Assembly (NCBI RefSeq): GCF_000244875.1
Contig: NC_016791.1
Coordinates: forward strand, 2,237,001-2,301,000
Length of the DNA: 64,000 nt
Origin: Clostridium sp. BNL1100
GTDB taxonomy: Bacteria > Bacillota > Clostridia > Acetivibrionales > DSM-1351
Direction: 5' to 3'
The notes beneath the pieces were generated by a model. The model was not told where the DNA came from and did not search any database. It saw only the letters and a program-made list of their open reading frames with translations. Within the stretch, counting starts at the first letter, position 1, and each line of letters opens with the position of its first letter. Position numbers and translations under genes: made by a program. Positions 1 through 64,000 of the stretch are shown piece after piece.

Positions 1-519
1 GGCGGTAAGATGGCCGGGACTTTTCTTGCGGCACAGGGTCACTGCATCATCGGCTATGTAGACGGCCCGGTAGGATTGGACATCTGTAAGGAACGCTATA
101 GAGGGTTTTGCGAAGGACTTCATTCTGCTGGAGTTGAACACGATGCCGCACTGGTTGAGACAGGTAATTTCAGCGGGGCCAGTGGAAGAATGGCAGCAGC
201 AGCCTTGCTACAGAAGTCTTCTCAATTGACGGCAATATGCTGCGCAAACGATTTAATGGCTATGGGAGTTTTACTAGAGTTGTATAACAACTCGATCTCA
301 GTGCCGGAAGATATCTCAGTAATAGGTTATGACGGTACCTTCTTCTCTGAATACACCACCCCTCCCCTCACAACGGTTCGCCACAATTACGAATCTATCG
401 GTAATCGAGCCGCCGATCTCCTTGTCGAACTGATGAATGGCGGTTCTGGCAAGTCAGTTCGTTATATGCCGAGACTTATTATCAGAGATTCGGTAGGTAA
501 ACCAAATAGAAAGGATTAG
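1..519 (+). CDS. LacI/GalR-family transcriptional regulator, 3' part only
   Basis: The reading frame is open from the first base, so the gene starts outside the window and only its C-terminal ~172 residues are seen. They match the second lobe of the periplasmic-binding-protein-like sensor domain of LacI-type repressors: the GYVDGPVG strand near the start, the ICCANDLMAMGVL helix, the VPEDISVIGYDG loop and the terminal TTVRHNYESIG / AADLLVELMNGG segment. The N-terminal helix-turn-helix is not in the window, so neither the operator nor the effector can be named; by family a sugar is likely. The fragment is clearly more GC-rich than the next kilobase. The protein ends normally at a TAG codon. 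Confidence 0.85.
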   Translation, partial: GGKMAGTFLAAQGHCIIGYVDGPVGLDICKERYRGFCEGLHSAGVEHDAALVETGNFSGASGRMAAAALLQKSSQLTAICCANDLMAMGVLLELYNNSISVPEDISVIGYDGTFFSEYTTPPLTTVRHNYESIGNRAADLLVELMNGGSGKSVRYMPRLIIRDSVGKPNRKD

Positions 520-574
520 AGGATTCATCCTTTCACGATTCACTCAGACCATTTAGGCACTTGTGTTTCTGTGT

Positions 575-696
575 GCAAAAATCGCCCGAAGGGACTTACG
601 AGGGAGACCAGTCTCCCCGTGAGTCCCCACTGGCTCTCCCAGCGGGGCTGACTAGCGATGCCAAATGTTTTTGGTCGGAGGTGTTAGTATTTTTGC
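575..696. other. Strongly folded GC-rich element, candidate structured RNA
   Basis: A ~120-base block closed by the perfect 8-base pair GCAAAAAT (575-582) / ATTTTTGC (689-696). Inside are three hairpins: 591-627 (about 15 pairs with one bulged A and a CCAG tetraloop), 625-647 (CCCC/GGGG plus CTGG/CCAG, loop CTCTC; it shares the CCC at 625-627 with the first hairpin, so the two may compete) and ~652-687 (CCAAA/TTTGG capped by TGTT, with outer CGA/TCG and ACTA/TAGT pairs that join the closing stem). GC content stands out against the AT-rich surroundings. It does not match a riboswitch or housekeeping RNA known to me. The strand is undecided. It could instead be a transposon end. Confidence 0.4.
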
Positions 697-719
697 CGGC
701 GAGAAATGAATTATATAAC

Positions 720-752
720 AAAAAAAGCCGCAAATGAAATGCGACTTTTGTC
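720..752. terminator. Intrinsic terminator, stronger on the minus strand
   Basis: Hairpin AAAGCCGCA (724-732) / TGCGACTTT (740-748) with one mismatch and a 7-base loop. Read on the minus strand it is followed by a run of at least seven T, which makes it a good terminator for transcription coming from the remnant at 1.1-1.45 kb; on the plus strand the T run is only four. Confidence 0.55.
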
Positions 753-1104
753 TTATAAGTATACATTTTTTATTATATAACTTTTCTAATATTCTATAAC
801 ATTATAGAATATCTATAATACCGATGAATACTGGGCTTTTAAACAATAATTTATAACTAGAAATAATTTTCTATATCTTCACTATGATAAGTTTCTCTCT
901 ATATCATAACACAAAATTGTTGTAGAAAATTCTGGATTCTAGTTTTTAAGCATTGTACAGTATTGTTATAGAAAAAGTATATTTATTCTATTTTAGACTG
1001 CTTATACTGGCAACAATTCTTAATCGCTCACTCAAATCTAACAAGCATGTAGAAGAGTTTTTGCAACAGAACCCTGTTCCATTGCTTACCGATTAGGCAA
1101 AATC

Positions 1105-1454
1105 TTAACCGCTTATTGATATTTTACCATCATCTTTAAGATATGGATCTGTCAATGGATCAGCAACCTTCAATTCCAAGTAATTCTCCTTCTGGACAAA
1201 TAATTTTAGTATAATTTCTATCAAAACTAATATCAAAATGGCTTTTCTACGGCTTAATAATTGTATTCGGCAATACCAAATCCACATTCTGAAATCAATA
1301 CTTGCATCTGCTTTGTTAAATCATACCTCGGCACAAGGATTAAAAGAATTTTAGCACTTGTACAATTAATCAAATGTATTATGAAAAAAATAAACAATAA
1401 ATGTAACATATAACAAAAAATCAAGTAATTTAAATAGATAACTATAATTAACAA
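1105..1454 (-). pseudogene. Decayed gene remnant, family not recognised
   Basis: On the minus strand three short stretches in different frames look like pieces of one protein: one ending QMQVLISECGFGIAEYNY before a TAA at 1254, a second around 1180-1250 reading SFDRNYTKIICPEGELLGIE, and a third ending DPLTDPYLKDDGKISISG before a TAA at 1105. Two frameshifts would be needed to join them. A minus-strand terminator lies downstream at 720-752, as expected for a former gene. No domain was recognised. The rest of the 520-1578 gap is AT-rich; a plus-strand fragment ending VEEFLQQNPVPLLTD at about 1096 may be another remnant. Confidence 0.25.
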
Positions 1455-1578
1455 ATATGTAATATTCTTTTTTTATGGTAAAATATTCAGTGATAGAAAA
1501 CTACATTATTTTTAGACCAAATATTTGCTTATGTTCCGTTAAATTAAGTAAACAATAAAAAGGGCTAGGTGATCGAGT

Positions 1579-2616
1579 ATGAATATTAAATCAGAGAAAA
1601 AGAAAATATTAAAAACAATTTATCCGCCAATAACATCATATCCTACTCATGCTAATATTCTTTCAACAGCATTGATAAATGATGAATCAATAATATGGTT
1701 CTATGATTATTATATACAACTATTTGCCGGTAAAGATTTATCTGAAAATTGTTATGTTGATTTCTTTGCACCTATTGCATGGAAATGCTGTCCATGGATT
1801 CATTATCAAAGAATAAACAGGGAATTTATTGAAAACAAGTGGTCCTCAATATGTGAATTTTTGGTTGACTCTATCGATTCAGGTTACTATGCCTTTCTAT
1901 ACTTAAATCAATTCTATATTTCTGACTTTCCGTGGGCTTACCAATCTAAGAACTTTATGCACGATACATATGTTTTTGGTTATGACGCTCAAGAAGAAGT
2001 TTTTTATACCGCTGATTTCTACAAACATAAATATGGACATGCAAAAGTGAATTTTACAGAAATGGAAAAAGCATTCTCTACAACCAACTTGAGCAATATT
2101 AATGACTTCTTGCAAGGCATTGTTTTAGTAGCACCAGTAAAATATGAAAAATATAATTTTAACATAAAGCGTACAATTTCATTCATTAATGATTTTTTGA
2201 ACTCAGAAACAGGCTTAAAAAGCTACACTGATGGTTATCGACATGATGTCGAACAAAACAGTACTGAGTTTTGCTTCGGAATGGATGTTTATAAGCTATT
2301 AGAGGATTTCCTTACATTACTATCATGCGGAAATTCATGCAAGGATTACCGACCATTCAATGTTCTTGTTGATCACAAAACATTAATGCTTATGAGAATT
2401 GAGTACCTTGGTGTAAATGGCTATTTAAAAAACTGGAAAAATATTTATATGAAATATGAAGTAATACGAAAGAATACTATAACACTTCATAATATAATAT
2501 TGAAAATTTTTGTATCAGGGAATATGGGAAAAATAGAGAATGCAATAAATCTTATAAGACAGATAGCTGTTGATGAGAAAGTAGCTTTAGAAATGATAAT
2601 AGAAAATTCGTCATAA
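1579..2616 (+). CDS. BtrH-like (butirosin biosynthesis protein H N-terminal type) protein
   Basis: 345 residues, no signal peptide, start ATG after GGGCTAGGTG. The N-terminal half carries features of the BtrH_N family: the early tyrosine/histidine-rich YPPITSYPTHANIL segment, and near residues 130-150 HDTYVFGYDAQEEVFYTADF followed by a Y-x-G step. BtrH itself is a cysteine-peptidase-fold acyltransferase that moves an acyl chain from a carrier protein to an amino sugar; relatives in clostridia are mostly uncharacterised. Two cysteines at WKCCPW could be catalytic but this cannot be shown. The C-terminal half is helical and unassigned. No carrier protein or synthetase gene is adjacent. A second family member lies at 38529-39476. 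Monocistronic by context. Confidence 0.45.
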   Translation: MNIKSEKKKILKTIYPPITSYPTHANILSTALINDESIIWFYDYYIQLFAGKDLSENCYVDFFAPIAWKCCPWIHYQRINREFIENKWSSICEFLVDSIDSGYYAFLYLNQFYISDFPWAYQSKNFMHDTYVFGYDAQEEVFYTADFYKHKYGHAKVNFTEMEKAFSTTNLSNINDFLQGIVLVAPVKYEKYNFNIKRTISFINDFLNSETGLKSYTDGYRHDVEQNSTEFCFGMDVYKLLEDFLTLLSCGNSCKDYRPFNVLVDHKTLMLMRIEYLGVNGYLKNWKNIYMKYEVIRKNTITLHNIILKIFVSGNMGKIENAINLIRQIAVDEKVALEMIIENSS

Positions 2617-2655
2617 GGGCATTTCCTTTTCTATAAGTAAAGTTAAATGCCCTTA
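2614..2655 (+). terminator. Stem-loop after the BtrH-like gene, no U tract
   Basis: Perfect 10-base arms AAGGGCATTT (2615-2624) and AAATGCCCTT (2645-2654) start at the stop codon of the preceding gene. Neither side has a T run, so it may stabilise the 3' end or act as a weak terminator. Confidence 0.35.
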
Positions 2656-2710
2656 CAAAATATGTCCAGTATTTATAGGTAACCGCAAAATAAGAATGAA
2701 TCCTCACTAA

Positions 2711-4129
2711 TTATTTTTGTGCAGGAAATTTATTAATAATTCCCAGCAAATATTGCTTGATTAATGAAAAATCCAATGCTGTTATTTGACCATCTCCATC
2801 AACATCGGCAGCCAGTTTGCCCTTTGACTCAGGAAAATCGGATATCTGGCCAAGTAGATACCGTTTATGTAATGAATAATCTAGTGCATCAATCACGCCA
2901 CTTCCATCAACATCACCATACATTATAGCCGGATCGGTGGAGCTTGTTTGAACTTTTAATACCACCGCACCATGGGAAGGTACATTGGCTGTATACCCGG
3001 TGTTAAACGTGTCGCAATCCTTATGCTCCCAAAGATCACGAACAGTAGCAGGACCATCGGCAAGCTTAATATCTCTCCAATTGACTGTGATATCTGCCGA
3101 AGCGCCTCCTCGATTCAAGAGGATAACTGCCTTGGTAGTACCATCTACCCCCAGCGGTTTACACCACACTTCAAGTTCGCCTGAAGTACTTACCTTTGTA
3201 CCTTGCACCCCTGCAACGTCTTGGTCAATAGCAATAACTTCTTTGTTGGTAAGAATTTCTTTGGTAGCAGGAGTCATATTCCTAATATCATTTCCTGCAA
3301 TAAGTGGAGCTGCCATCATGCACCACATGCTGAAATGCGCTTTGTATTCTGTATCTGACATTTTACCATTACCAACCTCCAACATATCCGGATCATTCCA
3401 ATGGCCCGGACCTGCGTAAGCGGCTGACTTGGAGTTTTCATCAATATTCTTTGTAATACTTCCCCAGTTGTCACTAATATCTCCTGTTGTTCTCCAAGAA
3501 TTACCGCAATCTATTATCCATGGACCCGCAAAATACCAGCAGCATATGCTGTAGAAAATAGGTCTTCCTGTTTTCAAAAGAGCATCCCGCATTTTTTCGT
3601 AGCCTGCCTGCAGATTACTATCTGAAGCACAGTTATCATATTTCAAATAATCTACACCCCATTCAGCAAAAGTTTTAGCATCTTGTTCCTCATACCCCTG
3701 ACTTCCACTCTGGGGAATATTGCAGCAGGTGGTTACTCCCCTATCACCATAAATTCCAAATTTTAACCCTTTTGAATGAATATAATCTGCCAGAGCTTTC
3801 ATACCGTTAGGAAAACGTTTGGGATCCGGAATAAGTTTTCCATTAGCGTCACGAGCTGGGTTTGCCATCCAATTATCGTCAAGATTGACATACTCATAGC
3901 CTGCATCCTTCATTCCTGTTGTAACCATAGCATCTGCAATTTGTTTAATCTTATCTTCATTGATGTCACCTCCAAAGATGTTCCAACTGTTCCAACCCAT
4001 GGGTGGAGTCAATCCCAGACCGTTGTTCAGGGCCAGCACTTGATTGCCATTTTGGACAGATGACGGAAATGGTGAGATAAACACCACTGTCAAAATTGCC
4101 AAGGCGATAAGGCGTTTTATTTTTTTCAT
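2711..4129 (-). CDS. Cellulosomal GH27 alpha-galactosidase with type I dockerin
   Basis: Secreted enzyme predicted to release alpha-1,6-galactosyl (possibly beta-L-arabinopyranosyl) units from galactomannan or related side chains. Residues 1-34 form a signal peptide. The GH27 barrel begins at GLTPPMGWNSWN (~38-50), a family hallmark; the nucleophile is Asp165 in YLKYDNC and the acid/base Asp217 in RTTGD; NDPDMLEVGNG lies at 245-255. A small beta domain (~315-395) closes the catalytic unit. Residues ~403-472 are a dockerin with two Ca loops (GDVDGSGVIDALD and ADVDGDGQITALD), so the protein should attach to a scaffoldin cohesin. Start chosen at an ATG behind AGGAGG. It is separated by 390 bases from the GH43 gene upstream on the same strand, so probably has its own promoter. 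Confidence 0.93.
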   Translation of the reverse strand: MKKIKRLIALAILTVVFISPFPSSVQNGNQVLALNNGLGLTPPMGWNSWNIFGGDINEDKIKQIADAMVTTGMKDAGYEYVNLDDNWMANPARDANGKLIPDPKRFPNGMKALADYIHSKGLKFGIYGDRGVTTCCNIPQSGSQGYEEQDAKTFAEWGVDYLKYDNCASDSNLQAGYEKMRDALLKTGRPIFYSICCWYFAGPWIIDCGNSWRTTGDISDNWGSITKNIDENSKSAAYAGPGHWNDPDMLEVGNGKMSDTEYKAHFSMWCMMAAPLIAGNDIRNMTPATKEILTNKEVIAIDQDVAGVQGTKVSTSGELEVWCKPLGVDGTTKAVILLNRGGASADITVNWRDIKLADGPATVRDLWEHKDCDTFNTGYTANVPSHGAVVLKVQTSSTDPAIMYGDVDGSGVIDALDYSLHKRYLLGQISDFPESKGKLAADVDGDGQITALDFSLIKQYLLGIINKFPAQK

Positions 4130-4520
4130 TAAAATTCCCTCCTAAAATAATAATTTTCTAAAAAATTGAAAATCATCCCTTAAAGTATTTTATTGCAAAT
4201 TTACCTACTGTTTGTGTTGCAGTCCAATCAAATACAAAGCCAACAGGGCACCAACTACTGGTATCATTTTTGTAAAACTAATCAAAGACTTTTCTCCGGC
4301 CTTAGTAATAACTTTTCGTCCTACTACATAACACTGGCTTCTCATTATAACAAGCCAGACTTTATCAACTTATCATATTTGCAAATAAAAAGCTTAGATA
4401 TTCGGAATCTTGAACCTGACTTTTAGGTTTATAAGCATATTCGTTACCAGCATTTCGCACCAACAGTAAACCAACCGCTGGTGCGCTGCTCTGTACATGC
4501 AATTTTACCCGTAAATTATA
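4130..4520. other. Intergenic region between two cellulosomal genes
   Basis: No convincing gene. It holds the leader of the GH27 gene and, just past the stop of the GH43 gene, a stem-loop at 4451-4490 (CGCACCA / TGGTGCG, with an outer GCA/TGC pair). The hairpin lacks a U tract on either strand, so it is at best a processing or stability structure. An open frame at 4193-4426 has no ribosome binding site and no recognisable features. Confidence 0.4.
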
Positions 4521-7500
4521 TTAATTAATATACGGTAATTTATCAAATTTCCCTAGCAAATACCCTTTCAGAATTGCTAAATCAATAGCATTTATTTCAC
4601 CATCCATATTCAAATCTCCAACAAACATTTTGTCCAGTACTGGAAAACATTCTATTCTACCCAGCAAATATTGTTTTAAAAACGCAAAATCAATGGCGTC
4701 AACTGTTTTGTCTCCGTTATAATCACCTACTATTTCTACTTCAATTGGTGTTTCTGCCACTCCTTCTAACGTTGGAATTACTACCTTCATTAACCCGGTG
4801 TTGGTATCAAACTCCACTTTATCAATACAGGTCTCCCTATGATAAGCAAGTCCACTACTATATTGACCCAATGGTGTTACAAACCTGTGGTAAGAGATAT
4901 AATACTCATCCTTGTTTGGAATCTTTATTATTGATTGATGTCCGGTTCCAAGAATATTGTTGTTTGGATTCTTTGATAAAACCGTGTACTGATATTGAAT
5001 TGGCCCATATAAACTGTTTGAGGTACCATAGTTCACATGATAGTTTTCACTACCTGTATCATCACATGACCAAGTGAAATGATACAGACCGTTTCTCTTA
5101 ATAACTGTAATTGATTCTCTGAAATCAGTAGCACCACTCAGGTTTTTCATAGACCCTGATTTAAAACTTATCATATCCTCATTCAACTGAACGATAGCAG
5201 GTAATCCATTGCCAAAAAGCAGATAAGAAGTTCCGTCATCATCTGTAAAGACTGACGGGTCTATAGTCTGACTTACTGTAACACCATTTTCCAGATTCTC
5301 AGGTGTGATTAAAGGCGATTTCTCTGCTATAAACGGCCCTGTCGGACTATCCGAGGTTGCAACTCCAATGCAGGATTTACCATCTGAACGCTTTGCACAG
5401 AAATAGAAATAATACTTTCCCTTCTTCCCTTCAATAGTTGGTGCCCAAGCACTTCCTACTGCCCAAGGAACATCCTTCCCCACTCCTGCATCCATGATAA
5501 CCCCCTCATCTATCCAGTTAACCAGGTCTGATGATAAAAATGCATGGAACTGCGTTCCGCTCCATCCTGAATATCCGTCTGTTGTAGGATAGATATAAAA
5601 TTTATCTCCAAATACATTGATGTCTGGGTCAGCAAATTGTCCTCCCAAAACCGGATTATTGCAGAGCACCCCTTCTACCGTCCATTCCTGTATACTCTGA
5701 TCCGGCATTTTTATTTTAATCGAAACTGGCTGTGTCAAGTCTACCGGTTGCCCGATTGTTCCGTCTATTGTACAGCCACTTGATAACTCATATGTTAAAG
5801 GCACTGATGAGATTTCCTTTACAGTACTGTTACTGCGGCTGAAATATACTGTAGCCTTTTTACTTGCCGAATCACATTTAGTTGCTATAATACTGTAGCC
5901 TGCTGCAGATGCTCCTTTTATAATGTTTTCTTCTATTATTTTTGCTTTAACCTTTACCTTTGACAATACTTTTCCGTCTGCCATTGGAGCTCCGAAGTTG
6001 GGAGTACCGTCGCTATTCCAGAACAATTTCTGAACACGGGTATGCCTGCCCGCATCATATAGGGGTTCATAGCTGCTGCTGATATACTTTTCTTCCTGTC
6101 GGGCGTGGTATACAAGAATATCTTCACTACCATCCTCCGACACTGTAAATGTATTGTGCCCCGGTCCATATTGGCCTGCTGCCGTATTGAAGGTCATTAC
6201 CGGATGCGGTGTCTTCACCCATGAACTCGGATTCAAAAGATCGCTTGTATCCGAGGCTGTAAGAAGTCCAAGACAATACAGAGCATCTGTACCACTAGCG
6301 GAATAAGAAATGAATATTTTGCCGTTTCTCTTAATAACGCTTGGCCCCTCATTCACCTTGTAGGCATGAATCTCCCAATCATATTGAGCTGAGGCAATCT
6401 TGACTGCATTAGTATCAATTGTATATGGATCTTTCATTCTTGCAATATATAAGTTTGAATTGGGGTCATTCTGCGCCCAGACCATATACAGATTCCCATT
6501 ATGCTCGAAAACAGTTTCATCCAGAGAGAAACCATTAAAAGCCATGTCTGAAGAATTAGTCTTCTTAACAAGTCCCTTGTCCTGCCAGTTTTCCTTTACC
6601 ATTGGATCCAGATTTCCCGGGCACATTAAGACATGTGGACGTATTTGCCAAACATCGGTGCTGGATATGGTAGTTGTATAGTAAATGTACCAGTTTCCGT
6701 TAATAAAGTGTATTTCCGGTGCCCAGACATGGGGGCTTTTGTTTCCACCTAGTGGAGCCTTTGTATATATTACCTTTTCCGTCCCAGTGGCAAGGCCCTG
6801 AATTGTCGCTGCTTTTCTAAGTACTATCCGGTCATATTGGTACATGCCTACATTGTTGTGTCCGTTTGAACCATCCGTATATGAAGCAGTAAAATAGTAA
6901 TTTCCGTCGGTATGTTTATAGATACATGGATCTGCCCTGTTCAATATTAAAGGGTTATCGTACTCATTTTCATATACTGTTCCTTCTACTGTTGCAGTTC
7001 CATCGGTTGAATACTGAGCCTGACTGATATCGCTCCATAATACTTTTGCATTTCCAGTTGTACCATTGCTGTAATTAACTTTCACTTTAGAAGGCAATTC
7101 AGGTATTTGACCTGCCTTACTGGTAACAGTCACATCTTCTACACTTATTATTTTTACCGGCTTGTTAGCGATGCCAAATTCATCTGCAATTTCTGTTTCA
7201 GTAAATGCACGATTATAAACTTTTACATTGTCAAAATAGCCCTTGAAGTAAGGATCTGAATAGAAGGATTTACCTAAATAAGCCAGTAGGCTTGTACCCA
7301 AATCAGACATTGATATTGATACATTATTGTTTCTGCCAAGCATTAAGCCATCCTTATAAATAGCCATACTTGTAGGTGTTATTACCAACTTGATATTCAT
7401 CCACTTGTTTGCTGTAGATACAGTAGTGGCTTTTACCTCCTGCTCATTCGAGTAGGAATTTATTGTAATTGCATTTCTGCTTTCAGCATCCCGTGTTCTC

Positions 7501-9056
7501 AAAAACATATACTTATTTGTATCTTTCCCTACAGTAAAAGTAAAGAAATCACCCGATACTGTCACAGGCTTAATATCCATTGATATTGTTACCGTATTCC
7601 TGCCATCAAAGAAACCCTGCGGGAACGCAGCAAAGGTACCTGACGTACCATCCAGATATAACACTTGAGAGTTCATTTCAGAGTCTTTTACATAAGTTGC
7701 ATTTCCATTCAAGGTACCATTACGGTTATTACCTGATGTATCAACGATTGTATTGCCTGTCTTTGACTCATCGAATTTATATTCAAGTATTGGAGTTGTC
7801 TTGGGTTCTTCAACTGGTGTCGAGCCTCCCCATTTTGCCATAATTGCATTGTATTCTGCTTGTGTTATCTGCATTACTGTTCCATGGCGTGGCCCGGACG
7901 GCAATTTATACTCGGAGGACCCCAACTTTGTAAACACTCCCGAAGAAATGTCTGTAGAAACCATTGGATAGTAACCACCGCCTCCATAGTTATCTAATAG
8001 CAGACACCACTTATTTTGACCGTTAAATTTGAATATTGCCGGCCCTTCAACACCTTTCTGGCTTCCAACACTGTCTGATGCAACCGACACAAACTCCTTA
8101 TTCAACAATTGGTCACATTTATCTATTATTATATTCTTGTTTACCTCGTCTTTTGAAAACCTGTAATACATACCTTCATGTTTAATCATAGTTGCATCTA
8201 TTACATCAGAAGTTCTGTCTATATAAACCTTTGGCTCTGTAAAGGTATAAAAGTCTCTTGTCTTTGCAATGTATATCCTTTGCTTACTATAGTTATCTGC
8301 TTCTATTCGTGATGCCCAAAAAATCACATACTCCCCTGTCTTTACATCAAATACAATTTCAGGAGCCCAGGTACAGCCTGCATCATCTCTTGCAACCTTA
8401 ACCAGTCTTTCTTTAGACCAGTTTACCAAATCATTGGATTCCCAAACAACAACCGATTTACTTCCGGCTGTTTGAGCCGCACTCCAACCGGCACCATTTG
8501 CTATTCTCAGATCGGTTGCTACCAAATAGAATTTATCCCCATCAGGAGATCTTAAAATAAATGGATCACGAACACCCTTATCTCCAACGGTTGAAGTTAG
8601 CACCGGATTGTTTCCATTGAGTTCATTCCAATGAAGTCCATCGGTACTTGAAGCAAAGTATATCTGTTCTGCATCAGATCTGGCAGTGCCATTAAAATAT
8701 GTAAAGAAATATCCCTTATAATCTGATTCACTTATAGTTTTCGGTTTCGCCTTAACAATAATTGTCAAATCTGCCGTACCCGTTGCCGTTCCATTAGTCA
8801 GGTGAGCCGTTAAGGTTACCTGAGTGTCTGTATAAGGTCTTGTAACAATACCCGCAGGTGCATTGTCATATCCTGAATTCACTACTTCAATCACATTGAC
8901 AATATAAGGCTTGTCCGTTGACCAGGTTACCTTAACAGTTACTCCATCAGTAACAATTGCCGTCGGCAATGTAATATTTCCACGTATATCATCTGCATTA
9001 CGAATAAGAAGCTGTTTTTTTGCATTCTCAATTGCCTGATCCTGCCCTTGCAACAA
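4521..9056 (-). CDS. Triple GH43 dockerin protein, part downstream of the in-frame TAG
   Basis: This is the C-terminal 1511 residues of an 1846-codon gene that begins at 10061 and is cut by one TAG at 9141-9143; the frame is continuous. In order: Ig-like domain (~1-105), GH43 (~108-410; RDPF base, TWAPEI, EGPA acid), LamG/concanavalin-like domain (~425-625), bacterial Ig-like domain (~635-697), second GH43 (~701-1020; RADP, VWAPEI, NEGPS), linker with an Ig-like fold, third GH43 (~1135-1415; FADP, SAWAPT, FRES) and a type I dockerin (~1443-1511). All three catalytic triads look intact. Likely acts on arabinoxylan or arabinan side chains in the cellulosome. The TTG at 9056 has no ribosome binding site, so independent translation is unlikely: without readthrough or repair this part would be silent. 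Confidence 0.85.
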   Translation of the reverse strand: MLQGQDQAIENAKKQLLIRNADDIRGNITLPTAIVTDGVTVKVTWSTDKPYIVNVIEVVNSGYDNAPAGIVTRPYTDTQVTLTAHLTNGTATGTADLTIIVKAKPKTISESDYKGYFFTYFNGTARSDAEQIYFASSTDGLHWNELNGNNPVLTSTVGDKGVRDPFILRSPDGDKFYLVATDLRIANGAGWSAAQTAGSKSVVVWESNDLVNWSKERLVKVARDDAGCTWAPEIVFDVKTGEYVIFWASRIEADNYSKQRIYIAKTRDFYTFTEPKVYIDRTSDVIDATMIKHEGMYYRFSKDEVNKNIIIDKCDQLLNKEFVSVASDSVGSQKGVEGPAIFKFNGQNKWCLLLDNYGGGGYYPMVSTDISSGVFTKLGSSEYKLPSGPRHGTVMQITQAEYNAIMAKWGGSTPVEEPKTTPILEYKFDESKTGNTIVDTSGNNRNGTLNGNATYVKDSEMNSQVLYLDGTSGTFAAFPQGFFDGRNTVTISMDIKPVTVSGDFFTFTVGKDTNKYMFLRTRDAESRNAITINSYSNEQEVKATTVSTANKWMNIKLVITPTSMAIYKDGLMLGRNNNVSISMSDLGTSLLAYLGKSFYSDPYFKGYFDNVKVYNRAFTETEIADEFGIANKPVKIISVEDVTVTSKAGQIPELPSKVKVNYSNGTTGNAKVLWSDISQAQYSTDGTATVEGTVYENEYDNPLILNRADPCIYKHTDGNYYFTASYTDGSNGHNNVGMYQYDRIVLRKAATIQGLATGTEKVIYTKAPLGGNKSPHVWAPEIHFINGNWYIYYTTTISSTDVWQIRPHVLMCPGNLDPMVKENWQDKGLVKKTNSSDMAFNGFSLDETVFEHNGNLYMVWAQNDPNSNLYIARMKDPYTIDTNAVKIASAQYDWEIHAYKVNEGPSVIKRNGKIFISYSASGTDALYCLGLLTASDTSDLLNPSSWVKTPHPVMTFNTAAGQYGPGHNTFTVSEDGSEDILVYHARQEEKYISSSYEPLYDAGRHTRVQKLFWNSDGTPNFGAPMADGKVLSKVKVKAKIIEENIIKGASAAGYSIIATKCDSASKKATVYFSRSNSTVKEISSVPLTYELSSGCTIDGTIGQPVDLTQPVSIKIKMPDQSIQEWTVEGVLCNNPVLGGQFADPDINVFGDKFYIYPTTDGYSGWSGTQFHAFLSSDLVNWIDEGVIMDAGVGKDVPWAVGSAWAPTIEGKKGKYYFYFCAKRSDGKSCIGVATSDSPTGPFIAEKSPLITPENLENGVTVSQTIDPSVFTDDDGTSYLLFGNGLPAIVQLNEDMISFKSGSMKNLSGATDFRESITVIKRNGLYHFTWSCDDTGSENYHVNYGTSNSLYGPIQYQYTVLSKNPNNNILGTGHQSIIKIPNKDEYYISYHRFVTPLGQYSSGLAYHRETCIDKVEFDTNTGLMKVVIPTLEGVAETPIEVEIVGDYNGDKTVDAIDFAFLKQYLLGRIECFPVLDKMFVGDLNMDGEINAIDLAILKGYLLGKFDKLPYIN

Positions 9057-9140
9057 TGCCTTAACTGTAACTTTAAATATTTTTGTATCACTTACACTTC
9101 CTCTTGTGATAGTTGCGGTAAGTGTTGCCTGCTTATCTGT

Positions 9141-9143
9141 CTA
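9141..9143 (-). other. In-frame amber (TAG) codon inside the GH43 gene
   Basis: The codon sits in the second half of an Ig-like domain, between TRPKYP and TDKQATLTATITRG. The same frame stays open for 28 codons before the alternative start at 9056 and on to 4521. In the neighbouring homologous Ig domain the equivalent segment reads TRPYTDTQVTLTAHL, so the TAG most likely replaces a serine or similar codon (one base change from TCG). It is a nonsense mutation, a base-call error or a readthrough site. Confidence 0.85.
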
Positions 9144-10061
9144 CGGGTATTTAGGACGAGTTACATACCCGGTTGAAGAAACAAGACTTGTGTCGGATGA
9201 CACCCAGGTAATCGTACTGCCATTTACGCCTGCCGTTGGCAAGTTGATTTTAGAAGTTACCTGACTCAAATCTTCAAGGGTTAGTGCTGCTTTGTCCATT
9301 GCAACAATATCAGCTGCGCCTCCGTTACTTAATTCTACTACCTCTGTGGCGCTGAGTGCCCTGTTGTATAGACGGAAATCTGCAACCTTGCCTTTGAAGT
9401 AATTATCAGCAGTATATGGTGCTCTTCCAATAAAATTCGCTACCGTAGACTCAATATCTTTGGGAGTATATACGACATTTGTGTTTTCAGCAACCTTCAC
9501 CCCATCTACATAAAGTGTACCTAAAGTCTCTTTTTGAGTATATGTAATGTACTTCCACACCCCAGTACTAAATGTCGAGTTGACCTTAGTGTTTTGTTCG
9601 TCAGTCCAGTGAGCTTTTGCTAGCATAACCCTGTATGCTCCTGATTCCAGTAGAAAACCAAAATAATGTGCATTTACATCACTTTTTGAATCTGTCGTCG
9701 TACCGAAATTAAATACCCAGGACGGGTTGACATTTGACGGATCAACAAACACCCTGGCGCTTACAGTAGTCTCTGTCAGACCTGACAGAAGGCCATTAGG
9801 CATCTTTATATACCCTGAACTTCCATCCAATGCAACTGCACCCGATCCATTCTGAGTCGTTATCCAACTGCAATTACCATTCAAAATACCATCCCTGCCG
9901 TTACCGGAGGAATCGGCAACTTTTGTTCCGGTTCCCTCGTTAAACCTGTACCAAAGCATCAAACCTGCGTCAGCATTTGCCTTATTTGCAGGTATAAATG
10001 AAAATAGTCCTGCAACAATTGAAGTAATTAGCAAACACGACAAAATACGCATTTTAATCAT
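9144..10061 (-). CDS. Signal peptide + LamG domain + Ig-like domain: N-terminal part of the GH43 protein
   Basis: 306 residues up to the TAG. Residues 1-31 are a signal peptide ending ANKANADA. Residues ~33-245 form a LamG/concanavalin-like jelly roll (LMLWYRFNEGTGTKVADSSG near the start, FKGKVADFRLYNRALSATEV at the end), a carbohydrate-binding or spacer module common in GH43 proteins. From ~255 an Ig-like domain starts (LPTAGVNGSTITWVSSDTSLVSSTGYVTRP) and is truncated by the TAG. If the TAG is real, cells secrete only this module with no catalytic domain and no dockerin. Start ATG follows a strong AGGAGGAAAG site. The upstream gap (10062-10340) separates it from a divergent small gene and should hold both promoters. 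Confidence 0.85.
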
Positions 10062-10340
10062 TTGCTTTCCTCCTAAAACTTACTGGTTAACATAAGATTT
10101 TATGGGAGCTTCTATTTCTACAAATAGATATCATCGTCGGGTTTATACAAGAACATTTTATCATAGTTATATACATATTAGTAAATATATGTATTAATAA
10201 TTTTTATAGTTTTGATGGTAATATCGGCCGAAATATTATAGCCTATCAGGGTCAGAAATGACTTAAATTATTTTAGCATTGCAAGAATATTCCAATTTCA
10301 TATATAATCAAAATGATTAATTTTACAACGTGGGGTTAAC

Positions 10341-10598
10341 ATGATGAAAAATGAAATTCAGAAGAATTTTCTCAGGCAAATGACTGAAGCAGAAATCCAG
10401 CTTCACGAAGATGCAGAAAAAAGAAACAAAGGAATCTTCACTAATAAACTATTTGAACTTCGATTTTATGGGTACAAATCTGAATATAAGCCACCTAGCA
10501 AGCTTTTACGTACAGTAATTTATATTGGACTGCCAATAGCGTTTTTATTATTATTTTTAACCATTATAGACTTTGTAAAATTTATAGCAAAAAATTAA
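10341..10598 (+). CDS. Small single-pass membrane protein, unknown function
   Basis: 85 residues with a charged, helical N-terminal region (EIQKNFLRQMTEAEIQLHEDAEKR) and one hydrophobic segment at ~58-80 (YIGLPIAFLLLFLTIIDFV). Start ATG follows GTGGGGTTAAC. Divergent from the GH43 gene and ended by a bidirectional terminator that overlaps its stop codon, so it is a single-gene transcript. No family recognised; the clean start, terminator and composition support a real gene. Confidence 0.6.
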   Translation: MMKNEIQKNFLRQMTEAEIQLHEDAEKRNKGIFTNKLFELRFYGYKSEYKPPSKLLRTVIYIGLPIAFLLLFLTIIDFVKFIAKN

Positions 10599-10620
10599 AG
10601 CAGTCTGGCAGACTGCTTTT
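10597..10620. terminator. Bidirectional intrinsic terminator
   Basis: Perfect 10-base stem AAAGCAGTCT (10597-10606) / AGACTGCTTT (10610-10619), loop GGC, T-rich on both sides. It serves the small plus-strand gene and the convergent SurA-like gene ending at 10628. Confidence 0.85.
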
Positions 10621-10627
10621 TCCCTTA

Positions 10628-11476
10628 CTACTTATTTCTACATTCCTTTTCCTTATCCTTATATAAGCTTTGCTTATACTTTTTATAGGCTTTTTTATAT
10701 TCATCCGCAGCTTTGGAATACTCCCCATTTTTATACAGCCTGAAAGCATTTAATGAAGGTTCTAAAATCTCTATTTTAGCCTTGCTTCTGAGTTTTTCAA
10801 GCCATGTATTTAGTTTATCCGATATGGAAAATTCCCTTACAAGCAGCATTTTCTTATATTCATCTTTAGGGTGGGCTGATTTCGGCATGTCCTTGTACTG
10901 TTTGGTATATTCATCGTATTTTGTGTTGAATTCGTTTTCATCAAGACTTATTCCATACTCCTTTGCAATACCCGGAACACTCTTTAACTTTAAAATATAC
11001 AGTTCAACATCTTTTTTATATTCGGCTTCTGACTTATAGTCGAGGCCTTCGCTGATACTGGAACCCTCGCCACCAGCGCCTTCCAAGCTTGGCTTTACGT
11101 ATTTATTGTAATAGTCATCTATTTCTTTTTGAGTCACTTTGTAACCTGATTCATTGTAAAAATAGTTATCTGCCAGTACTTTTTTGATTACTTCTTCGAG
11201 AATCAAATCATTGATTTCTTCATCGGTTTTCTGCATCAATGAAGAGTTTCCTTTGTTTCTATCAAAGAAAATATTTTTTTCATCACGAAAAACGCTGGTT
11301 TCAACAATTTTACCGTTTACTTTCAGTGCTTGCTCGCCGAATACATAGGTTGAAGGTTTTTCTGCTTTTTTAGATATGATAAATGCAGTAGTTAAAGTGG
11401 CGAGAACAATCAATAAAATTAAACTTATCAAAATTATCCGATTTCGTTTTACAGATAACTTACCTACACTTTGCAT
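10628..11476 (-). CDS. Membrane-anchored SurA-like foldase/chaperone without visible PPIase domain
   Basis: 282 residues: positively charged N-terminus, one membrane anchor (~14-33, IILISLILLIVLATLTTAFI), then a highly charged extracytoplasmic helical region. Residues ~45-230 resemble the SurA N-terminal chaperone fold (VNGKIVETSVF, then EEINDLILEEVIKKVLADNYFYNESGYKVTQKEIDDYY). The parvulin-type isomerase domain seen in PrsA/SurA is not evident; the C-terminus (~245-282) is a lysine/tyrosine-rich TPR-like repeat. A role in folding exported proteins fits the neighbouring secreted enzymes, but this is inference. Start at ATG behind GGGGAGATG. Confidence 0.6.
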   Translation of the reverse strand: MQSVGKLSVKRNRIILISLILLIVLATLTTAFIISKKAEKPSTYVFGEQALKVNGKIVETSVFRDEKNIFFDRNKGNSSLMQKTDEEINDLILEEVIKKVLADNYFYNESGYKVTQKEIDDYYNKYVKPSLEGAGGEGSSISEGLDYKSEAEYKKDVELYILKLKSVPGIAKEYGISLDENEFNTKYDEYTKQYKDMPKSAHPKDEYKKMLLVREFSISDKLNTWLEKLRSKAKIEILEPSLNAFRLYKNGEYSKAADEYKKAYKKYKQSLYKDKEKECRNK

Positions 11477-11546
11477 AGTATTTCATCTCCCCTTACACAA
11501 ATATATAGATAATATTACAATAAATAATAAAAATTTACAATATTAT

Positions 11547-11593
11547 AAAAAATTAAGCCAATCATCAGCTAAAGATGATTGGCTTAATTTTTT
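11547..11593. terminator. Bidirectional terminator after dhaL
   Basis: Perfect 20-base arms (11547-11566 and 11574-11593) with a 7-base loop, ending in six T on both strands. It ends the carbohydrate operon just after the dhaL stop and isolates it from the SurA-like gene. Confidence 0.9.
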
Positions 11594-11618
11594 ATGATAT
11601 TGCATTTAAGAGGGATAA

Positions 11619-12257
11619 TTACAATAATTCAATAATAGCTTCTGCCATTGATTTCAGGATAAGGTTACATGAAGTTGCACCTGCATCAAGAACTCCTCTT
11701 GACCTTTCCCCAAGTCTTGCCGCTCTACCTATTTTCGCCACCATATCCCGTGTAGATTCCTTACCCTTTTCAGCTTCGACCTTCATGTTCTCCAGTGCAG
11801 CTTTAAAATCCTTTCCTTCCGCCAAAGCCGCCTTGTAACCTTCAATTGCCGGAACCAGAGTATCCATTAGAGTTTTGTCACCAACCTTTGCTTTGTCAAA
11901 AGCCTGCATGCCTTTTAGTGCACCTTCTAAGGTTGCTCTGAAAGCCTCCTTGTCTATATCTTCAACATCTTTACATGCTTTGGAAAACTCCATAAAGAAG
12001 GTTCCGTAAAGAGGGCCCATAGAACCGCCAATTTCCAGTATCAATGTTTTGCCCAGTACATTAAACCCTTCCGATAAACTGACTTCCTTACCTCCAAGCT
12101 TATTTTTTGTCATGGTGAAGCCCTTGTTCATATTAACTCCATGGTCTCCGTCACCTATTAATCCGTCAACTTCACTTAAGTAAGTCCAATTATCAATAAT
12201 TGTGTTTATCACATTATATACTACTGAAGATGCTCCTGAATTTTTAAAGCTGCTCAT
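11619..12257 (-). CDS. dhaL: DhaL-type subunit of a dihydroxyacetone/tetrulose kinase
   Basis: 212 residues, the usual DhaL length. This subunit holds the nucleotide: the Mg-binding LIGDGDHGVNMNKGF motif lies near residue 34 and the phosphate-binding GGSMGPLYGTFF loop near 77, with the SRGVLDAGATSCNLIL helix near the end. It pairs with DhaK encoded 32 bases upstream. No DhaM (PTS phosphodonor) is in the operon, so it is either ATP-dependent or uses a distant donor. Because the operon also has an RpiB-type isomerase and a polyol dehydrogenase, the kinase may act on erythrulose rather than dihydroxyacetone. Last gene of the operon. Confidence 0.88.
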   Translation of the reverse strand: MSSFKNSGASSVVYNVINTIIDNWTYLSEVDGLIGDGDHGVNMNKGFTMTKNKLGGKEVSLSEGFNVLGKTLILEIGGSMGPLYGTFFMEFSKACKDVEDIDKEAFRATLEGALKGMQAFDKAKVGDKTLMDTLVPAIEGYKAALAEGKDFKAALENMKVEAEKGKESTRDMVAKIGRAARLGERSRGVLDAGATSCNLILKSMAEAIIELL

Positions 12258-12289
12258 AGTTATTACCCCTTTCAGATTTTATATAACTA

Positions 12290-13291
12290 TTATTTAAACT
12301 GCTTCATTCCAACTGTATTTACTTCTTCGTCTACCAGTTCCTTTAATTCTTCATCAACTTTCATCAGTGTTAGGGTAGCACCCATCATTTCAAGAGAAGT
12401 AAAGTAGTTGCCCACATAGGATCTGTATACTTTGATACCCTTTTCTGTAAGTATTTCTTCAACTTTGTTGTAAAGGATATATAATTCCATTATAGGAGTA
12501 GCACCTAATCCTGAAACTAGAGCCACAACCTCATCCCCGGCAACAAAAGGATAATCAGGGAGAATAATATCAAGCATTTCCTGAGCCATCTCATCAGCTG
12601 TCTTAAGTGCTGAAACTGATATTCCGGGTTCACCGTGATGACCAATGCCAACCTCCATTGTTCCCGGCTCAATCTTGAAGTTTGAATGTCCCACTGCTGG
12701 TATTGTACATGAGGTAAGACCGATACCAACACTTCTTGTATTATCTATGGCTTTTTGTGCAGCAGTTATTACTTCATCAAGAGTTCCGCCCTTAGCAGCT
12801 TTAGCTCCTCCAACCTTCCACATTAATATTTCGCCTGCAACACCACGCCTTTTTTCCTTCTCAGTTTTAGGTGCAGAAGCAACATCGTCATTAGCTACAA
12901 CAGTTTTAACTGTTATTCCTTCTTCTTCCGCAAAGGCTGTAGCCATTTTGACATTCATATTGTCTCCGGCGTAGTTTCCGTAGAGACATGCCACACCATT
13001 TCCCGAATCTGCTTCTCTCATAGCATCCAGAAATGCTTTTGCTGTGGGTGATGCAAATATCTCACCTACTGCAACAGCGTCCACCATATTTTTTCCGCAA
13101 TAACCGATAAATGCCGGTTTATGCCCTGACCCTCCGCCGGTAACAACACCGACTTTTCCGGGAACAGGAGCGTTTTTATATTTAATTGTTCTTGGATTGT
13201 CTGTTTTAACAACTATATCAGAGTGAGTCTTTAAAAAACCTTCCAACATATCTTCTACACAATTGAATGGATCATTAATAATTCTTTGCAT
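12290..13291 (-). CDS. dhaK: DhaK-type substrate-binding subunit of a dihydroxyacetone/tetrulose kinase
   Basis: 333 residues, full length. The TGGGSGHKPAFIGYCG loop (~50-66) and the covalent-binding histidine region GIGHHGEPGIS (~215-226) are present; the histidine binds the ketone as a hemiaminal. Known relatives (DerK/LerK types of the DAK family) phosphorylate D- or L-erythrulose in tetritol pathways. Here it follows the RpiB-type gene by 33 bases and precedes dhaL. Start ATG behind GAGGGGGATTTTAAT. Substrate choice is inferred from context; dihydroxyacetone remains possible. Confidence 0.9.
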   Translation of the reverse strand: MQRIINDPFNCVEDMLEGFLKTHSDIVVKTDNPRTIKYKNAPVPGKVGVVTGGGSGHKPAFIGYCGKNMVDAVAVGEIFASPTAKAFLDAMREADSGNGVACLYGNYAGDNMNVKMATAFAEEEGITVKTVVANDDVASAPKTEKEKRRGVAGEILMWKVGGAKAAKGGTLDEVITAAQKAIDNTRSVGIGLTSCTIPAVGHSNFKIEPGTMEVGIGHHGEPGISVSALKTADEMAQEMLDIILPDYPFVAGDEVVALVSGLGATPIMELYILYNKVEEILTEKGIKVYRSYVGNYFTSLEMMGATLTLMKVDEELKELVDEEVNTVGMKQFK

Positions 13292-13324
13292 ATTAAAATC
13301 CCCCTCTTTTCATTTAATATGGAT

Positions 13325-13783
13325 TTATCTGCAGCTTTTATAAAATTCATTTTCATATTCTGATATTTTATTAACTTTTGCCTCTGAACCACCGCCGTCA
13401 AATTCACATCCCAGCCATAAATTGACCAGCTGCTTTGCAAGCTCAATTCCTATTACACGTGCTCCAAGGGTCATAATCTGTGCATTGTTGCTCTTTCTGG
13501 AACGTTCAGTTGAGAAAGAATCATGACAAACGGCCGCTCTGATTCCGGGAACTTTATTGGCAGCAATGGCCATTCCTATCCCCGTTCCGCAAATCAAAAT
13601 TCCTCTTTCATGTTTTCCTTCAGCTATTGACCTGGCAACGGCAACAGCAATATCAGGGTATAGAACAGGGTCGGTACTATATACTCCAAAATCTTCAACG
13701 TCCAACCCTTTTTCTATTAATAGCTTCTTTATTACTTCCTTAAATTGAAATCCTGCTTCATCACATCCTATAGCTATTGACAT
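13325..13783 (-). CDS. RpiB/LacAB-family sugar-phosphate isomerase, possibly erythrulose-4-phosphate isomerase
   Basis: 152 residues from the ATG at 13783, chosen because GAGGTG stands 7 bases upstream. RpiB fold markers: IAIGCDEAGFQFKE at the N-terminus, ILICGTGIGMAIAANKVPGIRAA with the active-site Cys and the GTGIGM anion hole (~68-90), and the AVCHD / SRKSNNAQIMTLGARVIG segment. RpiB relatives isomerise ribose 5-phosphate, allose 6-phosphate, galactose 6-phosphate, or, when next to DhaK-type kinases, erythrulose 4-phosphate to erythrose 4-phosphate. The C-terminus (LGCEFDGGGSEAKVNKISEY) resembles that last group in layout. Fourth enzyme-linked gene in an operon with SDR and DhaKL. Confidence 0.8.
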   Translation of the reverse strand: MSIAIGCDEAGFQFKEVIKKLLIEKGLDVEDFGVYSTDPVLYPDIAVAVARSIAEGKHERGILICGTGIGMAIAANKVPGIRAAVCHDSFSTERSRKSNNAQIMTLGARVIGIELAKQLVNLWLGCEFDGGGSEAKVNKISEYENEFYKSCR

Positions 13784-13820
13784 TTTAATCACCTCTATTT
13801 TATTTGGTTAAACTAATTTT

Positions 13821-14588
13821 CTATTTTATAGTAAAGCCTCCATCAATAAGCAGGTTGTGTCCCGTAATCATACCTGCTGCACCACTACAGAGAAATGCTA
13901 TCGTACCGGCAATTTCATCGGGTTCTGCAAAACGTTCCGAAGGCATTTCCTTTTTAAATGCATCTCCAACGGGGCCTTCCCATGCTTTTTTACCCAAGTC
14001 GGTAAGCACTACCGTAGGTGAAACTGCGTTAACTCTGATACCGTACTTGCCCCATTCATATGCCATTACCTTTGTCATTGCAATAATTCCGCCCTTGCTG
14101 GCACAATAGGCAACATGTTTGTCAAGTGCAATAACACCTGCTTGTGATGCCATATTAACTATAGAGCCCTTTTTACCTGCATCAATCATATATTTACCAA
14201 CCGCCTGAGCCATCTTGAAGGAGGCTGTCAGGTTTATGCTTATTGTCTTATCCCACATATTATCATCTAAAGTTTCAGCACTATCCAATGCTACTATTCC
14301 TGCACAGTTTACAAGAATATCAACACTTCCGAATCTCTTTACTGCTGCATCAATAACAGATTGTCTGTAATCCGCATTTGTTATATCACCGGAAACACCT
14401 ATGCAATTTTCACCCAGCTCATGTGCTATTTTATCTGCTTCAGGATTTAGATCTGCTAAAACACAATTAACACCTTTTCCTGTAAAAAAGTGTGCAGTAG
14501 CCAGTCCTATTCCTGCTGCACCTCCTGTGATTATTGCTGTTTTGCCTTGCAACGAGAAATTCAAATCTGCTCCGCAGTATTCCAACAT
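13821..14588 (-). CDS. Short-chain dehydrogenase/reductase, likely polyol (tetritol) dehydrogenase
   Basis: 255 residues from ATG 14588 (GGAGGG 7 bases upstream; an earlier in-frame start at 14603 would overlap that site). Classical SDR: TGGAAGIGLA cofactor loop (~18-27), NCAGI, and the catalytic Ser-Tyr-Lys set in NMASQAG and YCASKGG. An acidic residue after the second strand (LADLNPEA) predicts NAD rather than NADP. In tetritol pathways the matching enzyme (DthD type) oxidises threitol to erythrulose. The operon also encodes an importer and a kinase/isomerase pair, which fits oxidation of an imported polyol before phosphorylation. The substrate is inferred. Confidence 0.85.
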   Translation of the reverse strand: MLEYCGADLNFSLQGKTAIITGGAAGIGLATAHFFTGKGVNCVLADLNPEADKIAHELGENCIGVSGDITNADYRQSVIDAAVKRFGSVDILVNCAGIVALDSAETLDDNMWDKTISINLTASFKMAQAVGKYMIDAGKKGSIVNMASQAGVIALDKHVAYCASKGGIIAMTKVMAYEWGKYGIRVNAVSPTVVLTDLGKKAWEGPVGDAFKKEMPSERFAEPDEIAGTIAFLCSGAAGMITGHNLLIDGGFTIK

Positions 14589-14689
14589 AATTAGACCCTC
14601 CATTTAGCTACATTTTATTTATCTTGTACATTTTCAGATTATAAGGAAAGGGAGCTTTACTCCCCTCCTCGTAATCCATATTAATCGTA

Positions 14690-15688
14690 TTATTGTGCTC
14701 TTTGCTTGAATTCTGCTACGTTGTCCTTTGTTACGGGTTCAAAATCAATCCAGTATTCTTTGTCAACATTTTCGCCTTTCGCCTTAGCAACAGCAATTTC
14801 CAATGCTTTACTTCCCTGTCCTGCACCATCCTGGAATATAGATGCAATTAATGTCCCTTTTTCTACAGCATCCAAAGCATCTGTTATACCATCAACACCG
14901 ATTGTAGGGATATCCAGTTTCTTAGCTTCAATTGCTTTTCTTGCTCCAAGTGCCATCTCATCATTTTCACCAACAACAGCATCTATCTTGTCAAAAGCCT
15001 GCAACCAGTTTTCCATAACTGTCATAGCTTCTGAACGTGACCAGTTAGCTGTTTTTTCTGCCAGAACCTTGATATCAGGATATTTCTTAAGTACATTTTG
15101 GATTCCCTCGCTGCGTTCCAACTGTGCTGATTGTCCGAGAGGACCGTCAAGTATAACAATGTTGCCCTTTCCACCGAGCTTATCGGCAATTGCCTGCATT
15201 TCCAATTCACCTGCATATACGTCCTTTGAGCCAACGTAGCTAGTGAGTTTTTCACTGTCAACACGGGTGTTGACTCCGATTACCGGTATATTCGCTGCTG
15301 CTGCCTTATCAACCGCAACCGCACAGGCTTTTGCATCCTGAGGGTTTAGGATAATAGCGTTCACACCGTCAGAAATCATTGTTTCAACCTGGTTTATTTG
15401 TGTGTTTGGATCATAGTTACCATCATAAATCTTGAGTTCCACTCCCAATTCTGCTGCTTTCTTCTTTGCAGCATTTGAAAGGCGGACTGTGAATTCATTT
15501 TTCAGACTGTACAGTGTCATTCCAACAACAATTTTTTTGTCAGCTGGCTTGCTTGATTGAGTTGCCGTAGTTGTGTCTGAAGACTTAGTTTCTTCAGATT
15601 TTTTACCATTGTCAGAAGAACAAGCTGCGAAAGAGATTAGCATTATTGCAGCTACTAGCATTGCTACGAGTCTTTTCATTGTTTTCAT
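14690..15688 (-). CDS. Sugar ABC transporter substrate-binding lipoprotein (RbsB type)
   Basis: 332 residues from ATG 15688, preceded by AAAGGAG; longer in-frame starts overlap the permease gene and are not needed. Lipobox FAAC gives acylation at about Cys24, then a Ser/Thr-rich linker (SSDTTTATQSSKP) and a Peripla_BP_4 two-lobe fold (VGMTLYSLKNEFTVRLSNAAKKKA, INQVETMISDGVNAIILNPQDA, VVGENDEMALGA). Family members bind ribose, other pentoses, hexoses or small polyols with the ring or chain buried between lobes. It feeds the permease and ATPase encoded just upstream. Of all genes here this one should be the most expressed, and the gap to the SDR (100 bases) is the largest in the operon. Confidence 0.93.
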   Translation of the reverse strand: MKTMKRLVAMLVAAIMLISFAACSSDNGKKSEETKSSDTTTATQSSKPADKKIVVGMTLYSLKNEFTVRLSNAAKKKAAELGVELKIYDGNYDPNTQINQVETMISDGVNAIILNPQDAKACAVAVDKAAAANIPVIGVNTRVDSEKLTSYVGSKDVYAGELEMQAIADKLGGKGNIVILDGPLGQSAQLERSEGIQNVLKKYPDIKVLAEKTANWSRSEAMTVMENWLQAFDKIDAVVGENDEMALGARKAIEAKKLDIPTIGVDGITDALDAVEKGTLIASIFQDGAGQGSKALEIAVAKAKGENVDKEYWIDFEPVTKDNVAEFKQRAQ

Positions 15689-15746
15689 AACTATTTCTCC
15701 TTTAAATTTTAATTTAATAATAAACCGTTTTTTTAAAAAACGGATA

Positions 15747-16709
15747 TTAATCATTAGAACTGTTCAAGCTATCCATCATAACAGCCGCAATAATTATCAA
15801 ACCTTTAATAATTAACTGCCAGTAGGATGATACTGCCATCATATCCAAGCCATTATTTAAAGCTGCTATTATAAGAACTCCGACAAGAGTTCCCCATAGT
15901 CTTCCTCTACCGCCTGCCAGGCTGGTTCCGCCCATTACAACTGCCGCAATAGCGTCAGTCTCATAGTTTTGTCCTGCCATTGCCAAACCTGAAGATACAC
16001 GGGAGGTCAATACTACACCTGCCAGTCCTGCCAAGACACCTGCTATCATATATGCCGACCACTTGATCTTCTTAACGTTAATACCTGATAGACGGGCAGC
16101 TTTGGCATTTCCGCCTACACCAAAAATGTATCTTCCGTATTTAGCCTTGTATATAAGAACACTGCAAATTATGAATACTACTGCAAGGATAATAACTGGG
16201 ATTGGTATAATTCCAACATTTCCTCCGCCAATTTTCAGGAATCCTTCACTTAACCCCGGTACCGGCTGTGCATTGCTGGCCAGATAAGTAATTCCTCTGG
16301 CGACGCTTAACATACCCAATGTAGCAACAAAAGCGGGAACCTTAAGCCACGAGATTACTATTCCGTTCAAACTTCCTAGTATAAACCCTACACCTAATCC
16401 AACCAAAACTGCTACAAACCAGGGAATACTTTGATTTTGGGCAACCAGTGCTGCAAATATACCGGATGCACCCAATATTGAACCCACGGAGAGATCAATT
16501 CCTCCTGTTAATACTACAAAGGTCATTCCAAGGGCAAGTAAACCATTAATGGATGCCTGCCGTAACAGATTAAAAACATTGTTTACATCAAGGAATTTTG
16601 GTTTTAATAAAGCAAAAATCAATATAACCAAAAACAGTCCAATCAATGTTGCAAATTTCTCAAAAAACTGACCTGCAGTCATTTTTCTGTAATTTTTTAT
16701 ATTCTCCAT
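15747..16709 (-). CDS. Sugar ABC transporter permease (RbsC type)
   Basis: 320 residues with 8-10 hydrophobic segments and the BPD_transp_2 signature: FNLLRQASINGLLALGMTFVVLTGGIDLSVGS near residue 42 and GVGGNAKAARLSGI (~197-210), the EAA-like loop that contacts the ATPase. Typical length of a homodimeric Rbs-type permease. It starts 16 bases after the ATPase gene ends, so the two are translationally close. Confidence 0.93.
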   Translation of the reverse strand: MENIKNYRKMTAGQFFEKFATLIGLFLVILIFALLKPKFLDVNNVFNLLRQASINGLLALGMTFVVLTGGIDLSVGSILGASGIFAALVAQNQSIPWFVAVLVGLGVGFILGSLNGIVISWLKVPAFVATLGMLSVARGITYLASNAQPVPGLSEGFLKIGGGNVGIIPIPVIILAVVFIICSVLIYKAKYGRYIFGVGGNAKAARLSGINVKKIKWSAYMIAGVLAGLAGVVLTSRVSSGLAMAGQNYETDAIAAVVMGGTSLAGGRGRLWGTLVGVLIIAALNNGLDMMAVSSYWQLIIKGLIIIAAVMMDSLNSSND

Positions 16710-16725
16710 TTTTCATACCCCATTA

Positions 16726-18210
16726 TCACATTTTAGATACAGCAAGTCTCATAATGTTTTCCTGTACAAAATCTTCCCTCTTAAGTTCTCCGCCTAATTT
16801 GCGATTGCTTAATACAATAATCCTGTCAGCCATCCCCATTACTTCAGGCATTTCCGAAGAAATCATTATAATGGAATTCCCCTGTGCAACAAAGTCGCAC
16901 ATAATCTTATAGATTTCAGATTTAGCACCTACATCAATACCTCGGGTAGGCTCGTCCAATATTAACAGTTTTGGCTTTTTTATCAGCCACTTTGCAAGAA
17001 CAACCTTTTGTTGGTTTCCTCCGGAAAGAGATGATACTAACTGCTCTTTTCCTTGTGTCCTAATACGGAGAGAAGAAATCTGTTTCTGAATTACTTCATC
17101 CTCGGATTTCATGTCAATCAAACAATTCTTTTCAAAGTCCTTCATAGAAGCCAGTGTAATATTGTTTCCTACACTCATATACGGTACAAGTCCTTCGCCT
17201 TTTCTGTCTTCAGTAACAAATGCCAAACCATTCTTAATTGCTTCCACTGGCTCCTTGGGATTAAGTTTTTTCCCCTCAAAGATTATTTCACCTTCATCTG
17301 CCGGGCTAAGACCGAACAGAGCCTGCATTACTTCAGTACGGCCTGCGCCAACCAATCCTGCAATACCAAGAATTTCTCCTTTTCTGACATCAAAGTTTAT
17401 ATCAGAAAATTTGTTTTGAAGTGTCAGATTACGGACTTCCAATACCTTTTCGCCTATAGGAACGTGGACCTTTGGATAAATGTCGCTGAGCTCTCGCCCA
17501 ACCATATTTTTAATTAGGATTTCATTATTGATATCTTTAGCTTGCCAGGAATCCACATATGCTCCATCTCTAAGAACGGTAATTTCGTCAGAAATCCTGA
17601 AAACCTCATCCATTTTATGAGAAATATATATGATTCCCTTTCCTTCTTTTCGAAGGTTATCTATTATTATGAAAAGGTTATCAACTTCTTTATCTGTAAT
17701 TGCCGAAGTAGGTTCATCCATAATAATAATCTCTGCATTAAAGGAAATAGCCTTTGCTATCTCCACAAGCTGCTGGTCAGCAACCTGTAGATTCTGAAGT
17801 TTTTCTTTGGGACTAATATTATTAATATGAAGCCTGTTTAATAATTCTTCTGTTTGCTTGTAAAGTGTTCGATAGTCAACAAATCCTCCTTTTCCAGGTT
17901 CACGGCCAAAATATATATTTTCAGCTACTGTCATTCCCGGAATAGGAGACAATTCCTGGTGAATCATTGCAATCCCCAGATTTTGAGAATCTGTAGGCGA
18001 ATTTATTTCTACATCCTTACCATTTATACTGATGCTTCCTTTATCACTCTTTGTTACCCCAGCCAGGATTTTCATGAGTGTGGATTTGCCGGCTCCATTC
18101 TCACCCATAAGGGCATGAACTGAACCCTTTTCCAGTTTAAAATGTACATCATGCAATACATTTACTCCCGTAAAACTCTTGCTGATATCTTTCATTTCAA
18201 GTAAGCTCAA
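16726..18210 (-). CDS. Sugar ABC transporter ATPase with two nucleotide-binding domains (RbsA type)
   Basis: 494 residues; start is a TTG behind AGAGGTG. First NBD: Walker A GENGAGKSTLMKIL (~37-50), Walker B EIIIMDEPTSAI. Second NBD (~250-494): its Walker A position is degenerate (GLVGAGRTEVMQALF), as is usual in RbsA, but LSGGNQQKVVLAKWL and LLILDEPTRGIDVG are intact. Couples ATP hydrolysis to import of the sugar or polyol. First gene of the transporter-enzyme operon; a terminator at 18366-18394 separates it from the YesN-like regulator, so its own promoter should lie in 18211-18360. Confidence 0.93.
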   Translation of the reverse strand: MSLLEMKDISKSFTGVNVLHDVHFKLEKGSVHALMGENGAGKSTLMKILAGVTKSDKGSISINGKDVEINSPTDSQNLGIAMIHQELSPIPGMTVAENIYFGREPGKGGFVDYRTLYKQTEELLNRLHINNISPKEKLQNLQVADQQLVEIAKAISFNAEIIIMDEPTSAITDKEVDNLFIIIDNLRKEGKGIIYISHKMDEVFRISDEITVLRDGAYVDSWQAKDINNEILIKNMVGRELSDIYPKVHVPIGEKVLEVRNLTLQNKFSDINFDVRKGEILGIAGLVGAGRTEVMQALFGLSPADEGEIIFEGKKLNPKEPVEAIKNGLAFVTEDRKGEGLVPYMSVGNNITLASMKDFEKNCLIDMKSEDEVIQKQISSLRIRTQGKEQLVSSLSGGNQQKVVLAKWLIKKPKLLILDEPTRGIDVGAKSEIYKIMCDFVAQGNSIIMISSEMPEVMGMADRIIVLSNRKLGGELKREDFVQENIMRLAVSKM

Positions 18211-18365
18211 TAATCACACCTCTTTTCCCATAACCTCTATGAAGTTACTCTTATATGTTTTATGTCCCCCTTGCATTTCATGTTTTAATTATATAATTGA
18301 ATTAATGGTTTAACAGGTTTACTATTTTAATATTAAGTTTGATTTTTTATGATTTAAAAAGAAAA

Positions 18366-18400
18366 AATACATGAACCATCATTATTCATGTATTGCTTAG
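18366..18400 (-). terminator. Intrinsic terminator after the response regulator
   Basis: Perfect 10-base stem AATACATGAA / TTCATGTATT (18366-18375 / 18385-18394); on the minus strand it is followed by TTTTTTCTTTTT. It ends the two-component transcript before the ABC operon. Confidence 0.75.
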
Positions 18401-18432
18401 TGATTTTCTCTGTGATTTTCCCGTAATTTCCT

Positions 18433-20013
18433 TCAACGTATAGAATTTTGCCTGTAAGAAACCGGACTTACACCGAAAGTATTCTTGAAGACCACAGAAA
18501 AATATTTGGGGTTTATATATCCACAAAGACTGCTTACCTCGCCGATAGGGATGCTTGTATCGGCAAGCATCTGTTTTGCCATAGCCATACGGATACTTGT
18601 AATATATTCATTAAAGCCCATTCCGGTACCTTTTTTGAACAACGCACTCATGTATGCTGAAGTCCGATCAAATTTTTCAGCCACTATATTTAAATTAATA
18701 TCACTGGCGGCATTTTCCCTGACATACTGCAATACATCTACTATTAACTTTTTATTAGGTACATCTATACCGGCTTCATTTGCTGCCTGGTGCACCTGGT
18801 TGAGATATCTGTTTATCTCCTGTTTAAGCTGTAAAAAACTCCATAATTCAAAAAACGGAAGAGGCTTAATGATACTTTCCGTTCTTGTACTGTTATACTT
18901 TACAAGCTGACGGTCAATAGTTTTAACAAGTTGTGTATAGCTCTGCTCAATACCTGACAGAGACTGTAATGAAGGTGGTAACATAATTAGTTTTTCAAAA
19001 GAGTTAATAATTTCTGCATTTTTAATATTCTCAAGGTTATGAATTAAATTACCCCAGTCACTCTGTTCATGCCTAACTGACATAGGTATTTCCGAAAATA
19101 ATTGTACATTGTTGCCAGTACGATACAATTTATAATTGGTAGCCTCATTGGCAAAATTGAAGGTTTTGTGCAATAATATGGAGCCGTAGGCCACATCACC
19201 AATACCGGCAAATACATCTATCAGTAAATACTTACGGATTAAGCTGCAGATCTTATTTAGCTCCTGTTTTACCGAAAGGAGCATTGCCTCTCTTTTAAGA
19301 CCTTCAAATACAGCAACAATTCGTCCTGATTCATATTGAACTGTAATTACAAAATCCTCGCCCATTTCCTGAGTCAATACTTCATCTGCTATATTTTTTA
19401 CCGCAAAATCAATATAGTCCTTGTTTCCATTATTCACCTGGTATTGAATCATGGCACAGAGTAATAACTTTTCCTTAAAGCGGACACCCAAATCATAAAG
19501 CTCCGACAGACATCTCTTTGCCTCATCAGCATCCGTGGAATCCAGCAAATTCTTAAGGAGCTTTTGTTTTACATTTTCTACGACCTTCTTATTTTCACTT
19601 TCACGAACAAATTTTTCATCAATTCTCTGTTTCTCATTGGCCAAGCTTTTTACATAACCCTCAACCATAGACACAAGTTCCTGCTTTTTAATAGGCTTAA
19701 GTACATACTCTTTAACACCTAACTTTATAGCAGATTTCGCATATTCAAAATCCGCATATCCTGAAAGAATGATAAAAGTTGGGGAATACCCTGTTTCCTT
19801 GATATTCTTAATTAAACTAAGTCCGTCACAGAAAGGCATACGGATGTCGGTAATGACAAGCTGAGGTAAATGTTCTTTACAGAGTTTAAGTGCTTCTATA
19901 CCATTTTCAGCCTCATAACAGCAAATATCAATATTTGGCAACTCCCTTTTGAGTATTACGATTATACCCTTTCGTATAACATCCTCATCATCTGCCACCA
20001 ATATTTTAAACAT
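18433..20013 (-). CDS. YesN-type response regulator with AraC DNA-binding domain
   Basis: 526 residues from ATG 20013 (GGAGGGG upstream; the longer frame from 20049 lacks a ribosome site). Residues ~1-120 form a receiver (ILVADDEDVIRKG, phospho-acceptor in VITDIRMPFCDG, switch Lys in VLKPIKKQEL). The middle is a helical linker, and the last ~100 residues are an AraC pair of helix-turn-helix motifs (NLNIVAEKFDRTSAYMSALFKK, FNEYITSIRMAMAKQMLADT, EVSSLCGYINPKYFSVVFKN). The gene overlaps the kinase gene by 8 bases. By position it should activate the adjacent ABC/tetritol operon in response to an extracellular signal. Confidence 0.92.
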   Translation of the reverse strand: MFKILVADDEDVIRKGIIVILKRELPNIDICCYEAENGIEALKLCKEHLPQLVITDIRMPFCDGLSLIKNIKETGYSPTFIILSGYADFEYAKSAIKLGVKEYVLKPIKKQELVSMVEGYVKSLANEKQRIDEKFVRESENKKVVENVKQKLLKNLLDSTDADEAKRCLSELYDLGVRFKEKLLLCAMIQYQVNNGNKDYIDFAVKNIADEVLTQEMGEDFVITVQYESGRIVAVFEGLKREAMLLSVKQELNKICSLIRKYLLIDVFAGIGDVAYGSILLHKTFNFANEATNYKLYRTGNNVQLFSEIPMSVRHEQSDWGNLIHNLENIKNAEIINSFEKLIMLPPSLQSLSGIEQSYTQLVKTIDRQLVKYNSTRTESIIKPLPFFELWSFLQLKQEINRYLNQVHQAANEAGIDVPNKKLIVDVLQYVRENAASDINLNIVAEKFDRTSAYMSALFKKGTGMGFNEYITSIRMAMAKQMLADTSIPIGEVSSLCGYINPKYFSVVFKNTFGVSPVSYRQNSIR

Positions 20014-21856
20014 TTTCTTCCCCTCCGTTTTGAACACCTGATTCAACAAAAATGGTTAAAGTAATTTTGGTTCCGACATTTTGTTCACTCTCAATGTGCA
20101 TTCCGCTTCCTGCAGGACAAATCATTTCCACACGCTGATTTACGTTAATAATGCCTATTGAGTTTTTAGACTTACTTTTATTATAAATTGATTTATTTTC
20201 TGCAATACATTCATAGATTTCTTCAAGACGTTCATTTCCCATTCCTTTGCCATTATCTTCAACTGTTATGATAAGCTTGTTTTCCTCCATAGAAACATTA
20301 ACAAATATATTCCATGGGGGAAGAGAATCTTTAAAGCCGTGTATAAAGCAGTTTTCAACCAGTGGCTGAAGTATCAACTTGGGAATCATAATATTTCTAA
20401 GATTTTCGGGACACTCCATTTGATAGATTAGTCTTTTATTAAATCGCATCCTCATAATTTCTATATACTGGTCAATATTATTGAGTTCTTCACTAATCTT
20501 TACCTTAGGACTTTCCCAATGTAGGCTGTAACGCATTAAATCTCCCAAATTTGCCAGTTCGTTTGCCACTACATAATACTCGTCTATTTCGCACTGCATT
20601 CTCATATTTTCCAAGGTATTATAGAGAAAATGAGGATTTATCTGTGCCTGAAGGGCGTGTATTTCCGCTTCCTTTTGTGCCTTTTCCTTTTGGACCATTG
20701 AAATAAGCAGTCCTTGAAGTCTTTCAGCCATATGATTAAAGCTCTCTGAAATTCTGGAAATTTCATTAACCCCATCAACTTTGATACGTACATCAAATCG
20801 TCCCGATTCAATATGTGTAATCATTTTATCAATTTCTTTGAGCTTTCTGAAGAAGATTCTGGCTGCAACATTAGTAAAAACTATGATAAACACAATACTG
20901 AGAATGGCAATCAATAGCAAAAGGGTATCTACTCCTGAAGTGGAGGCAAGAATTTTCTTCTTGTCCATAACTGCAACTCTGGTCAATCCCGTAATATCAT
21001 CCCTGTCATATGCAATAAGGTAATCTGCATCACCCACTGTCATATCAGATGCGCCTGATTTTTTAGGGAACTTTATAGTGGCAAATTCTTTCATGCTTTT
21101 ATCATCGGAAGCAAAAACCAATTTTTGGTTGCGGTCAAAAATCAGATATTTCACTTCTGAATCCTGATTCAAAAGTTCGCTTGAATTAGCAAGCTTGCTT
21201 ATTGTCATATCCACTTCTATGAGCCCGATACACTCTTTCGTACGAATATCGGATATTTTTTGATAAATAGGTAATACCAATTCTTCTTTATTTTCAAGTT
21301 CTTCATAGTTTACAAGGTTTCCTAAAGATCTGTCGTATACACGCACATTTCCATATATATGCTCACTGTTGCTTTGCATAATCTCAGAATAATAATCACG
21401 GTCGTATAATCTTTCTATGTGATATGACCAATCAAAAAATTCATCAATCTGCTTATTTGAAGAATATATAACAAGTCTGTTGAATTTATTTGTGTATACA
21501 TAACGTATATTTAGAAGTTCATTTTGAACACTGTAAACATAATAATTTTTTTCGTGTGTACTTAGATTATTTTCAGGATTTAAATAATACTGGAATTCCT
21601 GACTGAAAACCAATTGATTCAGTGCACTGTTCATGTCACTTATATTGGAATTTATGTTACTATCCAGCTTTTTCAAATTCTCCTGTACCTTTTTATTTGC
21701 TTCCTCCAAAAGATTATCTCTGACAATTTCAAAATATGATGTGGTTATCACTATTGCAGGAATTATCATTATGAGTGAGAAAACAATAGTAACCTGCCAT
21801 ACCAGACTAAGTCTTGTAAGCTTTTTTATCAGTGTTTTCATTTTGACACACATCAT
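20006..21856 (-). CDS. YesM-type sensor histidine kinase
   Basis: Up to 616 residues; the ATG at 21841 (MKTLIKK) is an equally plausible start. Two membrane segments (~20-40 and ~308-333) bracket a ~270-residue extracellular sensor resembling dCache types. A HAMP domain follows (~335-385), then the His_kinase box with phospho-acceptor His409 in QAQINPHFLYNTLEN and an HATPase domain (LILQPLVENCFIHGF, VEDNGKGMG). Family members sense extracellular carbohydrates directly or through a binding protein. It is transcribed first and overlaps the response regulator gene. Confidence 0.92.
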   Translation of the reverse strand: MMCVKMKTLIKKLTRLSLVWQVTIVFSLIMIIPAIVITTSYFEIVRDNLLEEANKKVQENLKKLDSNINSNISDMNSALNQLVFSQEFQYYLNPENNLSTHEKNYYVYSVQNELLNIRYVYTNKFNRLVIYSSNKQIDEFFDWSYHIERLYDRDYYSEIMQSNSEHIYGNVRVYDRSLGNLVNYEELENKEELVLPIYQKISDIRTKECIGLIEVDMTISKLANSSELLNQDSEVKYLIFDRNQKLVFASDDKSMKEFATIKFPKKSGASDMTVGDADYLIAYDRDDITGLTRVAVMDKKKILASTSGVDTLLLLIAILSIVFIIVFTNVAARIFFRKLKEIDKMITHIESGRFDVRIKVDGVNEISRISESFNHMAERLQGLLISMVQKEKAQKEAEIHALQAQINPHFLYNTLENMRMQCEIDEYYVVANELANLGDLMRYSLHWESPKVKISEELNNIDQYIEIMRMRFNKRLIYQMECPENLRNIMIPKLILQPLVENCFIHGFKDSLPPWNIFVNVSMEENKLIITVEDNGKGMGNERLEEIYECIAENKSIYNKSKSKNSIGIINVNQRVEMICPAGSGMHIESEQNVGTKITLTIFVESGVQNGGEENV

Positions 21857-21948
21857 CCTATCTTGATTATTTGAATTTTAATAGGTTATATTTATGATTT
21901 TATGTTAATTTTTAATTAAAAGCAAGTTATGTTAGCAAATCTACCTAT

Positions 21949-22004
21949 AAAAAAGACTGCCCCAAAACAATTTTGAAATCGTTGTTTTGTGGCAGCCTTT
22001 TTTC
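21949..22004. terminator. Intrinsic terminator downstream of the TerC-family gene
   Basis: Long imperfect hairpin: AAAAAAG-CTGCC-CAAAACAA on the left, TTGTTTTG-GGCAG-CTTTTTT on the right, with two mismatches and an internal loop. T-rich on both ends. It ends the terC-like transcript on the minus strand. Confidence 0.75.
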
Positions 22005-22021
22005 ATCAAATATCAGGAGAA

Positions 22022-22861
22022 TTATCCTTGTTTTACTTCTTTTTTCCTTCCGCTGAATAAAACTGATAGCACAATACTTGATGCCAGCACAAAGAATATT
22101 ATTCCCAATGAAAGTTCAATAGGGATTTTAATGTCAAACATAAGCACTGACAGCTTTACACCTGTAAATACCAGAATCAGTGCCACACCGTACTTAACAT
22201 ACTTGAATTTTTCATGGAGATTACCAAGTACAAAATACATACTTCTAAGCCCCAATATGGCAAATATGTTTGAAGTGTAAACAATAAAAGGATCGGTTGT
22301 TACAGAAAATATAGCAGGGATTGAGTCTACAGCGAATATAATGTCTGTAAATTCTATTAAAATCAAGACAGCAAACAAAGGTGTAGCATACAGAATTTTG
22401 TTCTTTCTTACGAAGAATTTATCCCCTTCCACCTTGTCAGTAACCGGAATTATTTTTCCAAGAACCTTTATAATCTTACTATCCTTTACCGAGTTATTAT
22501 CTTCATTCTTAAAAATCATTCTTATGCCGCTAATAATGAGAATAGCTCCAAATACATAAAGAATCCAGTGGAACATATTAACAATCGTAACACCAAGTAA
22601 AACGAATATAAGTCTTAGTATCAGTGCTCCGACTATACCGTAATTCAGTACTCTTCTTTGATATTCTTGCTTTATGCCAAAGCTGCTGAATACCATAATA
22701 AATAGAAAAAGATTATCGATACTTAAGCTTTTTTCTATTACATAGCCACCTAGAAATTCCAATGCCGGTTCCTTGCCCATAAATAAGTATATTCCGGCAT
22801 TAAAGGCTAAAGCCAACCCTATCCAGAACATAACCCACTTTAGTGCTTTTTTTGTAGACAT
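22022..22861 (-). CDS. TerC-family integral membrane protein (Alx-like), probable Mn2+ exporter
   Basis: 279 residues with about eight membrane helices and the family core: GGYVIEKSLSIDNLFLFIMVFSSF (~38-61) and, near 170, LILIEFTDIIFAVDSIPAIF with the acidic residues that coordinate metal. Alx/TerC proteins move or protect against excess Mn2+ in studied bacteria, and the leader here carries the Mn2+ riboswitch, which supports that role. It likely metallates or protects secreted enzymes by lowering cytosolic Mn. Start ATG behind AGGAGGATGTTAA. Monocistronic. Confidence 0.9.
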   Translation of the reverse strand: MSTKKALKWVMFWIGLALAFNAGIYLFMGKEPALEFLGGYVIEKSLSIDNLFLFIMVFSSFGIKQEYQRRVLNYGIVGALILRLIFVLLGVTIVNMFHWILYVFGAILIISGIRMIFKNEDNNSVKDSKIIKVLGKIIPVTDKVEGDKFFVRKNKILYATPLFAVLILIEFTDIIFAVDSIPAIFSVTTDPFIVYTSNIFAILGLRSMYFVLGNLHEKFKYVKYGVALILVFTGVKLSVLMFDIKIPIELSLGIIFFVLASSIVLSVLFSGRKKEVKQG

Positions 22862-22892
22862 TTAACATCCTCCTGATTTTAAAATTATATAT

Positions 22893-22938
22893 AAAAAAAG
22901 ACTTTTAACATAATCAGTTTAAGATTATGTTAAAAGTC
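22893..22938 (-). terminator. Riboswitch-controlled terminator before the TerC-family gene
   Basis: Perfect 16-base stem (22900-22915 / 22923-22938) with a 7-base loop, followed on the minus strand by seven T. Its 5' arm begins at the GACTTTTAA that also closes the riboswitch aptamer, so the two structures exclude each other: transcriptional control. Confidence 0.88.
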
Positions 22939-23020
22939 TCGTTAACCGTATAGGAAACTAAGCCAGATGCAGCTGCATCATGTATGTTGACTTAGTTATT
23001 TAATAACTACTCCCCTTTAA
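22935..23020 (-). promoter_or_regulatory. yybP-ykoY (Mn2+-sensing) riboswitch
   Basis: The minus-strand RNA has the family hallmarks: AAAGGGGAGTAG at its 5' end (about 23007-23018), the AGTCAACATAC core, a variable hairpin (GATGCAGCTGCATC), GGCTTAG, and the closing AACGAGACTTTT. Known members bind Mn2+ and turn on exporters by preventing termination. A TATAAT at 23028-23033 places the transcription start at about 23021, right at the aptamer. The region lies directly behind the stop of the flavoprotein gene at 23073. Confidence 0.9.
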
Positions 23021-23072
23021 CGAATTTATTATAATATACAAACCATATTTACGTCTATTAAGAGAATGTTAA

Positions 23073-23963
23073 TTATATGTTAATTAATTCTGCTCTCCTA
23101 ATAAATTCAGTAATTCTTCCGGCAGCCAATGCACCCTGGCCAACCGCCGTAGCTATCTGCTTGAAACCACCGGTGCAGTCGCCTGCTGCATACAGGCCCT
23201 CTATGTTGGTTTTCTGGTTTTCATCCACAACAATAGATGCACCCTTTGTCAATACACCAAGTCTTTTTGCAAAATCAATGCCGGAAGCAATATCATTTGC
23301 AACAAACAATCCATCCAGCTTTTCAAAGGAGCCATCGGTAAAATATATGGACTCAAGACAGTCCTTTCCGTTAAGCTTTTGTATGGATTTATTCACTATT
23401 CTGAAATTCTCATGCAATTTATTATAATCACCCTTGTATTCCAGCTCCATTCCATTTGTATATATGGTGATATCATTGGCAAAGGCTTTTAGCTCTTCAG
23501 CTTCATGTATGGCGAAATCCTTATTGCCGAGGACACCAACCTTCAACCCCCTGTAAAAAAAGCCATCGCAGGTTGTGCAGTAACTTACTCCTATTCCCTC
23601 CATTTCCTTGAGACCGTCTATTTCTAATTTTTTCTGTGGTTGACCGCTTGCCAATAATACCGTTTTTGCATAATAGCTCTTCTCATGGGTAATAACTTCA
23701 AAATTGTCTGTCTTGTTAATTCCCAAAACTTCTTCATCAGTAATATCAGCTCCGAGTCTTCGAGCCTGTAGCTCACCTGCTTTTAATAAATCACTGCCGC
23801 TGACGGCTTCGGAAAATCCAAAATAATTTTCAATTTTGGAGGCTTTAAAAAGTCCGCTGTTGCTCTGACCTATTACAAGTGTTTTGAGATTTGCCCTGAC
23901 TGTATAAATGGCAGCAGATAGGCCTGCCGGTCCTTTTCCAACAATAATTACATCATATATCAT
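23073..23963 (-). CDS. Thioredoxin-reductase-like flavoprotein, possibly ferredoxin-dependent
   Basis: 296 residues, usual low-Mr TrxR length. FAD site IVGKGPAGLSAAIYTVRA at the N-terminus and AAGDCTGGFKQIATAVGQGALAA at the C-terminus; redox pair CTTC in VSYCTTCDGFFYRG (~130). In the second domain the usual GGGDSA is replaced by LGNKDFAIHEAEE, and the HRR-type NADPH 2'-phosphate motif is missing (IYTNGMELEYKGD in its place). This pattern is known from ferredoxin-linked flavin thioredoxin reductases of clostridia, so NADPH use is doubtful. It overlaps the sulfite reductase gene by 4 bases (ATGA), suggesting coupled translation and an electron-transfer or sulfur-relay role. Last gene of the sulfate operon. 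Confidence 0.75.
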   Translation of the reverse strand: MIYDVIIVGKGPAGLSAAIYTVRANLKTLVIGQSNSGLFKASKIENYFGFSEAVSGSDLLKAGELQARRLGADITDEEVLGINKTDNFEVITHEKSYYAKTVLLASGQPQKKLEIDGLKEMEGIGVSYCTTCDGFFYRGLKVGVLGNKDFAIHEAEELKAFANDITIYTNGMELEYKGDYNKLHENFRIVNKSIQKLNGKDCLESIYFTDGSFEKLDGLFVANDIASGIDFAKRLGVLTKGASIVVDENQKTNIEGLYAAGDCTGGFKQIATAVGQGALAAGRITEFIRRAELINI

Positions 23964-24829
23964 TTTTGCAAAGCCCCTTCCAGTTCCTTTTCAAATAATT
24001 CCCAGCCTACCCGTTCAACAGTATACCTGAAACGCTCACCCTTTTTCCCGTGCTTTTGAAAAAATCCAAGAGTGGTATCAACAATTTCGAACAGCTCATC
24101 TTTTGAGAATACAATTGGGAGAAGCTGTTTTCCTATTGCTATTCTGTTTCCGAACAGACCTCCGAAGTAAACGATAAGGCCACTTTTTCCTTCCCACGCT
24201 TCTTTAGGACACGCTTTTACGCAGCGGTCGCAATATCTGCAGGCAGATATATCATAGGAAAAGCTTTTTGTGCCTTTATCAACAGTTATGGCCTTGTGAC
24301 GGCAAACAGCTTCACATAGACCGCAATAGGTGCAATTATTCTTATTCCACCGGGGTTTGACAGCTCCCTTGACGCCAAGATCATTTTCTTCAGCTTTCAG
24401 GCAGTTATTACTACAAGCAGTGATGCCAAGCTTAAATTTGTGAGGCAATTCCTTCCCGTAATACCTCTTGCCAAACTCATTTGCAAGGTCTGTGGAATCT
24501 ATAAGTCCGTTCCGACATACACCATTTCCCTGACAGGCTGTAATCGTCCTTACTCTTGGCCCACTGGCAGCTGGGTATAATTCTGCCTCAGCAAGTTCCA
24601 GCTTGACTGTTTCGATGTCCTCGAGCTTAATAAACGGGATTTCAATACTTTGCCTTGAAGTCATATGTATATAACCATGTCCATATTTCCTTGCAATTTC
24701 ATATACTTTAAGCAATTGTTCTGCCTGAATCCGTCCGCCGACAATGCCTAATCTCATAGAAAAATTATTTTTTTGAATCTGCTGAATGAATCCGCCATTT
24801 TTCAATTCCTTGTAATCTACCTGTCCCAT
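23960..24829 (-). CDS. Compact siroheme sulfite (or nitrite) reductase with ferredoxin domain
   Basis: 289 residues, about half the size of assimilatory CysI. N-terminal ferredoxin-like half-domain (GGRIQAEQLLKVYEIARKYG, MTSRQSIEIPF). The siroheme-[4Fe-4S] ligands appear as TACQGNGVCRNG (~97-108) and GITACSNNCLK (~135-145). A two-cluster ferredoxin insert follows: CTYCGLCEAVC (~166-176) and CRYCDRCVKACPKEAW (~197-212). This resembles anaerobic AsrC and Dsr-like small reductases. In an operon with ATP sulfurylase and APS reductase its substrate should be sulfite, reduced by six electrons to sulfide. No CysJ-type flavoprotein is present; the adjacent flavoprotein or free ferredoxin could be the donor. 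Confidence 0.85.
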   Translation of the reverse strand: MGQVDYKELKNGGFIQQIQKNNFSMRLGIVGGRIQAEQLLKVYEIARKYGHGYIHMTSRQSIEIPFIKLEDIETVKLELAEAELYPAASGPRVRTITACQGNGVCRNGLIDSTDLANEFGKRYYGKELPHKFKLGITACSNNCLKAEENDLGVKGAVKPRWNKNNCTYCGLCEAVCRHKAITVDKGTKSFSYDISACRYCDRCVKACPKEAWEGKSGLIVYFGGLFGNRIAIGKQLLPIVFSKDELFEIVDTTLGFFQKHGKKGERFRYTVERVGWELFEKELEGALQK

Positions 24830-24852
24830 ATCTCCTCAACTCCATTTTTATT

Positions 24853-26607
24853 TTAGTTTTTAATTAAGCCAAACAGGGAATCAACAACTTCCCCGATATC
24901 CGAATATTTGATATCTGCATCAGGCACATAGCTGTCAAATGGTGATTCTCCTATATTAACAATTATTATTTCATGAGTCTGGTTCAGCAGCTTTAGTTTT
25001 TCCGCTTCATAATCGTCAAGATTGAATACAGAGGTAATAAATATTTGCCCGGCATCAGTAAATAATCTGGCGAATGCACCAATCTGCCTTATCTGGCTGT
25101 CCCTGTCACCGGAAACAGCTGTAAGGCTTGCTATACCGAGGTAGTAGGTCGTATAATTTGATTTGAACAATTTGTACTCAAGTTCTTTTCCAATCTTGTG
25201 TATGGACTGTTCATATTCTTCATTACCTGAGGTTAAAACAACGAACTTAGCTTTGTGTCCATATGAATCTTCTCTCATATTTGAAGAGACCAATCCCTGC
25301 TCCCAGAGAAATTCACTTTGCCCTATATTCTGATGTAAAGTACTCCCTTTGTCAGAAACACCCTCCAGAATAATTCCGCCTCCTGATATTTCATAATTAT
25401 CAACAATAACGAATCTACCTGTCAGTTCCATATGAGAAATAGGGTCAAAGGCGATGGGTTTTACGGTTTCAAGTATACACTCTGCCACATCATGTCTTTC
25501 AACCTGATTCTTGAAGGTATCTATATTAAGTTCTGCTGCATCAATTATATTCAAAATTTCTGCCAGCTTTACTGTAATTCTTGAAGTTCCTATCTTAAGC
25601 TTGTAATCTTTATTTTTTATTAATGGTAATTTACCTACCCAAAAAATATTTACTCTGAAACGCGAGCTTAAAACCGGCTGAATTTCATCTGCTCTGACCA
25701 TCAGCTCTCCTGATTTTATGTATATCTGTGTTTTCAATGTCACGCCTATTGCCTGGCCGACGTTGGCTTTTTCCGCAGGATTTACATTAAAGCCCTCAAT
25801 GCTGTTTATAACACTTTTCTTTTTCGAAGGTAGGAAGACGACCTCATCACCTGCCTTTATAGTTCCGCTGAGAATAGTACCCGCAACGATTCTTCTGTGG
25901 TCATTTTCCTCAGTAAACTTGTAAATATCCTGCACGGGCATACGGAAGGGCAGTTGGCTGTCTTCCTTCCTGTTTGCGAAGGAATCTAATTGCCTCAGGA
26001 CTGTAGGGCCGTCATACCATGGTGTCTCACAGGATTTCTCAGCAACGTTGTCACCGTTAAATGCACTTATCGGAATGAAGTTTATAGGATTTATATTGAT
26101 TTTGTTCAAGAATTCTGTAAACTCCTCGGTTATAGAATTAAAAACATCTCTGTCAAAGTCTACCAAATCCATTTTATTAACCAAAACCACAACCTGCTTG
26201 ATTCCAAGCATTGAAACAATGTGCCCGTGACGCTTTGAGTTCTCCTTTATTCCCTCTTTGGCGTCTATTACCAGAAGTGCTGCTTCTGCCCTTGAAGCAC
26301 CCGTTACCATATTTTTCAGAAATTCTATATGTCCCGGTGCATCAATTATAATATAGTCTCTTTTATTTGTTTTAAAAAAGCATCTTGCAGTATCAATGGT
26401 AATTCCCTGTGCCTGTTCGTCTTTGAGTGCATCTAAAAGAAATGCGTATTCAAAGGGTCTGGAATTCTTCCTACAGTATTCCTTAACCGATTCTAGCTTA
26501 CCTTCAGGCAGTGAACCGGTGTCTGCCAGCAGCCTTCCTATCACCGTACTCTTTCCGTGATCCACATGACCTACAATTACTATGTTCATTTGCTCTCTGT
26601 TTTCCAT
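24853..26607 (-). CDS. cysN: Sulfate adenylyltransferase large subunit (CysN) with degenerate APS-kinase-like tail
   Basis: 584 residues from ATG 26607, which begins one base after the cysD stop codon. EF-Tu-like GTPase: G1 [10 protein letters not shown]3 DAPGH, G4 NKMD, followed by two beta-barrel domains (to ~430). GTP hydrolysis drives ATP + sulfate to APS on CysD. The last ~165 residues resemble an APS kinase ([28 protein letters not shown] is the family core, written here from two joined motifs), but the P-loop is replaced by [13 protein letters not shown], so kinase activity should be lost. This fits a pathway that reduces APS directly. The tail may keep an adenylate-binding or structural role. 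Confidence 0.92.
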
Positions 26608-26608
26608 A

Positions 26609-27490
26609 TTACATATAACCCCCCCTGCGAAGTGTTTCGAGCCCGCCACCGTCATCCTTATCCTGTGCACGGCCTGATCTCTCTGCTACATTTGCAAATT
26701 TACCGCTCTTTAATTCTTCAATTATCTCACCTACATTTTTTGATGTGGATTCTACAGGAGATGTGCAAGGGTAGCAACCAAGGGATCTGTAACGTTTCCC
26801 GCTGCCCTGATCAAAATATAGTGATGTAATGGGAATATTCTCTCTCTCTATGTATTCCCAAATATTTAGTTCCGTCCAATCCAGAAGAGGATGGATTCTG
26901 ATATGTGTCCCGGGAGCAAAATCCGTTTTAAACTGATTCCAGAATTCAGGCGGCTGGTCTCCAACATCCCAGTCGTTTTCCTTGTCTCTTGGTGAAAAGT
27001 ACCTTTCTTTTGACCGGCTGCCTTCTTCATCCGCCCTCACGCCTACAATAACTCCGGTATATTTCTCTCTGTTTCCGTCCAAAACGTATTTGCCGGTTGC
27101 ATGATTCATAATATATCTGTTCCATTCGCCTGATAGTGTATTTTTCAATGCTTCCGATTTAAGTTGTTGGCAGCAGGTTATGCGGTCTGCATTTCCGTCT
27201 GGGAAGGTTTTTTTCTGTGCCAGTGCTTCACTGTTTTCACCATATACCATGGTCAGTTTCCACTTTAACGCCAGATCGTCTCTGTATTTTATCATTTCAG
27301 GAATCTTATAATGTGTATCGATATGCACAAGGGGGATGGGTACATGACCAAAAAAGGCCTTCCTTGCCAGCCATAAAAGAACTGTACTATCCTTTCCTAT
27401 AGACCATAGCATGCATATATTTTTAAATTCTCTGTATGCTTCCCTTAGTATGTAAACACTCTGTGCCTCCAATTTATCCAAGTGATTCAT
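26609..27490 (-). CDS. cysD: Sulfate adenylyltransferase small subunit (CysD)
   Basis: 293 residues, full length. PP-loop ATP-pyrophosphatase with the [19 protein letters not shown] motif (~28-46; the canonical SGGKDS is SIGKDS), [21 protein letters not shown] (~150-170, in two overlapping motifs) and the C-terminal [16 protein letters not shown]. Forms APS from sulfate and ATP together with CysN, whose gene starts immediately downstream. Start ATG follows GGAGGTTAGTT. Confidence 0.95.
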
Positions 27491-27526
27491 AACTAACCTC
27501 CATATAATAAATAATTTTTTACTACG

Positions 27527-28249
27527 CTAATACTTTATAGAATGTGCTGTTCCCAAATGGAGACCGCATTCTTTTTTATCAGGATCTTCCCACCACCATC
27601 TTCCGCTTCGTATATCTTCACCGGGCTGTACGGCTCTGGTACACGGCTGGCATCCGATACTACGGAATCCGTTCCTGTACAGATTGCTGTAAGGGATGTT
27701 ATGTGCTTTTATATATTCCCATACATCTTCTTCTGACCAAAATACAATAGGGTTAATTTTGTAAATGGAATTACCGTTGTCCCATTCAAAAATTTCCATG
27801 TCCTGCCGAGTAGGCGACTGATCTCTTCTCAGTCCGCAAATCCATCCGTCTACAGTGCCAAGCACTCTTTTAAGGGGTTTGACCTTTCTGATTTCACAGC
27901 ATTTTTTTCTTGAATCCACACTGTCATAGAAAAAATTTGGCCCAAACAGTGAAACTGTTTTTTCAATATCTTCGCTTTCAGGTGCATAGACTTCATAGTT
28001 AAATTTATAGGACTGCATTGTTTCTTCCATGAGGTCATAAGTTTTCTGAAAATGTCTTCCCGTATCAATGAAGAATATCCTTGCTTTAGGGTTAATATTT
28101 AAGATCATATGTGTCAGCACCTGATCCTCTATGGACAGGCTGGAAGCCAGTGCTATATTGGAAGGCCCCATTAGTTCCAGAATGTAACTGATAACATCTT
28201 TCGCACTTTTGTTTTCACTGTTTAGTGCTTTTAAATCTAGTTCTCTCAT
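27527..28249 (-). CDS. cysH: APS reductase (CysH family, [4Fe-4S] type)
   Basis: 240 residues. Adenylyl-sulfate binding loop ASSLSIEDQVLTHM (~36-49), the paired cysteines KKCCEIRKVKPL (~114-125) and GCQPC (~197-201) that ligate the [4Fe-4S] cluster found in APS-specific enzymes, and the catalytic Cys in the C-terminal KKECGLH. Reduces APS to sulfite and AMP using thioredoxin. The cluster cysteines and the dead kinase domain of CysN both point to APS rather than PAPS as substrate. Lies between the ROK regulator and cysD. Confidence 0.93.
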   Translation of the reverse strand: MRELDLKALNSENKSAKDVISYILELMGPSNIALASSLSIEDQVLTHMILNINPKARIFFIDTGRHFQKTYDLMEETMQSYKFNYEVYAPESEDIEKTVSLFGPNFFYDSVDSRKKCCEIRKVKPLKRVLGTVDGWICGLRRDQSPTRQDMEIFEWDNGNSIYKINPIVFWSEEDVWEYIKAHNIPYSNLYRNGFRSIGCQPCTRAVQPGEDIRSGRWWWEDPDKKECGLHLGTAHSIKY

Positions 28250-28262
28250 TTTCTTTCTCCCT

Positions 28263-29471
28263 TCAAAAATTATTACTTAAATCATTACCTAAAAACTTTT
28301 CCAGTACCATGGCACTGGCCCCAATAGCTATGGCAATTTCGTTAAATTGCCCTCCTCTGTTGAAAATAACTCCTCCGTTTTTTTGTATGTGACTTTTTCT
28401 TATAGCCATATCTGTGCAAATACCGTAAAACAGCTGAGAATTTCTGATAAGGGGACCGCTTAAAATCACAATGCCGGGGTTCAGCAGTTTTATTAGATTG
28501 GCAAGCCCTTCTCCCATAAACTCCGCTGCATGGGTTATAACGTCAAGTGCTTTGGGTTCCATGCTCTCAGCAGCCTTACAAATTTCAATATAAGAAACTT
28601 CATTTGGTATGGTTCCGGGATCAGAATTGGAATTTAATTTTTTAAATCTCTCTACCATGGAATAAATAGAGGAATAAGACTCAATACATCCATTGTTTCC
28701 GCAGGAGCATTTCACACCTTTAACATCCACAACCATATGTGCAAATGCATCTTCGGCATCGTTGATATTCCTTACAAACAGACCCGAGGTAATAATCCCC
28801 ATTCTTATCCCTATACCGCAATTAATATAAATTACATTTTTAATTCCTTTTGCAATTCCGAAATAGGTTTCAGCCAGTACCGCAGCATTTGCTCCGTTAT
28901 CTACTGCAACCGGGACTCCCAGTCTTTTTTCAAATATTGATTTTAGAGGTATATTCTCCCAACCGGGAGCTACAAAGTTTTCCGGATTTAGTACCAACCC
29001 TCTTTCTTTATCAATAGGGCCTACGGTACCGATGCCTACACCTATAATAGTACCGTTTTCTTTTTTCAGCTTACAACTGACATCCTTTAACCAACTGAGA
29101 ATTATGCTAAGTACAAGCTTTGGAGTTGATTCTCTGTTCATATCAAACCTGTATTTTTTAATAGGCTGCATTTTAAGGTTGGTCAAAACAATCTGAGTAT
29201 ATGTTCTGGATATGTCAATGCCGACTATATAATAACCGGATGGATTCACATCATATAAAACCGGTTTTCTGCCTCCTGTCGATTCTCCGGTTTCTGATTT
29301 AACCAGGAGTTCCATTTCCTCAAGGGGCTGCATCATTCTGTTCAGGCTTGTGAGCTTTATATCAGATAGCTCTGAGAGAGTACCCTTGGTTAATGCCCGG
29401 TCATGAAGAATTAAACTGAATATCTTTTTTGATTCCGGGCTTAACCCGCTGAAAATATTATTGTCAATCAT
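28263..29471 (-). CDS. ROK-family transcriptional regulator within the sulfate operon
   Basis: 402 residues. N-terminal winged helix (~10-70; LSPESKKIFSLILHDRALTKGTLSELSDI) then a ROK domain (IVGIDISRT phosphate loop, VGIGTVGPID, VAVDNGANAAVLAE with the catalytic-type Asp, zinc ligands in CSCGNNGC). Most ROK repressors (XylR, NagC, Mlc) answer sugars or sugar phosphates, so its place between cysA and cysH is unusual. The ExGH zinc motif is altered to AEDAFAHMVVD. It might respond to a sulfur-containing sugar or simply autoregulate the operon. Start ATG behind AGGATGTG; 14 bases before cysH. Confidence 0.85.
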   Translation of the reverse strand: MIDNNIFSGLSPESKKIFSLILHDRALTKGTLSELSDIKLTSLNRMMQPLEEMELLVKSETGESTGGRKPVLYDVNPSGYYIVGIDISRTYTQIVLTNLKMQPIKKYRFDMNRESTPKLVLSIILSWLKDVSCKLKKENGTIIGVGIGTVGPIDKERGLVLNPENFVAPGWENIPLKSIFEKRLGVPVAVDNGANAAVLAETYFGIAKGIKNVIYINCGIGIRMGIITSGLFVRNINDAEDAFAHMVVDVKGVKCSCGNNGCIESYSSIYSMVERFKKLNSNSDPGTIPNEVSYIEICKAAESMEPKALDVITHAAEFMGEGLANLIKLLNPGIVILSGPLIRNSQLFYGICTDMAIRKSHIQKNGGVIFNRGGQFNEIAIAIGASAMVLEKFLGNDLSNNF

Positions 29472-29524
29472 TAAATCACATCCTGACTTTTTACCGATTT
29501 AGGCAAAAGTATATAAAAAAATTT

Positions 29525-30598
29525 TCATATCATATAGTCTTCAGGGATAAATACTTTAAAATCCTTTGGCTTAACATAAACGTTCTGCCTTTCCTTGAGC
29601 ATAAGTTTTTTATAAATATCTTTGCTTATTTCAGCTTCTACATATTCTCCGGTGTCGATTCGCTTCATTTCAAGGCTTACAATGGGTCCTACTGCTCTTA
29701 TAAAGATAATCTCAGCTTCAACGAATTCATTTTCATTTTGTTCCAAACTTATTTCAATATCATGAGGGCGAATATAACTGATAATTTTCCTGTCAATGGC
29801 TTGCGAATGTTCTGGAGAATCCAGCTTTAAGCTGCCGAGTTCAATTTTTCCATTGTGTACTCTGCCGTGAAAAAGATTTACATTCCCCAGAAAGTTATAG
29901 ACAAAGGGATTTGCAGGATTGTCGTATACTTCCTCAGGTGTACCAATCTGTTCAATTTTCCCCTGGTTAAGAATTACTATCCTATCTGCTACATCAAGTG
30001 CCTCCTCCTGATCATGTGTTACAAATACACTGGTAATGGGATATTCATCATGAAGCTTTCTAAGCCATCTTCTAAGGTCTTTTCGCACCTTTGCATCCAA
30101 CGCTCCAAAGGGTTCATCCAGTAAAAGCACTCTAGGCTCAACAGCCAACGCCCTTGCAAGTGCTATTCTCTGCCGCTGTCCTCCGGATAACTGGGCAGGG
30201 TAACGCTTTGCAAGTTCCTCCATTTTTACCAAAGACAATAGCTCATGAACCTTTTTTTCTATTGCCTCCTTGCAAGGCCTCATTTTTGATGGCCTTACCT
30301 TAAGACCGAAGGCTATGTTTTCGAATACAGTCATATGTTTGAATAATGCATAATGCTGAAAAACAAAGCCGACCTTCCTATCCTGTGTACTTTTGCCGGT
30401 ATTATCTTCTCCGTCAAACAAAATACTACCCTTATCCGCTGTTTCCAGCCCGGCGATAATCCTGAGAAGTGTTGTTTTACCTGATCCTGAAGGGCCCAAC
30501 AAAGCCACAAGCTCTCCGGTATTGATTTTCAAATCTATATTTGATAGAGCTTTGAATGATTCAAATGTCTTTGAAATACTTGTTATTTCTATACTCAT
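29525..30598 (-). CDS. cysA: Sulfate/thiosulfate ABC transporter ATPase (CysA)
   Basis: 357 residues from ATG 30598 (GGAG 8 bases upstream; the in-frame GTG at 30607 lies inside that spacing). Walker [29 protein letters not shown] signature, Walker [14 protein letters not shown]-loop [10 protein letters not shown], and a C-terminal TOBE-like regulatory domain ([14 protein letters not shown]). Energises sulfate import through CysT/CysW. Confidence 0.94.
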
Positions 30599-30618
30599 AT
30601 TTTCCACTCCGATTTATG

Positions 30619-31491
30619 TCATTTTTGCTGTTGTTTGATTTTCCAATCTGCGATATTTTTGATTATCAAGTTAATGATTGCAATTACTGTCAAAAGTGAA
30701 GCTACTGCAAATGCAGCTGAAAACTTGTACTCGTTGTACAGGATTTCAACGTGCAGAGGAACAGTGTTTGTTAATCCTCTGATATGTCCCGACACAACAG
30801 ACACTGCACCAAATTCACCTGCTGCCCTTGCTGCCGTAAGCATAACACCATAGGTCAATGCCCACTTTACATTAGGAAGTGTAATAAGTAGGAAGGTTTT
30901 AAAGCCACTTGCCCCCAATGTCAGGGCTGCTTCTTCTTCAGAGGTTCCCTGTGCTTCCATAAGAGGAATAAGCTCTCTCGCCACAAAAGGCAGCGTTACA
31001 AATAAGGTAGCAAGAATTATTCCGGGAGGTGCAAAAATAACTTTAATACCAAATTCATTTAAAACGGGAGCCAGTATACCGTGACTTGTGCTGAAAAGTA
31101 AAACAAATATAAGGCCTGCTACTACGGGAGAAATAGCAAAAGGCAAGTCTATAACTGTTATCAAAAGGTTTTTGCCTTTAAAACTGAACTTGGATACAGC
31201 CCATGCAGCTACCAGACCAAACGCAGTATTTATTGGAACCACAATAACAATTGTAAGTAATGTTAGCTTAATTGCCTCAAGTGCCATAGGGTCACTTACA
31301 GCTGCAAGATAAACCTGTGTTCCTTGCTGGAAGGCTTTGACAAATACTGATATAAGCGGAACAAAGAGCATTAGTATAAAGAAGAGTAATGCCAATACCG
31401 TTAGTATTATCCGTACAGCTCCGGAATTCTTTTCAGGTCTTTTCTGATATGTATTTTGAACCTTATGGTTCAAAGGTAGGCTTCCTGCCAT
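30619..31491 (-). CDS. cysW: Sulfate ABC transporter permease (CysW)
   Basis: 290 residues, six membrane segments, with the ABC permease EAA loop TSEEEAALTLGASGFKTFLLI (~186-206, quoted in part from the loop facing the ATPase). The VVSGHIRGLTNTVPLHVEILYNEY C-terminal region is typical of CysW. Starts behind GGAGGATATC, 12 bases after cysT. Confidence 0.94.
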   Translation of the reverse strand: MAGSLPLNHKVQNTYQKRPEKNSGAVRIILTVLALLFFILMLFVPLISVFVKAFQQGTQVYLAAVSDPMALEAIKLTLLTIVIVVPINTAFGLVAAWAVSKFSFKGKNLLITVIDLPFAISPVVAGLIFVLLFSTSHGILAPVLNEFGIKVIFAPPGIILATLFVTLPFVARELIPLMEAQGTSEEEAALTLGASGFKTFLLITLPNVKWALTYGVMLTAARAAGEFGAVSVVSGHIRGLTNTVPLHVEILYNEYKFSAAFAVASLLTVIAIINLIIKNIADWKIKQQQK

Positions 31492-31502
31492 GATATCCTC
31501 CT

Positions 31503-32360
31503 TTAATGAAGTATAGATTTGTGTCTGTTAACTGCCCACCACTGAAATAGATTTATGGCCAACAGCATTAAAAATGATATTATGAGCATAATTGCCGCAA
31601 CTGCTGTTCCACCCGCATAATCATATTGTTCAAGCTTTGTTCTTATCAGAAGCGGTGTTATTTCTGTTTTCATAGGCATATTCCCTGATATAAATACTAC
31701 GGAACCATATTCTCCTAAGGCTCTTGCAAAGGATAGTGCAAAACCGGTAATGATAGAAGGAAAAAGCTCGGGAATTATTATTTTACAAAAGGCCTGAAAT
31801 CTGTTTGCTCCAAGACAGGCTGCGGCTTCTTCCACTTCTCTGTCTATACTTTGCAGAACAGGCTGAACGGTTCTGACTACAAAAGGAAAACTGATAAAAA
31901 TCAATGCTACAGTTATTCCAAGAGGAGTATACGATACTTTGATGCCTAATGGCTCCAGAAACTTTCCTATCCAACCATTTGGGGCATAAAGCGTCGTAAG
32001 TGAGATACCGGCAACTGCTGTGGGAAGAGCAAAAGGTAAATCAATCAAGCCGTCTATTATTTTCTTGCACGGGAAGGAATACCTTTCCAGCACCCAGGCC
32101 AAAAGAAGTCCAAATATTGTATTTACTGCAGCTGCAAGGAACGATGTCCCGAAAGATATTTTCAATGATGCCGTCACTCTGGTGCTTAGTGCTATATCCA
32201 TAAAGCTTTTGAAGCCCAGACTGGAACTATTGATAAATACCATTGATATTGGAATCAGAACCAAAAGGGCTATATACAGAAGTGAAATTCCCATGGTAAT
32301 TCCAAAGCCGGGTATAACACTTGGCTGCCTGATTTTTAACGGCTTTATTGTAAGATTCAT
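31503..32360 (-). CDS. cysT: Sulfate ABC transporter permease (CysT/CysU)
   Basis: 285 residues, six membrane segments; permease loop REVEEAAACLGANRFQAF and the CysT-specific YGSVVFISGNMPMKTEITPLLI (two adjacent motifs). Forms the heterodimeric channel with CysW. Start ATG behind GGAGGTG, 22 bases after sbp. Confidence 0.94.
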   Translation of the reverse strand: MNLTIKPLKIRQPSVIPGFGITMGISLLYIALLVLIPISMVFINSSSLGFKSFMDIALSTRVTASLKISFGTSFLAAAVNTIFGLLLAWVLERYSFPCKKIIDGLIDLPFALPTAVAGISLTTLYAPNGWIGKFLEPLGIKVSYTPLGITVALIFISFPFVVRTVQPVLQSIDREVEEAAACLGANRFQAFCKIIIPELFPSIITGFALSFARALGEYGSVVFISGNMPMKTEITPLLIRTKLEQYDYAGGTAVAAIMLIISFLMLLAINLFQWWAVNRHKSILH

Positions 32361-32381
32361 AATTTCACCTCCAGTTCTTAA

Positions 32382-33440
32382 TTATTTTTTTATGTAAATT
32401 TGGTCAAAGACTCCTCCATCGCTGAAATGTTCCTGCTGAGCTTTGTTCCAGCCTCCGAATACTTCATCGATAGTAAAAAGATTGATTTTGGGGAACTGTG
32501 CTGCATATTTCTTTTCAATATTCTGATTCCTTGGTCTGTAGTAGTTTTTTGCTGCTATTTCCTGCCCTTCGTCACTGTATAGATATTGGAGATATGCTTC
32601 GGCAGCCTTTCTAGTACCTTTTTTATCAACAACGGAATCAACCACAGAAACCGGAGGCTCAGCCAAAATACTTATTGACGGTACTACTATCTCAAATTTA
32701 TCCTTACCAAGCTCATTTATCGAAAGAAAGGCTTCATTCTCCCATGCTATAAGAACATCACCTAAACCACGTTCAACAAAAGTAGTTGTTGCTCCTCTAG
32801 CTCCTGAGTCCAGAACCGGTACATTCTCATAAAGCTGCCTGACAAAGTCTCTGGCCTTCTCACTATCATTATTATTTTTTTTCAGAGCATAACCCCATGC
32901 TGCAAGATAGTTCCAGCGAGCACCTCCGGAGGTTTTAGGATTTGGAGTTATTACCTGTATCCCGGGTTTTACAAGGTCATCCCAATCTTTTATGTGCTTT
33001 GGATTGTCCTTTCTCACAAGAAATACTATAGTTGATGTATAGGGGGTTGAATTATCAGGTAAACGTTTTTGCCATTCTTTGTTAATCAACTCTTTATTTT
33101 TATTGATTGAATCGATATCGTAAGCTAATGCCAAAGTAACTACATCCGCCTCGTTTCCGTCAATTACGGTTCTTGCTTGACTTCCTGAACCACCGTGGGA
33201 TTGCTGAACTGTCACAGTTTGCCCTGTTTTTTCCTTCCAGTATTTTATAAATGCCTCATTGTATTCCTGATAAAGCTCCCTTGTAGGATCATATGAAACA
33301 TTCATAAGGGTTATAGAGTTATTGTTTGATGAGCCGGAAGCTTTATTTGAATTTTCGGCACTACCACACCCCGTTAATGCTGAAAATAAAAGCAGTATAA
33401 ACATGGTAATCACATTGATTTTAAGAATTTTATACTTCAT
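32382..33440 (-). CDS. sbp: Sulfate-binding lipoprotein (Sbp)
   Basis: 352 residues. Lipobox LTGC near residue 25, then the sulfate-binding protein fold: [18 protein letters not shown] at ~46-63, [16 protein letters not shown] (~81-96) and [23 protein letters not shown] (~217-239), the loops that bind the dehydrated sulfate by backbone amides. Delivers sulfate (or thiosulfate) to CysT/CysW. First gene of the ~10.4-kb operon that runs to 23073. Confidence 0.95.
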
Positions 33441-33523
33441 TACAAATCACTCCTTTGATAAAAGATAGTATACATATATTTTTAATATGCATTAACTAAA
33501 AAAATTATTTGATTAATTAAGAA

Positions 33524-33556
33524 AATTATTGTAGCTTATATAAAACAATAATTATA
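33524..33556 (-). promoter_or_regulatory. Candidate promoter and operator of the sulfate operon
   Basis: On the minus strand a TATAAT at 33551-33556 lies ~110 bases before the sbp start. Starting inside it is a perfect inverted repeat: AATTATTGT (33524-33532, plus strand) and ACAATAATT (33545-33553), spaced by 12. The symmetry covers the likely transcription start, the classic place for a repressor. No clear -35 box at 17 bases was found, which suggests activator help or a weak promoter. Confidence 0.4.
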
Positions 33557-33654
33557 CCCAAGTAATCCAATATGTTTTGTAAGTTATCCAAATGTTAACA
33601 TGTGGTTAAAAGTATGTCAATCATTTTTTAACAATTTTTGTAATTTTATTTTGA

Positions 33655-33690
33655 GAAAAAAATAAACAGAGGAACAATATCCTCTGTTTA
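33655..33690 (-). terminator. Intrinsic terminator after the CotH-family gene
   Basis: Stem TAAACAGAGGA (33663-33673) / TCCTCTGTTTA (33680-33690), 6-base loop, eight T on the minus strand. Ends the GH9-CotH transcript. Confidence 0.85.
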
Positions 33691-33709
33691 ACTCAATACC
33701 AATCAATAT

Positions 33710-35488
33710 TTACTTACTTTTTTTCACAAGACTCATATTGTCTATGGTGACATCCGTCCCGTTAAATGTATCCCCCCCAAGGCTGATTATAAGAGCACAG
33801 TTGGAATCGCTTGCAGGTGCTTTTATAACTGTTTCGTAATGCTGGGGTTCTTTTGTGGCCTTTAACTCACTTGAATAGTATGGGGCCCATGGTGCATAAT
33901 TCTGTTGAATACATAATGGCAGCTGACGGGTTTCAGTGCAACTGTAATCAAAGGAAAGTACATATTCAGCACCTTTTTCTATCATAAAGCCGGATGCATC
34001 CACCTGGGTATGCCAAATTTCGGAACCCCCATTCTTAATAGAGAGAGTCAATCCTATGTTTGGTAACATTTTATAGGTCAAATCTACCTCAGGTGTATTT
34101 ATTAGTGCCAGTATCGGGCTTATCTCCAGTAAATTTGAGTTTGAGGTTAATTGCTTTCCGTTATAGTTTACAAACACCCCGTTTTTAAAATCCTTGCTGT
34201 TTATATATTTGGTCAACCATTTTATACGGTTGTTTAACCAGCTGCTAAGATAGTTATAATGCTTTCTGAAGGTTGTAAGTGCTGATATTTCAGCAGGTTC
34301 AATATATACCTGTTTACCGAGTACATCCCATCTTTCAAAGTTTCTACAATAAGATTTGTAATTTGTTTGGGCTTCTTTTATAACCGTTCTTGGCAAGCCA
34401 TTTATTTGACCTTGTAGTTTATTCCAGCGTTTTTTTACTAAATCACGGAACCAACTTTTTGAAAGTGCATGGCAGAACCAAGGATTGGAATTTGCATTAA
34501 CATTCAGGACATTATATGGATTAAAGCCTGCCCATGATTCAAAACCCTTTACACAGTTTGCATTTCCCATGGCAAGGTCAAAATCCCACATAGGGCCAAA
34601 GCAGAGCTTTCCGCCTGTATCCTTGTACATATAGAAGCTGTCCCAGCCGGCATCAACATTTTTGACAATTTCATTGCCTATATATATGTCGACTAAAGAA
34701 TCAATATCCATGTATTTACTTACTTCCTTTTCGTTGCCGCTTTTCAATGCGTTGTAAGCCTTTTCAATGCACTTTGAAATATAATTAATCTGCTGATTTT
34801 TTATTGATTGTGTTTCAGATAAATCACTTTTTACTTCGTAGGTAGCCGTATCAATGTCAAACTTGTTATCTTCGGCGTATCTGCTCATTTCAACAAGATA
34901 ACCGTTATTTTCAACTTCATTTTGTTCTTCTGAAATTGCTACACGGTTCTTATTTATGTTAACATCCTCGCACAGCAGATATACGCCCTGATATTCATGG
35001 TTCACATACAGCTCTATAGAACGGCAGTTGGGTGAATAGGAGATACCGTCCAATAATTCAGCAAAATGATAGACGGTAAGATTCCTTAAAAGTGAACCGT
35101 CATAGCAGTTTGAAATTAAGCACCATGTCTTCCCTTTTCCATCTCCGATATTTAGAAGATTTTGCTTTTCTCCAAATTTTATTTTGTAGCTCTTCTTTTC
35201 CGCATACATGGAACTGTTCCCACGAAGCTTTACTGATGTAGAAATATCGGACATTTCATATTTACCATCATCATTAATTACGCTGATTTTTGCATCGGTG
35301 TATACCTCATCAGAATTAATTTTACTGTCAGAGTCAGTATTTATTGCAACAATAGGCATTTCATACTGTATATATTTTGGTGCGTTGGTTGTTTCTGCAG
35401 CAAATGTCTGCGCGCTGAACCCCACCATATTTGTTGACAGTAAAGTAAAAATAAGTATAACTGCTATAGCTGACAATTTTCTTCTCAT
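33710..35488 (-). CDS. Secreted CotH-kinase-family protein with C-terminal jelly-roll module
   Basis: 592 residues. Signal peptide (1-31, ending TFAA). CotH domain (~45-430): VKLRGNSSMYAEKKSYKIKF near 87-106, YVNHEYQGVYLLCEDVNIN, and the metal-binding GPMWDFDLAMGN near 297. Bacillus CotH phosphorylates spore-coat protein serines; related proteins in cellulosomal bacteria are extracellular and poorly understood. The C-terminal ~110 residues (WHTQVDASGFMIEKGAEYVLSF... IDNMSLVKK) resemble CBM4/9-type carbohydrate-binding modules. No dockerin. It starts 32 bases after the GH9 gene behind AGGAGG and shares its terminator, so it is made together with the cellulase. Confidence 0.85.
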   Translation of the reverse strand: MRRKLSAIAVILIFTLLSTNMVGFSAQTFAAETTNAPKYIQYEMPIVAINTDSDSKINSDEVYTDAKISVINDDGKYEMSDISTSVKLRGNSSMYAEKKSYKIKFGEKQNLLNIGDGKGKTWCLISNCYDGSLLRNLTVYHFAELLDGISYSPNCRSIELYVNHEYQGVYLLCEDVNINKNRVAISEEQNEVENNGYLVEMSRYAEDNKFDIDTATYEVKSDLSETQSIKNQQINYISKCIEKAYNALKSGNEKEVSKYMDIDSLVDIYIGNEIVKNVDAGWDSFYMYKDTGGKLCFGPMWDFDLAMGNANCVKGFESWAGFNPYNVLNVNANSNPWFCHALSKSWFRDLVKKRWNKLQGQINGLPRTVIKEAQTNYKSYCRNFERWDVLGKQVYIEPAEISALTTFRKHYNYLSSWLNNRIKWLTKYINSKDFKNGVFVNYNGKQLTSNSNLLEISPILALINTPEVDLTYKMLPNIGLTLSIKNGGSEIWHTQVDASGFMIEKGAEYVLSFDYSCTETRQLPLCIQQNYAPWAPYYSSELKATKEPQHYETVIKAPASDSNCALIISLGGDTFNGTDVTIDNMSLVKKSK

Positions 35489-35520
35489 AGTTATAACCTC
35501 CTGTAAAATTTAAGTTTTAG

Positions 35521-38370
35521 TTAAAAGGACGTTAATGTACCAAGAAGATACTTTTTGAGTAATGCAAGATCGATTGCATTAACAGAATCATCTTTATTTA
35601 CATCTGCTCTGACACAGCTTTCCGAATCCAATTGTAAAGAACCTAGTAGATATTTTTTCATTAATGCAAAGTCAATGGCATCTACAGTTCCGCTGCCGTC
35701 TACATCTCCGAGATTGATATTAATAACGACAGGTTCAATACCGTACTTGAGGTCACCCTTTATGTAACCTGTGATTTTGTTATTATCCCCAAGTTCAGTC
35801 ATTTTTGAATCATATGAATAATCGTTTGTCTTGTCATAATCCGATGTACCCTCTATTCTGAACGGTATCGCCCCTGTACTTCCTCCCGGTGCGAGCTTTC
35901 CTGCTTCGCTTGTAAAACCGATTTCACAGTAGGTGTCAGCACTCGGAACAGGCTTGCTTATATTGGAAAAACTACCAGTGACATTGCCGGTTCCTAACGC
36001 TGCATATTCGCATGTAAAGGAATTTTGCTGGTTCCCGTCATTTGTGAACCAATAACGTAGCTTTATGTCAGACAGATTTATGGGAACCGTCCCGGTATTT
36101 TTTATATTTATGGAAGATCTAATGGTATTTTTAATGGTATCAGAAGTACCGCACTTGTAGGAAACACTTATTGATGGCGGAGTAGTATCAGGGTTTTCAG
36201 GGTTTGTTGACGGATCAAGCTTTGGAGCTTCTTCACCGTAAACCAAAGTCCCATTCAAATATACAGGCACATTCTTAGTTACTGCATATGTATCTGTAAG
36301 GTTCTTCTTGCTGTAGTCATTGGAAGAATCCCAATGGGTCATATAATTGGAATCCTGTTTTGCACGGAAAGATATTTGAAGTTCTCTGTCTCCATATATT
36401 TTACTTCCGCTCCAATCAAATTCATAATAGTATGTTCCTGCATCATCCCATTTGAAAGGCCCTGTGTACTTGATAGGATCCTGCTGCATGGAAATCTGTT
36501 CGTCATACTCTACTGCAAATATAACATCGTCTATAGTTTGTCCGCTTTTTAACAATTCATTAATGTTAAAGAAGTATTTTACCTTCATTCCTGTTTCGTA
36601 ATGAGGTGGCTGACATGATTCATTATGAACTCTTAAAACTACCTGTGTGCTGTCAGCAGTTTCCCTTGCAACACGAGCTTCGCAGTAGTAATCATCGGCT
36701 CTTGGTTCCTTTGGTGGGAAATTTACTATTGGCTGTTGTCCCTGTCCGTAGTATTTATACAATCCGGCTAAGGCACCTACAAAGGCAGCATTATAGTCAA
36801 CGGCAACTTCATTATAAGCATACTCGGTGGTTGAATCTATATGATAATCACTTGAATCAGGCCCCCCTGCCAAAGCACCCCATAATATATGTCTGTGTTC
36901 CACAGGGTCATTCATACTGTTCGTTTTTGAGCCGTGAGCCGCCCTATGGTGCGGATGATGTGCAAAAGGAAGCCCCTGTTCATAGCCGTAGCCTACTATA
37001 TAAGAATATCCCATAGGATTTCTTCCCATAAGGTATTCCATCTCCATCTTTGCCCATTCACCGAAATCCGTTCTTTCCGGATGATGTTTCATATATACAA
37101 GAGCACATAACTGTGCGGCTGTATTGTAACGGGCAGATCCCCAGCCATTTATCATAGTATATCCTGCGGGTGATGGTTTATAATAGTTATGGTCATTTGG
37201 GTCTGTATGCTTTGCTACACCGCCGGACAAATATTCTACATTCCAGCTTGCAATAAAGTTGAATAGTTCATTATCTGGTAACAGTTCATTGAGCTTTAAA
37301 AATGTTCCGGCCCATACCGCATCCCAGCAATGAGTCCATGAATTATACCAGGTATTGGTATTATAGGTTTCAGGTATTATTCTTTTCATATATCCGGTAT
37401 AGTTTCCCTGTGCATCAACAGAATCAATATCTTTTACGTAGTCCATATTTCCGGTACACTGATAAAGCCATACCGCAGCCCATGCCAGCTCATCTTCATC
37501 ATAATCAGAAGTATAATAGCCGTCACCAGCCGCCTTACCTCTATATTTTTTTGCGAATTCATACATGGCTTTAGCGACCTTCAAGCACTTTTCTGCATAT
37601 TGCGGGTCTGAATCCTTAAAATTCAGGTATGATGTACAAAGTGCTGCAGCAGTACTGGCACATACATCACTTCCCGGAGTTTCAGCAGTTGCAAAATCAG
37701 CAGGTCTGGTCTTTGCATATTCTTCAGGATATAGTTCCGGTGGCCCCCAGTAACAGTGGTCAACGTCACCTTCCCCTACCATATAGCAAAATGCAATGAG
37801 ATTTCCATCTTTGTCAAGATAGGAGCAGCGCAAAAATGTATCGGTAAAGTATTTTAAAATATCAATTATATGCTGTTCTTCTCCTATTGCCTTGTAGGAA
37901 TCCCTGAATTCGTAGAAACCCCAGCCTAGAGTACCGGCAGCGTAGCTCTGGGGAAGACCAAAACGGACGTGATCGCCTGCATCGTGGAATCCTCCGTGTA
38001 CATCTACTGTATTGTCTCCGTCGGGATCAATTATACTCTTGTACTTTTCTAAAAAAGCAGCGGACAGGTTGGTATACTTTAAGGGTATTTTTGCATCTCC
38101 TTCATGACATGAACCCCTCCATTCAAGCCTGCCTCCTTTGTCGTAACCGGCTTCTTCGCCGCATTTCTCTGCATCGTAAAAATAAAGTGATTTCTGCAGT
38201 GCTTCTGCGAAGTTGAAATAGTTATAATTCTCCCAGCCTTCAGCCGGAGTAAAAGAAGATGGCGGTGCTTCTGCTGATACCGTAACTGCAGAAAAAATCT
38301 GTCCCGCTATAAGAGCAATTATCAACAAGACCGACAGCCTTCTTTTCCTTTCTTTTTGTACTTTTGACAT
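35521..38370 (-). CDS. Cellulosomal GH9 endoglucanase: GH9-CBM3c-CBM3-dockerin
   Basis: 949 residues. Signal peptide 1-33. GH9 (~45-545): GGFHDAGDHVRF with Asp130/Asp133 as nucleophilic water activators, HHPHHR at 471-476, and the acid Glu521 in YNEVAVDYNAAF. A CBM3c fused to the catalytic face (~555-705) is known to make such enzymes processive. A second CBM3 (~733-875) should bind crystalline cellulose or serve as spacer. Dockerin at ~885-949 (LGDVDGSGTVDAIDFAL, ADVNKDDSVNAIDLALL). The layout matches the theme-D GH9 cellulases of mesophilic clostridia. Start ATG behind AGGGGGAG. Followed directly by the CotH-family gene. Confidence 0.95.
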   Translation of the reverse strand: MSKVQKERKRRLSVLLIIALIAGQIFSAVTVSAEAPPSSFTPAEGWENYNYFNFAEALQKSLYFYDAEKCGEEAGYDKGGRLEWRGSCHEGDAKIPLKYTNLSAAFLEKYKSIIDPDGDNTVDVHGGFHDAGDHVRFGLPQSYAAGTLGWGFYEFRDSYKAIGEEQHIIDILKYFTDTFLRCSYLDKDGNLIAFCYMVGEGDVDHCYWGPPELYPEEYAKTRPADFATAETPGSDVCASTAAALCTSYLNFKDSDPQYAEKCLKVAKAMYEFAKKYRGKAAGDGYYTSDYDEDELAWAAVWLYQCTGNMDYVKDIDSVDAQGNYTGYMKRIIPETYNTNTWYNSWTHCWDAVWAGTFLKLNELLPDNELFNFIASWNVEYLSGGVAKHTDPNDHNYYKPSPAGYTMINGWGSARYNTAAQLCALVYMKHHPERTDFGEWAKMEMEYLMGRNPMGYSYIVGYGYEQGLPFAHHPHHRAAHGSKTNSMNDPVEHRHILWGALAGGPDSSDYHIDSTTEYAYNEVAVDYNAAFVGALAGLYKYYGQGQQPIVNFPPKEPRADDYYCEARVARETADSTQVVLRVHNESCQPPHYETGMKVKYFFNINELLKSGQTIDDVIFAVEYDEQISMQQDPIKYTGPFKWDDAGTYYYEFDWSGSKIYGDRELQISFRAKQDSNYMTHWDSSNDYSKKNLTDTYAVTKNVPVYLNGTLVYGEEAPKLDPSTNPENPDTTPPSISVSYKCGTSDTIKNTIRSSINIKNTGTVPINLSDIKLRYWFTNDGNQQNSFTCEYAALGTGNVTGSFSNISKPVPSADTYCEIGFTSEAGKLAPGGSTGAIPFRIEGTSDYDKTNDYSYDSKMTELGDNNKITGYIKGDLKYGIEPVVININLGDVDGSGTVDAIDFALMKKYLLGSLQLDSESCVRADVNKDDSVNAIDLALLKKYLLGTLTSF

Positions 38371-38528
38371 TTTTTAACTCCCCCTAAAAAATTATTTTAA
38401 TTTGGATTAAATATATTCCGAACTCGTCTAACCTTATTATGGAAAAATGAGTTCTCTACAACAATTATACCAAAATAATACATTAATAAAATAATCTTGT
38501 AAAAGGTTGTACAAAAAAATGCGGCATA

Positions 38529-39476
38529 TTATATTCTCGATAATGCTTCTGCCATTTTAACTTCTGATTCTAAAATAAATGAAAAGTTATTTGATAATCT
38601 ATTTAGGATATCTTTATTTTCAGGGTTGTTCATATATCTCAAAACGAGTGCTTGATTTATTTTCCATTTATCACTTATAGTTTTAAATTCTTTAGATAAA
38701 TTGAGTAACTCTATATTACTGTATCTTTCACCTAAATGTTCTAAAAATAAACTGAAAAGCGTCCGGCCACCGGAAATTCTCAAAAGCCTCCAGATAATAT
38801 ACGAAGCACGAGGCTCACTTCCATGAGCGGTTTTTATTTCGGCTTCCACATCAAAGGAACTATTAAAACTGTTTACGAATTTGGATAGTGAGGAAAAAGT
38901 GTCATTTTTATTTGCACGGCTTACCGCATTATGTAAAATTACTCTCCAGTCTATATCAGTATTCTTATATCTATCTAAATTTATAGTTATACACCCCTTA
39001 CAGCTTGCATGAAAGTCGTCAATTTTCATAATTGCTCCATTACATGGCGGTGCCGAATCAATACAAAACAGGTTTCCGTTTGGATCCAAATCTACTATGG
39101 TGCATGAATGATTAATGTGTACTTTTTTGAACACATTAGTCCATACACAGTTATACATATCTGTAAAAATAATTACTGGCATACCTTTGGAAGTTTCTTC
39201 TTTGATTAGCTGATATACTTCCTCTGTCGTAATATCATAATGTCTGATAATTTCCACATTGTAAAAATCAGACAGGCACTCAAATACATTATTGAAACCT
39301 TCTTCGATTCTTGGACCTAATGCACCCGGAAAGTTTGGATCTTCATCAGAGAAAGTAAAGCCCCAGATGTATGCAAAAGCTAATCTATACTCCAAATTTT
39401 TCGATGCCATAAGTGAGATTATAGGACTTGAAATACAATTAAGTTCACTGTTAAAAATCAGTGGGAAACTTTTCAT
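38529..39476 (-). CDS. Second BtrH-like protein
   Basis: 315 residues, cytosolic. The N-terminal half fits BtrH_N: LNCISSPIISLMASKNLEYRLAFAYIW (first Cys the candidate nucleophile), VIIFTDMYNCVW, and NHSCTIVDLDPNGNLFCIDSAPP, in which the histidine would complete a Cys-His pair. The C-terminal ~130 residues are helical, as in DUF4872-type extensions. Distant in sequence from the 1579-2616 protein but with the same length class and domain order. Start ATG after GGGAGGATG. No biosynthetic neighbours, so the substrate is open. Confidence 0.5.
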   Translation of the reverse strand: MKSFPLIFNSELNCISSPIISLMASKNLEYRLAFAYIWGFTFSDEDPNFPGALGPRIEEGFNNVFECLSDFYNVEIIRHYDITTEEVYQLIKEETSKGMPVIIFTDMYNCVWTNVFKKVHINHSCTIVDLDPNGNLFCIDSAPPCNGAIMKIDDFHASCKGCITINLDRYKNTDIDWRVILHNAVSRANKNDTFSSLSKFVNSFNSSFDVEAEIKTAHGSEPRASYIIWRLLRISGGRTLFSLFLEHLGERYSNIELLNLSKEFKTISDKWKINQALVLRYMNNPENKDILNRLSNNFSFILESEVKMAEALSRI

Positions 39477-39660
39477 GTTTACATCCTCCCCATAAATTAA
39501 TTTGTCACCCTTAAATTCATATAATATCCATATATTACATAATTACACTTATATTATATATTATTAGCTCAACTGAAATCCAGCAGAGATAACATAATTC
39601 CGTATATTATTTGGTATAATGTTATTTGAATATTACCATTAAATACTAAGGCGGTTTTAA

Positions 39661-40494
39661 ATGATTACAACTACAATCGTAATATTATTTATATCAGTAT
39701 TGGCTGGTTTTCTAGGCTCTCTCCTTGGGCTTGGAGGCGGAATAATTATAACCCCCGCACTTACTCTTTTGCTTGGTATTGATATTAAATATGCAATAGG
39801 TGCAAGTATTATTTCTGTCATAGCTACTTCTAGCGGTTCTGCCATAGCATACCTTAAAGACAGAATAACTAACGTGAGAGTCGGAATGTTTCTTGAAATT
39901 GCTACAACAACAGGTGCTCTCACAGGTGCTTTTTTAGCAGGGCTGTTCAGCACCAAATACCTGTATCTTATATTTGGCTTCCTGCTTTTATACTCTGCTC
40001 TTAACATGTTTAAAAAAAGAAAGCAGGAACTGCCGAAGTATATTTCCCCCTCACCGTTGGCTGAAAAATTGAACCTTAGCGGTGCTTATTATGACAAGGT
40101 ACTTTCCGAAACGGTGGAATACAATGTGACCGGGGTTTACGGAGGTTTTGGAATGATGTATGTGGCAGGAGTCATTTCGGGACTTCTAGGTATAGGAAGC
40201 GGTATTCTCAAAGTAATGGCAATGGATTCTTTTATGAAGCTGCCTATGAAGGTTTCAACGGCAACAAGTAATTTTATGATAGGTGTTACCGCTGCCGCCA
40301 GCGCAGGGATTTATCTTTCTAGAGGAAACATAGATCCCGGTATTGCAGCACCTGTGGCACTGGGTGTTCTTTTTGGTGCTTCTATCGGTACAAAAGTAAT
40401 GCAAAGGTTGAAAAGTTCAACTCTGAGACTGGTATTTATCCCCGTTTTGCTTTATGTGTCAATACAGATGATAGTTAAAGGAGTAAAATTATGA
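39661..40494 (+). CDS. TSUP/TauE-SafE family anion exporter or importer
   Basis: 277 residues with eight or so membrane helices and the family repeats FLGSLLGLGGGIIITPALTLLLG (~18-40) and VISGLLGIGSGILKVMAM (~170-187). Members move sulfite, sulfoacetate, sulfate or other organic anions. The sulfate operon lies only 6 kb away but on the other strand. Its stop codon overlaps the start of the next gene (TTATGA), and this gene pair is a recurrent combination. Confidence 0.9.
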   Translation: MITTTIVILFISVLAGFLGSLLGLGGGIIITPALTLLLGIDIKYAIGASIISVIATSSGSAIAYLKDRITNVRVGMFLEIATTTGALTGAFLAGLFSTKYLYLIFGFLLLYSALNMFKKRKQELPKYISPSPLAEKLNLSGAYYDKVLSETVEYNVTGVYGGFGMMYVAGVISGLLGIGSGILKVMAMDSFMKLPMKVSTATSNFMIGVTAAASAGIYLSRGNIDPGIAAPVALGVLFGASIGTKVMQRLKSSTLRLVFIPVLLYVSIQMIVKGVKL

Positions 40495-40847
40495 AATCCA
40501 AAATTGAAGGCGCAGAGATATTTATAAGCAAAATTTTGAGAATCGGAGTAATTGCCAGTGCCATTGTAATAGGCTTTGGACTTATACTCCTTATTGCAAC
40601 GGGTAAGAGCGGTTATCCAGGAAGCTCCTTTCCAATGTCCCCGGTTGATATTTTCAGCGGATTGGCAGTATTAAAGCCCTATGCGGTGATTCTTACGGGA
40701 TTGTTGATTTTGATAATAACTCCGGTTTTCAGGGTTGGCATATCCATATTTACTTTCCTAAAAGAAAAAGACTATATGTATGTAATTATAACAACAATAG
40801 TTTTTGTTATTTTGATTATAAGTTTTTTACTTGGAAAAGTAGAATAA
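40491..40847 (+). CDS. DUF1634 membrane protein, partner of the TSUP transporter
   Basis: 118 residues, three membrane helices (RIGVIASAIVIGFGLILLI; PYAVILTGLLILIITPVF; YVIITTIVFVILIISFLLG). The middle motif SPVDIFSGLAVLKPYAVILTG is typical of DUF1634. Start overlaps the TSUP stop by 4 bases, indicating translational coupling. Probably an accessory subunit; its exact job is unknown. Confidence 0.88.
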   Translation: MKSKIEGAEIFISKILRIGVIASAIVIGFGLILLIATGKSGYPGSSFPMSPVDIFSGLAVLKPYAVILTGLLILIITPVFRVGISIFTFLKEKDYMYVIITTIVFVILIISFLLGKVE

Positions 40848-40869
40848 AGATATTGGCAAGAGTTTCTAG

Positions 40870-40977
40870 CGGCTCATCTTAGGATATTTTACCGTCGCTC
40901 ACATTCATCGTCCATGATTCATTGTTTCGCTAAAACCTACATCGCGTAAGTTTCCGGTAAAATATCCGTATTCGCCG
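40870..40977. repeat. Intergenic palindromic element between convergent genes
   Basis: Perfect 13-base inverted repeats GGATATTTTACCG (40882-40894) and CGGTAAAATATCC (40955-40967), 60 bases apart, framed by CGGC (40870-40873) and GCCG (40974-40977). The spacer is more GC-rich than the surroundings and has smaller internal repeats (TCGTCCATGATTCATTG). There is no T run, so it is not an ordinary terminator. It may be a dispersed palindromic or MITE-like element, or the 3' UTR structure of one of the convergent transcripts. Confidence 0.5.
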
Positions 40978-40997
40978 ATAAACCACCCCCTCTTTTA

Positions 40998-42122
40998 TTA
41001 ATCGCAAGCGGTTATACCCGTAGGCCCTTTGCCCACTGCCACGGTAGCAGTTACAACATTGGATTTTGCATCTACTACAGTTACATTACCTGTTCCGCTG
41101 TTGGTAACAAATACAAATCTTCCATCCTTTGATATTGCAACCCCGTGGGCTTTTGAGTCTGCTGCAATGGTTGCTGCAACATCGAGGGTTTCTGTTTTAA
41201 TTACGCTGATATTATTACTTGCTGAATTTGCAACATAAACGAATTTGCCATCAGGTGTTATATAATTCTGAACAGGGGTTTTCCCTACCGAAATTGATTC
41301 TTTGACACTCATAGTTGATGTATCAATGACATCGACCCTGTTTTCATCACTAATTGTTACAAAGACCTGCTTATTATCGGGAGTTATTGCTACCTGAGAA
41401 GGTTTTTTGCCTACCTTTATGGTCTTAATGACTTTGTTGGAACTCAAATCAATAACTGATACGTCATTGGAATTTGAATTAGCTACATAAAGATTTTTCC
41501 CATCCGGGGACATTCTTAACCCGTGAGGCATTTTACCAACCGGAATTTTATTCTTTACAGTCCCCGAAGCAATATCAAGAACATATACATTCCCTTTTTT
41601 ACCTGAACTGCTCATTTCCCCTGTTTCTACCATTTCGGCTACTGTTACATAAGCGGTTTTTGAATCTTTTGAGAATGCGATATGGTTTGGCCCTTCTCCC
41701 ACTTTAATCGTTTTTGTGATAATATTTGTTTTAGAATCAATTGCTGATACAGTGTTGCTTTTATTTTCTACTACAAAAACAAAATTTCTGTCGGGTGTTG
41801 CCTGTACATTATGAGGGGCTTTCCCAACCGGAATAGTTGCTGTAGTCTGCATAGTAGCCACATTTACAGCAGAAACGGTAGATTCATCCTCGTTTGCGGT
41901 ATATATATAATACTGTGACATATTATTTATTTCAGACTGTGTAGTATTTTTAGCAGGCGTCTGTAGTGCATTTTCAATATTGCTTCGAACCGACTGGTTT
42001 CCTGTATTATTTAACGGTTCTTGTAATACTTTTTGTGAACAAGCTGTCAACATTAATAACAGCAACGGTGCTATAAACGAAATAACTCTTTTTTTCAGTC
42101 TACTCATTTTCATGGTTGACAT
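40998..42122 (-). CDS. YVTN-type beta-propeller lipoprotein
   Basis: 374 residues. Lipobox LTAC at ~25-28, a Gln/Asn-rich linker, then seven ~42-residue repeats of the pattern VYVANSNSNDVSVIDLSSNKVIKTIKVG, which build a seven-bladed propeller of the YVTN/40-residue repeat family (also called surface-layer-like repeats). Such proteins are extracellular scaffolds or bind partners; no enzymatic residues are evident. Start ATG behind GAGGTG. Monocistronic. Confidence 0.9.
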   Translation of the reverse strand: MSTMKMSRLKKRVISFIAPLLLLMLTACSQKVLQEPLNNTGNQSVRSNIENALQTPAKNTTQSEINNMSQYYIYTANEDESTVSAVNVATMQTTATIPVGKAPHNVQATPDRNFVFVVENKSNTVSAIDSKTNIITKTIKVGEGPNHIAFSKDSKTAYVTVAEMVETGEMSSSGKKGNVYVLDIASGTVKNKIPVGKMPHGLRMSPDGKNLYVANSNSNDVSVIDLSSNKVIKTIKVGKKPSQVAITPDNKQVFVTISDENRVDVIDTSTMSVKESISVGKTPVQNYITPDGKFVYVANSASNNISVIKTETLDVAATIAADSKAHGVAISKDGRFVFVTNSGTGNVTVVDAKSNVVTATVAVGKGPTGITACD

Positions 42123-42205
42123 GGTTTATCACCTCTTTGAAATTATTAAGAATCCATTATATTATTTGTTTTACTAATTTGTTTAATTCATAAGGATCTT
42201 TAAAG

Positions 42206-42742
42206 CTATATAACTCTTTTTGCACCTATATATAAACCTTTATACTGGGATAATTTTTGTATATGGACAGAACCTTTTGAAGAGGATGCGTGGATGAAAT
42301 TATCACCGCCTAAATAAATACCTACGTGGTCGATTGCCCCCGCTCTGTTTCTGGAGGAGGCGTCAAAGAATAATATATCGCCGGCTTTTAGTGAATCTCT
42401 CGACACTTTCTTGCCGTTTGAGTACATGCTTTGCGCAGATCTGGCCAGTTTAACACCGAAATTATTATAAACGTACCCGATAAAACCTGAGCAGTCAAAG
42501 CCTTTCGGACTTGTTCCACCATAAACATATTTAACACCGACAAATTCCTTTGCGTAATCAACTACCATTCTTACAATATATCCGTTATAATCAATAGGGT
42601 TTAAAACCGGTGTGCTTCTTATATCAATACTTTTTATTACAGCTTCTGCCCGACTGTTTGATGCCATTACGTTAGTTGAAATAAAAAAAAGTAATAAGAC
42701 CAACGTACAGCCTGTCAGAAGCTTTCTATACCTGCTTGACAT
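42206..42742 (-). CDS. Secreted NlpC/P60 cell-wall endopeptidase
   Basis: 178 residues: signal peptide (1-27), short linker, catalytic domain ~60-178. Catalytic Cys in KGFDCSGFIGYVY (~96), His in IDHVGIYLGG (~139), third residue His in NFIHASSSKG. Cuts D-Glu-gamma-diaminopimelate-type bonds in peptidoglycan peptides. No SH3 domain, unlike many relatives. Start ATG behind AAAGGAGG. Confidence 0.93.
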   Translation of the reverse strand: MSSRYRKLLTGCTLVLLLFFISTNVMASNSRAEAVIKSIDIRSTPVLNPIDYNGYIVRMVVDYAKEFVGVKYVYGGTSPKGFDCSGFIGYVYNNFGVKLARSAQSMYSNGKKVSRDSLKAGDILFFDASSRNRAGAIDHVGIYLGGDNFIHASSSKGSVHIQKLSQYKGLYIGAKRVI

Positions 42743-42928
42743 TAAATCCTCCTTTTAGTGCTTTACTAAATCACATTTTTTATAAATATACCTTGGTAAT
42801 TCCAACACGAAGAATTTATGGAGTTTTAGCAAAAATTATTCAAAACATTTCTGGAATACTTTTCATGGATAACCTTCTAATGTAACTGCACATATTAATG
42901 AATAACACAAAATATAAGGAATGATGGA

Positions 42929-43882
42929 ATGTTTACAGATAAAAGATTGCTAAAAGCTTATAGAAATGCAAAGCTTCAACTGTTTGACAATAATTCCAAA
43001 TATATATTTTTCAGTGATTCCCATAGAGGAGACGACAGCATTTCCGACGAGTTTGCCAGAAATCAGAATATTTTCCGCCATGCACTTAATTATTACTTTG
43101 ATAACGGATATGTATATGTTGAGGCAGGTGACGGCGATGAGTTATGGGAATATACAAAGTTCAGACATATCAGATTAGCCCACAGCGATGTTTTTATAGT
43201 TCTTAAAAAATTCTTTGAAGACAATAGATTTATTATGCTTTATGGTAACCATAATATTTATCTTAAAAACAAGGACTTCGTAAGTAGGAATTTTTACAGC
43301 TATTACGATGATTACAGTCAGGATATTCATGATTTACTCAAGGGAATGACACCAATGGAATCTCTGGTTTTAAAAAACAAAGCCACCGGTCAGGAAATAC
43401 TTGTTGTTCACGGGCATCAAGGTGATTTAATGAACGATCAGCTCTGGTTTGTTTCCATGTTCCTTTTACGTTACTTTTGGCGGTATATTCATGTAATCGG
43501 CTTCCACAGCCCGTCCAGTCCTGCCAGAAACCATTTTAAAAGACATAAGATTGAGAGAAATTATAAAAAGTGGATTCAAAAACATAAAATCATGCTTATT
43601 TGCGGCCACACTCACAGACAGAAATTTCCAAAGAGCAAAGAGCTGCCTTACTTTAATACAGGCTGTTGCATACATTCAAAAGGTATAACAGGTATAGAAA
43701 TTTTAGAAGGCAAAATATTGATGGTTGATTGGAGAGTCCGTGCGGACGAAAACGGTGTACTGCAAGTTGAAAGATATGTTATGAGAGGCCCTGTGCCTAT
43801 TGAAGAATTTGATATGAACAGCAATCATGACTATGAAGATTGTATGAATAAAGACCTCAAATACGACGAGGATGATTGCTGA
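42929..43882 (+). CDS. Calcineurin-like metallophosphoesterase
   Basis: 317 residues with the five metal motifs: FFSDSHRG (~27-34), AGDGDELWE (~66-74), YGNHNIYL (~105), VVHGHQGD (~158) and CGHTHR (~226). The layout resembles UDP-2,3-diacylglucosamine pyrophosphatase (LpxH)-like phosphoesterases, but a Gram-positive cell makes no lipid A, so the substrate is unknown. Cytosolic. Start ATG behind AAGGAATGATGG; followed 81 bases later by the recombinase gene. Confidence 0.88.
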   Translation: MFTDKRLLKAYRNAKLQLFDNNSKYIFFSDSHRGDDSISDEFARNQNIFRHALNYYFDNGYVYVEAGDGDELWEYTKFRHIRLAHSDVFIVLKKFFEDNRFIMLYGNHNIYLKNKDFVSRNFYSYYDDYSQDIHDLLKGMTPMESLVLKNKATGQEILVVHGHQGDLMNDQLWFVSMFLLRYFWRYIHVIGFHSPSSPARNHFKRHKIERNYKKWIQKHKIMLICGHTHRQKFPKSKELPYFNTGCCIHSKGITGIEILEGKILMVDWRVRADENGVLQVERYVMRGPVPIEEFDMNSNHDYEDCMNKDLKYDEDDC

Positions 43883-43963
43883 AAAGCCATTTCTTATGTG
43901 ATATACTAGATATATGAATAATTTGGTATCTGTATCTATTAATATTACATAGGGGTCTTACAT

Positions 43964-44944
43964 ATGAAAAATATTTATGATTTTGAAATGCCTGTGGTTT
44001 TAAGAGATTTTTTGAACTATATGCAAACTATAAAGGGTAAATCTATAAACACCATACAGGTGTATTTTTATGATCTTCGAATATTCTTCCGTTTTTTAAA
44101 GATACATAGAAATATAGTTGATAAAAACATTGAATTTGATAGCATTGAAATCACAGATATTGATATAGCTCTTTTAAAGACGGTTACACTCAGTGATTTA
44201 TATACATATATGTCCTTTGTCAGCAACAAAAGAGATAATACCTCCCATGCGCGTGCACGAAAAGTTGCAAGTCTAAAATCCTTTTTTAACTATCTCTCGA
44301 CAAAGGCAAAGCGGCTGGATATAAACCCTACTATAGAATTGGAATCTCCAAAGATTTTAAAGAGACTCCCCAGATATCTTAATTTTGATGAGAGTAAAAA
44401 GCTCTTAACCTCTGTTAACGAAGCGGATCATGAATATTCAGTGAGAGACTACGCAATAATTACGATTTTCCTAAATTGTGGAATTCGTCTTTCAGAACTG
44501 GTTGGAATAAATCTTCACAATATTAAGGATAATACTCTGACAGTATTCGGAAAAGGCGGTAAAGAACGCAGTATACCTTTGAATAAAGCATGTCTTCAGG
44601 CTATTGAAGACTATATGAAGGTCCGTCCCGTAAACGGTCTTAAAGACAAAAGTGCCTTGTTTATAAGCAGAAGAAACCAGCGAATCAGCAAGGAATCCGT
44701 ACAGAAAATAGTTAAAAGATACATAAAAGAAGCTGGCCTTGACCCTCAGCGTTACTCTACTCATAAGCTGAGACATACTGCGGCAACCCTGATGTACAAA
44801 TACGGGAACGTTGATATCAGGGCTTTACAGGAGATACTTGGCCACGAAAGTATTTCTACTACCGAAATATATACTCATTTGGATCAACAGCAGCTAAAAG
44901 AAGCTGTAAATAAGCATCCCCTTTCGGATTTTAGTGTGAAATAG
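43964..44944 (+). CDS. Tyrosine recombinase (XerC/D-like integrase)
   Basis: 326 residues. N-terminal SAM-like core-binding domain (~10-125; NYMQTIKGKSINTIQVYFYDLRIFFRFL). Catalytic domain ~140-320: Arg in NCGIRLSEL, the Lys hairpin in VFGKGGKERSIPL, HKLRHTAAT, LGHES, and the nucleophile Tyr in TTEIYTHLD. Close in size and motifs to XerC/XerD-type enzymes used for chromosome dimer resolution, but clostridial genomes carry several such copies for mobile elements. A transposase remnant follows immediately. Confidence 0.9.
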   Translation: MKNIYDFEMPVVLRDFLNYMQTIKGKSINTIQVYFYDLRIFFRFLKIHRNIVDKNIEFDSIEITDIDIALLKTVTLSDLYTYMSFVSNKRDNTSHARARKVASLKSFFNYLSTKAKRLDINPTIELESPKILKRLPRYLNFDESKKLLTSVNEADHEYSVRDYAIITIFLNCGIRLSELVGINLHNIKDNTLTVFGKGGKERSIPLNKACLQAIEDYMKVRPVNGLKDKSALFISRRNQRISKESVQKIVKRYIKEAGLDPQRYSTHKLRHTAATLMYKYGNVDIRALQEILGHESISTTEIYTHLDQQQLKEAVNKHPLSDFSVK

Positions 44945-45001
44945 TATGTAGAAAAAATTTTTAAAGAAAAATCTTAGTTTTTTATACTTTATTTATTTTA
45001 A

Positions 45002-45474
45002 ATGTTGAACGATCGGCTTGCTGCTCTTGAGAAAGAAAATCCGGAAAAGAATATATCCATTTACGAGATATGTACCCAGTACCCTGGATATTTGTTGGCA
45101 CAGGACACTTTCTATGTCGGCTATATCAAAGGTGTTGGGCGTATGTATAAGGAAACTGCCATAGATACTTACTCGGCAGTGGGTTTACAAAATTATATAC
45201 AGCTAAGGTACCAGTGACAGCAGCAGACATATTAAATGACAGAGTATTACCATTCTTTGAGAACCACATGATACCAGTAATGAGAGTCCTCATAGATAGA
45301 GGGACGGAATACTGCGGAGCATCCGAGAAACACCTGTATGAGTTATTTCTACAGATGAACGACATTGAGTATACAATGACAAAGGCTAAAAGCCCTCAAA
45401 CAAACGGTATCTGCGAGCGTTTTAACCAAACGATTCTGAATGAATTTTATAAACCGCACCCTTCTGGGGTATAA
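45002..45474 (+). mobile_element. Truncated, frameshifted IS481/IS3-like transposase
   Basis: Two overlapping frames carry one protein: 45002-45217 (ending SAVGLQNYIQL after the frame shift) and 45214-45474. Shifting frame at the GGGTTTACAAAA run (~45180-45190) restores SAVG-FTKLYTAKVPVTAADILNDRV. The second part holds the last two DDE residues: Asp in LIDRGTEYCG and Glu in SPQTNGICERFNQTI. The N-terminal DNA-binding domain and the C-terminus are missing and no terminal inverted repeats were found, so the element is dead. Confidence 0.8.
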
Positions 45475-45486
45475 AATAATAAAAAT

Positions 45487-45526
45487 GGGACTGTGCATAT
45501 CAATTTACTATGCAACAGCCCCTTTA
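45487..45526 (+). terminator. Intrinsic terminator after the transposase remnant
   Basis: Stem GGGACTGTGCATA (45487-45499) / TATGCAACAGCCCC (45509-45522) with one mismatch and one bulge, then TTTATT. Confidence 0.6.
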
Positions 45527-45645
45527 TTATACAATAAATTAAAACCAAACAATTATATTAAGAAAAAGTTATTAAGTATCATTTAATTCTTCTATCGACA
45601 TACACCACAAACACCCAAATATCAGCGTTTTGTGACTCTAAGTGC

Positions 45646-46656
45646 TTAATTATTATAAATACAGAAGCAAGATTGGTAAGTGTAACTATCATTTCCAAAA
45701 GATCCTATCCTGCCTGCAGGTGCATTATTTGTGTATCCAGAAGCAACTCTCATCTGAGAAGCACCATCGCCATCAAGGTTTACTGCATAGTCACAACCTA
45801 ATTTCACCATTAACTTTGCACCGCTTACAAAATCCATATTACCAGCAACCACCATAACAAATGAACCATCCTGCTTATGACCTAAGAATGTTCTATTATT
45901 TCCGCTTTTACCAGAGTCTACTGTTGTACCAGGATTATTGTGTAACGTACTATTTTTCAATGTTAAGTCAGATCCATCTGCAATTCGTAAACCTCCATCC
46001 GAAGTATCATAAACTGCTTGGTCGAATACAGATTTTCCATTATATACCAAACAGTTGGTTGATGGCATTATTGTATCAATAGATGGTAAAGCATCAGCCA
46101 AAGTCTTTTTTGTGAACCATCTTATAGTTGCAGTTTTTATAGTTGAACCTTGGACAGGCTTTTTAATAACAAAACAAGGGAAAAATTGAAAGTCCATTTC
46201 TAGTAAATCTGAAATATTAGATGTAATTTTTTGAGCTGTTTGACCCCATATACCATTTTGGTAGAATACCCCATTAAAATATCCTAAACCTAAAACTTGT
46301 GCTACTGTTCCATAGCCATTTTGAACATTTCCATTAACTTTTGCAATTACAGTTTTATTTGGAATATTCAGAGTAACTAATGTTGCTGCAGGTGAAACAA
46401 AAAATGGTGAACCGCTCTGAGTGGAAGGATTTGACTTGAATATTTCAACAGGATAGCTATTTGTTACTCCGTTCAAAGTAAGAGTATAAGTTCTAATATT
46501 CAAATAGTTATAAATAGTATTATCTGATAATGTTCCAACATTAGAAGGATTTCCATCTGTAGTTACCGCCGCATACGCCTGTGTTAAACAAAGAGATATT
46601 ACTAAAACAAAACTAGTTAATAAAGCTATTGCTTTTTTGAAAATAATTTTTTTCAT
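45646..46656 (-). CDS. Secreted phosphodiester glycosidase family (NAGPA) protein
   Basis: 336 residues with a signal peptide (1-30, ending TQAYA). The second half matches the NAGPA domain (human uncovering enzyme family): RTFLGHKQDGSFVMVV (~254-269) and KLMVKLGCDYAVNLDGDGASQM (the core, ~282-303; the LDGDGAS motif is the active-site signature). Family members cleave GlcNAc-1-phosphodiester bonds, in bacteria perhaps in wall teichoic acids or exopolysaccharide. Last of four consecutive secreted-protein genes on this strand; starts behind AAGGAGGGG. Confidence 0.85.
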   Translation of the reverse strand: MKKIIFKKAIALLTSFVLVISLCLTQAYAAVTTDGNPSNVGTLSDNTIYNYLNIRTYTLTLNGVTNSYPVEIFKSNPSTQSGSPFFVSPAATLVTLNIPNKTVIAKVNGNVQNGYGTVAQVLGLGYFNGVFYQNGIWGQTAQKITSNISDLLEMDFQFFPCFVIKKPVQGSTIKTATIRWFTKKTLADALPSIDTIMPSTNCLVYNGKSVFDQAVYDTSDGGLRIADGSDLTLKNSTLHNNPGTTVDSGKSGNNRTFLGHKQDGSFVMVVAGNMDFVSGAKLMVKLGCDYAVNLDGDGASQMRVASGYTNNAPAGRIGSFGNDSYTYQSCFCIYNN

Positions 46657-46701
46657 AATTTGATTCCCCTCCTTTTTACTTTGTTCACTGACTAATATTT
46701 T

Positions 46702-47853
46702 CTAATTAACGTTCACATAATTTTTTATATGGCCACCAGAATCACCGATCAGTATCTTTTTTAAGTTTACTGTTTTTGTACTATTTGCACCAACTGTATA
46801 TGTCAGGGTTGCTATTCCATTGTAAGAAGGTGTGCGTAGAAGACTTAAAAGTGATGGTGTGGAGTTATCATATACAAGGTATCGATCGTCAAAGTTTATT
46901 GTAATTGTTCTTGATGAACTTCCAGAATTCTTAATTACATAAGTGTCATTATATTCGACAGCCCAATTAGCGATATTATAATTAATATCATATGTTCTGT
47001 ATGAGCCATCACTCTGTTTTTCCTTTATATTTAACATATCATTCCAAACATTTCTTTCTGATACCGAATCACCCGCATACCCTGCGTTTGTGAACCAAGT
47101 ATTACTTGTTTGATTCCGATAAGTTACTGGCAAATAACCTGTAGTGGAGTTATTAATCTCCCATGAATACGTGTTACTTACACTGGGAAAAACCGCTGTT
47201 CCACTTGATTGATTAACACCTATTCCCTTATATGTAAAGTATCCTCCTTGCTCAGACTTATGTCCTTCATATATTGATGTTGAACTAATAGAATTCCTAT
47301 ACAAATATTCGGACACTTGAACAGGACCACTTACTGTAAACTTGGCAAGTGCATTAAGAACAGTATGATAAGGAACAGTTACCGAATACATAATATCCTG
47401 AGTGCCTCCTGCTGGTATTGTGTAGCTATAATTTAGTGTACTATTTGAATAAAAGTCCTTAAATGCCTGAATTCCATGTGATTCGGTATTAGCTTGACTT
47501 GCCCTTTTAATTATAGTTAAAGTTATTGGTGAGCTACCAGTATTTTTTGCTCTTAGACAAGCAACGAAGCTTCCTCCACTTGTATCACAATGATTTGCAT
47601 GTTCAGCATAGAACTGAGCGGTACCTGAAGCAATATTCTCCTGAAAAACAATATGATTCCCTAGATTAGCATCGGCTAAATCACTATCTTCAACCCATTC
47701 TGGGTTATTACAATAAAGAAAAGTCCCTGGTTGTGATGTACTATAGCTGATATTACTTGCTGTACCCACTGTTGCATAACTTGTACTGTATAAAGAGAAA
47801 ATTACGATATACATTATTGCTAAAATAAAAAGCTTTTTATTACCTTTTAACAT
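46702..47853 (-). CDS. Secreted protein of unknown function, beta-rich
   Basis: 383 residues with a signal peptide (1-27, ending TSYA). The mature part is rich in Ser, Thr, Tyr and Asn and appears all-beta: LRAKNTGSSPITLTIIKRAS, YTIPAGGTQDIMYSVTVPYH and YVIKNSGSSSRTITINFDD look like CARDB or Ig-like strands. No catalytic motif was recognised. It may be a surface or matrix protein exported with its neighbours. Start ATG after AAAGGAG. Confidence 0.75.
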   Translation of the reverse strand: MLKGNKKLFILAIMYIVIFSLYSTSYATVGTASNISYSTSQPGTFLYCNNPEWVEDSDLADANLGNHIVFQENIASGTAQFYAEHANHCDTSGGSFVACLRAKNTGSSPITLTIIKRASQANTESHGIQAFKDFYSNSTLNYSYTIPAGGTQDIMYSVTVPYHTVLNALAKFTVSGPVQVSEYLYRNSISSTSIYEGHKSEQGGYFTYKGIGVNQSSGTAVFPSVSNTYSWEINNSTTGYLPVTYRNQTSNTWFTNAGYAGDSVSERNVWNDMLNIKEKQSDGSYRTYDINYNIANWAVEYNDTYVIKNSGSSSRTITINFDDRYLVYDNSTPSLLSLLRTPSYNGIATLTYTVGANSTKTVNLKKILIGDSGGHIKNYVNVN

Positions 47854-48085
47854 ACGGTATTTCTCCTTTCAAATCAACTAACTTTATGCCTAAAATTCGT
47901 ATACGGAATTAAAAAATTAAATTTCCCAGAAAATCACATTGATCCATCGTATCATGCATATAAAATTGTGAATTATTGTATGATGTTAAAAACTTATCCC
48001 GAATGGTACTTTGGTGGACACTCCTCTGGGAAATATTAAGTTTATTTGGTACTGCCGTGGATTAACCCTGTCATCTTGTGATTTA

Positions 48086-48418
48086 CTAATAGTTAATTGT
48101 TAAATACTCTCCATAAACATATCCAACAATACCAGAATCCTTTAATCTTACGAGAACCCATCCTCCAATTAAACCTTCTACATATACCTCGGTACCATAG
48201 CTAATTGCATATATTATACTTGAATTCAAACTCGGTTCCTTTCTGACATTTAATCCTAAAGGTGTATTTACCACTCCAGTGCGATTAGTGTATTCCATTA
48301 CTTTACTTGGTAAACCAGACATCTCTTTTGTATTTGCTGCAAATGCAGGGTTCATTGCACCCAAAACTGCAATCAAGGTAAATACAGATAATCCTATCTT
48401 TATTTTTTTTGATAACAT
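48086..48418 (-). CDS. Small secreted bacterial SH3-domain protein
   Basis: 110 residues: signal peptide (1-28, ending PAFAA), then one SH3b domain (~50-108): LGLNVRKEPSLNSSIIYAISYGTEVYV and GWVLVRLKDSGIVGYVYGEYL. SH3b domains bind cell-wall peptides. Lacks any catalytic domain, so may act as a targeting subunit or inhibitor for the neighbouring P60-like enzyme, which itself lacks SH3. Start ATG after GGAAGGAGG. Confidence 0.85.
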   Translation of the reverse strand: MLSKKIKIGLSVFTLIAVLGAMNPAFAANTKEMSGLPSKVMEYTNRTGVVNTPLGLNVRKEPSLNSSIIYAISYGTEVYVEGLIGGWVLVRLKDSGIVGYVYGEYLTINY

Positions 48419-48566
48419 AGAGACTCCTCCTTCCTATTAAAAATTCCAACGAATTAAATTTTATTTGTATCCGTAAAATAAAGAATTGAGTGCTCTTTCA
48501 GTTTTATTAACTAACAAATTCAATGCTGAGTCATCTATACATGTTTTACAAATTACCAGTTTTCTA

Positions 48567-49583
48567 CTAATATTTCGAAATTGGTCTATATAGACCACTC
48601 GCCATCTGACTATATGTATGATATGAGTAAACAGGTAGCGTTGGTGTCTGTTCAAAAGCCCAAACATATGAGCCACTAGAATTATTTGTATCTATTACAA
48701 ACATATGCTCTCCTGTTACAACAACATCACCTTCTTGTAATGATGCATACGAACTAATAAGATCGCTTGTACTTGGGCTGTTAACATTATAACTTCCAAC
48801 CTTTCTATATGTATTATTTGCTACACCATTTATAAAATCATAAGTTGTTTGAGGGTATATTCCCCATGCAAAGCTTGAAAAACCGGAACAGTCATTGCCG
48901 TACCTAGGCATTGTTTTAGTACCATTGCTCCACGGTGTGTAAAAGTCACTATATGACATTGCATAGTAAAAACCAGTTTCATCAACTTGCATATTTCTGT
49001 CCGTCGTAGTATAAGGTACACCATAATACATTGTCCCTGCTGTAAAGTATCCATTTACACTTGAATTATATTTAGGTAAGTTGCGTGTTGGAGTCCATGC
49101 ATAGTTTAGCATACGGCTAGCTTTACCTGTAATATCATCTCTCCAAGTACTTGCTGCCATTACTGATTCATTAGATGATTTTTTTATCGAATGATTTAAT
49201 TTTTCGTAATTTATATCATTTAGCACTTTTACATCAATTGTTTGTTTAAACCCTTCATAAGAAACGCTAACTTTTACAGTTCCCTTTCCCATTGCAAGCA
49301 GCCTACCGTTTTCGGCATAAACAATGTCGGTATTATCACTTTTCCATATCGCATCCTCATTTATATTTACTGAAGACCCATTTGGAAATGTTGCTATGGC
49401 ATTCACATATTCAGAAAAACCCTTGTTTTGGATTTGAACAAAATATTTATCAAGATTAAAATTAACCATATTGCTTTGTTTATCAGAGTAGTTCTCTTTG
49501 GCAAAAGCGTTTGAAAATAAAAAAGTACACGTTAAGATAATACCCATGAATAAACTAATTTGCTTCTTTTTACTAATTGTCAT
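48567..49583 (-). CDS. Secreted Ig-like plus NlpC/P60-like cysteine hydrolase
   Basis: 338 residues. Signal peptide (1-28). Residues ~40-125 form a Big2-type Ig domain (VNINEDAIWKSDNTDIVYAENGRLLAMGKGTVKVSV in sequence, cited as its two core strands WKSDNTDIV and GRLLAMGKGTVKVSV). The C-terminal ~190 residues carry an NlpC/P60-like site: Cys in GNDCSGFSSFAWG (~233) and His in GEHMFVIDTN (~291). Probably a wall peptidase or amidase. First of the secreted set below the AgrC/AgrA-like genes. Confidence 0.82.
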   Translation of the reverse strand: MTISKKKQISLFMGIILTCTFLFSNAFAKENYSDKQSNMVNFNLDKYFVQIQNKGFSEYVNAIATFPNGSSVNINEDAIWKSDNTDIVYAENGRLLAMGKGTVKVSVSYEGFKQTIDVKVLNDINYEKLNHSIKKSSNESVMAASTWRDDITGKASRMLNYAWTPTRNLPKYNSSVNGYFTAGTMYYGVPYTTTDRNMQVDETGFYYAMSYSDFYTPWSNGTKTMPRYGNDCSGFSSFAWGIYPQTTYDFINGVANNTYRKVGSYNVNSPSTSDLISSYASLQEGDVVVTGEHMFVIDTNNSSGSYVWAFEQTPTLPVYSYHTYSQMASGLYRPISKY

Positions 49584-49729
49584 ATTTTACCCTCCTTATA
49601 ATAACTTTCATTTACTTGTATTTTCGTACTTAATCTTAGAATTTCATATCAATCCGAAAGCTTAGTTTGGACAAATATTGAACATTAGTATAATATTGGA
49701 TTATATTGGGTAACCTTCGACTAGCATAA

Positions 49730-49876
49730 TTATATATGTAGGTCGAACTTGTAATTATTGATTCTTATATAAACAAATCCATGTCTTAAAATGTGGCAAT
49801 TGTGTTTCTTAGCTAAATGTGATACTCGCGTTTTGCTAGCGATATCTCAGTCTGGAGATCTTATACATACTATCAT
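49730..49876 (-). other. Ribosome-site-led micro-ORF, TGA then open frame
   Basis: In the 457-base gap between the kinase gene and the secreted-protein genes, AGAGGTGATGATTTA precedes ATG 49876, opening a 9-codon frame (MIVCIRSPD) ended by TGA at 49847. The same frame then runs 38 codons (…SKTRVSHLAKKHNCHILR…) to TAA at 49730. The TGA region can fold (GATATCGC / GCGAGTATC). It may be a leader, a decayed small gene or chance. The rest of the gap (49584-50040) shows no gene. Confidence 0.25.
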
Positions 49877-50040
49877 TAAATCATCACCTCTTTTATTAAC
49901 TTTTTGGCCTTTTAATGATTGAATTTTACTAAGATTCGCCCTGTTGAAGACAATCTTATTCTAATAAATTAAAAAGGTTATTTGGAAATGTTGTTACAAA
50001 ATGTTAGATTTTCATTGTGAAATGTAAAAATATATAGGCT

Positions 50041-51354
50041 TTATAATATTGATTTGCTTATTATTAGTTCCTGGCTTATAACATCATTCTTCAATGTAGT
50101 ATTAAATAGAACATTAGGATATGTTCTAATAATATTCATAACATGCCAAAGGCCAAACCCTCTGCCCTCGCCTTTCGTAGACCACCCCTGCTCAAATATT
50201 CTATCAACTTCAATCAGGCCTGTAGAGTTTTGGATTAAAAATATCAGGGTATTTTCAATTGTTTCAACTTTTATTTTTACAAATCCGTTTTCTATCTCGG
50301 ATGCAGACTCCAAGGCATTGTCAACCAGAACACCAAGGCAGTCGCATAGATCCCCGATTTTCATCCCGCTGACACAAATCTCATTATCAACGATAATATT
50401 ACAATACACTCCATTTTCGCGCATCGCATCAAGCTTGCTTAAAAATAGGCCTATAATCCCAGGCTCATTGATTTTCTTTAACATGGATATATTGTGAAGT
50501 CCAATGGTTGTCTGTTTCTTTCTTATCTCATTCACAAAGTCGGTCAGTCCCTCCCATTTACCGAATTCAATATAACCAGACATTGTCGCCAGCATATTAT
50601 CAAAATTGTGTTTAAACGCAGATAATTGGTTGACTATGTCTCCTAATGATTTGTTATAGTGTTTTTGATATTCTAATTCCTGTTCTCTTTTAGTGAATTT
50701 TGTTATGAAATATAGAAAGACTATATTCATTAATAAAAAGAATATTGAAGTTCCAATGCTTACAACCATTTCACCAACATTTAGTCTATTTGCCTGAGCA
50801 ATCATGGTGTTAACTGTCGTTATACTAATAGTACTAATTCCATATACTGTAATAAGCAATTCATGCTTTTTATTCTTTATTGTACCAATGAGTTTAACTG
50901 AAAGTAGCTTTTTTGATATTATCAGAACAAGTAGCATAATAGGATATACGCCTAATGAGATCAAAATTTGTGCCAGTATACTGTTTTTGAAAGCTGTTAT
51001 AAAATCACCCTTAATATAGGTAAGTATAGTCATTACAATCATTTCACCACTGTATGTTGCGGCAAAATACACGATCATCCCTATTAATGTCTGGAGAAAT
51101 GAAGCATGAAACAGTAGCCAAACGAAAAATGTACATGTTACTACTTGAGCTAAACTAATGCTATACTGTAGTAAAATGTTATTATAATAATTTTCCATAA
51201 ACGCATAAAATGTTAATACGAAACTTAATCCTATAGTAATCGTACCTAATATTATTCTTCTATAGTCAATTTTTATTTTAGCAAATACAACAGCATACAT
51301 AATTAAGATGAATGCATCTATTAAATTAATTACAATTCTTACAATGGGGTTCAT
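50041..51354 (-). CDS. AgrC-like membrane sensor histidine kinase (GHKL type)
   Basis: 437 residues from ATG 51354, which overlaps the response-regulator stop (ATGA). Six to seven membrane helices fill residues 1-215, as in peptide-sensing AgrC/BlpH kinases. The phospho-acceptor His lies in QLSAFKHNFDNMLATMSGY (~245), and an HATPase_c_5 domain follows (DLCDCLGVLVDNALESA, then EQGWSTKGEGRGFGLWHVMN). No agrB or agrD is in the window, so the signal is unknown. The genes downstream encode secreted wall proteins. Confidence 0.88.
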   Translation of the reverse strand: MNPIVRIVINLIDAFILIMYAVVFAKIKIDYRRIILGTITIGLSFVLTFYAFMENYYNNILLQYSISLAQVVTCTFFVWLLFHASFLQTLIGMIVYFAATYSGEMIVMTILTYIKGDFITAFKNSILAQILISLGVYPIMLLVLIISKKLLSVKLIGTIKNKKHELLITVYGISTISITTVNTMIAQANRLNVGEMVVSIGTSIFFLLMNIVFLYFITKFTKREQELEYQKHYNKSLGDIVNQLSAFKHNFDNMLATMSGYIEFGKWEGLTDFVNEIRKKQTTIGLHNISMLKKINEPGIIGLFLSKLDAMRENGVYCNIIVDNEICVSGMKIGDLCDCLGVLVDNALESASEIENGFVKIKVETIENTLIFLIQNSTGLIEVDRIFEQGWSTKGEGRGFGLWHVMNIIRTYPNVLFNTTLKNDVISQELIISKSIL

Positions 51355-52079
51355 AAGCAAAGCCCTTTTCTGTATTTTCTACTCATGTAACACACCTTAC
51401 CAGTTACAAGTTCTATTTCAAGTTTATTAAATCTTATTTCTCTGATATATGCAGTATTTACTATAAAGCTTTTATGACACCTTAAAAAATTTTTGTCATT
51501 TGCAAATATCTCTTCAAAGTATTCAAGCGCCAGATAACAACAATATTGTCCGTTGAAAGTATATATTAAAGCCTTATTCCCCTGTTTTTCAATTAGTAGG
51601 ATTTCATACTTTTTTATAAACAGTTCTTTATACCCGGATTTGATAGTTAATAAACTGCTATCCTCTGTCTTACTATTAATTAATTCATCCCTCAAATCAT
51701 TGAATATATCTAATAAGCATCTGTTAACCTGTTCTTTCGTTACAGGCTTTGGGAGAAAATCATATGCATGAGATTTAAATGCGAGTAATACATATTTTGT
51801 GTGTTGAGTGACAAAAACAATATAAGGTTTTTTCAGCCTTTGCTTTATTTCATGAGCAAGTTCTATCCCGTTTATTTTCGAATTTAGGTCTATATCAATA
51901 AAGAAAATATTGGGCTTGTCCTTCTTAATATACTTTTCAACCTCGCTTGGAAATCGAGTTCTTAATATGATTTGCCCTTCAAGATTGTTCATCCATAAGC
52001 AATCTTGGATATATGCAGAAATAACCTCTAGGTATTCAGAATTATCCTCTAATACTACAATATTCAACATTTGCTTCAT
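51351..52079 (-). CDS. AgrA-like response regulator with LytTR DNA-binding domain
   Basis: 242 residues. Receiver ~1-125 (IVVLEDNSEYLEVI, phospho-acceptor in IFFIDIDLNSKINGIELA, Lys in FLPKPVTKEQV). LytTR domain ~140-240 (SGYKELFIKKYEILLIEKQG, FLRCHKSFIVNTAYIREI). LytTR regulators bind paired 9-bp repeats upstream of virulence or wall genes. Start is either 52079 or the ATG at 52070; GGAGGG sits 3 or 12 bases away. Cotranscribed with the kinase. Confidence 0.9.
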   Translation of the reverse strand: MKQMLNIVVLEDNSEYLEVISAYIQDCLWMNNLEGQIILRTRFPSEVEKYIKKDKPNIFFIDIDLNSKINGIELAHEIKQRLKKPYIVFVTQHTKYVLLAFKSHAYDFLPKPVTKEQVNRCLLDIFNDLRDELINSKTEDSSLLTIKSGYKELFIKKYEILLIEKQGNKALIYTFNGQYCCYLALEYFEEIFANDKNFLRCHKSFIVNTAYIREIRFNKLEIELVTGKVCYMSRKYRKGLCL

Positions 52080-52197
52080 CGCCCTCCACAGTAGATTATT
52101 TTAATTATTCTAGCATTATTTTGCGTATTGGCTGAACCTTAATATGTCAATACATTGAAATGCAAACGTGAAGAAATTTAATCAGTAAATTTTTGGT

Positions 52198-52269
52198 AAA
52201 CATCTTGGCAGACCCAAGGCAGAAATATCTAAAGAGTTGAAAATGTTTTTATTGAATAAAAATGGCTAA
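52198..52269 (+). pseudogene. Possible C-terminal remnant of a serine recombinase
   Basis: A plus-strand stretch reads KHLGRPKAEISKEL and ends at TAA. The G-K-H-x-G-R-P-K pattern is typical of the start of the DNA-binding tail of resolvase/invertase proteins. The catalytic part is absent and a stop lies a few codons upstream. The surrounding 52080-52938 gap is otherwise AT-rich and holds remnants. Confidence 0.25.
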
Positions 52270-52506
52270 ATACAATTATCCTTTATTTCCGCTGGTAACG
52301 AAGATGTTCCCATCGCCCATATGTATATTATAATGAACTAAAAAAGCATTTTGTGTCTTATCTTGTTATTGAAATGCAGAATTTTTTAAATATTATTTTA
52401 CTTTTAATGAGGCAATAACTGCATATATATTAACAATTAGCAAAAAAACTGATAACAAAAGTCAATAGCTTATTATGCCCCTATACGTAACGGTAAATAT
52501 AGTGCC

Positions 52507-52531
52507 AAAAAAGGTGCTAATAACTAGCACC
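52507..52531 (-). terminator. Orphan minus-strand terminator
   Basis: Stem GGTGCTA (52513-52519) / TAGCACC (52525-52531) with six T on the minus strand (52507-52512). No intact minus-strand gene lies upstream, only the remnant at 52655-52793. Confidence 0.5.
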
Positions 52532-52654
52532 CGGAAAAGTTTTTAAGAGGATTTCTTTTTTAGACTACAAAATGGGTTATAAATCCTAGTAAATTGATTA
52601 TATTCATATTTTATTCTGAATTTTAACGGCAATAAAAATCTTTAGCCTTAAAAT

Positions 52655-52793
52655 TTAAACTTTTGAAGGAAATTCAAATTTTACATTAAATTTACCTTCT
52701 ACATTCTCAAGAATAGCAAAAATATTAAAAGTTGGAGACACTTTGATTTGAACTTTCCCTTTCTTCAACAAGCCTTAAGTCAAAAGAAAACAT
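52655..52793 (-). pseudogene. Remnant of a small gene with a frameshift
   Basis: One frame starts at ATG 52793 (MFSFDLRLVEE…), the overlapping frame continues KKGKVQIKVSPTFNIFAI and VEGKFNVKFEFPSKV to TAA at 52655. A one-base shift in the GAAGAAAGGGAAAG run would join them into a ~45-residue protein with alternating hydrophobic (beta) pattern. The terminator at 52507 fits. Family not recognised. Confidence 0.3.
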
Positions 52794-52944
52794 AAGTATA
52801 ACTTTAAACAATATGGCAAATAACATTTCAACTATTTACGGTACATATTTTTATGCATCTAACTACCTATGAGCAAGGATAACATAATTCTCTAAAACTG
52901 CATATGTTATATAATATAAAACAAATGTTATTGGGGTATTGAAT

Positions 52945-53442
52945 ATGGCTACCTTTGGATTTTTTTCAGGTGTTGTTACAGCAATAAGTAATTTCTGGGC
53001 AGGGGCAGAAGCGCCTTCCGAGTGTTATAAACTAATGTCTGTACAAAATATGGATGGAAACATGGTAAACTTTGTAATAATGCCGACTACCTACTTTGTA
53101 GATCATGTAATGGTGAATATAGGAGATCCCATAACCGGATTTTACGATGCAAATGCTCCTGCTCCACTGATCTACCTTCCGCAATATCGAGCTTTAGTAA
53201 TGGCAAAGGCGTCGGGAAATCAAAATGTTAAGGTTGATTTTTTTAACAGTCAGTTGGTCAGTAGTGATGGTACATTAAAACTTAATATCAGTCCCCTTAC
53301 TGAAATTATTCAAGAAAATGGGCAGGCTTTTACCGGAAACCCGGCAAACAAGAATTTGGTGGTTGTTTATGGAACAGCCAAAATGGGTATCCCTTTCCAA
53401 ACTGTACCCTATAAAATTATTGTTTTATGCACACTTATGTAG
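52945..53442 (+). CDS. Small conserved-looking protein of unknown function
   Basis: 165 residues from ATG 52945 (GGGG 8 bases upstream; a TTG at 52939 is the alternative). No signal peptide or clear membrane helix. Sequence features: ATFGFFSGVVTAISNFW at the start, MDGNMVNFVIMPTTYFVDHVMVNIGD in the middle (beta strands), then GFYDANAPAPLIYLPQYRALVM. The compact beta pattern is reminiscent of an OB-like barrel. I know of no assigned role. It stands alone, convergent with the proline-rich gene downstream. Confidence 0.65.
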   Translation: MATFGFFSGVVTAISNFWAGAEAPSECYKLMSVQNMDGNMVNFVIMPTTYFVDHVMVNIGDPITGFYDANAPAPLIYLPQYRALVMAKASGNQNVKVDFFNSQLVSSDGTLKLNISPLTEIIQENGQAFTGNPANKNLVVVYGTAKMGIPFQTVPYKIIVLCTLM

Positions 53443-53562
53443 AGTAAGATGACTTCGACTTTAATAAATACCATAATTGGTTTGTTTTTCTATTTGTTAA
53501 ATTAATTCAAGCTCCAGTTTGAGTTTTTTTTGAGACAAAGGCAATACTTAAGGCAACTGCTG

Positions 53563-53594
53563 AAAAAACGGAGGTGCTGAAATGTATCAGCACC
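53563..53594 (-). terminator. Intrinsic terminator after the proline-rich protein gene
   Basis: Stem GGTGCTGA (53573-53580) / TCAGCACC (53587-53594), loop of 6, six T on the minus strand (53563-53568). Confidence 0.8.
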
Positions 53595-53617
53595 CGCTTA
53601 AGTACAGGAAGAAAAAA

Positions 53618-54115
53618 CTAATAGCATACAAATGACGCTATCCTCCTGGTGTCTATCCCGAAGTAAACCCAACGGAATCCCGTCCATCTCCATCCCGCCA
53701 CAGACCTTGGCCCGACGAAAACCAACCAGGCCCAGAAGCGCTGGCCGTTATTCAGCCACAAATACACAAATCTGAACCTACAAGGCCTAATGGCCCCCGG
53801 ATTTATCGAAAGGACTCCGGCTGACTGTTGCTGTACGGCGTTAGATGGAACAAAAGCCGGTGGAGGACCGGGCGGTGGTCCGCTTCCCTGAGCAGCGCCT
53901 CCAAAAGGTGGCATTCCAGGTGGAGGACCGAAAGGAGGATCCCGTTGAGTTTCATAGCTCTCCCATAAGAATCTGTCAGGCATTCCGTCAGGCATCATGT
54001 CGAGTGACATCTCTTCCGTCATCGCTCCTCTGAATTCGTCGGACATTTCGCTTTGCATACTATCTGATGTCCCGGTGTAACGCTGGGGCTGTTGCTTATC
54101 ATAATAATCCTGCAT
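53618..54115 (-). CDS. Proline/glycine-rich protein with aromatic C-terminal motif, unknown function
   Basis: 165 residues from ATG 54115 (AAAGGAG 10 bases upstream). Three parts: a polar Met/Gln/Asp-rich N-terminus, a Pro/Gly-rich middle (PFGPPPGMPPFGGAAQGSGP), and a dense basic-aromatic C-terminus (CRFRFVYLWLNNGQRFWAW, then WRWTGFRWVYFGID) ended by a Cys. The high GC of the middle differs from its neighbours. Such Tyr/Trp/Pro-rich composition is common in spore-coat or surface proteins, but no family assignment is made. Confidence 0.65.
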   Translation of the reverse strand: MQDYYDKQQPQRYTGTSDSMQSEMSDEFRGAMTEEMSLDMMPDGMPDRFLWESYETQRDPPFGPPPGMPPFGGAAQGSGPPPGPPPAFVPSNAVQQQSAGVLSINPGAIRPCRFRFVYLWLNNGQRFWAWLVFVGPRSVAGWRWTGFRWVYFGIDTRRIASFVCY

Positions 54116-54353
54116 TGATTGCACGCTCCTTTCAGTTTATAGTATGCATTTAAAGTAACAAAGGTTACATAATTACTTTACCTCTCATTATCGATAACTC
54201 CCCCAAATGATGCCATCCTGCATTGAATTTTTCTAAAAAACCTTTAATCTTATTTTTCAACTGTATAAATACCTGTGGCTTGTGAATAATTTCGCCAGTT
54301 TCTAGGTGAGCTCATAACTATGTTAAAATTATTTGAATCCTTATGGAAAAACC

Positions 54354-55709
54354 TTAAGTACTTGCACTGATGGCAACAGTAAATATTTTTTCAATCAAGG
54401 ACAATGCTCCTCTATATCCGACATTTGCCCTTGATAAAACCACTTCATAGGATGCCGGGAAGCCAATTTCAACAATGTTTCCGCCAAGCTCCTTTGCAGC
54501 ATCTCTGTCCCACGTTGTTCCTAATATAATTGAAGGTTTTTCTTCAGAATTGATAAGGGCTTGCTCAACCAAATAACCATCTTCTAAAAAAAGAGGTGTT
54601 ACGCTAACATCATCTGCAATGTTTACAAATTCTTTTATAATATTGTCCCTATATTCTTCAGGAGGATTTTCCGTTACAATTTGTTTAACCGGAATCAATC
54701 CAAGCTGATTTACAAGAAATTTAGTAATGGCCAGATTATAGCTGCTTTCGCCCACAACAGCAAATTTAGATGGGACACCCCACCAATATTCTGCATAGAA
54801 ATCTGAAAAATCCTCCAAATATTTATAATATAGTTTCTCTTCCTGTTGTATGAACTGTTCTGTCTTTTCCAGATTTAATCCTGCAAAATCCGATACTTTG
54901 CGTAAGAACTCAGATGTAGCTTTCGCCCCAATAGGGATTACAGGTATATGTAAAAAAGGTTGACCATATTTTCCCTCAAGATACTTTGCTGTACTAATTC
55001 CAAGCCAGGTTGATATAACAAGATTAAACTGTGCCTTAGGAATTTCTTTCCACTCCTCAACACCTTTTGAACTGTGTCCAAATAAAATATTAACTTTAAG
55101 GCCTATCCCTTCAAGACTACGTTTGATCTCAGAGAGATCCCCCCTCCAAAATGGGTTTTGATATGGAATTTCTGTCCAAACATTAACTACATTCTTTTTC
55201 TTTTGCCCTTTGTAGTCACCGACATATTGGTCAATAATTGCTTTTGTAACCAATTCATGACCTGTATAGTTATTCCCCTTAAATCCACCTGTCTCAGCGT
55301 AAACAATGGGAACACCTTTTTCTTGAAATTTTGATACCACTGACGGTACATCATCACCAACAAGGTCAGGTATACAACCTGTGAGTACCACAAACAAATC
55401 TGCATCAATTACCTTTGTTGAAGCTTGTATCAGTTCTTTAAGCCTCTCATTTCCTCCAAATACCACTTCATTTTCTGAGGCATTAAGACTGGGGGGAACA
55501 GCTCCACCGCCATAGCCTCCTCCCTGAAACCCGTTGTAAAAAGCAAGACTAACATATTGCTTATCTGCACAACCCGGTCCGCAATGAGTAATAGGAACTA
55601 CTCTCGGAATTGCACTTGCAGTGTACATAGCGCCAATAGCACAGCCATAACGTGGTCGGCTTATGGAATTTGTTTTCTGATTTTCATATGAATTTCCAAT
55701 CTGTGACAT
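54354..55709 (-). CDS. Nitrogenase component 1-like subunit (NifK/NifN-like)
   Basis: 451 residues. The P-cluster-type cysteines are conserved: Cys23 (RPRYGCAIGA), Cys43/Cys47 (ITHCGPGCADK) and Cys112 (LTGCIPDLVGDD). Three Rossmann-like subdomains follow as in NifK. The N-terminal extension of true NifK is missing, making it closer in size to NifN-like proteins. It pairs with the larger subunit encoded 15 bases upstream. No NifH, NifB or NifEN gene is in the window, so the reductase and cofactor supply lie elsewhere. Candidate roles are a nitrogenase-like reductase of unknown substrate or a cofactor scaffold. Confidence 0.85.
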   Translation of the reverse strand: MSQIGNSYENQKTNSISRPRYGCAIGAMYTASAIPRVVPITHCGPGCADKQYVSLAFYNGFQGGGYGGGAVPPSLNASENEVVFGGNERLKELIQASTKVIDADLFVVLTGCIPDLVGDDVPSVVSKFQEKGVPIVYAETGGFKGNNYTGHELVTKAIIDQYVGDYKGQKKKNVVNVWTEIPYQNPFWRGDLSEIKRSLEGIGLKVNILFGHSSKGVEEWKEIPKAQFNLVISTWLGISTAKYLEGKYGQPFLHIPVIPIGAKATSEFLRKVSDFAGLNLEKTEQFIQQEEKLYYKYLEDFSDFYAEYWWGVPSKFAVVGESSYNLAITKFLVNQLGLIPVKQIVTENPPEEYRDNIIKEFVNIADDVSVTPLFLEDGYLVEQALINSEEKPSIILGTTWDRDAAKELGGNIVEIGFPASYEVVLSRANVGYRGALSLIEKIFTVAISAST

Positions 55710-55724
55710 TTTTTACCTCCCAAA

Positions 55725-57248
55725 TTAATCTTGATATATAATATCGGGGTTTTTAGCAAGGATATATGGATCGTCCTGACTTAGCCACCACTTTGTATAA
55801 GGTAGCTTAATATGCTGTGCCAAATCTTCGTGAAATTTCTTTCTTTTTAAAATAGCTAATATTGCTTCGCCCAAGTTTACAATGCCCTCATAACCTACTG
55901 CAATATGTTCGTCTCCAAGAGGAGCAGCCGGAATACCAAGACGTGATGCTAGAGGTGCAAGCCCGTTATGTCTTATTAATAAAAAGTCGGGCTGGGCTTT
56001 TATCAGTAATGCATAGAGCTGATGTTGCTGTCTATTGCTGACACTGAAATTTTCCACATTTCCATAGTTATTAACAAGAAAGGCTAAAGAGTCTTGTATA
56101 GGATCTTCACTGTCATAGATAGGATCGTGGTGGAATACCAATGAGCCGTTCACTTCAACACCAAGCTCTCTTAATACTGAAATCAGTCCATGAGAATAGG
56201 CAGAACCTGTTGCAACATATCCTTTTACACCCTTCAGTTTTTTCTTTAACTCTTCAATTTTAGGCGTTACACGCTCACGCTCTTTTTTTATGTAAGCTTC
56301 ACAAAGCTCCTCACGATGTGTGATTTTTGCTATCCCCCTAAGCCATGCATCGGTTCCGGCAAAGCCGTAAGGTTGAGGAGCTTTCAATTCCGGAACACCA
56401 AAATTTTGTTCCAGTCCCTGAGCCAAATACGAGGAAAGCGTATTACAAAAGCCAACTGTAATAGCAGCCTCTGACATCTGTGCCAAATCTTCAACAGTCG
56501 CCAGATCAACAACATAATTTACACGTAAATTAAGTTCCTTAAGCATTGGTTTAAATACATCAGAACCCCAAAGATTGATTACATTTACCAAATCTTCCTG
56601 CTTTTTTGGGTTTTTCCTTACTATATCTCTTAAAATACCGTGTTGAGTGGCATCAAATCCTGTGCTCCAATGTTTTGAGCGGAAGCCTTCACAATGAAGC
56701 GGAATAATAGGAATTCCAAACTTCTCCGAATACTCCGATGCAACGCTGTCAACATCATCACCGATAATGCCGGTAGCACATGCTGTTCCAATAAAAATTG
56801 CATTGGGCTTATATCTCTCCCATACATCGCGCGTAGTCTGTTCAAGCTTTCCAATTCCCCCGAAAACCATATCACCTTCTATCAAATTTGTAGAAACGAT
56901 TTTAAGATTTTCTACAGGAAGGCCTCTCATAGCAAGACCATTACGATATATTGAATTATAAATTGTTTGGCTTACCGCACAGCCAATAGGGGAATGCTGA
57001 ATCAAAACGGCACCTCTCACATTTCCAGCCTGACATTCCACCATTTGTTCACTGCAAACAGAGCCTTGTGTAAAAGGTCCTTTCATTTCGCAAAGCTTAC
57101 AACCATTGCCTTTTTTACCGCTGCAACCAAGAATAGAATATCCTGATTCCTCTACCAATTTTGAAGCTTCACCGTCCCAGCCTATGATCGTGCCAAGACG
57201 CTGTTCACGGCTTACAACAGTAGTGGCTGCTAAATTAATTTTACCCAT
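55725..57248 (-). CDS. Nitrogenase component 1-like subunit (NifD/NifE-like)
   Basis: 507 residues. P-cluster-type cysteines Cys65 (GSVCSEQM), Cys90 (QHSPIGCAVS) and Cys157 (GTACATGIIGDD) are spaced as in NifD/NifE. Cys268 in TVGFCNTLSSYLA aligns by eye with the FeMo-cofactor ligand Cys275 of NifD, whereas the region of the second ligand His442 reads DEHIAVGYEGIV, with Tyr/Glu in place of the histidine. Extra N-terminal cysteines (GCSGKKGNGCKLCEMKG, 42-53) could hold another metal site. So it is unlikely to be a standard N2-fixing subunit. Start ATG behind GGAGGAGATAGG; the leader carries two attenuators. Confidence 0.85.
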   Translation of the reverse strand: MGKINLAATTVVSREQRLGTIIGWDGEASKLVEESGYSILGCSGKKGNGCKLCEMKGPFTQGSVCSEQMVECQAGNVRGAVLIQHSPIGCAVSQTIYNSIYRNGLAMRGLPVENLKIVSTNLIEGDMVFGGIGKLEQTTRDVWERYKPNAIFIGTACATGIIGDDVDSVASEYSEKFGIPIIPLHCEGFRSKHWSTGFDATQHGILRDIVRKNPKKQEDLVNVINLWGSDVFKPMLKELNLRVNYVVDLATVEDLAQMSEAAITVGFCNTLSSYLAQGLEQNFGVPELKAPQPYGFAGTDAWLRGIAKITHREELCEAYIKKERERVTPKIEELKKKLKGVKGYVATGSAYSHGLISVLRELGVEVNGSLVFHHDPIYDSEDPIQDSLAFLVNNYGNVENFSVSNRQQHQLYALLIKAQPDFLLIRHNGLAPLASRLGIPAAPLGDEHIAVGYEGIVNLGEAILAILKRKKFHEDLAQHIKLPYTKWWLSQDDPYILAKNPDIIYQD

Positions 57249-57307
57249 CCTATCTCCTCCATTAATGCGTTTTATACTAATTACATCTAAAGCAGTACTT
57301 TAAAAAT

Positions 57308-57375
57308 AAAAAAAGACTATTTTCAATATCTGCATAAGCAGAATTAAAGTTAGTCTCTAATTTATTTAGTCAACC
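57308..57375 (-). promoter_or_regulatory. Second attenuator in the nitrogenase-like leader
   Basis: Minus-strand RNA begins GGTTGACTAAATAAATTAGAGAC and folds into a terminator whose outer arms are GACTA / ATAGTC with an internal CTGC/GCAG hairpin, followed by seven T. It repeats the pattern of the unit 117 bases upstream. A small alternative hairpin CTAA-ATAAA-TTAG lies just before the terminator arm. Confidence 0.65.
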
Positions 57376-57424
57376 TTTTCTTATTTTATTTTTATTTCAA
57401 CGACGTAAAAGCTTCTTCCTTAAT

Positions 57425-57494
57425 AAAAAAGACTATTTCCTTTTCACTGAAATTCAGCAAAGGTAGAAACAGTCTCTAATTCGTTTAGTAAACC
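57425..57494 (-). promoter_or_regulatory. First attenuator in the nitrogenase-like leader
   Basis: Minus-strand RNA begins GGTTTACTAAACGAATTAGAG, then a terminator hairpin: outer GACTGTTTC / GAAATAGTC, inner CCTTT/AAAGG and CTGAA/TTCAG, ended by six T. Shares GGTT-ACTAAA-AATTAGAGACT and AAATAGTCTTTTTT with the downstream unit. The repeated box before each terminator is the likely target of an antiterminating factor. Confidence 0.65.
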
Positions 57495-57510
57495 AAGTTT
57501 AGTTTTATTT

Positions 57511-57539
57511 ATTATAATTGTTATTTCCTTCCATGTCAA
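57511..57539 (-). promoter_or_regulatory. Near-consensus sigma-A promoter of the nitrogenase-like operon
   Basis: Minus strand: TTGACA (57534-57539), 17-base spacer, TATAAT (57511-57516). Transcription would start near 57504, giving a ~256-base leader that contains both attenuators. A perfect promoter ahead of two terminators implies control after initiation. Confidence 0.85.
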
Positions 57540-57619
57540 TAGGAATACTATGATTACGTAATTGCTGACAATGTACTATCACGGAATTTATTTTTTACCA
57601 GAACCATTCATCATTTGCA

Positions 57620-58615
57620 TTAATTGAGTTCAGACGGTTGCGGTCGTTCCACCTCTCGAATAATTAAATCTTTTTTCTTTATGTTATATTGAACCACTAC
57701 TTCCTCTACAATATCTGGATCATAATAAGATAAACTTGCACCAAAGCTCAGTACATTTTCATTCTCCCATTTTATATTATATATACCGCTGTAGTTCTCT
57801 CTATCTGCACGCACATAAATTTCATAGCCTTTTTTACAGGCTAATCTAAACCTTGCAGTATCTACTAGCGCTGGACTTACCGTTCCTTCTGCCATATCAT
57901 ATATAGTCAAATAGGAGCTTTTATTAGAGCATGTTGCTACAGCTAGCTTTTTGCCATCTGGTGAAACAAACATATCAGTAATATACATAGAGGGCTTCGA
58001 ATATTCATCGTAGCATTCTAGTACTCCATCCTTTATACGCCATAATCTGTTATCACTTCCGTAATCTGAATAATTATTAAATAGTGTAAAAAATATACTG
58101 CCATCATACATTTTATAAACCTTTTCACTATCATACTTTCCTGTCAGTATAGCTATCGCAAACTGTGCTGCTTGAGCAAGCTTTTTTTCTTTACTTTTTG
58201 AAAAAGGCGTTATAGCTGTTATAGCCTTCTCTCTAATTTTATGATTATTAAAATATTCTACAAGCTTATTAATAGCAATATACTGTTCATATGTATTGTC
58301 TGAATTTAGCGCATTAAAATATTTTTGTGCTTGTTCACTTTCATCTCCATGAGTAGTTAAACACATGTCTTCCGCCGACAAAAAACGCATGTATAGCTCT
58401 TCTGTATTTTTTTTAATAATATTTGCTGCCACTGTAGCAACAGAAAAAGAAAAAACAATACAAAACAATGCTGCTACAGTCATATAACGCCACTTTCCTT
58501 TTTCTTGCTTATGTACAAGTCTTCCTTCTCTTAATATACCCTTTAGCATCTTTTCCTTTTGCTCTTCATTTGGAGAGCAGGCTTCAAAAATTCTTTTCAT
58601 ATCTTTATCCTTCAT
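57620..58615 (-). CDS. Membrane anti-sigma factor with extracellular beta-propeller-like domain
   Basis: 331 residues. The first ~40 cytosolic residues are charged (MKDKDMKRIFEACSPNEEQKEKML), followed by one membrane helix (~44-66, MTVAALFCIVFSFSVATVAANI). The outside part (~70-331) has a helical segment and then WD40/propeller-like strands (LWRIKDGVLECYDEYSKPSM, DMFVSPDGKKLAVATCS, YLTIYDMAEG). It overlaps the ECF sigma gene by 11 bases, the standard layout for a sigma/anti-sigma pair. The outer domain should sense an envelope or substrate signal. Confidence 0.8.
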   Translation of the reverse strand: MKDKDMKRIFEACSPNEEQKEKMLKGILREGRLVHKQEKGKWRYMTVAALFCIVFSFSVATVAANIIKKNTEELYMRFLSAEDMCLTTHGDESEQAQKYFNALNSDNTYEQYIAINKLVEYFNNHKIREKAITAITPFSKSKEKKLAQAAQFAIAILTGKYDSEKVYKMYDGSIFFTLFNNYSDYGSDNRLWRIKDGVLECYDEYSKPSMYITDMFVSPDGKKLAVATCSNKSSYLTIYDMAEGTVSPALVDTARFRLACKKGYEIYVRADRENYSGIYNIKWENENVLSFGASLSYYDPDIVEEVVVQYNIKKKDLIIREVERPQPSELN

Positions 58616-59111
58616 TTCTTCTTCCCTCCTCCAAATCCATTTTTAACTTTTTACGTGCTGTAACCAGTTGTGTCTGGACCGTACTTTCATTTCTTTTTAA
58701 CAGTTTTGCTATTTCTTTTACAGCATACTCCTCATAATAATAAAGATATAAAACCGTTTTATACTTCTCTGGTAATGCAAGGATTTTTTCTAACACCTCA
58801 CTACCTTCATTCTCATTCATATAGCTAACTTCAGGTAGCTTTTCAAAATCTATGCGCCTTACTTTCCAAAAACATTTTAAAACATCCTTGCAATAATTAC
58901 GTGCTGTCACTATAAGCCAGGCTTTTTCATGTGCCTCATTCTCAAAATATTTTTTTGACTGCATCAATTTAATAAATGCAGATTGCACTGCATCTTCTGC
59001 ATCTGCTTGATTTTTTAAATAAATGTAGCAAAGTCTAAAAATCGTATCCGCATATCGTTTATATACCTGTATAAATTCTTCCTCTGTATATCCACACGAA
59101 CTTACTCCCAT
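58605..59111 (-). CDS. ECF-type RNA polymerase sigma factor
   Basis: 168 residues from ATG 59111, chosen because GGAGGTGAGG precedes it. Region 2 (~8-75): FIQVYKRYADTIFRLCYIYLKN and DAEDAVQSAFIKLMQS, AHEKAWLIVTARNYCKD. Region 4 (~110-160): LPEKYKTVLYLYYYEEYAVKEIAKLL and STVQTQLVTARKKLK. Directs RNA polymerase to stress or envelope promoters when released by the anti-sigma factor. Its targets are not visible here. Confidence 0.92.
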   Translation of the reverse strand: MGVSSCGYTEEEFIQVYKRYADTIFRLCYIYLKNQADAEDAVQSAFIKLMQSKKYFENEAHEKAWLIVTARNYCKDVLKCFWKVRRIDFEKLPEVSYMNENEGSEVLEKILALPEKYKTVLYLYYYEEYAVKEIAKLLKRNESTVQTQLVTARKKLKMDLEEGRRNEG

Positions 59112-59284
59112 TTCCTCACCTCCCATATATAACACGATTGAAATCTTATAAATATCTTAATATACATAAATTTTATTTCTACAAAATTCTCAACAATAAT
59201 ACAAATGCTTATCACAACTCCCAATGGACTCGCTCATTGTAAAACTGAATCTTACTTTTTCACCGTATAGATATTGACTCGATT

Positions 59285-59500
59285 TTATAGAAGAACCAAG
59301 TTCATTAGGCTCTTTAAGAGCTTGACCTTCTTTAATACGATTGTATCATCATTAGTGACAGTACCGATGGATTTCTTAACATTTGCCACGCACTTGCCAC
59401 GTAAACGGCTTAGAGTATTTTCATCAACATCTGTTCCAGATACTGAAGCTCTCTCCCGTACATAAAGTATTTTTACATTGTCTTTTGACCTCTTTTTCTT
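59285..59500 (-). pseudogene. Gene remnant, family not recognised
   Basis: A coding-like minus-strand stretch reads NVKILYVRERASVSGTDVDE, then NTLSRLRGKCVANVKKSIG and VTNDDTIVLKKVKLL to TAA at 59285. AGAGGT plus ATG precede it but in another frame (ATG TAA), so a base is lost at the start. Short and without neighbours; treated as decayed. Confidence 0.3.
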
Positions 59501-59574
59501 TTTTTAGATAAAAATTAGAAGCTAGGTTTACAGGCCTTTGGTTGACCAAAACTTAGCCTCTTGTTCCCCCAATT

Positions 59575-59769
59575 TTAAAACGGTAGCTCTTTATCAGTTT
59601 CACTGTAATTATCTGACCAATATGCAATATATACTTCCTTATCAATAGCCACTCTTAAATTTATAGCCCTCGGTGAAGTCTTTATAAATCTATCGTCTGG
59701 TAAATATTCCGAACAGGGAAACCCGAGCCGTTTCGTAAGCTTAGAAATAGAAATTTCAAAATAGTTACA
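59575..59769 (-). pseudogene. C-terminal gene remnant, family not recognised
   Basis: The minus strand reads EISISKLTKRLGFPCSEYLP, then DRFIKTSPRAINLRVAIDKE and VYIAYWSDNYSETDKELPF to TAA at 59575, a good protein-like composition, but with stops directly upstream and no start codon or ribosome site. The rest of the 59136-60118 gap is AT-rich with a hairpin at 59829-59867. Confidence 0.35.
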
Positions 59770-59828
59770 TTAAACTATTTATAATATTTTTTGTGTTAAT
59801 AGATGTGATTCATTTCCCTGAAAATTAT

Positions 59829-59867
59829 AAAAAGCGACAAAAAAATTAGTGTTTATTTTGTCGCTTT
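59829..59867 (-). terminator. Intrinsic terminator
   Basis: Perfect 12-base stem AAAGCGACAAAA (59831-59842) / TTTTGTCGCTTT (59856-59867), with five T on the minus strand. Probably ends the DUF2935 transcript, whose stop is ~250 bases upstream. Confidence 0.7.
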
Positions 59868-60118
59868 ACACTCGTATTATTTGATTAGTAATTCTGTCGT
59901 TTTAGATGGTTGCGGATATTTATTTACATGTAACCAGTTAAAAAATTAGATAATGAGATTCCTCGGTTTGTGTCGTTAAAAACTAATGCCGACAAAATGT
60001 AAATAATCCTTTATCTATCTGCATTATAACATCCTCATATATAAAGTCGTAAGTTTTTTACTTATTATTATCAAACCACTATTCATGTGTTAACCTGAAC
60101 GGTGCTGTATTAAATATT

Positions 60119-61045
60119 TTATCTGCTTCCTTCAAACATTTTAAGTAGCCGCAGATAATGATTTGCTTCACGTAGTACGTGGTCACCAAGCAGCGGAATT
60201 ATGATTGATCTTATTTTACATGAGAGAATTCCCTGTGTACCTTGTGCCTTGAAATTCCTTAAATCCTCAGTCGCCTTCAAGCTTTCGTCAGTAACGTTAG
60301 TCAATGGAGCAGTAGCATCCATTGCTGCTTTAGCTTCTGCTGTCAATTGATCAAACTCATTACCAAAATTATTAGCTTGATTGATCAAATTATTTTCTGT
60401 CGGGTCAAGAAGTCCCCTTATAAACTTAGCATGTTCTGCCATTTGCCTATTCCAGAAAAATTCCTGTTGGTAAGCTTCTCTTTCGAGATTTATCTCTTCC
60501 CTGTTTTGAAGTCTTCTAAGTTGTAGAAGGTATAATTCTGCCTCACGAGTTATGTGTATTATCAACAAAGGGTAATTAAATGTGAACATTTTACAGCTTA
60601 AAACATTAGATATAATATTTGTTTTAAACTTTATTAACGCAGCAGTTGCTTTTATTGCCCGTTGGTTAAGGGCAAATACACGTCGCTCAAGCATAGGGCT
60701 AGCCGTTATAATTCCACCGCCCATTAATCTTGCCTCTGCCTGTGTCAGTTGAGTTGGTATCCGTACTCCTGTAAAAAATGTGGTCGCCTGTTCTGCTTTA
60801 ATAGTAAAGGGTGTTATTACTTCACCGGATTGTAAAACGCCTGGATTAACAACACCGTTGGAAAGTGAAATAACATCTCCTAGAATTCTATCAAATTCTT
60901 TGCGAAAATTATCAGCCTGTTGGGTAAAACTAGCGTCCTTTGGTGTAAACGCTGCTTCAAGGAAAAATGAGTGTTCTTTCATAATCCTTGCAAAAAACAA
61001 ATGTAAACCCAGTGACTGTTTTATAAATTCAATGGTTGACAACAT
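60119..61045 (-). CDS. DUF2935 protein, two helical-bundle repeats
   Basis: 308 residues made of two copies of a ~140-residue four-helix unit: copy 1 ~4-140 (HLFFARIMKEHSFFLEAAF) and copy 2 ~172-305 (EFFWNRQMAEHAKFIRGLLDP). Each copy has a conserved H/E pair in its first helix (MKEH, MAEH) and histidines later (IHITREAELY, GDHVLREANHY), which could bind a metal as in hemerythrin or ferritin folds. Function unknown; common in spore formers. Start ATG behind GAGGTGTTACC. Confidence 0.88.
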   Translation of the reverse strand: MLSTIEFIKQSLGLHLFFARIMKEHSFFLEAAFTPKDASFTQQADNFRKEFDRILGDVISLSNGVVNPGVLQSGEVITPFTIKAEQATTFFTGVRIPTQLTQAEARLMGGGIITASPMLERRVFALNQRAIKATAALIKFKTNIISNVLSCKMFTFNYPLLIIHITREAELYLLQLRRLQNREEINLEREAYQQEFFWNRQMAEHAKFIRGLLDPTENNLINQANNFGNEFDQLTAEAKAAMDATAPLTNVTDESLKATEDLRNFKAQGTQGILSCKIRSIIIPLLGDHVLREANHYLRLLKMFEGSR

Positions 61046-61238
61046 GGTAACACCTCGTGTAAAGGTTATTTTATATTAATATTTTATGTCAACTTGCATA
61101 AAAATGTTACAGGATATCACAACTTTATTTTATTAGGGGGTGCAGTACAACTTTTAAAAATTAGATTGCATTTCATTTTAAAGCAATGTATTGTGAAAAA
61201 GGACCGGTCACAAAGTAATGAAAGAGGGCTAAAATAAA

Positions 61239-61697
61239 ATGAATATGAATATTGAAACTATCCCACTATGCTCTATTGCTTATATACGGCAAATAGGAGC
61301 TTATGGTGCGGAAAATATCCGAACTATGGAGCAATTAAAGCAGTGGGCAGTGGCTAACAACCTTATGAATAATAAAACTGTTATATTTGGTATTGCACAT
61401 GATAATCCGCAAATAACACCGCCTGAAAATTGCCGCTATGATGCTTGTATTCTCCTTGCTGATAAACACTTTCCGGCAGAGGGCAATCTTAAGCATGGTG
61501 AACTTAGCGGAGGAAAGTATGCAGTTTTTATAGTAAAGCACACAGCTAAAGCTGTAGAGCAGGCTTGGGGAGATATATTCCCTTCGCTGTTTGAAAATGG
61601 CTTTCTTTATGACGCTACACGACCGATATTGGAGCGCTATGCGGCTGAAAAGGTTGAGCAGCATCTTTGCGAAATATGTGTTCCGATTTTTGATTAA
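61239..61697 (+). CDS. GyrI-like / AraC effector-binding domain protein
   Basis: 152 residues, stand-alone GyrI-like small-molecule binding fold: IETIPLCSIAYIRQIGAYG at the start (strand and first helix of the SHS2 unit), IFGIAHDNPQITPPENCRYDACILL, and GKYAVFIVKHTAKAVEQAWGDIF. Relatives bind drugs or inhibit gyrase; a DNA-binding domain is absent. It precedes the drug-exporter gene with 260 bases between, so may share its physiology (drug sensing) without sharing its leader. Start ATG after GAGGG. Confidence 0.8.
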   Translation: MNMNIETIPLCSIAYIRQIGAYGAENIRTMEQLKQWAVANNLMNNKTVIFGIAHDNPQITPPENCRYDACILLADKHFPAEGNLKHGELSGGKYAVFIVKHTAKAVEQAWGDIFPSLFENGFLYDATRPILERYAAEKVEQHLCEICVPIFD

Positions 61698-61826
61698 ACT
61701 TGAGAGAATTTTGTTGTAAAAAAGTAACCTTTTTATTATTCTTTTATGTTAAAATATGAAAATAGAAAATAACTCTTAGCAGAATTTAACGTTAAACCAA
61801 TATCAAAATTAAAAGGAGAATAAAAA

Positions 61827-61865
61827 ATGCAACTCTGTATTGTCACTGCTCCGTGCAAGGACTGA
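61827..61865 (+). CDS. 12-residue leader peptide of the MFS exporter gene
   Basis: ATG at 61827 stands 8 bases after AAAAGGAG (61811-61818) and encodes MQLCIVTAPCKD followed by TGA. Codons 8-11 form the 5' arm of the hairpin at 61848-61887, so ribosome position would decide its folding. Short leader peptides of this kind control many drug-resistance genes in Gram-positives. Confidence 0.6.
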   Translation: MQLCIVTAPCKD

Positions 61866-61903
61866 ACCGGACGTAACTGCACGGAGCGGATTGAGTTCGT
61901 CCG
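61848..61903 (+). promoter_or_regulatory. Attenuator-like RNA structure before the MFS exporter
   Basis: Perfect stem GCTCCGTGCA (61848-61857) / TGCACGGAGC (61878-61887). CGGACG (61868-61873) in its loop can pair instead with CGTCCG (61898-61903). A ribosome stalled on the leader peptide would block the first arm and favour the alternative pairing. There is no obvious U tract, so control could be translational or Rho-dependent. Confidence 0.55.
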
Positions 61904-61959
61904 TTCGGCTTTGCACTTTCATTAAATTGTAAGATTCTATTTGAAAGAGGAGCAAAGTC

Positions 61960-63258
61960 ATGATTAAAAATTTAAAAATGAACATCAGAGAACTTCATAC
62001 TTTTCTATTGTTATGGATTACACAGTCGTTTTCGGCACTTGGTAGTGCGATGACCAACTTTGCACTGGTGATTTGGTCTTATCAGCAACAAGGGTCTGCT
62101 CTTACCACCTCGCTATTGGCCATCTGTTCTTATGCACCATATGTCTTACTGAGTATCTTCGCAGGTGCACTTAGCGACCGATGGAACAAGAAGATAACAA
62201 TGCTGATTAGTGACAGCTTTGCAGCACTTTGTACCATATCGGTACTAGTTCTGCTGACAACCGGTAAACTCCAGACTTGGCATCTGTACTTGATCAACAC
62301 CTTGAATGGATTGATGAATACGGTACAGCAACCGGCATCAGAGGTGACCATCAGCCTGTTGACTCCGAAAAAGCATTATCAGAAGGTAAGTGGGATGCGA
62401 TCCTTCTCTAATTCGCTGGTTACAATACTGACGCCTGTACTTGCCACGGCAATGCTTTCTTTTACAAGCATTAAGTTCGTCATCCTATTTGATTTGATTA
62501 CATATGTCACAGCGTTTGTGTCACTACTATGCTTTATAAAAATACCTCAAGTTACAGAACAGAGAATTACTGCCAGCGAAACTGTATTGCAGTCTGCAAA
62601 AAGTGGCTTTCGGTATCTTAAGGATAATCGGGGAATTCTGGATTTGATCCTATTTTTGGCCGTAATCAATTTTACCGCCTCAATCTTCAATGCCGCACTG
62701 CCTGCAATGATGCTCTCACGTATTGGCGGCGGAGAGGTGGCCCTTGGCATGGTCAATACCGTAACAGGAATAGCAACAATGTTTGGAAGCATTTTGGTTT
62801 CTATCCTGCCTCCGCCAAAAAGCCGAGTACGAGTTATTTGTAATTCCTTACTTTTTGCAATGAGTACCGAAAATTTTATTCTTGCTTTCGGCAGGTGTAC
62901 GTGGGTGTGGTGTTTGGGTGCAATCTTAGGCTGGATTTTTATTCCTGTAATGGGGACCAATATGGATGTGCTTTTTCGGTCAAAAATACCTATTGAGATG
63001 CAGGGACGTGTCTATTCGGTTAGGAATACGCTACAGTTTTTCACCATTCCTTTAGGTTATCTGTGCGGCGGTTTTTTTGTTGACAGAGTGTTTGAACCAT
63101 TTATGGCAGAACAGTCGATGGGTAGCCTGTGGGTTACATTGTTCGGGTCAGGAAAAGGCTCCGGAGCAGCTCTGCTATTTTTTGTAATCGGAATTTTTGG
63201 CGCATTATCTTGTCTGCCATTTCGGGCGGACAGAAATATTTGGAAATTAGAAGAATAG
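61960..63258 (+). CDS. MFS drug exporter (Mef-like)
   Basis: 432 residues, 12 membrane helices. Motifs of the MFS_3 / macrolide-efflux group: LWITQSFSALGSAMTNFALVIW at the start, FAGALSDRWNKKITMLISD (motif A, ~67-85), and MQGRVYSVRNTLQFFTIPLGYLCGGFF (~346-372, in part). Proton-coupled export of macrolides or related hydrophobic drugs is expected. Start ATG behind AGAGGAGC. The leader peptide upstream supports inducible drug resistance. Base composition is richer in GC than its surroundings, consistent with acquisition. Confidence 0.88.
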   Translation: MIKNLKMNIRELHTFLLLWITQSFSALGSAMTNFALVIWSYQQQGSALTTSLLAICSYAPYVLLSIFAGALSDRWNKKITMLISDSFAALCTISVLVLLTTGKLQTWHLYLINTLNGLMNTVQQPASEVTISLLTPKKHYQKVSGMRSFSNSLVTILTPVLATAMLSFTSIKFVILFDLITYVTAFVSLLCFIKIPQVTEQRITASETVLQSAKSGFRYLKDNRGILDLILFLAVINFTASIFNAALPAMMLSRIGGGEVALGMVNTVTGIATMFGSILVSILPPPKSRVRVICNSLLFAMSTENFILAFGRCTWVWCLGAILGWIFIPVMGTNMDVLFRSKIPIEMQGRVYSVRNTLQFFTIPLGYLCGGFFVDRVFEPFMAEQSMGSLWVTLFGSGKGSGAALLFFVIGIFGALSCLPFRADRNIWKLEE

Positions 63259-63277
63259 TGAGCTAAAAACTACAAAT

Positions 63278-63322
63278 AAAACCCATCAACCATTCAGTTA
63301 CCTGAATGGTTGATGGGTTTTT
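63278..63322. terminator. Bidirectional terminator between exporter and Xre genes
   Basis: Perfect 20-base arms (63278-63297 / 63302-63321), loop TTAC, T-rich both ways. One of the strongest terminators in the window; serves the two convergent genes. Confidence 0.92.
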
Positions 63323-63351
63323 CCTATTTCATCGTAAATTTCTCTAGTCAA

Positions 63352-63939
63352 TTATATAGATTGTACCCAGAGTCCATGCTGACTACAATAACCATAAATT
63401 TTTCCGTTTCGTTGCCCAGCAGGAATATGGATATCGGCACTTTGCTCCGGATAAAGTCGTTTTAATAAAACAATATCGGTTCCCACATAAGCGATAAATC
63501 TAATAAAATGTGATTTGTTCATTTCATGGTCTATGGATATATAATTGTAAATATCTATTTCCTCAAAGGTCATCTGATGTTGCTCCAAATTTTCCATGGG
63601 CGTCAGCGGTACCACTTTTCTGCCGCAGCAGGAAATCGAAGCTTTATTTGAACTGGTGAGAACATTTCCGCAAGTCGGACAGACATAGAAGCGTATCTTT
63701 TTGATATTTCCGCTATCCGGTTTGTTGGGATCAAGTTCACCCTCCAGCATCTTTTGAATATCCGCCCCTAAAACTCCGGATAGATCTGCCAAAAGGGAAA
63801 CATCCGGACATCCAAATCCACGTTCCCATTTTGAAACGGTTTTATTGCTTATGTTTAACGCATCAGAAACTTTTTTTTGTGTCAGTCCTTGCTCTTTTCG
63901 CAGCTGTAATATCAACTTTCCTACTTTTGAAGAGTCCAT
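63352..63939 (-). CDS. Xre-family regulator with zinc-ribbon-like C-terminal part
   Basis: 195 residues. HTH_3 domain 1-65 (VGKLILQLRKEQGLTQKKV, SNKTVSKWERGFGCPDVSLLADLSGVLGAD in two overlapping motifs). At ~85-115 a four-cysteine segment YVCPTCGNVL … SCCGRKVVPLTP resembles the rubredoxin-like metal site of desulfoferrodoxin. The rest (~120-195) is a beta-rich domain ending YCSQHGLWVQSI. May sense metal or redox state. Start ATG behind GGGAGGGAG. Confidence 0.85.
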   Translation of the reverse strand: MDSSKVGKLILQLRKEQGLTQKKVSDALNISNKTVSKWERGFGCPDVSLLADLSGVLGADIQKMLEGELDPNKPDSGNIKKIRFYVCPTCGNVLTSSNKASISCCGRKVVPLTPMENLEQHQMTFEEIDIYNYISIDHEMNKSHFIRFIAYVGTDIVLLKRLYPEQSADIHIPAGQRNGKIYGYCSQHGLWVQSI

Positions 63940-64000
63940 CCTTCACTCCCTCCCATCAACTGAACATCAACTACATTATTAAATCCTCCTTGCCCCTTCA

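Follow-up and report, generated by a model that had tools for sequence, protein, structure and literature searches.

Which enzyme is encoded by a pair of nitrogenase component 1-like genes in the cellulolytic Clostridium sp. BNL1100, and where would it find its reductase? The pair lies in a 64-kb stretch of DNA, here called the window. A first-pass annotation had placed such a pair at 54354-57248 and had regarded it as a possible reductase of unknown substrate. Both ORFs were found there, adjacent on the minus strand with 15 bases between them, each preceded by a Shine-Dalgarno-like sequence. The upstream ORF, encoding subunit D (55725-57248, 507 aa), and the downstream ORF, encoding subunit K (54354-55709, 451 aa), matched the Pfam family Oxidored_nitro (E 1e-75 and 1e-69, respectively), and neither reached the cut-off of the NCBIfam nitrogenase, NifEN, Bch or Cfb models. 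In agreement with the annotation, tblastn searches found no NifH-, NifB- or NifEN-like sequence in the 64 kb, and in a genome-wide search with two Pfam families D and K were the only matches inside the window. NifH, NifB and NifEN are encoded elsewhere in the genome (4.61 Mb, one contig), which contains eight Oxidored_nitro genes: those of the nif operon (nifD, nifK, nifE and nifNB), a second nitrogenase-like pair and the pair in the window.

The best matches among solved structures were by far the chains of the methylthio-alkane reductase of Rhodospirillum rubrum (PDB 9fmg and 9d9u), where D reached E 1e-248 and K 3e-207, compared to 5e-34 and 1e-22 for the next-best structures. Subunit D is 72% identical to R. 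rubrum MarD and K is 68% identical to MarK, while D shares only ~26% identity with NifD and NifE of its own genome. In a quick tree of 118 D proteins, with SH-aLRT support only and with Isr sequences left out, D was positioned together with R. rubrum MarD inside the MarD clade (88 rows, SH-aLRT 99), apart from NifD and NifE. The NifEN or NifDK placement for which the annotation had proposed a phylogeny was thus not obtained. Within the MarD clade, D belongs to a well-supported subgroup that also contains Ruminiclostridium papyrosolvens (98%), R. hungatei, R. cellobioparum and Clostridium aminobutyricum. The structure prediction that had also been proposed was performed for D (AlphaFold2, pLDDT 77, pTM 0.79), and the model resembled 9fmg_A most closely (Z 44.7, 2.2 Å over 463 residues); NifEN was the next family with Z 29.5, and the values for NifEN and NifDK both stayed at or below this. 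Both subunits are therefore orthologues of R. rubrum MarD and MarK by identity, and D also by its clade. Judged from its sequence, the pair is marD plus marK and encodes the catalytic component of methylthio-alkane reductase, an enzyme that the annotation itself had named for comparison. An unknown substrate is no longer called for, and one candidate "unknown nitrogenase-like enzyme" is removed: the stand-alone MarDK is a known enzyme with a known fold and a known cofactor site. We did not find a description of marDK in Ruminiclostridium in the open-access literature, which is a weak negative.

The annotation had further described an altered cofactor site, which keeps the equivalent of NifD Cys275 and lacks that of His442. 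Cys275 indeed corresponds to Cys268 of the window D, and no histidine is present at the position of NifD His442, so that the site is altered when compared to NifD. However, it is a normal MarD site according to the structural account in PMC12552129, where the [Fe8S9C] cluster of MarD is held by Cys270 and His429, the latter in a loop that is not conserved in nitrogenases. By alignment, the cluster ligands of the window D would be Cys268 and His427, and the missing His442 is explained by the position of the cofactor histidine in this different, MarD-specific loop (Loop I; Arg426-His427, codons at 55968-55973, minus strand, aligned to R. rubrum Arg428-His429). The same account states that an earlier sequence analysis overlooked His429 because of the non-conserved loop; the MarD-specific histidine can thus mislead readers who search for His442. 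A degenerate cofactor site, considered in view of the missing His442, was rejected once the ligand had been located in Loop I as described there. After matching the published residue numbers on the MarD sequence of the phmmer alignment, we found all nine published MarD residues (Cys73, Gln74, His194, Trp195, Phe199, Cys270, His375, Arg428 and His429) to be kept, as Cys72, Gln73, His193, Trp194, Phe198, Cys268, His373, Arg426 and His427, respectively; all but the two ligands are pocket residues. Cys268, Arg426 and His427 were invariant over 32 MarD proteins. The nitrogenase residues Gln191 and His195 are absent, with Trp194 and Phe198 in their place.

All six P-cluster-type cysteines, three per subunit, are conserved as had been noted: Cys65, Cys90 and Cys157 of D align with MarD Cys66, Cys91 and Cys158, and Cys23, Cys47 and Cys112 of K with MarK Cys32, Cys56 and Cys121. 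The N-terminal cysteine group that had been seen in the larger subunit comprises Cys42, Cys50 and Cys53. Among the 32 MarD proteins, which come from several phyla, Cys42 and Cys53 were at least 90% conserved, and on this alignment the N-terminal cysteines are a trait of the MarD family. The part of PMC12552129 that deals with the N-terminal region describes it as flexible and gives these cysteines no role.

In R. rubrum the genes marBHDK occur together as a set, whereas in this genome marDK stands alone and the cognate MarH and MarB are encoded ~217 kb away on the same chromosome. There, an operon at genome positions 2067346-2074504 (locus L017) encodes a NifB-like radical SAM protein (MarB, 38% to NifB), a NifX-like protein, a MarH-like reductase and a second D-K pair (D2 and K2, 43% and 47% to the window pair), and also a cystathionine-lyase-family enzyme (a methionine/cysteine PLP enzyme) and a cysteine synthase. 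It contains the only close MarH of the genome. D2-K2 (L017 7587-10368) keeps the Arg-His loop and the cysteine ligand, has an isoleucine at the position of MarD His194 and is devoid of the N-terminal cysteines; it may act on a different substrate.

The marDK and marB operons have a leader motif in common. Upstream of marD, a putative sigma-70-type promoter (TTGACA-17-TATAAT at 57511-57539, minus strand), proposed only on a 12/12 match to the consensus, precedes two tandem leader units. Unit 1 (57421-57493, minus strand) consists of the box GTTKACTRAANNNATYAGAGRCT, which could form a small hairpin, followed by an intrinsic-terminator-like hairpin and a T-run; in unit 2 (57305-57374, minus strand) the box and the terminator-like hairpin are repeated. 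These hairpins are interrupted or A+T-rich and were for that reason missed by a simple terminator scan; the folding energies of the leader were below those of shuffled sequence (z -2.5 and -5.0). In total, the box pattern had three exact matches in the 4.6 Mb genome, two before marD of the window and one before marB, and none at the nif operon. In 11 genomes of the genus we found 16 box matches versus 0 for the reversed control, and those that were inspected lie upstream of marDK or marB. Just upstream of the mar promoter and on the same strand, we observed an ECF sigma factor gene (58605-59135) that overlaps the start of a gene at 57620-58615, the product of which has a hydrophobic N-terminal stretch.

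Over 13 leader copies, both the hairpin of the box and the basal part of the terminator stem were kept in 100% of alignment cells, with double changes at one pair in each of the two structures. In looser copies near mar genes of other clostridia, a further pair of the box was changed. In two copies from one locus (L141), the box hairpin appears by eye to share its second arm with the terminator, of which it forms the first arm, as in an attenuator. An Rfam search of the window, the marB and nif loci (L017 and L018) and the loci of seven relatives gave no match to the leader. The leader is a candidate for an RNA that regulates the mar genes; however, the box could equally be a DNA dyad operator instead of an RNA hairpin, as such an operator would give an identical pattern of paired changes. 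An ANTAR-type target was also considered, by eye, and rejected: one loop starts with A..G, and the other copies do not fit. The nif operon has a leader of its own (L018 17360-17560, minus strand), with two tandem hairpin and T-run units and another box sequence. The least expected feature of the mar system is its leader with tandem terminator-like hairpins; being common to both operons, the leader offers a handle on how stand-alone catalytic pairs find their reductase.

Besides this common leader, the distribution of the genes suggests that the two operons belong together. Orthologues of marDK (at least 81% identity) and of MarH (at least 93%) were present in the same seven of the 11 genus genomes; genomes without MarH were also without marDK, and NifH-type genes persisted in genomes that lack both. 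In one relative (G009), a 4.5-kb deletion has removed X, H and D2 together with the 3' part of marB and almost the whole of K2, and marDK is missing as well. Still present are the leader, the 5' half of marB and the sulfur genes further downstream; the truncated marB lies at the deletion junction (L156 8256-8726), with the leader still in front of it. A gene flanking marDK that was tried as a synteny marker was absent from the relative without marDK. At locus L121 a single B and a single H occur in one operon with both D-K pairs, and the clusters at L133 and L125 are similar. Because of the common leader, the co-occurrence in the genus, the co-loss in G009 and these single-operon versions, MarDK probably borrows its reductase and its cofactor maturase from the marB-X-H-D2-K2 operon, which is in line with the annotation's idea of a borrowed distant reductase. 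The evidence that ties marDK to the marB operon consists of correlations, and MarH might be the partner of D2-K2 alone and not of the window pair; NifH or NifB from the nif operon might also take part. Taking all data together, a MarDK enzyme with MarH and MarB supplied in trans, and with both operons under the common leader, is very probably the correct explanation.

It is unlikely that the nif operon, through its NifH and NifB, is instead the main source of partners for MarDK. The nif operon of the genome is complete and encodes NifH as well as a NifN-NifB fusion, some MarDK operons elsewhere include a NifH-type reductase (in Selenomonas with 78% identity to NifH of the window genome), and several genomes with stand-alone marDK have NifH-type proteins only. 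However, in the genus marDK shares exactly its seven genomes with MarH and does not follow the NifH-type genes, and the leader motif, absent from nif in the genome search, is the one that precedes marB.

With MarH and MarB as the partners, the enzyme would be a Mar(DK)2 heterotetramer that holds P-clusters and [Fe8S9C] clusters and receives electrons from an ATP-dependent MarH dimer, while MarH and the NifB-like maturase MarB would come in trans from the marB operon. Its substrates would be (2-methylthio)ethanol, dimethyl sulfide or ethyl methyl sulfide, and reductive cleavage of their C-S bond would yield methanethiol for methionine together with ethylene, methane or ethane. Both operons would be read through the terminator-like leader and would probably be switched together, most likely by sulfur supply. 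Genes for MtnK, MtnA and a class II aldolase are consecutive at genome positions 1156086-1159205; mtnK-mtnA-ald2 is known to convert methylthioadenosine to 2-methylthioacetaldehyde (PMC10986504). The aldolase is below every curated NCBIfam cut-off and is called ald2-like for its position beside mtnK-mtnA. These genes could feed (2-methylthio)ethanol to the enzyme, and a route from methylthioadenosine to methionine with release of ethylene, via the sulfur genes of the marB operon, is plausible. If the enzyme is active, clostridia that degrade cellulose in soil and gut would be able to form ethylene and methane by a route independent of oxygen. That one MarH and one MarB serve two MarDK pairs in distant operons, that a tandem hairpin-terminator leader without an Rfam match switches both, and that a cellulolytic Clostridium in this way makes ethylene from its own methylthioadenosine has, as a whole, about an even chance of being right.

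The substrate range is not readable from sequence alone, and a related sulfur enzyme with another substrate, an isethionate reductase (IsrDK) or another Group IV reductase, has to be considered. IsrBHDK of Rhodobacter capsulatus is likewise a Group IV nitrogenase-like system with a proposed C-S cleavage for sulfur assimilation, and in published trees IsrD adjoins MarD (PMC11423573). Nevertheless, such an enzyme is very improbable here, as D is 72% identical to the assayed R. rubrum MarD, has all published pocket residues and is nested in the MarD clade, albeit in a tree without Isr sequences. Moreover, Isr forms a separate clade in PMC11423573 and its maturase IsrB is not NifB-like, in contrast to the maturase of this genome. 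A nitrogenase or a NifEN-type scaffold, although alike in fold and P-cluster cysteines, can practically be dismissed given the low identity to NifD and NifE of the same genome, the tree, the absence of His442, the replacement of Gln191 and His195, which N2 reduction requires, and the lack of N2 reduction by R. rubrum MarDK in the account of PMC12552129.

The split arrangement is common and ordinary for methylthio-alkane reductase, as follows from the locus counts, a search of split genomes and a published case. Of the 79 named MarD loci, 16 showed no NifH-type gene near marDK, each of these with 8.5 kb or more to either side. When 19 genomes in which marDK lies apart from a reductase gene were searched, each contained a NifH relative somewhere; in 14 it was at least 76% identical to MarH of the window genome, and the other five had solely NifH-type proteins with ~46-60% identity to it. 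In Heliophilum fasciatum, MarDK (NflDK5) also has no reductase gene beside it, and one shared NifH-like protein was proposed (PMC9147875); its MarD (L084) falls in the same MarD clade as the window D in the 118-protein tree. The shared reductase of Heliophilum adjoins a possible nitrogenase, whereas that of the window genome adjoins the second mar-like pair.

Among further relatives, marH-marD-marK was found at seven loci of Candidatus Methanoplasma, termite-gut methanogens (L085, L111, L114, L145, L151, L152 and L153). Their MarD proteins fall together with those of the Ruminiclostridium clade (16 rows, SH-aLRT 99), a placement that suggests that mar genes moved between domains. In Clostridium aminobutyricum (L076 10001-16800), two close marD copies, 90% and 87% identical to the window D, flank marK, and a MarH gene is located near them.
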